A stretch of 64,000 nucleotides of DNA from Polychytrium aggregatum (taxonomy: Eukaryota; Chytridiomycota; Chytridiomycetes; Polychytriales), in assembly GCF_025602895.1 (NCBI RefSeq), contig NW_026516214.1, positions 124,001-188,000 on the forward strand. The letters are read 5' to 3'. How positions within the stretch are numbered: the stretch's first letter is position 1; every line of letters begins with the position of its first letter. This document shows positions 1-64,000 of this stretch, piece by piece. The notes below the pieces were generated by a model, which was given only the letters and a program-made list of their open reading frames with translations, was not told the origin of the DNA and made no database searches. The position numbers were made by a program, and so were the translations under genes.

Positions 1-1103
1 CCACACTCGAGTCAGTGCCAAACAGCTTGCCCGCACGGGCGTACCTGTCCCTTTGATATGTCGCTCAGCAGGCTACCACGATCGTCGAGCTTTTTCTGGC
101 TTGCTTGTGGATTCGCCTTGAGCTGCACCGCTGCGAGCTGCGCTGAGATGGTTACCGTCCCACCCGTGGCAAGCGATGGTGGTGGTGGAGGGGCACCTGG
201 TCCTGGGGGCGGAGGAGTCCCCGCTGCTGCTGCCGGAGGAGGTGGTGGAGGTGGTGGTGGTGGGAGCCGAGATGGCACTGGGGCCGCTTTTGCGGCCACT
301 GCAAGGTCCCTTGAGGCAGATGCGCTCGTGGGAAGGCTTGAGAGGCCCGACAGAGGCGAAGCGTATGGATCGTCGGCGACAGCAGCCCGGGTGCGGACTG
401 GGTTGCGGCTGGCGGATGTGCCCTCGTCTCCTGCTGCAATCATGTCACCATGCGAGTTGTACCGCTTGATATCCAGCTCCTTGACTTTGACGGTCTCGAC
501 TGCCTTCAGGGCTTGCTGAGAGCGTCCCGAGGTCGGCTGTGAGTAACGGATGAGCAGCCCAAGCACCCTGCATGGATATGGCCGCACATACAGCGTCCGT
601 GCTCTCGTCGCGGCGCTGCAGATGCCTCCTCTCCGCCTCTTCTTACCTTCTCCTTCTTGCGTGCTTTCTTGGGCTTGGTATTGGCCTCGGCCGCCATGAG
701 TTTTTTCCACTCTTCCAGGAAGAACTCGGGGTAGGTGTATTGCTGACGAGAGAGTCATGCGTCGTAAGTCGAGTTGGACCTTCAAACTCGACAGTTCCCT
801 GGCATGACACATTCGGAAGAACAAGGGCAGAGTACTTACTTTGAGCGAGTTTTGGCCGTCCGTCCGAAACTCGTCGAGACGGGAGAGCTCCGGCGGGCCT
901 CGACAGCGATCGTAAACCTTGGAGATGGACACTGGCTCGGTCTTCTTTGTGATCAAGCTCCATTCAGTGAGATGGCCGGGGTTGAATGCGAACCCTGCGC
1001 GTGGGATCAAAGGACGGATGGCAGGCGAGAGCGGCATGGCAGGCGAGGCGGTAAACCATCAATATCCACTACTGCATAGAGTTCGATAGGCACCGCCCCA
1101 GCT

Positions 1104-1138
<35 letters not shown>

Positions 1139-1934
1139 GCAGCTGCGGAAACCTACTCTCTGGAGCGAGCGAGTTGATCACGGTGGTGCTCTGCATCTTC
1201 AGCGCGACAACAGGCAGAGTCTGCTTCAGATTGTCGACTTTCTCTTTGGCCAAGGCAATCCTGTCTGCAATCCTGCTTGTGTGCGATTCGAGTTCTGCAG
1301 AGAGAGAAGGGTGGTTTTGGGGTTGGCCAGGATGCAGCCATTGACTGGATGAGTTCAGGGAAACGAAGAGAGAGAGAGTGCCCCAGCTTGACATCGATGG
1401 GCCGACGCACAAACGCATGGGACAGAGGCGAAATCGAGGAAAGGAGTCGCAGCCAAAGAGCTCTTGCACGAGAAGAGCGTGTAGCTGCACCGACTGAGAC
1501 CACAATGTTGACGAGAGAACCCAACGGAGCTCCTGTTTGGACCGGCTCGTACCGGCAAAGATATCATTGGCATGGTACGAAAACTGAGCCAGAACGTCGA
1601 TTGCGCGCGTCAGCTGCATCAGCGACGACTGGCGAAAGCCGATGCCGAACGAAGGGAGCGGGTTTGAATGTGCATCACGACCAAGACGAGTCGGCCGTTC
1701 AGACCAACGGAGGAGAAAGAGCGAGGTGAGTGTGGTTTCGTTACTGCGCCCACAGGACATCCGTGACTATCTGACCACTCGCGGAGGTCGGGTTCGTGCA
1801 GACCAGGCATTCTTTTCGGGTACCTGCTGCAGCACACCCTGGGGACCAACGGCATTGAGCACTGAGGTAAACGAGCTGTTGGGCTGCGACGGAATGGGCG
1901 CTGGCGCCTCGATAACTCCGTTGGAGAGAGGCAT
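1..1934 (-). CDS. SCAR: SCAR/WAVE actin nucleation-promoting factor (3' part outside window)
   Basis: Activates Arp2/3 at the leading edge as part of the WAVE regulatory complex (family knowledge). Start ATG at 1934 (MPLSNGVIEAP). Exon 1 1934-1824, exon 2 1628-1553 and exon 3 from 1294 join in phase to give ANDIFAELESHTSRIADRI, matching the SCAR homology domain helix (AEDLFGELFNEANTF type). Further exons near 1020-840 and 735-650 encode the conserved block ending PELSRLDEFRTDGQNSLK and YTYPEFFLEEWKKLM, equivalent to the WAVE segment that precedes its basic region. Then come a basic KPKKARKKEK stretch, a proline-rich segment with ten consecutive prolines (about 300-170) and a WH2 motif (DDRGSLLSDISKG, about 85-45). 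A donor (CAG|GTAC) follows at 45-44, so the central/acidic tail lies beyond position 1. Exon borders between 1290 and 850 are approximate. An intron carries a (CT)n run at about 1106-1133. Confidence 0.85.
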
Positions 1935-2931
1935 GGTCGAAGGGCGCTGTATCAGAGGCTCCAAGATGGATGCACAGAGCGTCGTTGGTGTGCAGGCGCC
2001 GCCAAAAGGCAAGACAGCAGCCAGCCCTGCATCGTCTTGATCGGATCGCTCTGCGTTGTCAACCTCGATGATGATTGGGAGGGATCTGCAGCACAACCAA
2101 ACGTGAGCATGCTCCCGCGCCGTCTGTTGCCGTCGTGCTGATAGCTCTCTCCGGCCGGATTCCGATCGATACGATGATCATGGTGGGCTTTACAGGCGAT
2201 CCAAAAAACGGGACACCCTTGATTTTGACCATTGATCAAATATTTTGTTACCCAATACCATCGCGCGCTGGCCATGACCATTCGCCAGTGTGTCCAAGAG
2301 CGCCATTCACCGCTGGCACTCCGAGAACAGTGTGCAGGTCGATTGTGGAGACCGGAGAGTGACCGGCGGTGTTCACTCGGAGGCTGCCAAAGTGATTTGA
2401 TTTTATTTCTTATGGTATAGTTGGACAAACGCCATCACAGACATGCTATCATATGGGCTGTGGGCAAGTGTCCCATTTCCTCCTGAATACAGCGTATGAA
2501 GAGAGCCACAAGGAGTGTGTGGAGTCCCGCACCACGGATGGATGGAGCGATGCATACTGATGCGAGTGCGTACTTTAAACTGACGGATAGATATCCAAGA
2601 GAGAGTGAGAGAGAGAGAAATGGCCGCGATGGCGGAGGACATATTGTAAAGATCAAAGGGCACTCCAAAAGAGCAGCACCCGAGGCTCGACTGGCACTGT
2701 GCAGCCTGCCATAGCAATCAACCTGGATCAAAGGCAGAGGCGCAACAGCACACCGCGAGCGACGAGTAGCAAGCAACGGGCAGCGAAAGGAGCGCGGGAA
2801 TAATACGAAAGCCGAGCAGTGTGAGCGAGTGCGAGGTATTGGATGTTGGGGCCGTCTTGGAGTGGCCGAGAGGTGGTAAGGATGTGCTTGGAGTCATGCA
2901 AGAGTCCCAAGAAAAGTACGATCGCCTTCGT
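1935..2931. other. Intergenic, SCAR to C2H2-1
   Basis: No gene is supported here. The stretch is the upstream region of SCAR and the downstream region of the C2H2 gene ending at 2932. It contains one MITE-like element at 2192-2493, listed separately. A short GAGA-rich run lies near 2600-2625. Confidence 0.6.
2192..2493 (+). mobile_element. MITE-like element, copy A (about 300 bp, Fanzor-transposon derivative)
   Basis: The left end reads ACAGGCGATCCAAAAAACGGG then ACACCC. The right end, on the other strand, reads CTGTATTCAGGAGGAAATGG then GACAC. The shared core (AAA)YGGGACAC in inverted orientation marks the two termini. Inside, ATG at 2274 sits at the same place as the conserved ATG of the other copies. 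The frame one base off that ATG encodes a helix-turn-helix-like run, ASVSKSAIHRWHSE (2284-2325), aligning with GVSKKTVRRWSRE in copy B. The distal part (TCACTTTGGCAGCCTCCGAG on the complement, about 2380-2400) is shared nearly base for base with copy D. No intact ORF remains. No clear target-site duplication is visible. Confidence 0.7.
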
Positions 2932-4603
2932 TCATGCTTGCCGCTTTGGCGATCTTTCTGCAGAGCGACCCGATGCCGGATCTGGGAGTCGGACGACAAG
3001 CGAGCCACATCCGGCCTCGTGGTGGGCTCCATCGCACTGAGTCGCCCCCGAGCCTCGACGAGAGCCGCTGCCGGGCATGCAATGGCAGACAGAGGTCAGC
3101 GAGGGACCAGTGACAGCATAGCCGCCTGGATGATGCTGATAGAGATGCGGATAGGGCACAGCACGCGCAGGGATGTGGGCATGCGAGTACGGATGGGTAT
3201 AGCTGGGTATCGAATATGCCATGTGAGGGAAGGAGGCCCTCCGTTTTGCGATGGAGGCAGGGCTGCTGTGTGGATATGGGGCGGCGGTGGTGGGTAGAGA
3301 GCAGTAGCGAGTACGCCAGGGCGACGGCGTGTGAATGGAGGGGCCCAAGGAAACCACCGAAACAGTCGCTGGTGCCTGACCAGAGGCGGCCATGATCGTT
3401 CCAAAGGCAGGCCGGCTCCCGGACGTGGGATCGAGCTGCAGCACCAAGCCGGAGCCCTCGCTGCCCTTGCGCTGGACCTTGAGAACATGGGTGCGGTAGT
3501 GCTATCGAGAGATATAGATCCATCAGGGGTGCGTTTGCGGCTCATACCACGGAGACCCCGGACACGTAGGAGACGAAGACACAACCAGACACACCACAGC
3601 GCCGTGATGCAGGAACTCACCTGCATCATGTTGTCTTGTCGAGAGAACCGAGCCTTGCAATCGGTAACAGGACACTCGTACGGCTTGACGCCAGTGTGGA
3701 TACGGTGGTGCCTCGACAAGTGGCCGCTGCGAAAGGATTCAGCAGCCAGCATTCAGCATTCAGCATTCAGCATTCAGCATTCAGCATTCAGCATTCAGCA
3801 TTCAGCATTCAGCATTCAGTGTCGAGTTGTCAAGCGGCCGGGCTGGGTGCTTACCTTGTGCTGAACGACTTTTGGCAATTTTGGAAGGTGCATTGAAACC
3901 GCCGCTTTGTGCTAGCGCTTGCCTCGGCATCTTGCTCTTTGGACGGAGACTCGTTCGTGCTTGCCAGCGACTCGGACAGATCCTGGGGAAGGCTTAGTAG
4001 CGCCGAGCTTCCGGCTGCGGGTGGCGGTGAGCAGCTCAGGGAAGTCTGTCGGGTAGTAGACCCGGCCTGCTCGTCGGCGATGCCGTCAATGACGCTGTCG
4101 ACAGAAAAGCGTCTCTGTGCATCGTCTCCGGCCGGCGGCTGCAGCCTCTTCTGGGGTGTGAGGGGCTCCATGGACGAGCATCGGGAGCGTCGGGAGGCGG
4201 CTGCCGTCCCGTGGCAATCGAACCGCAGAAGAGTGCCCGTTGTCGGCCGCTGGCTGGGCCGGGGCTCCGCGAACGTGAGAGCATGGAGGGGATACAGCCG
4301 GGGTTTGGTCATAGGGGTACTTGGCGGCGAGGGAGACGGGGTGCCGTAGTGGGAAACACCGAGGGGCGGCAGGGTTACCATGCGGCCAGAGAAGGAGGAG
4401 GAGGAAGAAGAAGACGGCTGGCCGGTACTGAGCATGGTCTGCAGCGACGGCAGGCAAGGCGACTCTGGGTTGATGTTCTCGGCCGCCGCGGGCTGGGCTG
4501 GGTTTTCGTGCTCATTGCACAGATTAACGAGCACGCCTTCGGCCGAGCGACCCTTGAGCTGGGTCTGATTCAGGGCGGTGCTGTGGTCGGTGTCGGCGGG
4601 CAT
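2932..4603 (-). CDS. C2H2 zinc-finger transcription factor 1
   Basis: Putative DNA-binding regulator. Three exons (4603-3855, 3726-3621, 3501-2932) with GT-AG borders total 1425 bp, 474 residues plus stop. ATG 4603 is the only in-frame ATG of the first open stretch. The N-terminal half is Ser/Pro-rich (PLTPQKR, SVDSVIDG). Two adjacent fingers follow the first splice: CTFQNCQKSF then SGHLSRHHRIH, and YECPVTDCKARFSRQDNMMQ then HYRTH, both C-x4-C-x12-H-x3-H. The linker HTGVKPYEC is canonical. This SGHLSRH/RFSRQDNM pair resembles fungal Nrg1/Rgm1/Com2-type regulators. The C-terminal half is Tyr/Pro/His-rich (SYTHPYSHAHIPA). A paralog with the same finger pair lies at 10543-13136. Intron 1 holds a 7-bp tandem array (3751-3819). 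Targets cannot be inferred. Confidence 0.8.
3751..3819. repeat. 7-bp tandem repeat (ATTCAGC)n inside an intron
   Basis: About ten head-to-tail copies of ATTCAGC, with a terminal ATTCAGT. They lie wholly inside intron 1 (3727-3854) of the C2H2 gene, within about 25-95 bases of the splice acceptor on the minus strand. The array is nearly perfect, suggesting recent expansion. Confidence 0.95.
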
Positions 4604-5269
4604 GGCGGTGCTGCAAGCGTGGGAGACTTTCGAGGGGTTTTGGATCACGGCGAGGGCGGTGTCGATGCGAGAGCGAGAGTACTTTATCGATGTGGTGTGG
4701 CGAGTTTTCCAGGAGCGAAGCCTCGTGGGGATCGAAAGCCAAGTGAGAGATAGCCGAGCACAAGAGTTGAAGGTGCGTCGGGGTGAAATAAAAGCCTGTT
4801 GCGAGGTTACCAAACGCTCGATGCGAAGCGCTGGGGGTCAGGGAGACAAAGGGCACTGGGAGAGTGCTTTGGTTCAAGAGCGGAGGATAGCGCCGGGATG
4901 GTCCAGTATGCGAACGGAATGGTTCCCAGGAGTGTGCTCGGCTCGCCGGGGGAGGGCAGGGGACTGCAAGTGAACGTGCAGACTAGCGACAGCGATGGGC
5001 AAGCCGATCTGAGCTGGAATCGACTTGAATGCTGCCAGCGAGGATGCTGCGATGCAACGATACGACAGACGGAGTAGTCTCAAGTGTCAATCCGAGGGAC
5101 GGGAAGTGCTCGAGCAAAATCGGGCGAGCGAGATTCACAGGTTGTATGAGCGACGGACAGGCCGCTCGGCAACGAGCATAAATAGGGACCGTAGGCAGAA
5201 GATACGGAGCAAAGCGACCCAGGATAAGGTAAGGGAGCCGCTGGGAGAGGACAGGGAGACGAGATTACT

Positions 5270-5308
5270 GGGATGCAATGGGATGCAATGGGATGCAATG
5301 GGATGCAG
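5270..5308. repeat. 10-bp tandem repeat GGGATGCAAT x4
   Basis: Four perfect or near-perfect tandem units of GGGATGCAAT in intergenic DNA upstream of the minus-strand C2H2 gene. The last unit diverges to GGGATGCAGG. Confidence 0.9.
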
Positions 5309-6284
5309 GGGCGGTATTGGAGGTGAGGGAAGCAAGTCGACGGAGCAGGGAAAGCTGCAGGGCAGAAAAGGGACCAAGGTGGCAAGAGACGAGGGGGGAG
5401 GGTGCAGGATACGGGCAAGAAATACAAGGGCGAAGGGAATCCCCACTGGAGGGACGGAATGGAATGCCGGAGAGGGGAGGAGGACGAAAGGAATGCGCCG
5501 ATCATTGGCCTGTTGCGAGGCCAGGCCGCAGGTACCAAGGGCAGCGTCGAAGTGAGCGGGGGGGGGAGGGTTGTGTGCGAACAGTCGCCGGAGTGCGTGA
5601 GTAGTCGCTGGTGTGTTCGTCGTTGGAGTGTGGAAGTAACGGGCGGATCGAGGGCAAGCAATAAACCGACGGTGTGCCGACAAGTCCACCGACGATACCG
5701 ACCACCAACGGTGGACTACAGAGCACAGTGCATCGGAGGGCAGGGCGAGCCGCGCGGGGGGGCAGCAGATCAAGGTCAAAGCCAAGGGACGAGGCTCAGG
5801 TAGTCCGTGGGAGATGATGGCAGGGACGGAAAGGGGGAAGAGCACAACGGGCCAGCCGAGGAAACATGTCTGTTGTGAGTCCCCTGCGGCCGCTTTCGCT
5901 TGGCCCGCGGAGGACCGGTCTTGGCTGTCCCACAGCTGCCCCGGTGTCCCCAGCACTCTTACTGGGGGGGGGTAATATCCCGCCGTGGGGGGGCAGCACT
6001 CGCATCTGGGAAACGGGCGATCTCGGTCGGGTGCACTCTGGGCGGAATGCGACGCTGGGGACAGAGAGGGAGATACCCAGCACACCGATCCACCGCCCGC
6101 TCGCTCCGTCGATCAGCAGATCGCTCGCTGTCCGCGGAGAAAGAAGCAAATGTGCGAGATGGCAAAGCCTGGTCAGGCCGGGAGGGCGATCGGGGAGTGT
6201 TGGTGCATGGGCGACTCGATACGAAAGCAATCGGGTATAGGGGCATGTCGTAACGATGCCGTTGTTGCAATCGCGCTGGCTCTC

Positions 6285-6376
6285 AATGCCAATGGCGATG
6301 CTGGTGCCAATGTGAACGCTAATGTTAATGCTAATGTTAGTGCCAATGCTAACGCTAATGTTAATGCCAATGTCCA
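6285..6376. repeat. Degenerate (AATGCY/AAYGYT) array
   Basis: Successive six-base units alternating AATGCT, AATGTT, AACGCT and AATGCC, with the bases CAATG/TAATG at regular spacing. Translation would give Asn/Ala repeats on one strand and Ala/Leu-Thr on the other, but no flanking coding exon is evident. I treat it as a non-coding imperfect microsatellite. Confidence 0.7.
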
Positions 6377-7300
6377 GAGACGACGCTCCAGCGCAGATGC
6401 TCTCCCGGCGGTCGATACACCCAAAGCGCAAACCAACCGCGACCCACCTATCGCCGATGGCACCGAAATCGCCGAGATGGCCAAGGTCTGTCCGTTGTCT
6501 CCGACGTACAACCATCCCGACGGACCGATACATCCGCCGCTCGCTCTCGCTGCTCGCTGCTGCCGCCGCCGATCCGTGCCACTCCGTCCGGACCGTTTCG
6601 CCCCACGGCGAGCATGACGACGATCTGGCTTGTCCAGCAGCGACCGCCAGCCTGTGCTTGAACGGTTACTGTTGTTGTTGTTACTGCTGCCTGCAGGCAA
6701 CACCCAGGGCCACTTAACTCTCCGCGGGCGCCGTGATCCCCCCCTGGCCATATCCCCGACGACCTGCGATCGATATGCCGGGTGCGAGAAAGCGCACGTT
6801 GCTCCTGCATCTCCCGCTCCTGGCTCCGCCCACCGATGCCGCCATCGCAACAACAAAATGTCCAGACCCAGCCCCAGAGCCCGCTGGGGTCGCCGCTATG
6901 GCCTCGAAAGCAACAAAAAATCAAATCGACTGACTGCTCCGCTTCTGCTCTCCACATCACTGCCCACTAGGCTTTAACCGGCCGTGGTTTTCTGAGAGGG
7001 GCGGAAGGGAGGGAGGGAGGGAGAGGGATTCACCGGTCTGAGCCGCTCGACATGCGTGGCAAGGATCCAAGCTGGGTCCAGGACCTGCGTCTTGGTAAAA
7101 CTATCCGACGGAGGAATATGCTCAGCCATCGCTGTGCAAGGCGTCCAACCACCAGCCACAGACAGAGCACGGCTGCGATACAACGCGATGCAATACGACG
7201 CAGATCGATCGAGCAACCCGGCTGATCGACTGACCAGCCGAACACATTGTATTGGGCGCTGTCTCGGTAATGCCACGGCACAGGGTCAACAGCGATGTTA

Positions 7301-9461
<2,161 letters not shown>

Positions 9462-10542
9462 GGCGGAAGGCGAATGGGGGGGGATGCAGGGACGGCGGTG
9501 AGAGGAGGAGACGAGCAGCGGGCAGCGAACATCCTGGCCGGCGAGCACTGGGTTGCTCTTATACCCTTCGCTGGCCATTGAGCGGCGGTGATGTGGAAAG
9601 CCGGCCTTGCCCCAAAAGGGCAATCCGAGACATGGCGAGGCGGGCGGCGATTGGCCGGGCCTTGTGTGTCGCAAGTCGGGTGATGCTGGGGATTGCTGCT
9701 GCGGTCTGCCAGCAACAACGCAGCGCGGCTGCCCGCTGTTGACCACCGGCTCGACCATGGCGTGCGCAAGGCTCTGGGTCGCTGCAGCAAGACCGACTGA
9801 CGCATCCGCCCGTATCGTGGACTGGGTTCGGCCGCTGGCTGCCTCGGCTGCGCTGTTCCCAGCGTCGCAGGATCGATTTCCTCGAGCAGCACCCGGGGCT
9901 ATTTCCGGATGGTGTCTGTCCAAATCGGGGTGCACTGCCTCCTTTGGCTGGAGGAGGCGCACGGCTGTCCCCACACGATGTTCCAGCGGTGTACAGGTTG
10001 TGGAACAAGGGGAGGTGGAGGGGCAAGCCGATGTTCGCCTGCCGCGATCCGCCCAGAAGGCTTTGCGGTGGCAGGCTCGAGGCTTTCCATGAATTCAGCT
10101 CGTGGTCGAGCGCTTCCAGCGGCCTTTGATTTTGTATCTATTTTGTCACAGCGATCTCCTCCCGTCCTCGACCGGCAGTCTGTCGAGAGAAACAGTCCGA
10201 AAGTGATGCTGAAATCAAGCGGCCTGCCCAACGAATATAGCAAACAAACAAACAGAGAGAGGGTGGATAGAGGGAGCTGCAGGAGAGGAGGCGGGTAGAA
10301 CTCGGGCTGGCAAAGTATCCCGGGTGCGAAATGAACACGAACCACGAACTATGGACATGAACCGACGCAAGGTCAGTACATGTACCATCGCGTGGACCAA
10401 AGTGACTAATCGACGGCTGCCGCAACGACAATATACCGATGCGAGCCGCGGCGGATGCAAGACGAGCAATAACGATCGTGCAAGATGACAGGCAAGAGGA
10501 TGATTGGCGGGCCACGGATCAGGGACTGAGGAGTGCTCGCAT
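9462..10542. other. Intergenic, SEC53 to C2H2-2
   Basis: Apart from the TATA box near 9560 I see nothing I can support. Open frames on both strands lack family resemblance. Confidence 0.5.
9556..9563 (-). promoter_or_regulatory. TATA box of SEC53
   Basis: TATAAGAG on the minus strand, about 95-102 bp before the ATG at 9461. The distance is the same as for the TATA boxes of both phosphate symporters in this window. Confidence 0.5.
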
Positions 10543-13136
10543 TCATGCATGGTGGTGATGGTTCTCGATGGCGACACCATGGCGGTATGGCGGGAAAGCC
10601 ACCGCAACCATCTCGGGCGAGTCCGATGGCGGGGTCTGGAGGGCGCTGGCGCTGGGTACGAATTGCGAGGCATGGTGCATCGTGGTCGGCCGGCCAGCCG
10701 CTCCCATAGGTGGCATCTGCGAGATTTGCGAGATATGCGGCGTCTGCTGCATCTGTTGCATCTGCTGCATCTGTGAGAGCTGTGGCATTTGCGAACGGCG
10801 TGCGCGAGCGAGGATCGTCGGGGTCTTTTGGCCCGCCAGCGCCGACAAACCACCCTCGGGCGAGTACGCCGCGTCGTCCATGAGCATGTCGCCGCCGAAT
10901 GGATAGGCGTCGCCGTTCCGCATGGCCGGAACGTGGAGGACCGAGGAGCCGTGCTGCGGCGAGTACATTCGCTGGAAACCCGGGTGCGAGCATGTGTGGG
11001 CCGGCGTGTGGTGAACCTGGCAGGCGTGGCCGACCGAGTGGTAATCCGCATAGACGTGCTGCGAGTTGCTGGGGTGGTGGCAGTGGTGGCAGCCGTATCC
11101 AGCACGGCCAGAGTGGGCAGCCGCAGAGGGGTGCTGTTCCAGCGAGTGATATGCGTCGCCGTGTGTTCGAAGCATCCGCGCTGTGCTGGCCGATGATGCC
11201 GACAGCGACGGCGAGACCGACGCCGACTTGAGCTGGCCGTAGGGATCGCGGTTATGCACAAGTGCATATTCGTGGCGAGGCTTGTGGGCAAAGAGCGGCT
11301 CCTTGGATTTGTCGTAGTAGCCACTATCGCCCAGGGTCAGGCCCGACAGGCTCGGGGTGGCGTTGGTGAGCAGATCCTCGGACGGATACGGCATAAAGTG
11401 CTCGATGGTTCCGCTGTCTTCGTCGCTGCTGCTCTGCGTCGGGCTGGCCTGCAGTTTGATGGTGCCGGGATTGACAACGTGGCCACCCATGGCCTCGAAC
11501 AGCTCCTGGTCGTCAAATGACGACGGGAACGACGGCGACACGGGCGAGATGCTGCAGTCGTCATGGCCAGAGTTGCGGTAGGAGCCAAAGTCGGCGCTGG
11601 CGGCACCATCGTCGCCGATCTGACCAGAGGTGTCCATATCGTCGATCCCGCCCGAGAGATCCATATTGGACTGCATCGAAAGCGAGAACCGAGACCGCGA
11701 GTTCCGGAAATGGATCTTGTAGTGCTGGCGCATGTTGTCCTGTCGCGAGAATCGCGAGGAGCAGTCTGGGAACGGGCAGCAGAACGGCTTGATGTTGAGG
11801 TGGATGCGGGTGTGGCGGGAGAGATGGCCGCTGGTCGAGAACGATTTGCCGCAACCGGCCCATGTACTTTGGTCCAGGGGGAGAGTGCCGCGACAGTGGG
11901 GCATCGTAGCAGGAGCGAAGACACAAATGGGTTAGTCGCAGCCAAAATCCAGATTGCAACATAATCACAGACAGTTTCGGTGAGTCAGAATACACATTTG
12001 GCGATGGAGCTGAGACACATCAGCGATCAGGCCCTGGCGACATCCGACTCTTACCAGACAAATCGTTTCTTGACTTCAGTGATTTCAGCGGCCTCGATGG
12101 CCTCGCCGACTCCTTCGGCTGCTTCCCACTCGGCGATAGAGTCCTTCGGGGACTGCATGGAGCCAACGCTCTCAGAAGGAGACAGGGTGGGATCTGCAGA
12201 GCCCAAGCCCATAGGCAGAGTCGATATCGCAGCAAGCTCAACGGGTCGCTTCTTCTTGTGTTTGGGCTTGGGCACCTCGAGCAAGATGGTGTTGGAGTAG
12301 TTGCGACGGGCATAGGCCGAGGGCTGCGAGAGCGACTGGTACGGCTGCGTGTACTGAAGATCAGCGGTGTGGGCCTCTGGGCTGTTCTGCAGCGGAACTG
12401 GGGAGCGGAACCGTTCCGAGATGATCTTGATAGGGGCACGGCGGGTGATCTGCACTGCGGTCGAAGGAGACGAGACCTGGGGCGACGTGGGAGAAAACAT
12501 GTCGTCGCTGATGGTGTGGCGAGGAAAGAACATATGGTCGGGAGAATACAGGGGACTGAAGGGAGGGTGCTCATTGAGCGGACTGAACGGAGCCTGAGTC
12601 TCGAGCGGGCTGAAAGGCTGATCGAACGAGAAGGCAAAGGCAATGCCGTGTGCCGAGGTGCTGTGGGGAGACGAGGCGGCGGTTCCCACAGGGATGATGT
12701 CCCGGTCGCCGGCTACCCCTGCTGAGACAGGGGGCAGCTTTCCAACATCGCCGATGGACGCGACGGCGGACTCTTGGTTAGGGAAGGCCGGGCTCATGCT
12801 CACGGTGGTAGCCGCCTTCATCAGCTGGATGGGCGAGGGATTGGCAAACATTTCTGGGGTTGTCTGGGAGCTCGAAGGTAGGCTTGCGGTGAGGGTCACA
12901 TCCTCATCCGAGTGGGAGTGGGAGTGGGAAGTGGCCAGAGTACTATCGAAGCTGAGAGGCAGGCTCGAGTCGTTGGCCAAAGGAGCCTGCGGCAAGCCGG
13001 CCGAGGGCTCGGGCTGAGTCCAAGTTGACATGGCTGTGTCGACCGAGGCGTCGGCGATGGTAGAGAGCGGATCGTATGAGAGCGATGAGAGAGCAAATTC
13101 GTCGTAGCTCGAGCCATCAAAGGCATACACGGACAT
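10543..13136 (-). CDS. C2H2 zinc-finger transcription factor 2 (paralog of the gene at 2932-4603)
   Basis: Two exons, 13136-12055 and 11866-10543, total 2406 bp (801 residues plus stop). The splice restores the first finger exactly: KKRFVC joins TWAGCGKSF, then STSGHLSRHTRIH, giving C-x4-C-x12-H-x3-H. The second finger is CCPFPDCSSRFSRQDNMRQH with YKIH. The N-terminal 360 residues are Ser/Pro-rich with SPLETQAPFSPLNEHPPFSP-type phosphorylatable SP/TP clusters and a basic PKPKHKKKRP patch (possible nuclear signal) before the fingers. The C-terminal 430 residues are low complexity, with His-rich parts, a QMQQMQQMQQ run and a final HHHHA. Finger sequence and order match C2H2-1. The intron is inside finger 1 before its second Cys, whereas C2H2-1 is split after the finger's FST, so the intron positions are not shared. 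Confidence 0.85.
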
Positions 13137-16100
13137 GGCAGGGAAACCAGGCAGTGGAGAGACAGGATCGGGGAGTTGGGCTCAGAAAGGGTAGGGCACT
13201 GGCGAGCAAGGGGGTGGTGGTGGAGAGTTCCTGCAGCCGGAGGCAAGAGCGGGACCAGGACAGGGACGACAAAGGAGAGGATAGAAGATCAAGGGTGCTG
13301 GTGAGGAAAGGAGCAGGCTGGTGGTAGCAGGTCCAGAGTGGGGAAGGGATAGGGGGTTTCCAGGAGAGGGCGACGCGAAGAAGCAGGGAAGGCGATGCCT
13401 GGCCGATGGGGAGCGACTTTGAGCCTCTGAGCTGGACTGATCCTCTCTGCTGAGCGAGAGGAGGCGGCGGCGGGGAGGGCAAAGCCGAGCGGATGCAGAG
13501 ATGGCCAGGGTGCTCCCGGAGGCAAGCAGAGGATGTGCAGGCGACAGGGACGCAGGAGGCGATTAGAAGGGTGCGAGTCTCGGAATACTGCGCTGGCCGG
13601 CTCCGGATACGGGTGGGAAAGAGGTAAAGGCCGTGGCCGTCAGGGCCTCATTCGAAATCAGATATACGAGGGTCGCTCGGGAGGAGGATGTGCGGGACGC
13701 AAGCATCTCCGCCGGTGCAGTCGGAGTGGAGATGCAGCGACGGTGTCATCCGCATCTGGAGGAGGACCAGCAAGGGAGAAAGCATACGACCCCGAAGAGA
13801 AAAAAGGCAAGGCAGACAGACAGCTCTGGGAGAGATCCCGTGCGGGCGGCTGGAGCGGCGCTGGGCTGTTGGGGGGGGGTGCTGGGTATTCGAAGGGGGA
13901 GGCAGTTTCCCACGCAGACCTCGTTGAAGCATGGGATTGCCGAGGCCAAGCGATGTTTGTTGAGCCGCCCATGCAGCCGTGGGCGACACCGCTGGCGAGC
14001 CAGAGCGTACAGAAGACCGGCTGAGCCAAGTAAATGTGCAGGTGATGATGTGAGAGCAATGTGCTATGGGAGCAATGTGCTGTGGATGGCTTTGGCCATC
14101 GCGGGTGTATCGATGGCGACACTGAAGCGACGATACAATTCGGCTGCATGGTGCCTCCCTCACTCCCCACCCCAATAACAACACCGCCCCGCTGGTTTTC
14201 GATGGAGGCTGCTGCCGTCTCCCCGGCGCCGGCGCCCCCCGTCGATGGTCTGGCGGCCGATACTTTGCCCACAATCCCATGCGTCCTCCACGTTTTCTCC
14301 ACGCTTCACGACCCTCCGCCAAGGCAGTCGTTTGTCGCCCGGCCTGGCAACCGAAAGGAGAAAGCAGCCATTGTGACCAGTATCCGCATCGACGGCGTGC
14401 ATTGGTCTTGATTGAACGGGCTGGCGGGTGCGGAGGATGCGGAGGGTGCGACAGGGTCCATCCACGGGCCCTGAACCAGGTGCTGGATCGGAAGCTTGCG
14501 GGCGGAGGATTGCGAAAGGGACAGGGAAAAGGCCGCGACGGGGCATCTCCGAGAGCATATTGCCGCAGCCCGATGATCCTGGATGTGGATCTCCGCACAG
14601 CGGATGCGTTTCAAATCCATGCGATGCAGCGGGGAGGGACCGGCCAGGGTGCCTGGCTGGCATTGCATGGAGCCGTGTCGCCGACAACGACGGACACGAG
14701 CAGGTCGCAATTGGAGCGATATGGTTCAGTCATCTTTGCTCGGGGTCGAATCGCATCCATGCAAATCGGAGCCGGGCCATGATTGCTCAGGGAGACCACA
14801 TGCGGCCGCAGGGGGGGATCGGCTCTCCCCCGCCCCGCAGCTGAAGGACGACATGCTCACACATGCTCACACATGCCGCTGGCTTTTTCCCTTTTCGCAG
14901 GTGGTCGCTGCCGCGGTGGACCATGGACGGCCGGTGCTGACGGTCGCCCTGACCAGGAGGATGATCTGCAGGCGCCAGAACTCCCTGGGTTTGAGTGGTT
15001 TCCAGGACTTGCAAGCTGCTGGTGGGGGCGACAGCTGACCCAGGCTGGAGGTGATGGGTCAAGGCCGGCCCCGATACGGCGACGGCACCAGACAGCTTGC
15101 CGAACGATACCACACACCAGACGGCTGCCTTGCTGGAGGCTGGCCTTGCTCCGTCCGTGCATCCGATCATCGGCACGGCTGCAAGGGGGGGGAGGTTGAT
15201 GTGGAGATGGCCGGCGGGGGAAACACAGAGGCACATGCAGCGGCGCCATGAAGGGCTGGGTGTCGATGGCTGGTGGAGAGAGAATCGACGCGACAGGAAT
15301 GCATGGAGGAAATGCATTGGAGGAGGCATTGGATAGATGCACTGGAGAGATGCACTGGAGGAATGCGTGCTCGATATGAACGCCTGGAAGGGGAGCCGAT
15401 TCCATGGAGTGAGCGTGCGCGACGGGACCAGCGAGCCGCTGCAGATGCAGTCACTGCAATTCAGAGCACGGAGACATACCTGGGGATGAGGGAGGAAGAC
15501 ACAGGGCAAAGAGCAATATTGCTGGTTTGGGTGCCAGTCAAAGCCGTCCAGCCAGATCGATGAACATCAAGTCATTCGTGTGTGAAAGCGTCCTGTTTCA
15601 AAACAAGTTCGCTGTACCGAGCCGCATCGACCGAGCCGCTCGCAGACAGGGACAGCCCCAGGCACGGACAGGGGAACCGAGGCCGTTTCACCCGGCATGG
15701 CTGTCCGACGCAGGCGCCGGGGACAATGCAGCCGACACGAAACAAGCCGGGGATACAGCGACGATCGCACCATCGAACGACTGGCGACGATCGGATCGGC
15801 CAGCTCAACAGGGGTCTGCCGCGCGAGAAGACTCAGCAGCAAGGGTGGGGGTGGCTCGGACAAACGACAGCGGCACAGGGGCGCGATCGAAGGGACACGC
15901 CCGGGCTGCGATCGTCCTGGCGTCGCAGCCGTCGCGGGAAGCAACAAGCCGCACCACGGCATCCGCAGGGTTCCAGACGCGGGACTGAGGGCCGTTGATG
16001 GTCGTCGATGGTCGCTATCGCCGGTTATCGCTGGCTATCGCTGGCTATCGCGACAGCGCAGCCACGGCGAATACAGTCGCCCGGCAGCGGCAACAGGAGC

Positions 16101-17332
16101 AGCACCGAGCTGGCACACCCCGCCCCGCCTGGCATGCGCAGCACGGGAGTGCGTGCTGCACGCCCCTCAACCAACAGCGGTGCGTTACGCCGCCGTTACA
16201 CGGCGTATATTTCTTTCCTCTTTGCTGGCCGGGCAGGCCGCCGGGGTCGGGCGGGACGGCACGTGATGCTGCACGGGTGGGCGCCGTCACCCGATTGTGC
16301 GACGTGCTGGCGCGCCGGTGCGACACTGGCATCTGGGGCGCTGCGGCATACAGCGCGTCGGCACAAACAAACGCACAGAGCACAGCAGAGGCGAACAGCG
16401 GTGCCAGTATGCCAGTATGCCAGCATGCCACACTTGTGCGCCCGGTGGCTGTGGCCGCCCACACCACAATGCAGCCACGGGTTTGCCCACAGGGCCAGCG
16501 CACCCGCAAACACAAACAGACGGAGTCTGCACCACACTGGACCACACCCGCCGCACCACACCACACCGCAGCCCGACACACCGTGTCCTTGCCGCAGCGT
16601 CACAGCGCCATCTCGGAACCCATGCAGCCAACCAGCCGCCCCCCGCCTTGTTATGTGTCTGCTGGTCCGCGCCAGCGTCGCTGCTGACCAAGGCATGGGG
16701 ACACCCGCGGCTGGTCTCCCCGCTGGTCGCACCGCTGGTTGCACCGCTGGCAACAGACCATGTCAGCCATCGCAAACAAGGCGCAGTCTCTAAAGAAGTG
16801 CTCCGCGGAAAGGTGTCCGCGACACATGTATCTCCTTGCATGCCGCACTGTCCGAGTGGTGCTATCTCTGTGGGATGCGGGGGCCGCAGCAGCGGCCTGT
16901 CCGCGCCGTGTCACTGGATTCTCCGCGTTTCTCCGGCGCAGCCTGTGTCCACAGTCCGTGTCGACAGTCTCTGCGGGGGTCCGTGCTGCCCCTTGCCCGC
17001 GACACCCACCAATCGGCTCGGCCATGGGCCCAGTGTCGCGCTGGGTCTGCACCAACCAGCGGCCGAGCGCGGCCGTCCGTCGCCCGATCCAAAGGACGCC
17101 GTTGCCCCATTCGCGCTGTTGCAAGCGCCGTTTGCTCCCCTCGTTCGGTTGCGGACATCGTGCCCAGGCTCTTCCGTGCCGCCATCGGTCTCCATCAACC
17201 ACCCAACAACAACCCAGTCAATCAATCAATCAAGCAATCAATCACTCAATCTCCCATTCCCCACCCCCCCTCTCCGATCTCGCCATCGCCGTTGAAATTT
17301 GCCCCCCCCTTCTCGCCTTTTAGGAGTTTGCC
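13137..17332. other. Intergenic 4.2 kb without a supportable gene
   Basis: The largest gene-free stretch of the window. Many frames are open by base composition, but none shows a recognisable domain or a credible exon chain. I see short direct repeats (ACATGCTCAC at about 14853-14873, GGCTATCGCT at about 16023-16045, GCCAGTATGCCAGTATGCC at about 16402-16420) and an (AATC)n run at about 17217-17250 just before the ArfGAP start. Mucin-like or lineage-specific genes or RNAs could be hidden here; transcripts would be needed to see them. Confidence 0.4.
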
Positions 17333-18899
17333 ATGTCCAATTTCATCCCTCTCACCTCGGCCTCCAGTCGCAAGCGAGCAGACAGCTCCACCTCCATCGA
17401 CTCCTCGGCCTCCTCCCTTCCCAATCCAGGCCTCCGTCGCCCCTCAAACACCCCTCCGATGCCCGCCATCGACCCAAACACTCCCGCAAGAACCCCGAGT
17501 GTCATCTCGCAGGAGGTCGAGACCGACTCGCTTACCGATGCGGCCTCCTCGACGATGCTCTTCTACAAGGCCACCTCCAACTCGTATTATGCCCCTCGCT
17601 TTGCCAACGGCATTCTCTCGATCTACCCAAGATCAAAGGACCAGAACATCAAGCCCGTCTTTGAGTGCCCCGTGGCCCTCACCGTCCTGAAAATCAGAGT
17701 CTCTGGCAGCAGCGTCTGGTCCGGCAGCTCCTATATCTCGGCCACCTCCTCACAGGCCATCAAGGTCGTCTCGGCCCTGACCGCCGCCGCCGCCCAGGAA
17801 AAGTCGCCTCCGTCGACACCCATCGCCGGCCCATCCTCGGTCAGCTCCCCCCCTGTCCTCAAGTCCCGCTCGGCCTCCAACACCACCACCCCCATCGAGC
17901 TCTTCCAGTACACCACCCTGCCCTACAACACCGGCCCGGGCTCGTTCTCGCCCGCCCCGGCCATCTACGCCATGCCCTACATCAACCCCAGCTTTGCCTC
18001 GCCCGTGCTCTCGTCGTCGCCGTCGCCTGGCTCGCAGAGCAACCCGTCGCCTTCGGGCTCGATCCTATCGCTGAGGAAAAAGATTCGCTTCAAGCTCTTT
18101 GCCCCGACCACGTCCATATCCTTCTACGCCTCCCCCGAGACCTTCGAGAGCTTCCGTGACCTTGTTGAGCGAGAAAAGGAAGCTGCCATCGAGGGCACCG
18201 TCGGCGACGGCCGAAATCTGCTCATGGCCCTCCGAGAAATCGACGAGCACAACAACTTTTGCGCCGACTGCGGCATCGAGCTCCCGACATGGGTCTCCAT
18301 CGACAAGGAAAACCACTCGGCCATCCTCATCTGCGAATGTAAGTTTCTCTCCTGCGTTGGCCGCCATATCCGACCGCGGGTTGCGCTGCCGCCATGGCCT
18401 CTGGACTGCTGTCTCCTACTCGGGCTGTCTGCTTGTGGCCGTGTCCGATCCTCGCATGTGCTCTGTGGCCCTGTCCGATTGCCATGCGTCCTCCAACTCT
18501 GGTCGACCGATAGGCTCGTTTCGCCTGCTGGCTCACTCACCCATCCGACCGGTCCCGCTCACCCTCCATCCCTCCCCTTGCCAACTCAAAGCCTGCTCCG
18601 GCATTCATCGGTCCTACGGCACAAAACACGTCAAGTCCTTCCTCCTGGACGAAAAGGTCTTTTCGGATCCCACCCACGACCTGTACGATGCCGTTCACCA
18701 TGCCACCAACGCCGGCCGCACCATTCCGAATCGGGAGAGCAAGCCCCAGCCCGAGTTTCGGTTGCTCACCAAGGTCGTCAGCACCAGCGAGTCGGCGCAG
18801 TCGCCCGACATTCCGCCGGCCCTGCCCATCTCCGTCCCCGAAAGCGAAGAGGAGACCGCGGCTCCGTTCCTGAGTCGCCAGCCTTCGATACATTTCTAA
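17333..18899 (+). CDS. PH-domain ArfGAP (AGAP/ACAP-like)
   Basis: GTPase-activating protein for Arf-family GTPases in membrane traffic (family role). Exons 17333-18338 and 18592-18899 total 1314 bp, 437 residues. The N-terminus is Ser/Pro-rich and probably disordered. A PH-like fold starts near residue 78 (LFYKATSNSYYAPRFANGIL) and resumes near 245 (KKIRFKLFAPTTSISFYAS), ending in FRDLVEREKEAAIEG. A roughly 110-residue Ser/Pro/Ala insert splits it. The ArfGAP zinc finger follows: NNFCADCGIELPTWVSI, then across the intron LICESCSGIHRSYGTKHVKS. The CxxC pairs and the catalytic-finger Arg (GIHR) are present, and the splice restores the second CxxC. The loop DKENHSAIL departs from the usual LG(I/V)x(L/I)C consensus. 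The C-terminus is short for the domain, so distal ArfGAP helices are reduced. Confidence 0.8.
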
Positions 18900-19389
18900 A
18901 ACTCACTCGGGCAAGTCCAGCCGGGAAGCAGCATACATCATGCCCTGATCCCGATGAGCTGCGGCAGGACCCTTGGGCAACCCGGCTTTGCACCAACTTG
19001 GACCGCCCCTTTGTTCTCTGGCTTGCTGCCTCTCGCCCGTCTGACTTCTATCCATTGGTTATCGCTGCCCTTGCATCGTTGTTGTTGTTGCTGCTGTTGT
19101 TGTTTTTCGTACCTTTTTTGGATGATGGTTTTGTACATAGTGTTGCTTGTCTTTTTCGTTTCTGCGCTTCGCTCCATGTGCTCGGCGCCACTCTTTACCT
19201 TTCCGTGCAAGTCCGACGATCCACGTATGTCTCTTGTCGCTTCGGTCCCGACTTTGTTTGCATCTATTCTCGTCCCTGCCCATCATCTCTACAGGCAGCA
19301 CTTCTGGACTGGCAACCACACATGTACTCTGGGAGCCAGTCGCAGTCCCCTCTCCCTCGATTTGCAGGGCTTCCTCAACAAAGCAAATT

Positions 19390-19680
19390 ACAGTCAATCC
19401 AATAAAAAACGGGACACCCTGGTTTTTTTGACCATTGATCAAATATTTTGTTTACCCAATACCATCGCGCACCGACCATGGCCATTTGCCACACACTTGA
19501 CTTTCGCACCGCTGCGTTACGATGCCATACCATCACTCGGTGTGTCCAAGAAGACCGTTCGTCGCTGGAGCAGAGAATGCAAACCATCCTCCAGCGAAGA
19601 GTATCACTCTCGCTTTGCCACACTGCCATCCAGCGAGCAGGACTCTCCCACAAGAGAGCCATGCAAGCGGAGCTGATTCA
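19390..19680 (+). mobile_element. MITE-like element, copy B (HTH-containing, right end unclear)
   Basis: The left end reads ACAGTCAATCCAATAAAAAA then CGGGACACCC, preceded by TT. The 75 bases after it match copy A closely (TTGACCATTGATCAAATATT, then ACCCAATACCATCGCGC). ATG at 19478 opens MAICHTLDFRTAALRCH, aligning with MAKHSTLDFRIAAVR in copy D. After an apparent one-base frameshift the frame reads LGVSKKTVRRWSRECK (19532-19579), a helix-turn-helix pattern, and runs open to a stop at 19674-19676. This copy keeps more of the ancestral N-terminal coding region than the others. I cannot place the right terminus; a weak candidate lies near 19768. Confidence 0.65.
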
Positions 19681-19956
19681 TGCGGATCTGGCAGTCTCGC
19701 GACGATCTCCTCCCAGCGCAGTGTCTGATCCCGCTCGACCCTTGCACACAGGGACCCCCGGCCTGAATCCGACATGGTTGGCGAAAGAGATGAGGTCAAA
19801 GATCCCCCTCCGACGGTCCCTGCTGTTCAAGGTTGTGGATGATTGCGGGCCAACGAAAGAGCAAAGACCCCGACGGGCTCGGGAAGGGTGCAGCACTCCG
19901 AGGCGCAGAGACAACGTCTCCAGGCCGCAGGGCGGGCTGATCTCTGCCTCTGGAGC

Positions 19957-19963
19957 TATATAG
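19957..19963 (+). promoter_or_regulatory. TATA box of the tyrosinase gene
   Basis: TATATAG, 50 bp before the chosen ATG at 20012. It supports a start in this short exon rather than at downstream ATGs. Confidence 0.4.
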
Positions 19964-20011
19964 ATCCAGAGACCGATGCGCCTCTCGACAGGCCGCATCG
20001 GCTCGTCAGCA

Positions 20012-23000
20012 ATGCCCTTGCCCCTGTTCTTCGTCCTGGTTGTGCTCTGTGCGGTCGTCAGCAGTCGGCCTTCAGGTGCAGTTGTCTGTCTTGCAGCGAG
20101 CAGCAACCAGCTCGTTGGGTTTGCCTCTCGATCTGCTGCTGGGATGATCGTCGCCGTGGCCCTCTGAGGTTTGGCTGCATGGGAGCCGCGCTGATGATGC
20201 TGACCATCGGCTGTGGCTGGTCTAACATGCGTTCGACCGCTTTGGCTGCAGGCACACCCTCCGGCACTTGCTATGTCGATGGCGCTGGCCTGGGTCGGCC
20301 TCTGTCTCACTTCATTGGCGTAAGTCTGGCTCAACGACCCTGGAGCGTCTTGCCATGGCGAGCTTTACTCAATCCTGACTGGAGCGAGGCGAATACGCTC
20401 GTGGTCAGCACAGCGGCTACCCAAGCTGTGGCATAACCCAATCGCCATGTGTCTCGTCCGCTGCCTCGACGACCTTCCTTAACATCCTCGTTTCTACAGG
20501 CCGGGAACTGGACCGTCAGTCTGTGCAAGCAGCAGTGTGCCTCGCTCCAATATCGGTGAGCAGATGACTCGCCGCCACATGCTTCCCCTCCTCGGCTCAG
20601 CACCCCTCGGATGCCAGAAGGGGCAGCAATTCTCTGAGTCTGCCCCTCGATCACTATGGCTTTATCTACGTCGATCTAACTCATCAGCCTGTGACAACAG
20701 GTACTTTGGTCTCGAGAACGGAGATGAGTGTCACTGCGGTAATGCGCTCAGCGATGTCCCGAGAGTCCCCGCAAGCGAATGCTGCACGCCCTGCCTTGAC
20801 GGCTCGCACGGCTGTGGTGGGCCCTCAAGAATCTGGATCGATAGCGCAAGCCCATCTCTCGGGGATCGGCCTCGGGCCAGACAAAAGTGCTCTTGCACAG
20901 CCATCCACGCAAGTATCACCGTCCGGCCCATGGTAAGTTGTCACTCTTGTGCCGGCCTCCAGGGCCTCCGTACTTCGGAATGGGCTGTTCTCTTCGAGCA
21001 CACTTCTAACTTGGAGCACAACGCTGTGTTTTCCAGAGCGCCAGTAGTTCTTCACAGTCATGCCACCATCAGTGCTCCAGACGACATTACGCGTATGTAT
21101 CGCCATGCGGCACATGTGTCTATCATACACACGGGCGACTTTCGACATGTTCTAACAGACCGTTGATTGGAATGCCAATGTCACTGCGACCATGGACGCC
21201 ACTCTACCCATCCAGTTACTACTACCGCGCCGAGGCCAATGGCTGGTGCTATTGTGGCAACAGAGAGGCTCAAGAACCAACTCTCAAGAGCATCTCCTGT
21301 ATCCTCAAGTGCTCGAGAGACGGACACACCTGCGAGGCCGGTACTCGCATCGACATGAAAGCAGTCAGAAACAAAGCCACAACAGCGCCGATATTATGGC
21401 CAACTGTCGAGGCGAGCCCGGCAGTATCACAGCCATCACAGTCATCACCAGGCACATTGCCATCCAAGCAACAGGACCCTGAACCATCACCATCACCATC
21501 ACCATCGCCATCACCATCGCCATCACCATCACCATCACCATCACCATCACCATCGCCATCACCATCGCCATCACCATCACCATCACCATCACCATCTCCA
21601 TCTCCATCACAATCACAATCACCATCACCATCACCATCACCATCACCATCCCCATCACCGTCACCATCGCCATCACCATCACCATCACCATCACCATCGC
21701 CATTACCACCATCACCATCACCATCACCATCACCATCACCATCGCCATCACCATCACCATCACCATCACCATCACCATCTCCATCTCCATCCCCATCACC
21801 GTCACCATCACCATCACCATCACCATCACCATCACAATCACCATCACCATCACCATCTCCATCCCCATCACCGTCACCATCGCCATCACCATCACCATCG
21901 CCATCACCATCGCCATTACCACCATCACCATCACCATCACCATCACCATCACCATCACCATCACCATCACCATCACCATCACCATCACCATCCAGCCACC
22001 AGGGAGGTGTAAATGCTCAATCCCCTCATACCAGCTCGTCGACACAACCAAATCCTACCACTGCCCCTGCACCTTCTCCCGTTGCAACTGGGCTTCCAAA
22101 TTGTGCAACAACGACTACACGCAAGAGCTGGCGCTTGATGAACGACACCGAGAAACAAAAGTTCCTGCGTGCTCTCACCGCCCTAAAATTGGGTCCCCAA
22201 ATCGATGGAAATCAGTACAGCTATGATGACTTTGTAAGCATCCATCTGCAGTACAAGACAAAGGTGCATGGAACCGTAAGTGCATTTCCAACGCATATCA
22301 AGTGGAGTAGTGAGGTGGATCTATGATCCTGATGGATGGTGTCCGTTTCTCAAAGTTTGAACTGCACGTGCCGTCTCTTCAACCTTCTTGACACTCATCC
22401 ACTTGCCTCCTTCGCCGCTTACTTGGATACCCTGGCGAGTCAGCCGCTCTTCCTTCCGTGGCATCGGGCCTTGCTCTCAATCTTTGAACAGCACCTCCAG
22501 CGAATCGATCCGGACGTGTTTGTTCCGTACTGGGACTGGGGCAGCGAATCGCAAACCCCCGAGCTGTCATCGATATTCTATTCAAGTGCCTTTGGTGGGC
22601 ACGGACCCGCTTGCATTCCCGACGGTATTGCACAAGGTACATATTCTTCTTATGCGTCGCTTTATTCGAGGGTGGCGATCCTCCGATGCTAACGACCATC
22701 ATTCACCATCAGGATGGGTTCGCAAATTTCCCGACAATGACCCCAATCTGGCCGGTTCATGTCTATGCAGGCTCTGGACAAACGGAAAGATTGGTCCACT
22801 TATGAGCAATGACCAGCTGCAGTCCCAAGTCATCCCGGCCTACAACGACTTTGCCTCGTTTGCGCCGCATCTTGAGATCATCCACGGAGCTGTCCACGGT
22901 GAGTAGGTCGCTGTGCACCACGCAGCTTTGAGATCAGCGTCAAAGGGAGACGGGACTGCGTATCAGGTCCCGGCTTGCTGCTCGAGTCAGTTGTGAGCAC

Positions 23001-23781
23001 TTGTGCAATGCGTTCACTAAAGCCAACCCACTGCCCTCGCTTGCGTTGGGCTGGACCGTACAGTGCTCGTTGGCGGTGGGCCTGCTGGAGATCTCTGGCA
23101 AATGTACTCGCCAAACGATCCCATCTTTTATCTCCACCATTCGTAAGTGTTCCATGCGCACTGGGGATGCCAACCTTGGTTGGGTCAATCCGACGTTGGT
23201 AACAAATGTACCCGCCGTGCGGACCACAGCATAGCTGTTGCGCCATCCTCAAATAACCGGCCGTCGATTTCTCCTGACGCCGCAGGAACGTTGATCGCAT
23301 CTGGGAGCTATGGCAGAGCCAGAGCAGCCAGCACCTCACGGATTTCTCAGAAGACAAGTCCCAGATCCTCGAGCCTTTCTCGATCGTCCTGAGTGACGTT
23401 CTCGATAATGCCCAGAATTGCATCCAGTACGGTCCCACTGGCGCACCGTCTCCGGGACAACAGATTCAGCCGCCCAGTCCAAGCGGTTCATCAGTCGTGT
23501 CGCTGGCAGTCCGTCGAGCACGACCCCCTGGGTCTGGAGACTCCAACAACCCTGTCCGTCGTCGCTTGCTTGGCAGTCCGCTGGTCGACTGCGACCTCGA
23601 CAAGCGGGACTCGAGCATGCAACCCTACGGCTTCTTGGCCCCGCTTCCGCCCTCCTGGGCCGACATGAACAATATCTCGCTCCAAAAGGTCCGCGAAGTC
23701 GAGCTACTTCACGAAACTTGGATCCGCCAGCGGAATAACCGAATCGGCCACCACTATCATCGGTGCAGAGCAAGGTCGTGA
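20012..23781 (+). CDS. Secreted WSC - (Ser-Pro)n - tyrosinase (type-3 copper oxidase)
   Basis: Probable cell-wall phenol oxidase (phenol to quinone, melanin-type chemistry). Exon 1 20012-20075 encodes a signal peptide ([18 protein letters not shown]). It joins 20252-20319 in phase, then 20500-20555 ([17 protein letters not shown]) and an exon from 20701 ([16 protein letters not shown]), forming a WSC carbohydrate-binding domain. A second WSC-like half ([15 protein letters not shown]) follows near 21225. A roughly 170-residue Ser-Pro linker (21484-21992) leads to the tyrosinase domain. CuA ligands are in [16 protein letters not shown] and FLPWHRALL. CuB ligands are in [14 protein letters not shown] (across a splice) and [12 protein letters not shown], with [10 protein letters not shown] after the next splice. 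Stop TGA 23779-23781. The junction after KVHGT (22275) is unresolved: the only nearby AG (22354) gives a frame problem, so a sequencing error, unusual splice or lesion is possible there. Confidence 0.85.
21484..21992. repeat. (CCATCA)n minisatellite encoding Ser-Pro repeats
   Basis: About 510 bases of six-base units CCATCA with C/T/G third-position variants, all in frame. They encode Ser-Pro dipeptides interrupted by a few Gln, Leu and one PP. It lies inside the tyrosinase gene as the linker between the WSC and copper domains. Larger-order blocks recur (for example the segment containing CCATTACCACCATCACC at about 21701 and 21912), so unequal exchange has duplicated sub-blocks. Confidence 0.95.
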
Positions 23782-23989
23782 GCGGGGGGGGGCATATAGT
23801 TAGCTCTGTTTGCAGCCTAGATAGCTGTGGGCTATGTCCCCTCCAGAGAATATCAAGAACAAATACAATAATCTCCATGTATTCACTTGTTTGGCGGCCG
23901 ACAGCGGTGTTGCCCATTCGTTGCAGTATCATCGTGCAAGATGAGATAGCATGATATGGCGTGGGTTGTTGTCCAACGGATACCGCCGT

Positions 23990-26838
23990 TCAGTTGTCGT
24001 GGACTTCGAGGCGAGAGTTACGTTGTCGAGGGTGGCGGCGCTCCCACTCACACAGCTTCATTGCCGAGACCAGGTCCATGGTCAAAATCACCTGGGCAAG
24101 CGAGAAGACCAGGGTGATGGCGTAGAAAAAGTTGGCGTTGCCAGCACCAAAGCCAATCCAAAGATGGAAAAACAAAGGCAGCAGTATTGTGGCATACGCG
24201 AGCATGGAGAGGGAGAAGAAGAGCCACGTCATATCTGGGACAGTGAAGCAAGAACAAGCAGCCGCATGTTAGCTACGGCAAGTGCAGTCCGTTCACGGAA
24301 GCAGCCGTGGTGGATAGCGATAACTGACTCCCGATCAGGACCATGATGCTAAGGACCCACTACAGCAGCCCATAGGGTCGACCGGGGGCGCTTACTCACA
24401 CTTGTAGAGGTCGGCATAGAGTCCGACGAGCGGCAGATAGACGGCCAGATCAACGAACGACGGATACGACTTGAGCGTCGATACAACCGCAAGGAGCACC
24501 AAGACGACAAACAGCGGCGAGTTTCTACCAACACAAATACAACGCAAAGTTAAGACAGTCGATTGCTCTTGATTCGGTGGGTTCCGAGCGATGGTGGCTT
24601 GCATTCCTGTCACTCGCTCACTCACCCACTCACTCTCCCAAAGCCGAATGCCGAAGAAGTTGCACAATCCTCCAAGGACTTACTTGAATCGAATCGAGAT
24701 GGGGACAGCAAACACAACCACCCAAAGCTGGAACACAGCCAGGAAAAAGGTTCGGAACTGATCAAACATTTCAATGAAGATGTACCACCACAGCCCAATG
24801 TTTGGAGTCAAATCCGGGACCAGCAAGCTGTCACGCCCAAAGGCATATTCGAGTGGGAAGCGTCAGCTCAGAGAGTCATTGGTGTTGCGGAAATGTGAGA
24901 TCGAAACGACATGTTTCTAGTCCTGGTGCTGCTGCAATCTGGCTCGCCATGAACTTGGACACTCATCCTTCAACAGGCAACGCCAAGTCACCAGCCCTTG
25001 CAGCTCCTGACAACCACTTACATGGTGCCGAATGTTGAATTGATGAACGACCAGGACCCCGCAATCGATCGAGAGAGCCCCAACAGGAATGCCAACGAAA
25101 GAGCATAGAAGAGCCCTGCCCAAAGGAGCGTCACCCAAAACTGAGACGTTGATGGCGCAAGAACAGGGGGGTTCGTTTGGGTTGTGGTGGCTGCGTAAGT
25201 GACTGAACGATCCCTATCACTGCTGCTGCTGTTGCTGCTGCTGTTGCTGCCAATAGCACATCCTCTGTCTCGTCCACTCCTGTTCCTCAGACCTCCATCG
25301 TGATCCTGGAGGTACTTCAGTCGTCCATAGACCGAACCAAGAAGTCCGCTCCACTCACACCGGCCCATACAAACTCATACAAACACACACAGGCTCAAGC
25401 ACTACTTACTCCAGTGTTCCGCCGGCGAGAAATCAGCAACACACAAGGGAATATCAAGATCACCGGATACATGCCCAGGTAGGTAGCAAAGGCCAGGAAC
25501 GCCATTGACGGCAGCCGCTTGCCTGGATGACGACAAGAGCGCAGTTACACTTGCTGTCCAGGGAGAAGCTTCACCTGCAGTCCAGCGGCGATGAGACAGA
25601 AACGTGACGGGAAGGCACGCCGCCGTCTCGCCATCTGCAAGTCTCCGCAACGGTGCGACAGCTCAAAGCGCCTACCTTGGATGGCAAAGTCCACCGCCAG
25701 AACAATGGCCAGATTGTCAAAGACTCCGAGAGACATGCCGATGCAGGAGGCGATCGAGAACGGGCTCGCCAAATACAACAGAGTGATGAGCCACGGATCC
25801 AGCGATCGAGCCTCGATTGCCTTCTCAGTCTGCAACTCTGTCAGAACCCGATCGAGCTTGGATTCGGCACGATCGTCGCCGTTGCTGTTGTCGTTGCTGC
25901 TGTCGTTATCGTTATCCTTGCCGTTACCGTCGCTTGGCTTGCGCTCAGCCAAAGTGCTGGCCGATACGACGTCTTCGGGGATCTCGTCGTCGCTCGATGG
26001 CGACGTGGGCTTGGCCGAAAGCTCAGCGTTGAGGATCTGGTCAAACTCATCCTTGGACTGGCTGATCTGGCGGATCGCAGCGGCGATGGCAATGTCGCAG
26101 AGGACAAAGATCCAGCGGTGCAGAAACGAAGGCAGCGCTTCGAACAGCGCCAACAGGATAGGGGTCTGCCAAGCCAACCAGCGAAACGGTATGGAGCAAG
26201 GGAGGACGCAGCTATTAGATCACTGTGCGCCCATCGAGGGCCGATGAAAGTTCCACTTCGTTTGCTTCTTGCTGCTGCTGGTTGCGGAGCGAAATTGTGC
26301 GGCGACCCGGCTCCATAAGCCCGTGTGCTTATCCGCTCGTTCTCGGTCTAATCGATCACCATTCTACCCCATTCAACCGCCGAATGGATGCATGCCTACT
26401 TGGTACACAACGTTCCCATCGTACGGCGAGATGCCATGGCGCATAAGATAAACGCCTTCAGTCACTGAAAAGAGAAATACACAAGCGAGCACCCGATGTC
26501 AGCACTGCCGGGGACGAGCGGCCGACAATGGTCGACCAACGTCTCGAGCCTCAGGACATCTCCGTTCAGAGAGCCGTCCTGGCATTTTTCCTCTCCCGAA
26601 GAGATCTGCGCTTGGGATATGCTGTTGCCTGCATCTATACGATTGCCGGCCCAAACTTACGTCGCTGAAACTGGGTAATTGGCGTCGCGACCTCGGGTCG
26701 TGAGGCCAGGGTTTCGGCGAGATCGGGGAATGCCACAGGGACGAGCACTCGGACGAGCACCGCCAGGGTGATGGCGGCCGTCAGGAGCCAGGAGCCGCTG
26801 GAAGTACGGCGAGATTGAGTCGTCGACGAGGGCGTCAT
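23990..26838 (-). CDS. PIGU: GPI transamidase subunit PIG-U/Gab1
   Basis: Multispanning ER membrane subunit of the complex that attaches GPI anchors to proteins. Start ATG 26838 (MTPSSTTQSRRTSSGSWLLT), first membrane span AAITLAVLVRVLVPVAF followed by RPEVATPITQFQR, equivalent to the SPLSSWKR block of animal PIG-U. The next exon (about 26465-26405) is GVYLMRHGISPYDGNVVYQ and joins TPILLALFEAL. A long acidic, Asn/Asp-rich cytosolic insert (SNDNSNGDD) follows, unusual for the family. Then LYLASPFSIASCIGMSLGV, MAFLAFATYLGMYPVILIFP, WVTLLWAGLFYALSL, DLTPNIGLWWYIF with FEMFDQF-like sequence (about 24830-24770), LKSYPSFVDLAVYLPL and finally GAGNANFFYAITLVFSLAQV, all in family order. Stop at 23990. 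About nine exons; some borders approximate. Convergent with the tyrosinase gene, 208 bp apart. Confidence 0.88.
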
Positions 26839-27322
26839 CGTATGGGGATGAGCGAGCAGCGGGTCGGGCTGGGGCGATGAGAGGCAGAGCGGGCGGAAAC
26901 GATGCGTTTGTGCACAGCACCGCTGAGCCATAGACACACACAGCACGACAGCAGAGCGACCCGTCGGCGAGCAGGGTTTGAGTGTAACTTTTTTTTTTGG
27001 GGGGGGGGTGAGGTTTTTGCTCTGAAAAAGTCATAAATACAAGAAAGGGAACAATTGGAGATGCAGCGCCGTTGCGCACGGCCGAAACAGCGGCCCGCGA
27101 AGGATCACAGGCGATGAGTGCAACGACGCAGTCGAAACGGCGGAGCACAAAGCCGAGGCCACGATGAAGGGCGAACAGAGGGAGTGATCAAAATACAATG
27201 CAAAACAAGATCGAGCAGGACTGGGGAGCCAGGCAAAGCCAACCGCTCCGAAAAAAACATGGAGCCGCTCGCTCGCGTGGCAGTCCATGGTATGCACAGC
27301 ATCATCATAGAGCCGGACAGCC
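26839..27322. other. Intergenic, PIG-U to binding-protein gene
   Basis: Promoter side of PIG-U and 3' side of the next minus-strand gene. A T-run followed by a G-run at about 26990-27008 is the only notable feature. No gene seen. Confidence 0.5.
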
Positions 27323-29567
27323 TTAGAAGCGAGTCATAGTGATGATTTCCGCCCGGCTGTCGAAGCGCTCGGGGTCGCGGACATTGCTGGGATAGACCGG
27401 GGTGTCGTCGGTGAACTTGTACCATCGCTCGCTCAGGTACTTGCGGTACTTGATGATAAAGTAACCAGCAACTCCAAGAGCAATGAGGGTTGTAAAGACC
27501 ACCAGGAGCACGTTGCGCAGAGCACCGGAGGGATCAGGGACAATCTCAAAGGTGGGAGGAGAGGAGACGGCGCCAGTGTGGGCAACATCGGTCCACTTCT
27601 GGATGTTGGCTGTTGCACCCACAGGACAGAGGGTCGAAGGAACACTCAGGATGGCAGTGGGATCCGCGCACGACTTGGGGCTGGCGGCCACAGTGCCGTC
27701 ACCTTTGCGAAACAAGCGACAGTGCGTTAGGTTGAGGACGGCCGGTCTGGCTTGGTGCAGTCGTGCTGCAAGCGGAAAGGGGATGTAAAGCACGTCGGGG
27801 CCAAAGCGCGAGCAAAACGAAGCGATCTTTACCCTGGGCGATGTTGCGGAACCAGACATCCTTGAATGTGCTGTTGTACTTGGGATTCAGGTTGTGGATC
27901 AAATCCATCTGGTAGTAGTCCGGCTGGAACACGGCCGAGTTGGGCCAGTCTGCACATTCAAATGCCAGAGAGAGGTGGCAAGTTGGGGCGAGCGAGACGA
28001 ACAAGACATGCAGAGGACAAGGCAGGTTAGTAGGCAAGGCAGGCAAAGCCCAGTGCACAGGAGGAGCAACGACTGCGACCGGTTTCAGGATCCGCGGCAG
28101 TGATACCACGGAATGAAAGCGCCAGAGGACTACGGTGCTCGGGATAGCGATGCGTACCATCGTAGCCGTTCGAGTTCACGTTCTCGTCGGTTCGAAGGAC
28201 AAATCCTTGAAGGCCAGTCCATCGGAAAGACTCCATATCCAGAGGGGTGATGTTGTAGTTCTGGTAGAATGTCTGGATGTTGGAGACGCCGTTGGGGTTG
28301 ACGGGGGTGGCATCGATGACGACATCAACGGTCTGGAGGAACTTGACAACATCGGCGTGTCCGAGAGAGGCGCCCATCGAAACATAGTTGCCGCCAGAGC
28401 TGTTGATCAGGGAGGCAGCATACTGTGGGTTGTAATCTCCCCAGTGCGAGCCATCGATGGTGGTAATCCATGTGACGGCCGGGCGATCCGAGGTTTGAAG
28501 GATCTGGAAAGCGGCGACGTTGCACTGGTAGGTGGATTCGATGCCGCTAAACGTAGTTTCGGCGAGAGCCTCCTGGTTATAAAAGGCAGCAATGAACTTG
28601 ATCCACTCGGCGCGGGCCAGAGGCGAGGTCTCTGACATCAGGCTAGCGGTGATCGGGACGGTACCGCTGCTGAGGGAAATGTTAGATACGTTGCCAAAGA
28701 CGACGCCAATGTTCGAGACAGGAGTCGTGGGCAGCTCCAAGATATTGCTGCTGCTGGAGCGAGCTTCAGCGCAAGGCAGCGTGATGGCATTGAGATTCTG
28801 GACATAGCTCACCGAAGTGAGGAGGCCGAGGCGCTGGTAGGATTGGGGGATGAAATGTATGCGAGCGTCAGGATCAAAGCGACGGCAAACCGAGCTATGA
28901 GGGTGGGCGACTTGGGCTCTTTGACAGGTATCGAAAATAGATCAAGATCAAGATCAAGATCGAAGCGGCGCCAAGTCGGCACGGGCAAGCGGGCAGACAA
29001 CTTGTCCTGAGCCAGAGGGAGGCGCCGGGCGAACGAGGCTCGGGGAACTCCCAGCCGCCATCCAAAGATATTTACCTGAAGAGCAGCCAGCACCGACTGG
29101 TCGGCAACGGCAGCGGTAGAAACAGGGACGGGGATCTTGACGGCGTTGGCAGGGATCGAAGTCGAGTTCGGAGCAGGGCCGTTACACATGTAGAGGACGT
29201 AGGTCGAGCTGCCAACTGTGAGGATTTTGTAGCTGTTGCTGTACGAAACGCTGAACTTCTGGGCATACTCTGAGACAAGAAGACATGATCAGTAACATGT
29301 ATGCAGCATATCTAGGCTTGGGAATGAGATGCGAAGCAGAGTGCACCCTATGGATTGGGCTGTTCTCTTCCGGAGAATACGAGTGGGCTAGATGCGGATA
29401 TGCGGGAGAGACTCACTGATGCTCATCTGCTGTCCGGCGGGGAAGTAGTTTTTGCTGGGATCAAAGGTCGAGGTGATCGAGCAGGTGAGTTGCTGCACGG
29501 ACGGCCGGATCAGGGCCATCAGCGTGGCCAAAACCAGAAGCCAGAACATGCTGCGGTGTTGCGTCAT
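27323..29567 (-). CDS. Type I membrane protein with a bacterial-type Fe-siderophore/B12 binding-protein domain
   Basis: Start ATG 29567 with a signal peptide (MFWLLVLATLMALIRPSVQQ, after a short MTQHRS). The ectodomain exons read AQKFSVSYSNSYKILTVGSS with YVLYMCNGPAP (about 29270-29160), ending VSTAAVADQSVLAALQ; then YVQNLNAITLPC, RAEWIKFIAAFYNQEALAET, WITTIDGSHWGDYNPQYAAS, FLQTVDVVIDATPVN (28812-28170), NSAVFQPDYYQMDLIHNLNP and DVWFRNIAQG (about 27945-27840). These follow, in order, the segments of bacterial class III solute-binding proteins (YHNNYKVVTV, YVLVQCGTPAP, GRAEWIKF, then the PD-x-DLIRILHP tail). A single C-terminal span (VLLVVFTTLIALGVAGYFI) and a cytosolic tail with YPSNVRDPERFDS end at TAA 27323. 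I infer a surface receptor or scavenger for a metal chelate or cofactor; the ligand is unknown. No ABC partner is nearby. Confidence 0.75.
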
Positions 29568-30800
29568 TGCAATGTGGGTATGGGATGAGGCCGGACAAGG
29601 GCAAGGTGGGGACGCAGCAGCGGGTGTGCTGGGTGTCGGACGGATGGTGGAGACCGGCGAGAGCGCAAGAGCGATGAGGCGGGAGCGGGCCGGCGGATAC
29701 GAGGCGAGCTGGAGATGGACCACAGATGAACTGGGGCCAGGGAGGAGCGATGAGGCAGGGCGATGTTTGTTGTTGTTGCTTGGCTCGAGGGCAGAAACGC
29801 AAGCTGGATGAAGGTCAAGGGCGGACGAGAGGCATTGTGCGCTTATAAAAAAAAAGTTTGCCGTGTTGCTGGAAGTCAAAGCCGGGAGCGCTGGGCCGGC
29901 TCTCGCTTGCGCCTCGCCGTGCTCTCGGTGGCCGAGAAACGGTCTCGCCGGCGTCTCGCTCTGTGCCAGCAGCACAGCACAGACAGGCCCGTCAGCAACC
30001 GACCGGGTTGCGGCAAAGCGGCCTGCCATCAAGCACGAGTGGGGCACCCCAGGCTGGAACAGACTCGGGAACGGCGGCCTGGGATCGGAATGGCAGGGTC
30101 GGCTCGGCGGTGCTGGTTCTCGGGTCGCTTGGTCGCTGGTGCCTTGCCGACGCTGTCGCTGTCGCTGATCCTCAAACGGCCCGTGGGAACGAACGGCGGA
30201 GCAAGCGACCAGAGCAACTGGCCAGAGCAAGCGACCAGAACAACTGGCCAGAGCAACTGCCTGGAACAACCGAGTGCCCTTCCCCATGAGCAAATGTCGC
30301 TCATGAGTCGCTGTCTGCGTCTGGTTGATCCGGCCGCCTGATCGGTCGCGTATCAATACCGGGCGGGATCAGGGCCGTGCGCAGCCGCCGAGGAAGCATG
30401 TGAAAGCGGCGGTGCTGCTGTTCGCGCTGTTGTTCGCGTTGTTCTCGCGTTGTTCTCGCGCGCCCGAAACGGACCCTGTTCTCGCTGCCGTCTCGGCCGC
30501 CGAGGTGCGCTCTCGCCGCAGGCTCTGTGCTCTCGCCTCGCGCTGTCCAGGCGAATGCGCAATCTGTGTCGCCGCTCGCCCCTTCAACCGCCGTTTTTTT
30601 TTTTCTCTACTGTTTCCAGCTCTGCCGCTCCAGCTGCTTCCTTTTCTCGCCATCGCTCCATCGCTCCGTCGCTCCACCGCCATCATCGGGTGCCTGCTCT
30701 GCTCGCCCGTCCTTCGACTCGCCTGCCTACCCGCCTGCTACTCGACTGCATCTGCAGAGCCGCATCTGAGCGCTCCCGCCCATCCAACACGACCAGCATC
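29568..30800. other. Intergenic, divergent promoter region
   Basis: Lies between the minus-strand binding-protein gene and the plus-strand PRELI gene. It holds TATAAG on the minus strand at 29842-29847 (276 bp from the ATG), a cluster of imperfect repeats of AGCAACTGGCCAGAGCAAGC (about 30195-30262), and a T-run at about 30594-30604. No gene supported. Confidence 0.5.
30195..30262. repeat. Imperfect direct repeats GAGCAACTGGCCAGAGCAAG
   Basis: Three staggered copies of a 15-26 base unit built from GCGACCAGA, GCAACTGGCCA and GAACAACTGG, in intergenic DNA. Confidence 0.7.
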
Positions 30801-31853
30801 ATGAAGCTCTTCGAGTCCACGCATTCGTTTCCGCACTCTTGGTCGACCCTCACCACCGCCAACTGGCGCAAGTACCCCAATGAGCTGTCGCAACACGTCA
30901 TCGCCTGCGACGTTCTCTCGAGAGAGATCGATCCCGCCACCGGCGTTCTCCGCACCGAGCGCCTGCTGACATGCAAGCAGAACATCCCATCGATCGTCCA
31001 CCGGCTCGGTCTGCCGGTGCCTCAGTGCATGTACTTTCTCGAAGTCTCCTATCTCGACCCTGCCGCCCAGACCTACACCGCCGTCTCGACCAATCTGATG
31101 ATGCGAGGTGTCCTGACCGTTGAAGAAACGTGCAAGTTCCGCCAGGTCGAATCGGACCCATCATCGACGCAGTTCGACCAGAAGGTGAGGCCTCGCCCCT
31201 CGAATCTGCTGCCGGGGCAGACACGCCGGTGCCTGTGCTTCCGGCTCGCCACCGCTGATCAGGCCGCGCATGCACATGGCATGCATGCATGCATGCATCG
31301 AGTCGCTGTCGGGCCAGCTACGACCATGACCCATGAGGCCAGGCCGGGGATATACATGCCTGTCCGACTGTCCGATGCGGTGCAGCGCGGCCTCTGTCGC
31401 GGCAGTCATATCCTCCTGAGATTCCTTGCGGGATTCCTTGCGGGATTGCTGGCGGGATTGCTGGCGGCAATGACCCAGTGCACCGTGTTGCTGCCCAGAG
31501 GATTGCTTGGTATTTCCGGCCGGCGTCTTGTCCACCACGCGCGCTATGCTCCCGCTTGCTCACCGCACTGCCTCTCTGCTGACCTCGCCGTGTTGCTCTT
31601 GTAGGTCTCCATCACCGCCTTGGGCGCTCTCAGCACCTTTGCCCGCCTCGTCGAAGACGCCGCCATCAACCGCTTCAAATCCAACGCCCATAAAGGCCGG
31701 GCAGCTCTGGAGTCTGTTATTGACAAGGTCGTTGACGAAGCTCGGGCGGTCGAGTCTCGCGTTGCTGAAGGCCTAGAGGGGCTGCGGAAGGATCTGCAGC
31801 ACGGATGGGCTGGCGCCACTCACCAGAGCCAACCTGCTCAATCGCGGAACTGA
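30801..31853 (+). CDS. PRELI/MSF1-domain mitochondrial lipid-transfer protein (Ups/PRELID family)
   Basis: Shuttles phosphatidic acid or phosphatidylserine across the mitochondrial intermembrane space, usually in complex with Mdm35/TRIAP1 (family knowledge). Exons 30801-31184 and 31605-31853 total 633 bp, 210 residues, typical length. The N-terminus MKLFESTHSFPHSWSTLTTA with WRKYPNELSQHV is diagnostic; next come DVLSREIDPATGVLRTERLL and YFLEVSYLDPAAQTYTAVST with NLMM. Exon 2 starts VSITALGALSTFARLVED and ends in a charged helix. Which paralog (Ups1 or Ups2/3 type) cannot be decided by eye. The 420-bp intron contains GCATGCAT repeats (31279-31297) and four GGGATTSCTTGCG-type units (31419-31468). 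Confidence 0.92.
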
Positions 31854-32608
31854 ACCGTGCCATGTCGCCGATCCCGCCCAATCCCAACCGCGGACTGCAC
31901 GTCTTTGGTGTCTGGCTACGAGCTCACCACCGACCTGCCGACTCACCACCGGCCCACCAACTCATCACCGACCCACCACCATCCCGCTCCCTCCCTCCAT
32001 TCCACTCGACGGCTCTTTCCGATCATTGCAGCCCCCTTCCATATTTTGCGTTTCCTGCCCTTCAGATATGGCACCTGGCCTTTCTGCGTTCCCTAGCATA
32101 TGACTGCTATTTTGGTTTTTGTTGTTTTCACTCTGCTTTCGTTTTTGGTCCAGCTGCGGGCTTGGTGCAGACTGGACTCGTCGCTGTCCCCGCTGGATTG
32201 GATTGAGGCCACCGTTGGTGATGCTTGGGCTTCGTCTGATGATCGGCGCCAATATCCCCGTAGTATTTTCTCGCCTTGGGTCTGTCTCCTTTGGTCTTCT
32301 TTGGGTCGGTACTTTGCCTCGCTTTCTGTGCTGCACCTTGCTTGAGTCTCCGCTTTTGTTTGAGCATTGCCTTTGCCTTTGCCTTTGCCTTTGCTTGCAC
32401 ACCGACCCTGCAATCTCGCTCACTCCTTCTTTTGCTCTCCCTGATCGCTTTCTGCTGTGTATCTTCCCCCGTCTACCGCCACTTCTATCGGCACTCCACC
32501 CTTCCTTTTGCTTGCTTCCTTGCATCCTGTGACGCTGCCTGCTGCAGGTCGCTGTGGTATCGATGATGACAATGTCTACGATGATGACAATGTCTACGAT
32601 GACGACGT

Positions 32609-32641
<33 letters not shown>

Positions 32642-33131
32642 CGATGATAGAAACGATGGTCCCCTTGAGCCTCTTTGCTTGTTTTTTTTTTTGCCTTCTT
32701 TGCTCGGCTTGTTCAAATAGTGTAATATTCAGCCAGAGTCCGTAATATTGATCTTTCACTACGAACTGCGACCTGTCTAGACTGTTTGATGAGTCCCAGC
32801 AGCGCCACTCCGTCGCCCATTCTGTGTCAGATTCCAATGATAATAGGGCTCTGGGTTTGTTTCGACGCCTGGTTTCTTGGTCTGGCTACTTTGATGCTTG
32901 ATCAACCCACTCCGCAGACTTTCATCCACAATTGGTGGGACCTCATACAAATCCCACAGATCACACCAAAAAAAGTGCGCAAATTACAAAGCTGCTCGGC
33001 AGGACTGAATCGCAACGGGCTGCAGATCACATCTTTTGGAACGGAGGTTCACGACGTGCACCTCCAGGGGGTGGCTCGGCCCATGTATCTCTCCGGCGGC
33101 AGCTGCCTGTTGGACATGCCGTCAACACCAC
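31854..33131. other. Intergenic, PRELI to DRC12 (convergent)
   Basis: The 3' ends of two convergent genes. It contains GATGAC/GATTAT microsatellite sequence at about 32561-32655, including a duplicated 18-mer GATGATGACAATGTCTACGA, and a CCTTTG-type run at about 32370-32395. Low-complexity open frames (poly-Ile/Asp) come from these repeats; no gene supported. Confidence 0.55.
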
Positions 33132-35197
33132 TCAGTCCGTCCGGCCGAGGGCCAGCCTCGTGAGCTTGAAGTCGGCCAGACGGCGCTGGCTTGTCTCGGA
33201 GAGATGGATGTTGTCGTTCTCCTTCCACTGCTGGCTGACAACCTCGAGCTTCTTGGTCATCTTTGACAGTGTATCCTGACGGGACGGGAGCCGGAGGCGG
33301 GTTGGGGCGGCCGATCGATCATCGGATGTACAGCAACGAGAAGGAAGGCTCAGCACTTATCACGGCAAGCCGAACTTGAACTCCTTCTCCACGCCCGGCG
33401 ATGCCCAAACCCATGCTGCTTACATTGAGCATGGCCTCGAACTCGCTGGACATGTACGCCATCTTGGCATTCTGGTCCTCGATGATCAAATCCTTCTCCT
33501 CGATGGCGCGGGCGTGCTCCTTGGCGGCTTCCTGAGCGGCATTCTGGGTGGCCGCTGTTCCGGTTCGTTCGAGGGGTTAGCCAGGGACATGGGCATACTT
33601 TGCAGCGATACAACCGAGTCCGTTTTGGTATCACTCCATCAGCAGTCCAGGAGAGCGGGGCAGAGCGGGGCAGAGCGGGGCAGAGCGGGGCAGAGCGGAT
33701 CCACCACTCGATAATGCACCCTTCCGGTCGTGGGTACCAAGTACCAACCAGCCGCCAGCCCAGCACTCCTTCGTCCTCATGGCATGGTCTCACTCGTCGC
33801 CGTTATCGCCCAATCAGCATTGGTCATGCTGCCTCCGCACAAAGCGCGCCCCACCGGCCTACTGCTCACCCAGCTTCGTCCTGAGCTCTGCCACTTGGTT
33901 CTCCAGCTGGTTGATCTTCGAGGCCATCTCCGACTGCATGCACTTGTACTGCCGGCTCATGTCTGCGGAGAGCTCGAGGCGGTCCTTGGACCGGGTCTCC
34001 AGCTGCTCTTCCATGTCCATCATGCTTTGCTTCTGCACCGTGAGTTGGCTCTGCAGTCGGCTGTTGAGGTCCGTTTTAAACTCTGGCGAGACGGAAGGGC
34101 GTCAGCGTACCTGAGGCTGCAAGCCAAGCCAGTGCGGGCAGTGGGCTGGCCTTGCAAAAGTGGGTCGGTTGAACATATAATGACGGACGCCAGCCAACCC
34201 GCCCGACCCACATCGATGCTGCAGTCGGCTGCTGCCCGGATTTCGGGTCCCTTCTCCCAAGCTTCGAGAGCCAAGCCAGTGGGAGTTTCGGAATGCAGCA
34301 GGATGATGGGCTTTAAGGAGTCGATCCAGCGCCGCAATTCCGGAGGTCGCCAACTCAAACCCACAGGCCGTCTGCATCGACCATGGTACTCCCTCGAGGC
34401 TCGGCAAAAGCAAACTCGGGGAAGGCCGATAGAGTTGGAGGAGTGGCTCCTGTCTCCATTCCAGGCTGTCGGTCTCCTGCACAATGACGCCCACGAGCGC
34501 ACTTTGGCCAACACGCAATCGCTGCTGCAGCAGAATCACTTCCCATCTGCTTACCCAGATCGCGAATGAGGACGTCGATCTCGACGCCGGCCTTGGTAAG
34601 TTTCTCGCCCACGTCCAGCTCACCGTTTCCATCTGTTCCGAGGAATGGTTCTGCTGGCTCAGGATCGACCGGAAGGAACTGCCCTCGACGAGGTCGTAGC
34701 AAGCGTTCTCCAGCCCGCTCCACATCCAGGATGCATTCTTGCCGCCGTTCCAATGCGACTCTCATCGTGGCTGTCTTCAATGTTTCAACGGCCTCCCGCC
34801 CTTGCGAGTTGGTCGTCGGCTGCACCCTGGCGCTGAGCGAATCTCCCAGGGCGAGTCGACGCGCGAGAATCACCTCCAGACTGCCCTCAGTGTCCGTGCA
34901 ATGTATCGCCCGACAAGAGCTGGCCGGTGTATTACGCCAGCATGGTTATAACTCTGATGCAGAGGGCGCATGAGAAGGGGGGGCATGATATTTTTCGTCG
35001 TCAGCATCGTCGGCATCGTAACCATCATCAGCATCATCAGAATCGTCGGCATGGCTTGCGCGTTAACAAGGATGCGCTGGGCGACCCGATGCACGTTCAC
35101 CACAGCGATTTAGAGTTTGTGCCTTACCACCGACAGCATTCTTGACGGCTTTTTTCTTGCCCTTCCCAGCCGATCCTGGTTTCTTCTTGGGCGGCAT
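33132..35197 (-). CDS. DRC12: Nexin-dynein regulatory complex subunit 12 (CCDC153 homolog)
   Basis: Coiled-coil protein of the axonemal N-DRC, marking a species with motile flagella. Start ATG 35197; exon 1 (35197-35128) encodes MPPKKKPGSAGKGKKKAVKN, the lysine-rich N-terminus also seen in animal CCDC153. Then coiled-coil exons: FKTDLNSRLQSQLTVQKQSM (about 34085-34020), LSADMSRQYKCMQSEMASKI and NQLENQVAELRTKLG (to about 33870), EHARAIEEKDLIIEDQNAKM with AYMSSEFEAMLN (about 33535-33425), then DTLSKMTKKLEVVSQQWKEN and the tail FKLTRLALGRTD to the stop at 33132. The AEMSRQ, LxxQMADMExxYE and HDSLDRL positions of the animal protein line up in order. Exons between about 34880 and 34560 are uncertain. 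One intron holds a 10-bp repeat (33655-33700). Confidence 0.8.
33655..33700. repeat. 10-bp tandem repeat (GAGCGGGGCA)n in DRC12 intron
   Basis: Four to five perfect units of GAGCGGGGCA. They lie between two coding exons of DRC12, hence intronic. Confidence 0.9.
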
Positions 35198-36346
35198 GTC
35201 GATGAACGGTGGCTTGCTCTACAGGGACAGGGTTGTGTTGGGACCGACTGCGTGCGATCGTCAGACAGAGGCCAGGGACTTGCTTGGAGGTCAAGGTGGG
35301 GAATTTGGCTGGTGGAGGCTTCAGCAACAGGGGGGGAGGGCAGACAGGGCACCGGCCCTGGTCGTTGCGCCGGTCCTCCAATCATGTCCACATGTGCTCT
35401 GATCGGATCCGACGCCCGCGATAGCACGAGCTGACCCGCGAGCCAGCCAAGACAGGGCAGCACAGCCAGACAACGACGGGTGAGCCCGCATGTTCCCATC
35501 CGCATTGCAATGGGTCTGTAATACGCCAGGTTGGCTGCAGCCGTCGCCGCGACCAAGGCCGATATGGGATGGCCATCGCAACCCGGTCTCATGGAAGAAT
35601 ACGACGGCAGAGCTCGACAGCCAAACAGGCCGATCCAGAGCTCGACCGACAGCGACCCTGCATCCGAGCTCGGCCGAGTCAGACTCATTGCAAGTGCCAG
35701 GCGGGGCGAGACAAGGGTGGGCTTGTGTTCCAGAGCGATGTATAGAGCCGCCACCCCCCGCATCAGAAACGTGCGTGCTCTGGGCGAGCAAGGGCGGTCC
35801 ATGTTCGCCGTGCATCTGCGTGCGTTCGCATGCGGGCCTGCAGGGCGAGCGGCGAGTGGACGACGGAAAGCACGCGCCGAAGAGCCTGCGAACCAGTTTA
35901 GAGTTTGGCTAAGGTTTGGCCTTGACGGAGCCGCCGCCACGGCCTTGTGTGTCGCACAGAGCGGAGGGGCTGGCGACACAGAGCAGGGGGCGGGTACACA
36001 GATATACAGCTGTGTACGGCCACAGGCACAAGCCCGCGGCGGCACGGCTTCGCAGACATGCCGGCCGCTTGCTGATTGCTTGCCGCTTGCTGATTCGCCG
36101 CTTGCTGTCCGGGCCAGCCCCCACAAGCGCTGCTGTGGGTCCGGTCTTGTCAGCCCTGTCCTTGGGCGGCCGCGTGCTAAACCGCCTCTCTTTTTTTTCT
36201 GCGACAGGCCAGGGCTCGTCCATGCCCGTGCTGGCATCATCGCGACATATAAATACCATCGGCCTCCCCGTCCATCGGGATCCATCATCAGTTCGATCAC
36301 GAGCATCTCCTCCCTGCCTTCTCAGTCAAGTCATCCAGGAGAAACC
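35198..36346. other. Divergent promoter region, DRC12 / phosphate symporter
   Basis: 1.15 kb between divergent starts. A clear TATA box lies 101 bp before the symporter ATG. Long open frames run through on both strands but show no domain. I see no convincing CACGTG (Pho4-type) site by eye. Confidence 0.5.
36246..36253 (+). promoter_or_regulatory. TATA box of phosphate symporter gene
   Basis: TATAAATA, 101 bp before the ATG at 36347. The paralog at 62130 has TATATA at nearly the same distance (107 bp). Confidence 0.6.
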
Positions 36347-37891
36347 ATGAGCAAGGAAAGAGCTACCCAGGTCCGCGCCAAGGCCTTTGCCCATCTCGAC
36401 GAAGCCAAGCTCGGCTGGTTCCACTTGCGCGCTGTGCTCGTCTCCGGTGTCGGTTTCTACACCGACTCGTACGACAACTTTGTCATCAACCTGGCCCTGC
36501 CCATGCTCTACCATGTGTACTTCCCCAAGTCGCCTGATATGCAGACTCCCTCCAACTTTGTGAAGGACTACCCTCACTACGACGCTTGGATGAAGGCCTG
36601 CACCTCCTACGGTAACCTCATCGGCCAGTTTGGCTTCGGTTACCTCGGCGACAAGCTCGGCCGCAAGAACATGTACGGTGTCGAGCTCATGATCATGATT
36701 GTCTGCACCATCGGCTCGGCCTTCTCGGCCAGCGCTATCCGCGGCGCCAACATCCTCCAGACCCTGGCCGTCTGGCGCTTCTTCCTCGGCATCGGTATTG
36801 GCGGTGACTATCCTCTCTCGGCCATCATCACCTCCGAGTTTGCCAACGTCAAGTGGCGCGGCACCATGATCGCCGCCGTCTTTGCCATGCAGGGAATCGG
36901 AATCCTCACCGGCGGCCTCGTCACCCTCGCCACCCTCGCCGCCCTCCAGAACAGCATCCGCTCCGACCCGGCCTATCTCGACCTCGTCTGGCGCATCATC
37001 CTGGCCTTTGGTGTGATCCCTGCGATGGGTGCCGTGTACTTCCGTCTGACCATCCCCGAGACCCCCCGCTACACCGTCGATGTCATTGGCTCTGTCGACC
37101 AGGCCGAGCGCGATGTCGAGAAGGTCATGGCCCTCAACGCCACCCGCGATGTGTCGTCCAACTGGGTCGGCGAGGAGGTCGCCAACGGCACCCGTGCCAA
37201 CGTCAAGAAGGGAGGATTCTGGGCGCACTTTGGCCAGTGGAAGAACGGCAAGATCCTGTTTGGCTGTGCCTTCACCTGGTTTGCGCTCGATGTCGCCTGG
37301 TATGGTCTCTCGCTCAACGCCAGCACGATCCTGACGCTGATCAACTGGAACGGCTCCAACTCGCTCCCTCCGTACGACAACTACTGGCAAAAGACCGTCG
37401 GCCAGGTCATCATTGCATGCATGGGCACTGTTCCTGGATACTGGGTCTGTGTCGCCCTGATCGACCGCATGGGCCGCAAGCCCATCCAGTACCTCGGCTT
37501 TGCTGTCATCACCGTCTGCCTCCTGATCCTCGCCATTGCCTGGGACACCATCAAGAACAACACTGTCGCCTTCTGCGTTGTCTTCACGATCGCCCAGTTC
37601 TTCTTCCAGTTCGGCCCCAACACCACCACCTTTGTTGTTCCTGGTGAGGTCTTCCCGACCCGCTTCCGCTCCACCGCCCACGGCATGTCTGCTGGCTTTG
37701 GTAAGCTCGGTGCCATCATCGGTGTCGAGGCTGTCGGTCCCTTCTTCAGCCAGAACCCCAAGATTGTCCTCTACGTCTTCACCGTTGTCATGGCCCTCGG
37801 CGGTGTTGCCACCTACTTCATCCCCGAGACCATGGGCAAGACCCTCGAGGAGCTCTCTGGCGAAGACGATGCCTTCGAGAGCGACGCCTAA
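36347..37891 (+). CDS. PHO84: High-affinity inorganic phosphate:H+ symporter, Pho84 type
   Basis: Plasma-membrane MFS transporter importing phosphate with protons. Intronless, 514 residues, about 12 membrane spans, usual size for the family. Motifs in order: GFYTDSYDNFVINLALPMLY in span 1, GQFGFGYLGDKLGRKNMYG (MFS loop 2-3), RFFLGIGIGGDYPLSAIITS (phosphate-symporter signature), the large central loop with TIPETPRYTVDV, FGCAFTWFALDVAWYGL in span 7, RMGRKPIQYLGF, FFFQFGPNTTTFVVPGEVFP and the end PETMGKTLEELSGED. The ATG context (AAACCATGAG) is good. Codon use is strongly C/G-ending, as in highly expressed genes. The middle 778 bp (36692-37469) is nearly identical to the paralog at 62684-63461 (see findings). 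Confidence 0.95.
   Translation: MSKERATQVRAKAFAHLDEAKLGWFHLRAVLVSGVGFYTDSYDNFVINLALPMLYHVYFPKSPDMQTPSNFVKDYPHYDAWMKACTSYGNLIGQFGFGYLGDKLGRKNMYGVELMIMIVCTIGSAFSASAIRGANILQTLAVWRFFLGIGIGGDYPLSAIITSEFANVKWRGTMIAAVFAMQGIGILTGGLVTLATLAALQNSIRSDPAYLDLVWRIILAFGVIPAMGAVYFRLTIPETPRYTVDVIGSVDQAERDVEKVMALNATRDVSSNWVGEEVANGTRANVKKGGFWAHFGQWKNGKILFGCAFTWFALDVAWYGLSLNASTILTLINWNGSNSLPPYDNYWQKTVGQVIIACMGTVPGYWVCVALIDRMGRKPIQYLGFAVITVCLLILAIAWDTIKNNTVAFCVVFTIAQFFFQFGPNTTTFVVPGEVFPTRFRSTAHGMSAGFGKLGAIIGVEAVGPFFSQNPKIVLYVFTVVMALGGVATYFIPETMGKTLEELSGEDDAFESDA
36692..37469 (+). repeat. Near-identical block shared with 62684-63461
   Basis: Reading both copies base by base I find one difference in 778 positions: C at 36808 against T at 62800, both Asp codons. 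Identity stops abruptly at both ends, with clear divergence outside. Same orientation, offset 25,992. Confidence 0.95.
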
Positions 37892-38646
37892 ACGTTTGGT
37901 CTTGTGTTGGTTGTCCAGTCTTGCCGAGCCCCCCTTTCTCCTTGCAGCTTGGACTGTCCCACAGCTGCCTGCCCCCTCTGTCTCAGCGCCTTCATGGATA
38001 ACTCTCTCCTCCTGTACACCACCGTGCTCTTCCACCCACCCATTCCTTTGTCAATCTCCTTTTCCTCCACACTTGTCCCTATAGACCTTGAGCCCCTGTC
38101 CAATTCTTTTCCCTCATCAACCGGCCAAAGAAAAAACTTCGCCTCTGGGGCCGGCCTGGCCATCGCTCGTCGTCTGTCCTGGCTGATCTCTTAGGTTGTT
38201 GTTTGCCGCTCATTTGTTTTAAAATTCAATCCAAATACATCATTTTTGAGTTGTATACTTGGCCCGGACTACAAGTGTGGATGCAGCGGGAGTACTCCTC
38301 GGCGATCTGGTATAGCTCTCATGTCCGTGCCCATCCGGCGCAGTCCCAGTAGTCCCAACCTCCTGGGACCATCATGTTGCTCTCCATCGGTCATTGTTCC
38401 ATGTCGGTCCAGCGAGGGACACAGCCATGGTGTGCAGATCGATTTGCAAGAACAGAACTCCGCCCGCTTGCATTCAATTCAAATCTACGCTTCCCATGAT
38501 GCTTGCGCAACTGATGGCTCGTGACTCCGCAGCCTCTCTCTCTTGATAGTCCGTTGAACCGCGTGGAACCAGTCGTGAGAATCAATTGTGTCCGATCTTT
38601 ATTCTGTCGTCGACACACTGCGGCGCGAGTGTCTCTGCGGCAGCGA
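37892..38646. other. Intergenic, symporter to acidic-protein gene (convergent)
   Basis: The 3' regions of two convergent genes. A T-rich stretch with TTTTAAAATTCAATCC (about 38216-38232) may include polyadenylation signals. No gene supported. Confidence 0.5.
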
Positions 38647-39731
38647 TCAGTCGCTGTCATCCGGATCAGGGCCGAATTGGGTAAAGTCGATCTTCTTGCC
38701 TCGGGTGCGGCGGCCCGTCGTGATGATGTCGCTCTGATTCAGGAAGTCCAGATCGTCGTCTGCACAGATCGAGAGCACAGCAGCGAGTGAGTCGGAGGCC
38801 CCACGAATAGCCGGGGGCTTATGTCCTGGAAATGGGACGGGCATCCAGCGACACCGATCTTGTGGAGCTCCACCACAGTGGAGTCGCTGCTGGGCACAGG
38901 ACGACTTACCGAGATCCTCGTCGCCTTCTTCGTCCGATTCGTCCGAGTCGCTTCCCTTCTTGGACTTTTTGGACTTCTTGGACGCCTTCTTCTCCGGCTT
39001 CTTGTCTTTCTTGGAGCTTGAGGATCTCTTTCGCTTCTTGCGTTGCTCCTCTTCGTCTTCCTCTTCGTCTTCCTCTTCGTCCGAAAAGCGGTCCTCTGGT
39101 GTTCGCGCGGCGAGCCAAGCATGGCGATCAGCCCGGGCAGTGCAGCCAGTTATGTCGTATAGCTCCAGCACTGCTGCGGCGGCACTCTACTCCACCTCAC
39201 CCCCAGCAACTATTCTGCAGCCGCTTTTAAGTGCCCCGGAGTCGCTCCCACAGAAACAAATGGCTGGCAACATACCCTCCTCCTCCTCCTCTTCCTCGTC
39301 ACTGTTCACAATGAACCCATCGCCGTCGTCGTAGCTGTCCAGGTTCTGGGTGCGAGACGCTTGTCGCTCTCGGCGCTCAAGCTCCTCCTCGCGCTTCAAG
39401 GCAGCCCGGTTTGAGGCTGTGGAGTTTGTGGAAGAAGGGCTGGACACGGCTTTCGAGCTGGCCGAGGCAGACTTGGATCTGGCATGGGGAAGCGCGAGTC
39501 AGTGACCGTCGGAAACGAATCACCCGGCGATCTGTGGGCTGTGATCTCTGCTGGCCACGGCTGCCCTGTCCCCAACCGGCCCAATCGAACCTTGCCCTCG
39601 GCTCCACCACAGATCACCCGCGGGCGGAGAGCACCGGCTGCCAGCACCTACGTCTTCTTTTCTTGGGCTGCGTTTTCGGCAGCCCGCTTGGCAGCCAGGG
39701 CCGCGAGCTTCTTCCTCTTGTCGTCGGCCAT
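38647..39731 (-). CDS. Small acidic/basic low-complexity protein, probably nuclear
   Basis: I do not recognise a family. Four exons join in phase: from 39731 MADDKRKKLAALAAKRAAEN; then SKSASASSKAVSSPSSTNST with LKREEELERRERQASRTQNL and DSYDDGDGFIVNSDEEEEEE (about 39480-39275); then EDRFSDEEEDEEEDEEEQRK with SSSSKKDKKPEKKASKKSKK and SDSDESDEEGDEDLG (about 39100-38910); then DDDLDFLNQSDIITTGRRTR and GKKIDFTQFGPDPDDSD to the stop at 38647. Alternating acidic clusters and lysine tracts with YDDGDGFIVNSD suggest a chromatin, transcription or nucleolar adaptor (similar acidic patches occur in Spt6-like and histone-chaperone proteins), but this is inference from composition. Head to head with PSTK over 244 bp, so the two probably share a promoter region. 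Confidence 0.65.
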
Positions 39732-39975
39732 CGTGCAGAGGGGGGGGAGGGCGGATCGGCAGGGCGGACGGAGCTGGAGTTGTCTGCAACGAGCAAGCAG
39801 GCCGAAAATCTGCTCGCGCTCACCGCGGCTCGATCCAGCCCCCCCTGGCTCGATCCGGCGTGCCGTCGCGCCATCGGCTGCCTTGTTGTCATCAGAGCAC
39901 ACATCGATCCTGCTGTTCGCAATCCGGTCCTGCATCGGTGCCCTGGTCTGCACATCCGCCCATCGGGCCGGCCGC

Positions 39976-41506
39976 ATGTCGCTCGCGATTGTCGTTCTCC
40001 TGGGTGCGTCTGTCCCTCAAACTGCTCTGGTGCTCACAGCCCATCGTCTGACCAGCTGTGGCCCGTCCCGCAGGTCTCCCTGGAGCGGGCAAGTCGACTC
40101 TCTGCGACACCCTGGTTCGCTCGCAGACACACTCCCATGTCGTCGTCCTCGCTTTCGACAGGCTGTTCCAAGAATGGATTGCGCCAGACCCAGACTCAGA
40201 CCCAGACCTGCTCGGGCCTGCTGATGCGGAAGCCTCGCCGCTTGCTGGTGCCCTGGCATTCCCGCGGATCGACTTCAAAGATGCCCGCATGAGTCTGGTG
40301 GCCCTATTAGACGAGCACATCATCCCGGCTCTCCTCGGCCAACGACCCCTGGCGACAACCCCAGCAGTCGCACCGCTGATGGATCGCTGGCTCAGCTCAC
40401 AGTCTCCAGTCTGCTCCTGCTTGGCAGCCAATGAGTCTCGTCAGAGCAACCATGCCAACCGCATCGACATCACGGACCAAACTGATTCTGCCAGCCAGCC
40501 AGATCATCTCATCGTTATCGACGATAACAACTATTATCTGTCGATGCGCAGAGCTTACTACGAGGTCGCATTCAAATGTACGGCCATTACCTCACACAAC
40601 CTCCTCGGCCGTCCTCAAATGCACCTGTGTCGCTGTGGTCGGCTTATCGTCTCATCTCTAAACCGACATCAATCCATCTTTCCCATGCGCCAGACCGCCT
40701 TAGCTATGTCCAACTCTTCCTGCCATGTCCACTCGACGTAGCCCTCGATCGCAATCTCTCTCGGCCCTGTGGTCAGCGTGTGTCTGATCGTATCATCCAA
40801 AGGATGTGGGACCGATTTGAGCTGCCCCAAGGTTGCCCCGACAGCCGCCCTCGAGAGAAGCAAAGGCACACCAACGAGCCATGGGACGCCGAGCTGACAA
40901 TCGTAGTTGGAGACGAAGAGTAAGCATCTGCCGATATTGCTCTATGTGCGGCTCGTGAGCTTGGATCGATCGGTTGCGCCGTGCCAGTGCCGCCTGAGTA
41001 CTGACCAAAGCGAAACAGAAACTGGATTCCCCGTAACAGGGAGGCATGGCTGCAGATCTTCGAGGCATCGAAGCAACACCATGATTGGAGAAGCAGGGAG
41101 CTCGCTTCCCGTTCCAGGCTTGCTGCTCAGAAGGTGAAGCCTCTCAACATCTGAGCTCGAGTGTCTGTCGATTTCTGGGCTCGAGTGTCGGTCGGTTTCT
41201 GTCCGCCAGTTGACATTGCTTTGCCACTCCAAGGAAAAGGACAGGGCCACAACAGCCAGCAACAGGGTGCACCAGCTTCATTGCTCGTTGAACCGCATCA
41301 TCGGCGAAGCCATCTCATCAATCCTTGCGCGAACGCCGAGCGAGGGTCGTCGAATGAAAGAAGTGTCGCGACTGTGCTCGCAGCTGAAGAAGCGCTTCCT
41401 TGCCGAGCTGAGCCCTCAAGAGTTGCAGTCGGCTCACGGGCTGCATGAGATTGAAGAACATTTCAGGGCCCAATTGGAGGAAGGCCTACAGCAGAGCGAT
41501 TCATGA
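39976..41506 (+). CDS. PSTK: L-seryl-tRNA(Sec) kinase
   Basis: Phosphorylates Ser-tRNA(Sec), the step before SepSecS makes selenocysteinyl-tRNA. Exon 1 39976-40003 (MSLAIVVLLG) splices in phase to 40074, creating the P-loop GLPGAGKSTLCDTL. Exon 2 runs to 40577 and contains VVVLAFDRLFQEW and LIVIDDNNYYLSMRRAYYEV (PSTK LDDNFYYQSMR motif). Splicing to 40694 gives FKYRLSYVQLFLPCPLDVAL, then RNLSRPCGQRVSDRIIQRMW and NEPWDAELTIVV, equivalent to the PSTK ALPPETIHLM and WEHNSLTI segments. The last exon (from about 41225) has LNRIIGEAISSILAR and LCSQLKKRFLAELSPQEL to the stop at 41506, matching the C-terminal helical tail. The exon between 40920 and 41225 is unresolved. Kti12 is the alternative family, but the DDNNYYLSMR motif and C-terminal tail favour PSTK. 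Confidence 0.85.
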
Positions 41507-41579
41507 ACTGGGCATTGGATGTCTCTGGCTATGGTGGAGCTGAAATTTAGTTGGAGAATCCGAGTCTCCGTGGGATGGG

Positions 41580-42024
41580 TGTGTATTCGAGACCCAGAGA
41601 AAGCGGCACACCTAGCTTATAGTCGGTCCAGAAAAACGGAACAGTCACTTCCTGGCTTCAGCGGCCTGCAGCCTGCCGAACTTCCGTAGGCCCCAGTGAG
41701 CAAGCCGTGAGATTGTTTCCCGTCCTGGTTGGCAATCGAGTGGTTTTGGTTGGTTTGGGAAGCATGGTCTTGAATACACCCGGTCGATCTCCTGTGGCGA
41801 TGATCGACTGGCATGCCGAGATCATGTTCCTGGCTGCATTGATGTCTCGATCCCACAGCGCATGGCAGCTTGCACAGCTCCGGACAAAGTGTGGTTTCTC
41901 GATATCAAGATGGTGCTGTGCTTGGCCATGAATGCGATGAGCGAGTGGGTGTATTCAGGTTCCAGATAAAAACACTCTCTTGGTTAAAAACGGGGGTGTC
42001 CCATTTCATTTTGGAAACGCTGTG
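41580..42024 (-). mobile_element. Internally deleted Fanzor transposon, copy C (about 445 bp)
   Basis: Read on the minus strand. The left end at 42024 is CAGCGTTTCCAAAATGAAAT then GGGACACCCCC, nearly identical over 30 bases to copy D (CAGCATATCCAAAATGAAAT). The following 100 bases also match copy D, including the ATG at 41929 (ATGGCCAAGCACAGCACC). About 15-25 codons later the sequence switches to the C-terminal region of a Fanzor/TnpB-like nuclease. The right end near 41580 (TGTGTATTCGAGACCCAGAG then AAAGCGGCACAC, read on the plus strand) is a worn copy of the family right end. It therefore looks like one transposon with most of its gene removed, keeping the start of the ORF, its end and both termini. 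Confidence 0.65.
41670..41956 (-). pseudogene. Fanzor (OMEGA, TnpB-like RNA-guided nuclease) C-terminal remnant
   Basis: The minus-strand frame entering at about 41955 and stopping at TGA near 41670 reads LDIEKPHFVRSCASCHALWD, then RDINAARNMISACQSIIATG, then DRPGVFKTMLPKPTKTTRLP. CxxC followed by LWDRDINAARNM is the second half of the zinc ribbon plus the RuvC-III motif (RDxNAAxN) shared by TnpB and Fanzor; W before RD is usual in eukaryotic Fanzors. The D of RD is the last catalytic aspartate. The first CxxC and all upstream RuvC parts are absent, and a TGA precedes the segment, so it cannot be active. The frame differs from that of the ATG at 41929, as expected at a deletion joint. Confidence 0.8.
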
Positions 42025-42444
42025 AAATGGGTGGCCAGTTTCGGTTTGGACGTGCTGTATGATTGGGAGGCCTGCGGCAGTCGCATTGTCGAACTCACGT
42101 AGCAACGAATCAGAGACGTCGTCAGCAGCTGCGTTCTAATCTCTAGTTCCAGCGGCAATCTGCTCACGAATTGCATCGGGGGGGGGGTCTGTGAGTCAGT
42201 CGGGGCTCTGTTCAGCCAGCAACAAACAAGTCCGTGTGTCGTGGGAAGTGCCTCTGTCGACAACCATTTCCAGTCCCTTCGCTCTGCCCCACCGAGTCCA
42301 TCCTCTTCCTCCGCGCAGTATTGGCAAACCTCTGCGGTCGCTGTTAACCGATCAGGCTGGCAAGGATATCAGTCACACTTTGTTCACTTTGGACTCCGAG
42401 TGCTTGGCTCTCTCGGCCACTGTTGCCATCCGTTCGTTCTCGTC

Positions 42445-45400
42445 ATGTCCACCAACCTTCGGAACAGCGTCACAAATGCCGACTCAACCATATTCTCGAC
42501 ATATTCTGAGCGGTCGATGGCACAGCTCCCTCGCCCAGCGAGTACTGGGAATATGTTCCAGGGAATCAGGCCGTCACCCACCGACCCCATGGTCGGCCCT
42601 ACGGATGACCCCAACGAAAGTCCCAGCGACTTTCCCGAGACCTCGATTCGCTTTGACTCGATCGGCCCCGATATCGACTCGCTGCTTTCCGGAGCCAGTG
42701 CAGCCGATTCAGACACATCTCAGTCCCCAGACTCAACATCGCCGGCACATTCGCACTCACAGCCCAAGGATAGTCGTGGGTTTGGGCGGCCGTCGCTGGT
42801 GGCAAGCCCATCCTCCCAGCCCCAGAACCGGGCGTCGGTTGGATCAAATCCCAAGGCCAGACGTCTATTTGGATTCAACCTAAAATCCAAAGTCGGTTCC
42901 CTCGATGCCCTGTCCATTAAAATCAGTCGGTCGCCTTCCACCAACGCCGTGGCCTCAAAGACAAGCGAGTCGGTGGTCCAGCCAGAGATGCCTCGTCGTC
43001 GTCCGCTCAGTGTTCGATCTCTGAGCGCTAGCAACGCTCATTCGATTCAAAGCTCGCCGACAATGTCCTGCTCGACAGGCATCGATTCTCCTACACTCGA
43101 CAATGGCTCCTCCAGCGCCAACGAGGCACACACACACTCGAGTCAATCGGACATGCTATCTCTCGTGTCGGAGGCATCATTCTCATTTGGGAGCATCGCG
43201 AGCGTAGCGCAGGCGGCAGGTCCTCCAGACGGCGTAAAGGAGGCCAAGCGCAAGATGATTATTCAAGAGATCTTTGAGACCGAGAAAAACTACGTGCGGG
43301 ACCTCGATCTTCTGATAGAGGTGCGAGACGATCGTCTGGCAGTGCAGCGACCCCCGAGCTTTGCCGAGCCGTCTCTAACACCACCACCACCACCACCATC
43401 CACCTTGCCTACGTTTCTTCTGTGTACAGTGCCTCCGGCGACTCGGCTCGATGCTGCCGCCGCCGCTCGAAGAAAGCTTCCATGGCATCACAAGCATATT
43501 TAACTTCCACAAACGCTTTGTGTGCTTGATGGAATATTCGATGAGCGCAGAGGAGACACTCTCGAGGATATTTGGCGACACGGTGGGTCCAGTCTGGTCC
43601 GATCCGATCGGGTGTCCGAATGCCAATGTTGCTGGTTCGAGGAAAGTCAGACCAAACACCAGGTTGCGGATTCGCTTGATCAGTCCGGTAGCTGCCGCTG
43701 ATGATGAAAACCTGCCAATGGGCTTGATACCACTCCCCTCAACACAGAAAGACAAGTTCGAGGCCTACACCGAGTATTGCACCAACCACGAGCGGCTGTC
43801 CAAGCAGTGGAACGAGTTCGAAGCCAAGGTCGAAGTAAACGGCATCATCCAAGAGTTCAAGGTCGAAAAGGGCACCCGACTCAACCTCGCCGACTTTATG
43901 ATAAAGGTGAGGTAGAGCGAAACCGAGTTCCCACTCGATGCGCGAGACCACGAGACTCGTATCTATATGAATCAGATTGCACCATCAAGGATGCGGCTGG
44001 GCTGCCTGAGTAAACCATCCCATACTGACTCTACGAAAGCCGATTCAGCGGATATGTCGCTATCCTTTGTTGATCCAGGTGAGTCCGACCCCGGGCGACC
44101 GTCCGAAGCGGCCAAGTTCATCGATCAGACCCACCGGTAGCAGGGTGGTATCCCTGTGCACCTGCAAATATGCCCGCATTAGCATCGCCTGGCGACTAAA
44201 CTTGTGCTTTGTATCCATGCTCAGGAGCTGATCAAAAACACAAGCACTTCGCACCCAGCCCGAGACGGCTGGCTCGATGCCCTCTCAGCCATGCAGGCCG
44301 TTGCCTCAAACATTGACGAGGCAAAAGTGAGTGCCCGTTTCGTTGTTGAAAGAGAAGTGGGGCTTGACCTTGTACACTCTACTGATGATCACATACCTGA
44401 TCTCTCTGCCCTATCTACACCGTCGCCACAACTGTGTCGACCTTGCCAACGAAAGAAAAGCATGGAGCTCAAGGAGCGGACCGTGCGGCTCATCACTCGA
44501 CTCGACAACTTGACACCGGAGCTCAACCACGGAATCGGAAACATCATCATAGGCGGGCCGCTGTACGTCTACAACTTTGACGCACGGTCGCCACGGACGG
44601 CATACCGGGTGAGAAAATGATTGAATCGAGCGGCTGTTCATGTCTTTCCGTCCTCTGCGCTGTTGGTGACCGGACCTGGGCAAGTCTCACACACACCCAC
44701 CACTGGTGAAAGCGTGTGCGATATAGCCCGACGGTGCAAACTAGATTCCTTACATCCCCAGGTTTCTGGTCCATACAGGGGGTCTTTCTGTTCAAGAAGT
44801 ACATTGTCATCATCAAGCCGAAGAAGGCCACGCAATACAACCTCAAGCTGTTGTTGCATTTGCCAGAGTACTATCTACGAACGCTGACAAAAACCGACTG
44901 TGAGTCGCTCTCAACCCTTTATAACGAGCGCGGCGAGGGGCCAGATCTGAGCGGTTGATACGGTTGGTCGGCAGGATATCGGCTGTGTTTGTCCGCATGG
45001 CCCCTAAAGCCACTTTCTACCGCTGATCTTGGGCCTGATCGGTCGATTGCCTTGTGATCTCGCTGCTTACTTGGCCCGAATGACTAACACCAAGTGCCGT
45101 TTCAATATCCTTTATCACACATCTGTTGTTCGATCGACTAAACTGCCGCTTGTGTACGCTTGGATCTGGTCAAATGCATCGGGCGACATCCCGCTCGGTA
45201 TGCCGATGTAGCCTCACTGGCAAACGGATGGAGACTCCGAAATATCCACAACGGCACCTTCTACGACTTTGGCGCACACTCGGAGCGTGAGCAATGCAGC
45301 TGGATCTCCGCACTAGAGTCCCTCGTCGCGGAAGACTTGGGCGACATCTCTCCAACAGCATCTGCGCTCGGCAAGTCCACCGTCTTTGCGAGTCGGGCAT

Positions 45401-46157
45401 CGGTTTCGCGGCGAGGCGACGGCATGAAGCCTTGCAACAGCATCGAGAGCAAGCTAAACATGTCGACGCTTGATTTCATGGACGACGGGCAGACCTCAAC
45501 AGCATCAGAGGATGTTGGCTCCGACAGCGGCATGTCGATAGAGCAGCCCGCTGCGGGATCGTCTCAGCGGAGCGGCCGCAGGAAGACAGGCTCTCTGTGG
45601 AGGCAGTCGAGCCTGGATCTGAAGAAGGACGAGTCCGGAGTGAGCACAACAGAGCGCACGACCGTAGTTGCCCGGCTGATGGATGTGACGGTGCTGCCGT
45701 CGACACAGAGGAGTACCGGTCTTGTGTCGCTGATGAGCATGAAGGCAAGTGCGACATGCACTGGCTCGCTCCCCGCGGGCTGCAGCATTCGGATCAGATT
45801 GTGCTGCACAACGGACCCACACAGAGTCACTCATGACCCCGATTCGCTTTCGTTCGCCAGGAGACCCTCGGAACGAGCTTGACCTGTCTCTCGGCCGATG
45901 CAGAGCAGTCGCCAGACAGCCCACAGGCGATGCTGCTTCCACGGCGCGGCAGCAAGTACTCGCGGCACCGCAAAGCATTGTCGATGCAGTCCACGCCGCC
46001 GCTGCATCGATCGGGGTCGCACGAATCGATGGGCGGAGCGAAATTCAGCATGCGGGCCCAGGTCTCTGGAAGAACTCGGTCCGAAAACCCACTGAGCAAG
46101 GAAATCTCCATCGGCACCGACACAGAGAGCAGCGCCAGCAGCAACCCGGCCGACTGA
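42445..46157 (+). CDS. Dbl-family Rho guanine-nucleotide exchange factor (DH-PH)
   Basis: Activates Rho/Rac/Cdc42 GTPases. ATG 42445 (MSTNLRNSVTNADSTIFSTY) is the first ATG in the frame. A roughly 270-residue Ser-rich leader precedes the DH domain: KRKMIIQEIFETEKNYVRDL with DLLIE (CR1), PPPLEESFHGITSIFNFHKR (about 43455-43520), the FEAYTEYCTNHERLSKQWNE block (about 43760), LNLADFMIK spliced to PIQRICRYPLLIQ and ELIKNTSTSHPARDGWLDAL (CR3, about 43890-44290), and MQAVASNIDEAKRSMELKER. The PH domain runs from FWSIQGVFLFKKYIVIIKPK (44760) to RLRNIHNGTFYDFGAHSERE with WISALESLVAEDLG. The tail is Ser-rich. The last intron probably uses a GC donor (AAG|GCAAGT at 45745) to the acceptor before 45863, giving ETLGTSLTCLSADAEQSPDS and a stop at 46157; otherwise the protein ends at 45882. 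About ten exons, some borders approximate. Confidence 0.85.
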
Positions 46158-46508
46158 GTGGTGCCTCGCAGGTGTCTACACAGGTGTCCACACAGGTGTC
46201 TACATGGGTGCCTTGCAGCAATACAGAGTGCCTACACTGAATTGGGACGCCCAGGGAGATGGCTTGGCCCGCTTGGTTGTTGTCGTTTCATAGTATGGTC
46301 CAGGCACAGGCGCTGACCCCGGGTGCATCTGACGTCTGGCAGGTTCGCCGACACGTGATCCGGCTCTTTTTTTTTCCAGCCCGCTGCTGCTCGTTCCCTT
46401 CATCCTCTGTCCTCCATCTGCTCCCCCCCCCCAGGAACCCCTCCCTTTCTCCAGCACACACCGCTGCGCAACTTTTAAGCCCCAAGCAGGCACCGCCTCC
46501 CCTACATA
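46158..46508. other. Intergenic, RhoGEF to Argonaute
   Basis: 351 bases. Three near-copies of CAGGTGTCTACA lie at 46170-46206. A pyrimidine-rich stretch precedes the Argonaute start. No gene seen. Confidence 0.5.
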
Positions 46509-49307
46509 ATGTCCAGCTCCTCTGTGGCCCTTACAGAGCTGCCTACCCGCCCCGGGTTTGGCACCACGGGCCGCCTCTCGAAGGTGAAGGTCAACATCTT
46601 CCGCATTTCCAACTTCCTGACCAACAACGTCTTCCAGTACGACGTTGCCATCACCCCGGATATCCCCGAGATCGACGTCTCTCGCCGTCTCTTCAAGCTT
46701 GTCGAGGCTCAGCTTCCCAAGACTGGCAACGCCAGTGGCCGAAACGTCCCGTTTGTGATGGTTTTCGATGGCCGAAAGATCGCCTATTCCAACGCCAGCC
46801 TGCCCGATCCCTCCTTCTCGATCGATGTCGTCTTCAACGCCAACGCCGAGAGCGAGGTCGAAGCCCTTGCGTCCCTCCCTCTACCCGAGTCTGATCGTCC
46901 GATGTCTGGTGGTGGCGGTGGCGGTCGAGGTGGTCGAGGTGGCGGCCGTGGCGGCCGTGGTGGTGGTGGTGGTGGTCGTGGTGGCGGTCGCGGCGGCTTC
47001 TCGAGCGGCCAGTCCTCGGCCGCCCCCTCTCCTCAGCGCCAAGTCCCGACTCCGGCTCCCAAGAAGCCCACTGGCGATGTGCACGCGATGGGCAAGAAAT
47101 ACACAGTGACCATCAAGCAGGTTGCCGTCGTCAACATGCACGAGCTCGCCCTGTTTGTACAGCGCCAGGCAGCCATGAGCGAAAACATTTCCCAGGCCAT
47201 GTCTGCCATCAGCGTCGTCCTCCGCCACGTGCCCGGACAGAAATTCATCTCGGTCCGCAACAACTTTTTCTCGCCCTACAGCCGCATCGGTATCTCCCAG
47301 GGCCTCGAAATCTGGCGCGGCTACCACCAGTCGCCGATCGCAATGCTCTCGGGCCACCTTGGCATCAACATCGATGTGGCCGCGGCTGTGTTCCGAACCG
47401 GCGGCCGAAACCTGGTCGATCTGGCTACGGAGCTGATGGGCTGTGGAAGCCCGCAGGAGATCCCTCGTGTCCGTGACTTCCTCAAGCTCCTCCGCGAACT
47501 CTTCAAGAACGCCAAGGTCCAGATCTGCCACCGCGGTGATACTGTTCGCCGCTACCGCATCAAGGACTTTCTTCGCCAGACCCCGAAGGAGTACACCTTC
47601 ACTGCCGATGCCGATGGAAAGCAGGTCAAAACAAACATCCAGGAGTACTTCAAAAAGCAGTACAACTACACCATCCAGTACCCGTACCTGCCCTGCGTTC
47701 AGTCTTCGAGCGCGCGCAGCGTCTTCCCGATGGAGTGCCTGATGCTGACTCCTGCCGATCGCTTCATGAAGAAGTTGAATCCGGACCAAACTTCGGATAT
47801 GATTCGCGCCACCGTGCAGAAGCCGGCGGCCCGCAAGCGAGATATTGACAATGCCGTCACAAGCATTCTCAAGTACAACGACAACGCCTACATGAAGGCG
47901 TTTGGTCTCTCGGTCGATCCCAATATGACCGAGGTTGAGGCTCGCATCATCCCTCCTCCCGGCCTGGTCTTTGCCAAGAGCAAGACCCTCAACCCTCGCG
48001 AGGGCTCTTGGCAGCTGCGCGATGTCCAGTTTGTCGAGGCCATCACCATCGACAGCATGGCATTCGTTTGGTACGCCCGCAAGAGCATCGAGGAGGCTCA
48101 AGCCATTGCTAACGATCTGGTTAGCAAGTGGAAGAAGACCCTCAACATCACGATCAACAAGCCGCCTCCCGTTGTCCTCATGAACCCCTACGGCGAGAGC
48201 GGAGACGTTGGCCAGAACGTGAGGGCGGGCCTGCGCCGTGCCTTCACCGACGCCCAGGATGTCTACAAGAACAAGCCCAAGATCATCGTCTGCGTGATTG
48301 AAAAGGGCAGCAAGGGCATCTACGAGCAGATCAAGTACTGCTCGCTGACCGAGGCCGGCATCGCCACCCAGTGCATCCTCAGCTCCAACATCTTCTCGGT
48401 GGATCGTGTCAAGGACCAGTTTGCCGCCAACGTGGCCATGAAGATTAACATGAAGCTCGGCGGCAGCACCAACCGCGTCACCCATCTCCCGCTGATGGAC
48501 AAGCCCACGCTGCTCGTGGGCTGCGACGTCACGCACCCCCCTCCCGGGTCCGCCGCCCCCTCTATTGCGGCTCTGGTCGGCTCCGTCAACCGATTCGGCA
48601 CATACTTCCGCCCGGCGATCCGCACCCAGTCGTCGCGTGTGGAGATTGTGGCCGAGATGGAGCAGATGATGGGCGAGCTGATTGACGCCTTTGTCAAGAG
48701 CAACTCGCAGCCCGGTCGCCCGCCCGTGACCCCTCAGCGCATCATCTTCTACCGTGATGGCGTTTCCTTTGGCCAGTTCAAGGAAGTGAGAGAGAAGGAG
48801 ATTGCTGCAATCAAGGCCGCCCTGGAGAAGAGAAAGATTGAACGATGCGCCATCACCTTTATCATCTGCCAGAAGAGACACCACATCCGTTTCTTCCCGC
48901 CCGAAAACAGCAACGACCGGGATCGCAGCGAAAACTCTCTGCCCGGCACCATCGTCGAGAAGGACGTCACCCACCCCTCCGAGTTCGACTTTTATATGCT
49001 GTCGCACTCGGGTCTCCAGGGAACTTCGCGCCCGACGCACTACCACGTCATCTTTGACGAAAACAACGTCAAGCCCGACGATCTGTACGCCCTCACGTAC
49101 AACCTGGCCCATCTGCCCGGTCGTGCCACGCGCAGTATCAGCATTGCCTCGCCGGCCTATTTTGCCCACCACCTCGCCGACAAGGCCAAGCTCCTCCTGC
49201 AGGGCGACTTTAGCGATCTCTCCAGCAGCGGCCGTGGCGGCGAAGATATCGTTCCCAAGCTCTCGCTGCTCACCACAGGCCTTGCTGGCACTATGTTCTT
49301 TATGTGA
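46509..49307 (+). CDS. AGO: Argonaute (AGO clade), slicer residues intact
   Basis: Small-RNA-guided effector of RNA interference. Intronless, 932 residues. N domain from about residue 20 (GRLSKVKVNIFRISNFLTNN). A Gly-Arg-rich insert at about 133-163 (GGGGRGG-type) sits after the N domain instead of at the extreme N-terminus. L1 and PAZ at about 195-440 (FRTGGRNLVDLATELMG, VQICHRGDTVRRYRIKDF). MID follows from about 540 and PIWI from about 610 to the end. The catalytic tetrad is readable: D673 in GCDVTHPP, E712 in RVEIVAEM, D750 in FYRDGVSFGQF, and His in RPTHYHVIFDE (H844/H846). The C-terminus ends TMFFM, close to the usual YFA/FM ending that closes the guide pocket. C/G-ending codons suggest good expression. 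The start ATG at 46509 is the first in frame after a stretch with stops. Confidence 0.96.
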   Translation: MSSSSVALTELPTRPGFGTTGRLSKVKVNIFRISNFLTNNVFQYDVAITPDIPEIDVSRRLFKLVEAQLPKTGNASGRNVPFVMVFDGRKIAYSNASLPDPSFSIDVVFNANAESEVEALASLPLPESDRPMSGGGGGGRGGRGGGRGGRGGGGGGRGGGRGGFSSGQSSAAPSPQRQVPTPAPKKPTGDVHAMGKKYTVTIKQVAVVNMHELALFVQRQAAMSENISQAMSAISVVLRHVPGQKFISVRNNFFSPYSRIGISQGLEIWRGYHQSPIAMLSGHLGINIDVAAAVFRTGGRNLVDLATELMGCGSPQEIPRVRDFLKLLRELFKNAKVQICHRGDTVRRYRIKDFLRQTPKEYTFTADADGKQVKTNIQEYFKKQYNYTIQYPYLPCVQSSSARSVFPMECLMLTPADRFMKKLNPDQTSDMIRATVQKPAARKRDIDNAVTSILKYNDNAYMKAFGLSVDPNMTEVEARIIPPPGLVFAKSKTLNPREGSWQLRDVQFVEAITIDSMAFVWYARKSIEEAQAIANDLVSKWKKTLNITINKPPPVVLMNPYGESGDVGQNVRAGLRRAFTDAQDVYKNKPKIIVCVIEKGSKGIYEQIKYCSLTEAGIATQCILSSNIFSVDRVKDQFAANVAMKINMKLGGSTNRVTHLPLMDKPTLLVGCDVTHPPPGSAAPSIAALVGSVNRFGTYFRPAIRTQSSRVEIVAEMEQMMGELIDAFVKSNSQPGRPPVTPQRIIFYRDGVSFGQFKEVREKEIAAIKAALEKRKIERCAITFIICQKRHHIRFFPPENSNDRDRSENSLPGTIVEKDVTHPSEFDFYMLSHSGLQGTSRPTHYHVIFDENNVKPDDLYALTYNLAHLPGRATRSISIASPAYFAHHLADKAKLLLQGDFSDLSSSGRGGEDIVPKLSLLTTGLAGTMFFM

Positions 49308-49741
49308 GCGTGTGCCCACCGGCATGCCGAAATTTATGTGAAGCAACCGCGGGCTCTCCAAACAGTCACTCGAATGATCAGTACAACTTTCTCTCCGTCG
49401 TCCCTTCCTTCTTTCGGGTGGCTTACGATCATGCATGTTTGTGCTTTCTTTACTTGCTCCCTCCGGAACGTCCCCAATTCGTGAATGGCGACTGACTTCA
49501 GGATATCGAATAAAACCAGTGCTGTCCGTGTATCCCCGGCTCGGAGGGCAAGCGTGCTGGAGATGCGGACGTTGATATCGATGCAGGTGGGTGTGGGTGT
49601 TGCGACCTGCCTGTCCTTGGCGCCGCGGCCGCGCCACACCTCCACGCTGGCGCCAAGCCCGACCGCCATATCGCCTCGCCCCCATCGCCTCCATCGTCTC
49701 CATCCATCTCCCCACACCGTATCGCACACCACCGCATCAAG
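49308..49741. other. Intergenic, Argonaute to PRA1
   Basis: The 3' region of Argonaute and the 5' region of the PRA1-family gene. No specific element seen. Confidence 0.5.
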
Positions 49742-51085
49742 ATGATGGCCTCAGCATCCAGCGCCGGCTTCTCGGCCTCCTCATTCACCAACTACATCAA
49801 GCTTGGTGCGTCTTTGGCTCCGGCCGCTGGTCTGGGCTGTCGCTCTCATCGACTTCCCTCCCCCTGCCAATTGCTGTCTCGACAGCAGATTCGCTTCTGT
49901 GCGCCGATCGCTCGGCTGTCGCTGCTCGGCCAACCACCCGATGATTGGGCTATGTCCGTCTCACTCTCGGCTCCATGCTCCGTCGTTCTCCACCAGACAA
50001 CTCGACACTCGAGAACCTCAAGGAGACCAGCCGATCGCGCCTGAACAACATCAAGCCGTTCTCTGACTTTTTCGATCGAAACCGATTCAACAAGCCCGCT
50101 TCCTTTGCTGGTAGGTTTGTCGTTGGCTGCATGCTTTGGCGGTTGGCGGATGGAGACGGTCAAGGCAAAGCCGGCTCACTCTCTATCGGCGCTCTCTGTC
50201 GACTTTGAACCACCGGCTTGGTCAGTCTTCTCGCAGCGGGTCAGCTTCAACCTCCAATACTTCCAAAACAACTACCTCCTGATCGTCCTGGTCTTCACGG
50301 CTTATTCCCTGTAAGTTGCTTGGGCGATACAGGCTTTCCACCCGTCCACACAGGCTGAAATATGGCCGTGAGCAGCGCATGGAGCTGAATCTGACGATCT
50401 GCCATCCAATCTTGTCGCTCGTATCTGACCGCGCTATTCCACAGCATCACGAATCTCCTCTTTTTCATCTCCTCTGTCCTGCTCGCCTGTAAGCCTGTCG
50501 CTGCCCGTGCTTTTGCTGTTAGCCCGTCGCTGGTAACGAATGCCCATGGACCTCTCGTTGCGCTCGCTGATCGATTGCCTCGCACGCCATTATGCTTCTG
50601 TGAACGCACCTTGTCCGTTGCAATCAGTCGGATTCCGATATGTTTCGTCGATGCCCGCCAATGAACCCGCCCGTCTGTTTGGAGGAAAAGGTGCGGAATG
50701 CGCTCCAGATCGTCTCCCCCCCCCTCCACTGCCGTCGTGAATGCATGTTGCTCCCATCATACATCCTCAGCTGGATTGCATCCGTCTCAAGCAAACTCCC
50801 CCCGGGATGCAGCGACAATCGCCGGGATAGAACCTTGGTGTCTCGCCTTGCCCGCCCCAGCCCACTCATCTCGCCTGGCTTCGTTCTATTTGCCCCCCCC
50901 CTGCAGTCGCCCTGACCCAGACTCAGTCTTACATCGGCCTGGCTGTTCTGACCCTCTTGACCTTCTGGTTGACCGACGCCTTCGACATCATCTTCTGGCT
51001 GGTTGTGGGTGCCGGCATCTTCATTGTCGGCCATGCCGGTTTCATGGAGCCGCCCGTTGAGAACGACTTTGCTGAGACCGTCTAG
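49742..51085 (+). CDS. PRA1/Yip3 family prenylated Rab acceptor
   Basis: Small ER/Golgi membrane protein that binds prenylated Rab GTPases. Exons by eye: MMASASSAGFSASSFTNYIK (from 49742, a second ATG is adjacent), LENLKETSRSRLNNIKPFSD with FFDRNRFNKPASFAG (about 50015-50110), VFSQRVSFNLQYFQNNYLLI with VLVFTAYSL (about 50222-50310), ITNLLFFISSVLLA (about 50445-50487) and ALTQTQSYIGLAVLTLLTFW with FIVGHAGFMEPPVENDFAET to TAG 51085. The R-x-N-x2-YFxxNYLxI core followed by two hairpin membrane pairs and a short acidic end is typical of the family. Five or six exons with relatively large introns for so short a protein. Confidence 0.87.
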
Positions 51086-51421
51086 GCTCCCCGCTCCCCT
51101 CGCCGCCACACGATCAAAGCAAGCTGTAGAGTCGACGTGCATCCAGTATGGACTCGCTGTGCATCCAGTTTGGACTCGCTGTGTATTCAGCCTCTCTCAG
51201 GGAATGCGAGAGCCCTCTTCCTTTCCTTCCTTGCTTTCCCTCATCAATGACTGCTTTCCATTTCGATCATGAGAAAGTCCCATCCCAATACAAAGCTTCC
51301 AACACAAAGCCCGGACTGCCGCCCCTAGCCTCGAACCCCCAGCTTCTGCACTTTTGCTCTCCGCCAAGTCCTAGTGAGCGGATAATGCCGGCAGAAGCTG
51401 CTGGTCACTGATCGCAGCTGA
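51086..51421. other. Intergenic, PRA1 to EXO5 (convergent)
   Basis: Two copies of a 17-base unit, CCAGTWTGGACTCGCTGTG, lie at about 51144-51182. Otherwise nothing seen. Confidence 0.5.
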
Positions 51422-53501
51422 TCACATCCGCTTTCCCTTGGCCCTGTTGACAGCGTCTTCGCATTTCTGAATGCGAAAGTCGCAGATTTCCGCATAGAAG
51501 CACAGGCGGCACTTGAAAGCTGCCTCGCGCTCGTCGTCCACGCCGCCAACGACAAAGTCCAGCTTGGTGCGCTTGCGGGCCAAAGCAGATGTCTGTGGCC
51601 TGCGGCTGGATGGCAGAGTGGGTGGTGGCGACAGCGATAGTGGTCGAGCGCGGGCCAGATCCGTCTCTGGGTCGGCTGCATCGATCTCGTGCTGGCCCTG
51701 ATCTTGGTCTTGGTCTTGATCTTGGTCTTGGTCCTGGCCACCGCTCCAGAAGGTGTTGGCGCGATCCAGGATCTGTGTGATCTCGAGGGGGCGGTACTCA
51801 ACCTTGGAGATCTGAAGGAGATCGCCGTTGACACGATCCCGAAAGTGAATCTCGATCTCGTTCGAGATGAAGCCGGAGCTTTCGACCAGCGGTCGGATCG
51901 TGGAGTGGTAGCGATCCCGTCGAGGCAAGTCCAGAGGCAGCACTTCATTGACAATGGCCGGACCCGACGCATTCTCTGTTGCGGATGCTTCGGGCAGAGA
52001 GTTCCACTGCTCGTATTTGCTGGAAGTCGGCATGATCGAATCAAACGACGGATGCAGAAACCGGAACTGGCTGAGGGCCCTGGGAACAATGTCGCGAAGG
52101 GTGCGAATGCGGAAGCTTTGGAGGCGTCTGGCTGTCTCCACGGCCGCATCGGAATCGAGGCTCTCGGGTGTGCTCTGGGGCATGTTGCTCGGCTGGACAG
52201 CGTCGGTCGGTTGGGCGTCAACGGCCAAGTCCACAGCACTGCTGCTGTCGGCGATGCTGATGGTGTTGCTGATGGCATGCGACGCAGCGGTGTCCTGTGT
52301 AGCCGGAACAGCGTCCTTGGCGACATCACTGCTGTCCTCCCAGTCATCGTCCTCAACGTCAAAGTCGCCAAAGCCCAGCTCGATCATCTCGAGGCTGGCC
52401 AGGTGTTCCAGTACCGGCAGCGACAGCACTTGGTCGCAGTCGAGACCCATCTCTTGCAGCTTGGCGAGGACAAAGTCCGGATCGAGCTGCTCACAGATGA
52501 GCTGCTCCAGCAGATAGCGGTAGGTCATCACCTGGGCCTTGGCTGGCTTGGAGATGCGGAAGGTCGAGAAGGGCTTCTCCTTGGTGGGCGAGGGCTTGGT
52601 CTTGGTGTCGGCGATGTGGTAGCAGAAGGGAGAACGATGCGTGGGAGTCTGGCCCTGCGAGCATGCCAATGGTAGTGTGTCCTGGATCGGCGTTTTGCGG
52701 ACTTCGTCGATGATGCCGTAAACGAGAAACCGCCCGATCCGCCCAATGACGGGAATCTCTCGGGTGATGCCGTTATGGGCGAGCAGATGCACATTCTGGA
52801 TCATCTCGGCGAACCTGTCACGGATGATGGCCGGGCCAGAGTGAGTACTTCCTGTCCTTGGATCGACTCGAGAGGGAAGAACCCGACGAGGCGGGCTGAT
52901 CCTCCGCAAACCAAATGCACCCAAAACCCTGCTTGATATCTCGGCAACGCAACGGGGCTGTCGCTGACAGGCAGCCGGGCCTCACGATCGCCCCAGGATG
53001 CCGACATTGGTTCCTCAAGACCAGCGACGCTCCATCGACCCGAGCCCGCAGCGGCGATGCTTACCGGACAGCCCAGCTGTCTTCCTTGGTTGTCACCGGC
53101 ACCTCGACAATCTCCTTGACCTCTCGCTCCAGGGTTTCGTGGACGGCGGTGCCCATGGTCATGGCTTCGGTTTGGGGCTTCTTGACGCCGGTGACGACGG
53201 AGAGAAAGGTCTGGGACTCGCACCAGAAGAGCGACGAAATGTCGCTGACCGTCAGGTACGGCTTTGTGGGTGGGAACGGATATCTCTTCTCGAGCACAAT
53301 CTCCTCGGTGGCAGTCGCTGGCGGAACAGAGACATCGGGATCGGCAGTGGCGACGATGGCGGGGCTGGCGCTATCCTGGGCGAGACCAAACTGCGGCTCC
53401 GGCCGGGCAAGCTTGTGTGGGGATGGATCGCCCTGCCGGCCTGAAGCGGCCATGGAAAGAGAATCGCTCTCTGCAGCTGGATCGGATGAGATGTGGGGCA
53501 T
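51422..53501 (-). CDS. EXO5: Exonuclease V (EXO5/Dem1), Fe-S single-strand DNA exonuclease
   Basis: Processes single-stranded DNA ends in mitochondrial or nuclear DNA maintenance (family). Exons 53501-53065 and 52814-51422 total 1830 bp, 609 residues. N-terminal LTVSDISSLFWCESQTFLSV carries the first cluster Cys, and MGTAVHETLEREVK the conserved His/Glu. The splice yields WAVRFAEMIQNVHLL, then TREIPVIGRIGRFLVYGIID (catalytic Asp of GIID), HIADTKTKPSPTKEK (D-x-K catalytic pair) and AQVMTYRYLLEQL (Q-x3-Y helix). The C-terminal FKCRLCFYAEICDF supplies C-x2-C-x5-C to complete the 4Fe-4S site. An acidic insert (FDVEDDDWEDSSDV) and a (QD)n run, GGQDQDQDQDQDQDQGQ, enlarge the protein relative to the roughly 370-residue human enzyme. 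ATG 53501 is the only ATG before the conserved region. Confidence 0.9.
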
Positions 53502-54389
53502 TGTCGGGGGAGCTCGCTGGGAACACTGGGAGGAACTGAACCGAGCCAAGCGGAGCGATCGGCAGAGCGCCGGCGGGTTTGCGGAAGGAGCTGCCGGACG
53601 AACGACGGCGGGCGATCGGAGACGCAAGCGGCGCACTAATGATCTCGGGACGTCGATACGTTGGCTCAGAGTGCGTGGCTGGGGTCTCAGAAGTGCAGAT
53701 GTGGGTCTCAAGATGTCGGTGCGCTGGCCCGAGATGAGCGTCTGGAGCAAAAGCTGACGGCGATCGGGCTGGAGAAGCGAAGGCGCGGGCTTGCCGACCC
53801 AGCGCCGAGCCAGCAACCAGGGGCGGCTCTGCAAGAAGGGGAGATCACCCAGCCAGTAGTTGGCCACTGCTGCCTGGCAAGCTGGCTGGGGCGAGAATCC
53901 CCCCCCCGGCGACTGCGAAAGCTCAACCAAACAGTGCGAACGGTCGCTGATTTCACGGACAGATACAGATTCGTCTTTCGGCTCGAACAGAGGCCGGGAT
54001 GGGAGGAATGAAACAGCATAAGCTGTGATGAGGGATGGGGGAAGGGTCAGGACAGCCAAGTCAATCGTGGGAATGGCCAAAGCGGCGAACTAGACAGGGG
54101 GCCACCTGGGCCAGGCTATCTGAGGCTCGACAAAAGGTCCGGCACAGCGAGCGCACTGTGCTAAGAAGAGGACCGAAATGCCAGACGATGCCCAACACAA
54201 TCAGCATCAAGCGACTAAAGGGATTTGCTTTGCTCCAGGAAGGAGGACGCTATGAGAGAGCCTCTGCTATGGCGGTACACCACACACACCAAGGAGGACG
54301 ACGCTCTGCTGGACAAGACGCCCTCCACAGGGCTTGGGCTTGGGCTTGGGCATCTCTGGTTTGGCAAGATTGGTTAACCGGATCGGAGC
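53502..54389. other. Intergenic, EXO5 promoter / end of HTH gene
   Basis: About 0.9 kb. A further 3' exon of the HTH gene could lie here (a donor-like GTGAGC overlaps its stop). No other gene supported. Confidence 0.4.
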
Positions 54390-55762
54390 TCACCATGGTC
54401 GCGATGTCGCAGGGGTATCATATGCAGCCGCGCTGGTGGGAGAGACTATCTCGGGCGAGCTGATGGACAGGCGAGGCTCAGTAGCGAGGCCGACAGGGCT
54501 GTAAGCCTGTGAGTACGAGTAGGGCAGCATAGACCGAGAATCAGGTGGTAGAGGCGAGAAGGCATCGTCGGGCTGTGCAAGGCGATAAGTCACATTGGAC
54601 TGGTACAACGCAGCGGCATCTTCGAGGCCGCGAAACATGATGGTAGCCGTCGTGGGCGCCGATATTGATTCCACGAAGAGGTTTGGGAAGTTGTGGCCGG
54701 TAGTGGTGACCGCGAGCGTCGGGCCGTCGGGCTGAAACGGAGGACAGGCGGCCAGGACGACGCTTGGTTGCGGGCCGAGTGTCGTGGATAGGATGGGCAT
54801 GGTACCGACGAGGGTCTGCGGGACACTCGGCAGGAGAGGCGTCTCCGGCAGCGGTGAGCTCGCTTGGTAGGGGGACATGGATGGCCTGGACGGTGTGGAG
54901 GCGAAGGGCGAGCAGGCCGGAGCGGCTGTGTTTGTTGAGAACGGAGAGCTGGCTGGGAACGACGGCGTTGCTGGGAACGGGGAGGCTTGAAATGAAGGTG
55001 GCTGGAATGAAGTGACCGGCAGGAACGATGGAATGGCAGGAAACGAGGCAGTTGAGGCGAAGGAGTTGTCTGTGTAGGAGTTGTCGGTATAGGCAGAGGC
55101 TGGGAAGAAGATGTTGGGGGTTTGATCTGGACGAGTTCAAATGGGAGGAAATCAGCGGCGGCCTGGTTGGGTTGGCAGTGCGAGCAGTGGAGCAGATGGT
55201 GCCATGGCAACACACTGAAACGGGGCCGCCCAGCGAATACCACAGAGAAGCAAGGTGCCTGCGCAAGAGGCTTACCCGTCGAGGCTCGATTGGAAAATTG
55301 CAGCTGTGGGCAAGCAGCCGGTCCGAACGAGTAGTCGCTCGATGGAGTAGTGGAGAGGCCCGTGTCGACAAGAGGCGCATTGAAGGCGGCCAGGCCAGCT
55401 TGGGAGACCACAGGCCATCCGTGATAGTCGGGCAGCCTGGTCGGATCGGCTTCTGAGACGCTAGAGTCGCTCGCCGAGTCTTCGTGCGGAGCGACATCCA
55501 AAGTGGGCGAGGGCGACGCCGAGGCCGAGCATGCCTGGGAATCGGATCCGGCCGGAGACTGGAACGACGCAGGACAGAGGGTGTGGTAGCGAAAGGGTCG
55601 GTTGGGACCAGTGTTGGCATCGAATCTGAGGATCTGGCCGCGCCAGCGACGGATGTGCTGTGGCTGGATGCTGTACTTGCGGGCAGTGGCCTTGATGTTG
55701 CGGGGTTTAGAGTAGGCCTCGGTAACGATCACACGCTTCTGATCGATGGTTTTTCGAGCCAT
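54390..55762 (-). CDS. psq/Brinker-type helix-turn-helix DNA-binding protein
   Basis: ATG 55762 opens MARKTIDQKRVIVTEAYSKP, then NIKATARKYSIQPQHIRRWR. This is a single psq-like HTH (RxxATARKYxIxxxxIRRW) as found in Brinker-type and pogo/CENP-B-derived proteins. The rest is Ser/Pro/Ala-rich (SASPSPTLDVAPHEDSASDS, GWPVVSQAGLAAFNAPLVDT). One intron lies at about 55275-55130. The second exon ends with FQPDGPTLAVTTTGHNFPNL, FVESISAPTTATIMFRGLED and YRLAQPDDAFSPLPPDSRS, a segment less biased in composition that could be a small beta-rich domain. The stop at 54390 overlaps ATG|GTGAGC, so an additional 3' exon is possible. No transposase catalytic core is visible; either a transcription factor or a domesticated transposase N-terminus. 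Confidence 0.65.
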
Positions 55763-56460
55763 TTGCAAAAGAGGACAGCGCGGTGGAGTTTGAGAAGGTG
55801 ACCCAGGAACCAGGAACCAGGAACCAGGAACGCGACGGCAAGAGCAATTGCAGGAGATGCGGGTGGGCTCTGCAGGGAGGTTGAGTACTCCGAGATGGGT
55901 CTGAGAGCAGGCGAATAGGAGTGCCGGAGTAGTGGCCCAGAGGGCGATGCAGGGCAACGAAGCGCAGGGCAGGGCAAGGCAGGGCAGGCAGGAGAGGGTC
56001 GAGAGGCTATCGACAGACGAGACCGTTTGGTTGTCGGTCTTTGATGGACAGAGTGGCTATAGGGGCTCTAATTGGTGCTTGGCGGTGGGGTGGAGACTGG
56101 CGAGCGACAAGAGACGCACGGCCGGCTTAAATATGCAGGATGGAGAGGGTAGCCGGTGTAGTTTAACCGTTGGCCAGGACGGAAGCGATTGGGAGCCCCG
56201 TGGCGGGACAGTGTACCGCTTGCCTGGTGGGAGCGCGGCTGCGACGAGAAGGCCGTGGAAGCGGACACGGCGATGGCCGCAGACGGGGCGACCAGGCGAG
56301 GCGACCAGACGGAGGCGACGGAGCCGCGGCGGTGTTGGGCAACAGAGCATTCGTCAAAGGATCAAATCGAAACAGGGCAAGTCAAAGAACAATGGCCGGC
56401 CGAGGTTAACTGCGAGGCCAAGAGCAACAACACTGCAGGCCGCAGCCAGTCGACAGTGCG

Positions 56461-56511
56461 GCACAGTGCAGCACAGTGCAGCACAGTGCAGCACAGTGCA
56501 GCACAGTGCAG
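56461..56511. repeat. 10-bp tandem repeat GCACAGTGCA x5
   Basis: Five perfect units. Each unit is nearly palindromic (GCAC-AG-TGCA), so the array could form hairpins. Intergenic. Confidence 0.95.
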
Positions 56512-56857
56512 CGCTGTCGGCACTGTCGGCACAGTCTCAGAAACCGGGGACACCCTGGCCGCAGCCCCTCCAAACGCGCGCTGGGGCGCACCTCCGGGTT
56601 GGGCGCTGGCTCACGATGACTCACGGCGCTTGCCGGCCTGGCCGTGCCATCTGCGATTCGCGGGAGGGCCTTGCGGAGGGTGCCTCTGCGGAAGAATGGC
56701 CAGATGTATGCCAGCTCGCCCATGCCGGCTCGCCCACGCACGCCCGCGAGGCTGCCGGGGGGGGTGTCGTCCGCTTCTCGCTCTGGGTCAGCATCGGTCA
56801 TCGGCAGCCGGTGGAGCCCGATAGCGGCGGGAAGCGGGAAGCGGGAAGCGGAGGTGC

Positions 56858-56866
56858 TGCTGTTGC

Positions 56867-56898
<32 letters not shown>

Positions 56899-56917
56899 CT
56901 GCTGTTGCTGCTGTTGC
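56858..56917. repeat. (CTG/TTG)n trinucleotide array
   Basis: About 60 bases of CTG and TTG units. It is probably not translated: no exon context on either strand. Confidence 0.9.
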
Positions 56918-58078
56918 TCCCGCCAAGATCGCAAGGCCAGGCCGTTGCCGAATGCAGCGGCAGTGGGAGGCCGTGCAGACACAACGCCAGCCAGCGTGTC
57001 CCTGGCGGGCTGGGTTGCTGTTGATGAACGCTGTTGTCTCGGCCCAGACAAGGCACACCCCGGCGCCACGGGCGGCCAATTTGCACAGGGCTTGCAGATC
57101 GGACGGCACAATGCCGCTCTCCATTGACCTGTCCAGCCGACCAAGAACTGGGGGCTGACCGCCGAAGGATCCGACAATCCCGGGCGTGCAGTCCAGTGCA
57201 GGAGCAATGCCCCTCCTGGCCGTGCTTCCAGCATCAAGCCGGACAGGACAACACGGCCCCGTCTGCTGCGTCAAAGGCCCAGGCCTCCCCCGCACCACAG
57301 CCAGCAGGCCGATCGGGCAGCCGCCGTTGGTTCGCTCAGCGGATGAGCTTTTTTTCCCTCTCGTGGCCGTGACTCGCGCTGACCGGCCGTGAGTCACCTC
57401 CTGGCGCGTATCCGTTTGGTGACACATCACACGCATTTGGGCATGTGAGTCAGCGCTGCCTGGCCGCAAAACTGGATCGCGGCGCGCGTGCCTGTGCCTT
57501 TGCCAGCATCCCTCCCCCACGAGCACACCACTCCCCGCCGCCCCGCATCCATCCACCCGTCCCCGCCGGCCTCGAGCCCCCTTCCCGCGGGCCTCGGATA
57601 TGCTCGGCTGCCCCCAAGTGCCAGGTTGTTGTCGAGATCTTTTCGGTCGGTTGGTGCATACGTGCTCCATGCATCGAACAAGGACAGAACCCGCACCGCA
57701 GTAGCCACGTTGGCTTCTCCATCCGTGTGCAATAGTCACATTCTGCGCCACCGCGACGCTGCCGTTTCCAGGATGAGGAGCCCTTCGTGTGCATGGTGGT
57801 GCCGGATGGGTAAGCTGTCGGGCGGGGGATATCGCGGATGGTGAGCGGGGTGAGCTGCCATACCGTTGAGTCGACAAACATCCGAACGAGAGCCATCTTG
57901 CCCTTTTCTCACCCTCGCTCACACGGTCACCTGTCCACCCACTCGCCTTTGCTCCGAAAATGAAGATATCCCGATATGCAATCATTTGGACAGGGCCCCG
58001 CCGCGCACAGGTGCTGGATCCACTATCGAGCACAGCCGGATGCACCACGAGCGAACGAGCGAGCGAATGTGTCCTTGC

Positions 58079-60924
58079 CTATGATATCGAGGTTGGTGCT
58101 GACGGCGCGTTGGCAATCGTGACCCGCTTGCGAGCAGTTTCTTCCCGCTTGAGCTCCATTCGATGTCGGAGTTCTCGGACGTCTGAGTTGACCTGGATAG
58201 CGCCTCGGCGATCAGTCGACAAGAACGACCAAGCGACCCCCCCCCAACACAACCAGCAAAGAGTGCGCGCCGATATCGACAACGTCGCCAAGATCCGCGG
58301 AGCCAACACAACCCGAAGCCAGCCCAGTCCGTAGTAGTACTCAAGTGGCAGCAACCGCATCGACGCACTCGGCGGCAATCGCCCCGCTCTTGGCCGAGCC
58401 TTGTCGTTACCTTTTCGATCTTTTCCAGGAGCGAAAGCGTGTGGCTCGACAGCGCTGCTTCCTTGCCAGCCGAATCAGTCCTTACCGAGGCCGCTGCTAA
58501 TCGATCCGACGAGTTTGGTATCTCACCAAAGTCCGACGATACCGCTCTCGAGCGAGGGGTCCTGCTATGCAGATCCGGCGACGATCCCATGCTATGACTT
58601 CGCGCTGGCCGGGATGACTTGCGTGGTGGAGCCAAACCGCCATCGCCCGGCGGCTCAGACAGCGTGGCAGAGCCGGCATTCATCTCGGCGTCGGCAGCCG
58701 GATCGACCTCCAGGCTGGCATTTCGCAGCGCTTGGAGGGCCAGTTCAAGTGCGTGCACCCGCTTCTGAGAATCCTCGTATTGTTCTTGGTAGCGATCGCG
58801 CTCAAGCTGCAGCTGTTCGATCGAAACAGGCCGAGCCTGTGTTGGGCTCTCTCCGATATCGAGGCCCGGCGGCGTCGATTGCACGGCCGACATTGGTAAT
58901 CCGACCGAAGGCGACAGTGCTGTGGCAGTCGACAGGTTCCCAAGCACATTCTCAGCGGCGCTGATCAGCGACGACATTCGTTTTGGAATCGATGGCTTGG
59001 GCAAACTTCGTCTCAGCTCGATGGGCCCAAGGATGTCGTCGTCCTCATTGTCGCTGGTATTGCCGCTTGTATTGCCGCTGCCGCCACCCACCAGATTCCC
59101 CTGGATTTCTTCGATGGTGTTGGATACCTTGCGTCTGCGGTTTGAGCGCGGAGTCGAGCGGGGAGTTGGGGTTTGTGTTGCAGCGTCGTTGCTGGGTGCT
59201 TTGGCTGTTGCTGCTTGGGTTGGGGCTTCGGTGTTGGTTGGGAGATCGGTCTGGATCGAGGCTTCGACTTGTGTCGATGCCTCTGCGTGAGTCGGTGCAT
59301 CGAGTATCTCGGCTTGGACCACTGGCTCTGGCTTTGGCTCTGGATCTGGCTTTGGCTCTGGATCTGGCTTTGGCTCTGGATCTCGATCGTCGGTCTGGGT
59401 CTCGGCAGTGTCCAGAGAAGGAATTTCAATACTTTCACCGACAGCAACATCCTGCGTATCTGCGCGGGTTGGCTCGGTGTCTTCCGTTTGCGTCCCGGAA
59501 TGGCTAAAGTGCGACAATACGATACTCTCTCTGGCCGAGGCGCCCTGTGAGCTTGTTTGAGGCTGTGGCCCGTCGGCAGAGACCATAAAGACCGACCATT
59601 GATCATCGACCGACGGATATTCTTGGGGTGCGGAGATGGATGCTGGCGAAGCCGACTCTTCCTCGCTGGATATGCGGGCTTCCGCTAGAGCAGTCGGGCT
59701 TTGTTGCGGGTCGCTGGCTTCCGCGCCAGACGATGTCTGTTTGCGATCGGAGTAAGCCTCCGGATCCTGAGAAACAAGGTCCTGGGCCTCTTGGCTCTGG
59801 GTTGCCGGGCCTGCGGCTGTCCAGCCCATCGCCTCGTCGCTGTTCAGCTCCCTTGATCCGAGCAGAGGCAGTTCCGGCACATGCGCCCGAGTCTCGGTGT
59901 GTTGCGAGAGCCGCTCGCTGAGCTTGGCGACCTCGGCCTTGAGATCCTCGACCTCTTCACGGAGATATTGGCGCTCGGCCAAGGCGATTTCCAGCTCGTC
60001 GTGGGTGTGGGTCTGCTGCGATGAAAGCTTGTGGATGGTCTGCTCGGCCACGGTGAGCTGGTCCTTGAACAGGGTGTCCTGGTCGTCCAGCTCGATGGTA
60101 AGCTCGGCGAGCTCGTCCTTCAGCGCTGTGTTTTCTTCCGCCAGAATCTCGATGCGTCGTTGCAGCTGCACATTGCTCCTCTCGAGCTCCTCCGAGTCCA
60201 GCGATCCCACGGTCCCGCCCGCAAGCACATCGTCGCGCGAGGGAGCTTCGCGGTCGGCAACGAGGGCCTTGACGATCTGCTGCAGAGCCTCGAGTTCGTC
60301 GTCGACGACCTGCCGCTGCAACTTCAAGGCCCTGTTTTCATCCTCGAGCTTTTCGTTCTTCTTGAGGGCGCTGTCAAGCAGCTCCTGCAGCGAAGCTTCG
60401 AGGTGGTCGTGGCGGTGATGGCCGGTGCTTGAGACACTCGCCCGGACGGCACACGATGGCCGCCGCGAGCGATCCCAGTCAATGCTCGAGCCGCCGGCTG
60501 AGCCCGGAAAGGAGGCATTCCACAACTTGGCCGACAGCTCGTCCTTGTCCATGGCGGACGACACCCGGCGGTGACCCCATGAAAGCTCGGGCAAAGCCAA
60601 GGCGGACGAGCCGCCCGGCACCTGGACGATCGGATGCGGGGCCGGCTCGTCCTCCATGATCCGGAGCTCACTCGAGCTGTCTCGCAGCGCCCGATCGTTT
60701 CTCCTTCGCGTCGTGCTGGTGTGTTGGGTGCGGCTGGTATCAAAGAGCGATTCCCGATTCTGGAGCGGTGTTTCGGCGCTGAACGACACCACCGATGGCC
60801 GGTCGATCGCCAGCGGTGTGTCAGCCAGACGAGCGTCGGCTTCGCTGCCTATCCGGCTCAGATTTGTCCAAGCGTGTGGACCGTCTGCGGGCGCATCGGC
60901 TTGCGCGATCGTCGGCGGATCCAT
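58079..60924 (-). CDS. Long coiled-coil protein of unknown function
   Basis: I do not recognise the family. ATG 60924 (MDPPTIAQADAPADGPHAWT). A disordered Ser-rich N-terminus of about 165 residues is followed by a coiled coil from about residue 170 to 350 with clear heptads (LEASLQELLDSALKKNEKLE, SNVQLQRRIEILAEENTALK, LREEVEDLKAEVAKLSERLS). A long acidic linker contains a DPEPKPDPEPKP repeat (about 59320-59395) and several TQTD/TQVE units. A second short helix is LERDRYQEQYEDSQKRVHAL, and the region ends SHTLSLLEKIEK. A donor (AAG|GTAACG) follows at about 58407. The next open segment (LEYYYGLGWLRVVLAPRILA with WLCWGGVAWSFLS, then VRELRHRMELKREET to a stop at 58079) may be the last exon and would add hydrophobic membrane segments, but I could not make the phase fit. 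A tether or golgin-like role is only a guess. Confidence 0.6.
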
Positions 60925-61100
60925 TTGTGCCCGGCGTCGCAGCAATGGAGACGTGGAGGACGGAGCGGATTCGTGGCGATGGAGGAAAGTAGATGCGGCA
61001 CACTGAAAGCGAAACAGACCCGTGTTTGAATCCTGCGTGTCCGTTTTTCTCTGGGTGCCTGGGCGGAAGGACTGGGAGCGCCAATCGCCGCGCACTCTAT

Positions 61101-61380
61101 ACTGTATTCAGGGGGAAATGGGACACAACCCATTTGTCGGCGCAGTATGCGATGGCATGCGTCTAGCAAAGCCACAAGAAATATAACAGATCACTTTGGC
61201 AGCCTCCGAGTGAAGACCACCCTCCGAGTGAAGACCACCGGTCGCACTGCAGCGATGCGGAAATCGAGGGTGCTGTGTTTGGCCATGATTGCAATGAGTG
61301 GGTGGGTGTATTCAGGCCACAGAAAAAACACAGTCATGGCTCAAAACGGGGGTGTCCCATTTCATTTTGGATATGCTGTA
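61101..61380 (-). mobile_element. MITE-like element, copy D (about 280 bp)
   Basis: The minus-strand left end at 61380 reads TACAGCATATCCAAAATGAA then ATGGGACACCCCC. The right end at 61101, read on the plus strand, is ACTGTATTCAGGGGGAAATG then GGACAC. The two termini are inverted around AAATGGGACAC. ATG at 61286 opens MAKHSTLDFRIAAVRPVV, the best-preserved copy of the family N-terminus. A 17-base unit (CCTCCGAGTGAAGACCACC on the plus strand) is duplicated at about 61203-61240. The distal part matches copy A (TCACTTTGGCAGCCTCCGAG). Confidence 0.7.
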
Positions 61381-62022
61381 GCAAAACCAGAATGGGGCGC
61401 CCGTTTGAGGCAGGGTCGTCGCTTTCCTCTGGAGGTGAAGGCACGCCCATCCCATCATGGCGAAACGGCATGTCCCACAGAGGCAAGGGAGGGGAAGGAA
61501 TGCCGATCGAGACCACGGGAGCTATCCAGACGGCCAACTGCATATTGTATTCCCGGACTGCGTTCCCCCGAACAAGCAAGCAGTGATTAATGTGCGTATG
61601 GCATCACCCCATTTCGCTCTGAACATGCTGCAATACTTGAGCGTGGGTATAGAAGAGGGGCCGAGGATCCACAACCTCCATGGAAGGGCAGCCCATTCGT
61701 GAGGCTTCCACTTGGGGAGTCGTCGAGACGCAAGTTGGCACTCGTTTGGGGCCGACACCCCCTCCGTTGCCGATGTTACTTCACGACTGCCTTGCGCCAT
61801 GCTGCACACCCATCGCACCGCATGTCTTCTTGCTCAAGGCCTGGCGGGTACCCTCCAGGATCAATGTGGGCGGGATTCCCGCCCGACGCTTCGTCAACGG
61901 AGCCGCTTTCGGCAACCGAGTGTGATCGGGCTACCGCTCGATGACGTCCGCCACGACGCCTTCCTGCGGCATCATCCCGGAATTATTGATCAACGAGCCC
62001 TATGATTCGGAAGCGAGCCGGA

Positions 62023-62028
62023 TATATA
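62023..62028 (+). promoter_or_regulatory. TATA box of second phosphate symporter
   Basis: TATATA, 107 bp before ATG 62130, the same spacing as for PHO84. Confidence 0.5.
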
Positions 62029-62129
62029 CCGCATCGTTGCCTCGGCCGTTTATCTACTCTATCTCTACCTCTATCTCTCTATCTCTCTGCAGCACTGGCA
62101 GTCGTGTGAATCGTGGAGCTGTCGATAGC

Positions 62130-64000
62130 ATGTACCCTTCATCGTCGTCCTCACCGCGCAAGACCAGCGAAGGCTTCAGTAGCAGTCGCTCCAGCGAAAG
62201 ATACGATTCCCAAATCGTCTACCGCATATGCAGGGCCCGTATCTTGGCGAAACTCGATGAGGCTCCTGTGGGAACGCTGCATGTGCGCATCTGGCTTACA
62301 TGCGGGCTCGGATTTCTCGCAGCCTCGTATGAAAACTTTGTCGCCAACTTGATTCTGCCGCTGCTCTACCACGTTAACTATCCGACTCTGACCGCACAAC
62401 CCGGGGAGGATCCATACCAACTTCCATCTGACTTTCCCTCAAGACATCCCGACTCTGATGCCTGGATGAAAGCCTCGATTCTCTGGGGGAATCTTGTGGG
62501 TACGTATCAGGACCGCAAAACCCCGAGCCGCCATATGAGTGCCGAGTAAATAACATCCATGTGCTGCTGAAATGAGAATCAGCTCGAGCATTGACACGTT
62601 TTCGGTCCGCTGCAGGTCAAATCTCGTTTGGCTACTTGGCCGATCGATATGGACGCAGGGCTGTCTTCAGCTCCACGATGATCATCATGATTGTCTGCAC
62701 CATCGGCTCGGCCTTCTCGGCCAGCGCTATCCGCGGCGCCAACATCCTCCAGACCCTGGCCGTCTGGCGCTTCTTCCTCGGCATCGGTATTGGCGGTGAT
62801 TATCCTCTCTCGGCCATCATCACCTCCGAGTTTGCCAACGTCAAGTGGCGCGGCACCATGATCGCCGCCGTCTTTGCCATGCAGGGAATCGGAATCCTCA
62901 CCGGCGGCCTCGTCACCCTCGCCACCCTCGCCGCCCTCCAGAACAGCATCCGCTCCGACCCGGCCTATCTCGACCTCGTCTGGCGCATCATCCTGGCCTT
63001 TGGTGTGATCCCTGCGATGGGTGCCGTGTACTTCCGTCTGACCATCCCCGAGACCCCCCGCTACACCGTCGATGTCATTGGCTCTGTCGACCAGGCCGAG
63101 CGCGATGTCGAGAAGGTCATGGCCCTCAACGCCACCCGCGATGTGTCGTCCAACTGGGTCGGCGAGGAGGTCGCCAACGGCACCCGTGCCAACGTCAAGA
63201 AGGGAGGATTCTGGGCGCACTTTGGCCAGTGGAAGAACGGCAAGATCCTGTTTGGCTGTGCCTTCACCTGGTTTGCGCTCGATGTCGCCTGGTATGGTCT
63301 CTCGCTCAACGCCAGCACGATCCTGACGCTGATCAACTGGAACGGCTCCAACTCGCTCCCTCCGTACGACAACTACTGGCAAAAGACCGTCGGCCAGGTC
63401 ATCATTGCATGCATGGGCACTGTTCCTGGATACTGGGTCTGTGTCGCCCTGATCGACCGCACGGGTCGCTTGACCCTCCAAGGCTTTGGATTTGCCGTCA
63501 TCACGGTGAGCTTGCTCATTCTCGCCTTATTCTGGGAGACGATCGCAACCCGAACCGTTGGGTTCTGTGTTCTCTATGGACTTGCCAGCTTCTTCTTTCA
63601 GTGCGGCCCCAACGCCACCACGTTCATCCTTCCAGCCGAGCTGTTTCCCACGCCCTTCCGAGCACGAGCATACGGCATCGCCGCAGCCATGGGCAAGCTC
63701 GGTGCCATCATCGGCGTGCAAATTTTCAGTCCCATCTTTGCCAGCAATCTGGACGTCTGTCTCTATTGCTTTGCGGGCGTGATGGCTCTCGGCGGGATGG
63801 CCACGCTGCTCGTTCCAGAAACAAACGGCGTTGCCCTCGAGACCCTCGAGGTTATCTCTGCCAAGAAGATACAAATGGGCCCGGCTCTGGCGGGTGCGCA
63901 GCGCGAAACCGTTGAGGAGCTTGCCTCCGAGTTTTTGATTTCCCGGGATCTGGAGGCGTCGCCGTCGCAGATCGACAATATATTTACGGACTGGAGTGTG
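62130..64000 (+). CDS. Phosphate:H+ symporter paralog (3' end outside window)
   Basis: Second Pho84-type MFS transporter. Exon 1 62130-62499 has a longer Ser-rich N-terminus (MYPSSSSSPRKTSEGFSSSR), then RILAKLDEAPVGTLHVRIWL and GLGFLAASYENFVANLILPL. The splice to 62616 restores NLVGQISFGYLADRYGRRAV, matching the MFS loop. From 62684 to 63461 the DNA is practically that of PHO84, including GGDYPLSAIITSEF. After 63461 it diverges again: RTGRLTLQGFGFAVITVSLL, FFFQCGPNATTFILPAELFP, VPETNGVALETLE. An extended C-terminal tail (QRETVEELASEFLISRDLEA) is still open at 64000. Unlike PHO84 it has at least one intron. The outer parts differ at many residues, so substrate affinity or regulation may differ while the core is shared by conversion. 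Confidence 0.9.
62684..63461 (+). repeat. Near-identical block shared with 36692-37469
   Basis: Partner of the block in PHO84: one silent difference (62800) in 778 bases. It begins just inside exon 2 and ends at the codon after LIDR. Confidence 0.95.

Follow-up and report, generated by a model that had tools for sequence, protein, structure and literature searches.

A ghost of two-gene transposase-Fanzor mariners in Polychytrium aggregatum and a one-sided T at the insertion flanks of its family

Introduction

The tail of a Fanzor nuclease gene lies in a short repeat at positions 41580 to 42024 of the window, the stretch of 64,000 nucleotides of Polychytrium aggregatum DNA analysed here, which raises the question of what kind of element this repeat descends from and whether the nuclease has any part in the persistence of the family. 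An earlier note made from the sequence had described a Fanzor remnant inside a 445-bp MITE-like element whose ends recur in three other copies in the window (A, B and D), and had derived the short elements by internal deletion from one Fanzor-encoding transposon. The role of Fanzors for their host transposons is an unsettled question, and in this genome the transposase, the nuclease, the ghosts and the insertion flanks are found together, with 200 exact type-1 5' ends. Our explanation as a whole, to which we give a probability of about 0.7, is that the window element is a ghost of a two-gene Tc1/mariner transposon, and that the TAM of the Fanzor selects the insertions that persist.

The window element and the other copies in the window

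As described before, the Fanzor C-terminus SCASCHALWDRDINAARNM lies in the element, on the minus strand within 41909-41658. The bounds had to be corrected, since the inverted termini and TA sites delimit an element of 403 bp (41620-42022), so that the 445 bp had included 40 bp of left flank; the first 33 bases of the 445-bp stretch were reached in none of the other 42 matching rows of the genome. From 5' to 3', the element is composed of a terminal repeat, a leader, the codons MAKHST, the junction, the Fanzor tail with its stop codon, a hairpin and a terminal repeat. These parts and the other window copies are:

41620-42022, minus strand: ghost element, 403 bp, type-2 5' end fused to a Fanzor-A 3' end
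42023-42024, no strand: decayed 5' copy of the TA target duplication, reading TG on the plus and CA on the minus strand, preceded by T in element orientation
41994-42022, minus strand: 5' terminal inverted repeat, type 2, CAGCGTTTCCAAAATGAAATGGGACACCC
41912-41929, minus strand: MAKHST, six codons, putative type-2 transposase start (from position and resemblance)
41912/41911, minus strand: deletion junction of the window element, directly after the MAKHST codons
41658-41911, minus strand: Fanzor-A C-terminal remnant, 83 codons from 41909, stop codon TGA at 41660-41658
41628-41655, minus strand: 3' hairpin CCAGRAAG...YTTTCTGG, candidate omega-RNA stem, adjoining the terminus
41620-41643, minus strand: 3' terminal inverted repeat, Fanzor-A type
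41618-41619, no strand: TA target duplication at the 3' end
2193-2494, plus strand: copy A, with a type-1 5' end, an HTH fragment of the transposase and a Fanzor-B 3' end, TA on both sides
19391-19659, plus strand: copy B, a transposase relic with type-1 5' end and two transposase fragments; a 3' end was not found in it
61100-61378, minus strand: copy D, with a type-2 5' end, a putative transposase start and a Fanzor-B 3' end, TA on both sides

The remnant matched Pfam PF07282 with an E value of 4.5e-4 and 20.7 bits, below the curated cut-off of 26.3, and it retains, apart from the RD motif, no more than the second CxxC of the zinc finger, the first cysteine pair having been deleted; we assign it to Fanzor because the full-length members of the family exceed this cut-off. 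A DNA search of the whole genome (64.7 Mb in 418 contigs, best 40 of 975 candidates scored) returned at least 43 matching rows for the window element. Since the deletion junction is spanned by 35 of these 43, a count that includes the window copy and allelic pairs, the element is a repeat and not a chance juxtaposition, and the same junction was found in 14 aligned non-identical copies, two allelic pairs among them. The left flank of the window insertion occurs only once in the assembly, so that no empty allele is visible. Like the ghosts defined by Saito (2023), the element has kept both inverted repeats and the 3' region and has lost the full Fanzor gene.

The proposal that the ends are shared with all three other copies applies to a short inverted-repeat core, and to the 5' end (the right side on the plus strand) in copy D, which is 85% identical over 115 bp. 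Beyond this core the 5' end is common to copy D only, since copies A and B have the different, type-1 5' end, and the Fanzor-A 3' end is present in none of the three. Likewise, the start of the open reading frame, ATGGCCAARCACAGCACC, had been placed in copies B and D; it is present at two places in the window, 41929 and 61286, both on the minus strand and the latter in copy D, and is absent from copy B. Given its position and its likeness to the start of the type-1 transposase (MTIRHTSDFRTAAL, as compared to MAKHSTLDFRIAAV in copy D), ATGGCCAARCACAGCACC is most likely a transposase start. A Fanzor reading frame beginning with MAKHST was ruled out: this start lies at the position of the transposase start, and in the window element the Fanzor part is read in a different frame.

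Full-length elements with a transposase and a Fanzor

Four full-length elements of 3.74-3.78 kb (L061, L084, L085 and L086), all at TA sites and all with a type-1 5' end, carry a Tc1/mariner transposase gene followed by a Fanzor1 gene. A single open reading frame from MAKHST to RDINAARNM, which had been predicted for the full-length element, was not found, and its place is taken by these two genes. The transposase of L084 and L085 is uninterrupted (310 aa; DDE_3 with E 7e-24 and 2e-20), and its frame is broken in L061 and L086. In accordance with the Tc1/mariner superfamily, the type-1 transposase has a DDE domain with the triad D145, D221 and E256, a DD34E spacing of 34 residues between D221 and E256, and an HTH whose HTH_23 match lies below the cut-off of that profile, and the elements have terminal inverted repeats and a TA target duplication. 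Both genes are uninterrupted in L085, where Fanzor-B has 790 aa, and in L084, where Fanzor-A of 854 aa ends 29 codons before the L061 frame, past all catalytic motifs. The full-length Fanzors P0001 and P0002 contain the Fanzor1 motif of Bao and Jurka (2013), D-X(125,275)-[TS][TS]XX-C4 zinc finger-X(5,50)-RD (D581, TSQVCSHC at 779, C809, C812 and RD in P0001; D539 and TSQVCSKC at 718 in P0002). They also have the signatures given by Yoon (2023), DPG in RuvC-I for Fanzors and TDG in WED for Fanzor1, with IDPG at 580 and 538 and TDG at 525 and 489, respectively. In a profile search, the Fanzor weakly matched SpuFz1 (8gkh, E 0.12), with LaTranC (0.077) and Cas12m (0.12) alongside.

The two-gene plan is common in the genome. 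At least 150 matches to the L061 transposase fragment, each at 97% or more, were scored among 467 candidates. Pairing all 150 listed transposase matches with 120 of the 150 listed PF07282 matches (those left out being 28 of other families or short forms, and 2 more) gave 43 transposase-Fanzor pairs on the same strand at a distance of 3.2-3.5 kb, and six further pairs exactly 855 bp apart, which are another deletion form. The L084 insertion has a contiguous empty allele with one TA (C5:18798-18997), 99% identical over the joined flanks; it was the only full contiguous empty site among eight insertions tested by joined flanks, the other seven giving none. In a small number of pairs, dN/dS was 0.23-0.35 between Fanzors of the same lineage and 0.15-0.31 between transposases, which indicates purifying selection on both genes.

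The expectation that a full-length parent of the window element exists elsewhere in the genome was thus borne out for the family, whose full-length members exist, but not for the exact combination of a type-2 5' end, a whole transposase and Fanzor-A. No full-length element with a type-2 5' end was found at the 10 loci read and among the best 40 of 368 candidates, 100 of 211 places with this end being listed. The window element is a MITE in being a short, non-coding and multiplied deletion derivative with terminal inverted repeats, although that search revealed no autonomous element sharing its type-2 5' end; we infer a parent in which a type-2 5' end preceded the same two genes. Of two outcomes named beforehand as speaking against a Fanzor-encoding parent, full-length elements with these ends encoding only an unrelated transposase and Fanzor genes with entirely different termini, neither occurred.

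Other Fanzor-related loci were seen as well. Further families are Fanzor2/TnpB-like, with EEYTSKTC...RD(I/V)NGARN and PF07282 scores of up to 70 bits (L039, L043, L048-L050 and L055). Three Fanzor-A copies without a transposase (L059:768-4222, L060:756-3924 and L062:601-4058) have a common 5' block, which starts with CACTATCAATTTTTTCCGG up to small gaps and includes a 43-nt transposase tail, and share much of their 3' flank, so that Fanzor-A appears to travel within a larger repeat. The L061 element (L061:772-4560) interrupts a stretch that may consist of Sel1-type repeats and whose left flank resembles several other places in the genome at 85-97%.

Two Fanzor lineages behind one transposase

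When L084 and L085 were compared in 100-bp steps, their identity was 89-100% up to the transposase stop codon and 32-77% beyond it; two Fanzor-B elements compared were 90-100% identical throughout. The transposases of L084 and L085 are 95% identical as proteins versus 42% for their Fanzors, and dS amounts to 0.138 for the transposase versus 1.53 for the Fanzor. Because identity drops at the transposase stop and dS differs to this extent, the pattern in these sequences appears best explained by a recombinational exchange in which the Fanzor and the 3' end were swapped together. Alternatively, gene conversion could have homogenised the transposase half with no recombinational swap of the Fanzor half, for which the many near-identical transposase copies (at least 150 scored at 97% or more) would speak, and a conversion that took in the entire 5' half would look much like a swap. 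However, the 5' end and the leader are also alike in the Fanzor-A and Fanzor-B elements compared, the breakpoint lies at the transposase stop, and the type-2 5' end, too, is found with both Fanzor 3' ends, as an exchange predicts. We therefore consider conversion an unlikely origin of this pattern and favor the exchange of Fanzor and 3' end.

Deletion classes

The short copies mix the two 5'-end types with the two Fanzor lineages. Hence their derivation by internal deletion from Fanzor-encoding transposons stands, but not from one parent transposon. Besides the 403-bp class with its common junction, module mapping of the fetched loci revealed a deletion class of 643-656 bp that has kept more of the Fanzor (L020, L028 and L033-L035), a 782-bp copy with a type-1 5' end (L036) and the ghost L042, which retains 300 nt of the transposase together with roughly the final 200 nt of the Fanzor side and combines the G variant of the 5' end with a Fanzor-A 3' end. 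Several classes are present in more than one copy, and the deletion classes have kept the Fanzor 3' end.

The 3' region and the remnant reading frame

The retained 3' end might be the source of an omega RNA. In the Fanzor-A 3' end, all eight pairs of a hairpin are formed in 22 of 30 copies, counting G-U, and no pair was altered on both sides among these 30 copies; covariation in Fanzor-B 3' ends was weak. The folding of seven 3' ends was not unusual, with six z-scores between -1.34 and 0 and one of -2.03, as compared to 0.19 for a 5'-end control. Additional conservation of the ghost-B 3' region was not found in nine copies, in which diversity was 0.114 in the 3' UTR versus 0.077 in the 5' leader. 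Homology with known Fanzors makes an omega RNA from the 3' end plausible, but the tests of conservation, folding and covariation did not support it.

A similar question arises for the 83 codons of the remnant, which might have been kept as a mini-protein in which the Fanzor tail serves as a zinc-finger regulator. Most of the listed copies have an open frame and, among 14 remnant copies, 29 of 75 distinct changes were synonymous versus an expected fraction of 0.264 (p 0.025). In contrast, changes confined to a single copy were neutral in the same 14 copies (9 of 29 synonymous, p 0.53), and the loss of the first cysteine pair and the out-of-frame start codon upstream also argue against such a protein. 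The older synonymous excess fits inheritance or conversion from coding copies. A retained mini-protein is therefore highly improbable, and we do not regard the remnant as a working protein.

A one-sided T at insertion flanks

The directly read flanks are those of the end-mapped loci and of 20 of the 43 full-length pairs, taken in the order of listing, with some allelic pairs remaining; three loci with repeated flanks and three already included were omitted, as were five loci for which end-finding gave no 3' end (L001, which is the window copy, L024, L074, L075 and L076). T preceded the 5' TA in 19 of 20 full elements, and A followed the 3' TA in 4 of 21. In the small sample of directly read ghosts, the corresponding numbers were 13 of 19 and 4 of 19 (p 0.008). 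With exact patterns searched genome-wide, T preceded TA at 184 of 200 type-1 5' ends, and A followed TA at 40 of 210 Fanzor-B 3' ends (Fisher p 2e-55), the two sets of ends being drawn from non-identical sets of elements and the counts including alleles and copies inside larger repeats. The value of 40 of 210 is near the expectation from base composition (window GC 0.589). T was also found in 9 of 10 deletion derivatives whose ends both matched exactly and whose 3' end was that of Fanzor-B, not all of them independent; these ten (281, 310, 381-383 and 1112 bp) are among 61 elements paired from 116 listed 5' ends and 140 listed 3' ends. In the 382-bp class, the members on contigs C34 and C79 are equally far from one and the same neighbour, another element, and look like a single insertion that was copied.

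The target choice of Tc1/mariner transposases is expected to be symmetric about TA. Since cut-and-paste transposition at a palindromic TA should, as judged from its mechanism, bias both sides equally, a one-sided T would not be expected from the transposase. It is, in contrast, what a TAM predicts, and we read it as a probable natural footprint of a TTA TAM of Fanzor-B. The preference also differs between 5'-end variants: within the fully listed range (100 of 184 places), T preceded TA at 90 of 92 ends with the 5' variant of full Fanzor-B elements versus 10 of 18 with the variants of Fanzor-A elements (p 4e-6). The 5' variant is a proxy for the lineage that held in all full elements whose variant was read (13 of 13 with Fanzor-B, 4 of 4 with Fanzor-A), with ghost L042 as an exception.

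On the preferred explanation, the ghosts would be non-autonomous deletion derivatives of a Tc1/mariner family with a DD34E transposase and Fanzor1, and the deletion in the window element would have joined an apparent transposase start to the Fanzor tail. The transposase would move full and deleted copies by cut-and-paste into TA; the Fanzor, directed by an omega RNA that comes from the 3' end and has the right flank as its guide, would cut the empty allele beside the 5' TAM, and repair of the cut allele would copy the element back. Insertions without a TAM would not be restored and would be lost, because of which the surviving Fanzor-B insertions would show TTA on the 5' side only. The ghosts would retain the 3' end because it is needed for binding of the transposase and possibly for a guide RNA supplied in trans.

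A simpler explanation is that the mariner transposase mobilises the short copies like any other deletion derivatives, that the Fanzor plays no role in their spread, and that an asymmetric transposase-DNA complex accounts for the one-sided T. Deletion derivatives of mariners are known to multiply without any nuclease, the two ends of the element differ in sequence, the ghost 3' region is without special constraint, and the type-2 5' ends have no clear preference for T (T 27, A 24 and G 3 of 54 exact matches, C being absent from the pattern and copies inside other repeats included). However, this explanation has to set aside the symmetric choice expected of Tc1/mariner, given that A after TA is close to base composition, and it leaves the difference in T preference between Fanzor-A and Fanzor-B 5' variants behind 95% identical transposases, as well as the purifying selection on both Fanzor lineages. 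We thus regard it as a serious but rather improbable account. The positions of these elements in the genome suggest that the recognition motif of the nuclease had a share in deciding which insertions survived. A wider reading is that the Fanzor and its 3' guide-RNA end form a cassette that mariners can exchange, that the TAM rather than the transposase decides persistence, and that ghosts follow by means of guides acting in trans; we consider the chances of this to be evenly balanced. A one-sided T that depends on the lineage variant behind virtually one transposase is a signature directly open to a TAM assay and, if the reading is true, would constitute genome-scale evidence for RNA-guided cutting that selects insertions of a eukaryotic cut-and-paste transposon.

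Relation to known systems

Mariners with a transposase and a Fanzor, as well as Fanzor ghosts, are known. According to the accessible part of Bao and Jurka (2013; PMC3627910), PGv-1 and PUl-1 combine a mariner-like transposase and Fanzor1 in one element and have TA target duplications, PUl-4 is a Fanzor-only relative with the same terminal inverted repeats, and PGv-1 is a single-copy viral element with a third protein. The elements described here resemble these in the Tc1/mariner transposase with Fanzor1 and in the TA duplications, but differ, as far as that part goes, in having two Fanzor lineages with one transposase, a sharp breakpoint, a large family and nested deletions. Spu-1 of Spizellomyces punctatus, in the portion of Saito (2023; PMC10432273) at hand, has inverted repeats of about 30 nt and 134 ghosts versus 42 Fanzor loci. 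No transposase is reported there inside the Spu-1 repeats, and only help in trans is suggested, whereas here the transposase lies within the same element; the Spu-1 ghosts have a similarity of about 75 nt, while the ghosts here have kept about 120-680 nt of the Fanzor 3' side. The same portion describes a parallel to the flanks, since CA is conserved outside the left end of the Spu-1 loci and matches the CATA TAM of SpuFz1, comparable to the T before TA here. For the Fanzor1 of SfAV and insect viruses, the available sections of Yoon (2023; PMC10711439) propose that the terminal inverted repeats and the target site duplication are part of the guide-RNA scaffold, and state that the SfAV guide RNA extends about 15 nt beyond the duplication; that element is described there as non-autonomous, with a Fanzor only and of unknown transposon family, unlike the two-gene mariner found here. 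KolobokP, in the part of its report that was accessible (PMC9587614), is likewise a DDE transposon with a second nuclease, but this is a His-Me finger homing endonuclease and is not RNA-guided. The nested deletion classes, the exchange of Fanzors behind virtually the same transposase and the one-sided, TAM-like flank appear to be new, no earlier report having been met in searches of open-licence literature.

Further observations on the copies

An approximately 18-bp tandem duplication was observed within the Fanzor-B tail of L073, which is window copy D, and of L074 and L077. Many loci form near-identical pairs on two contigs (C410/C412, C124/C379, C135/C373 and C364/C392), as in an assembly that contains both haplotypes. 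Pairs of type-2 5' ends that face each other at a distance of about 245 bp were seen at G000:C223:320672-320946, C223:766218-766489 and C325:15530-15801, and are possibly foldback-like ghosts with two 5' ends.
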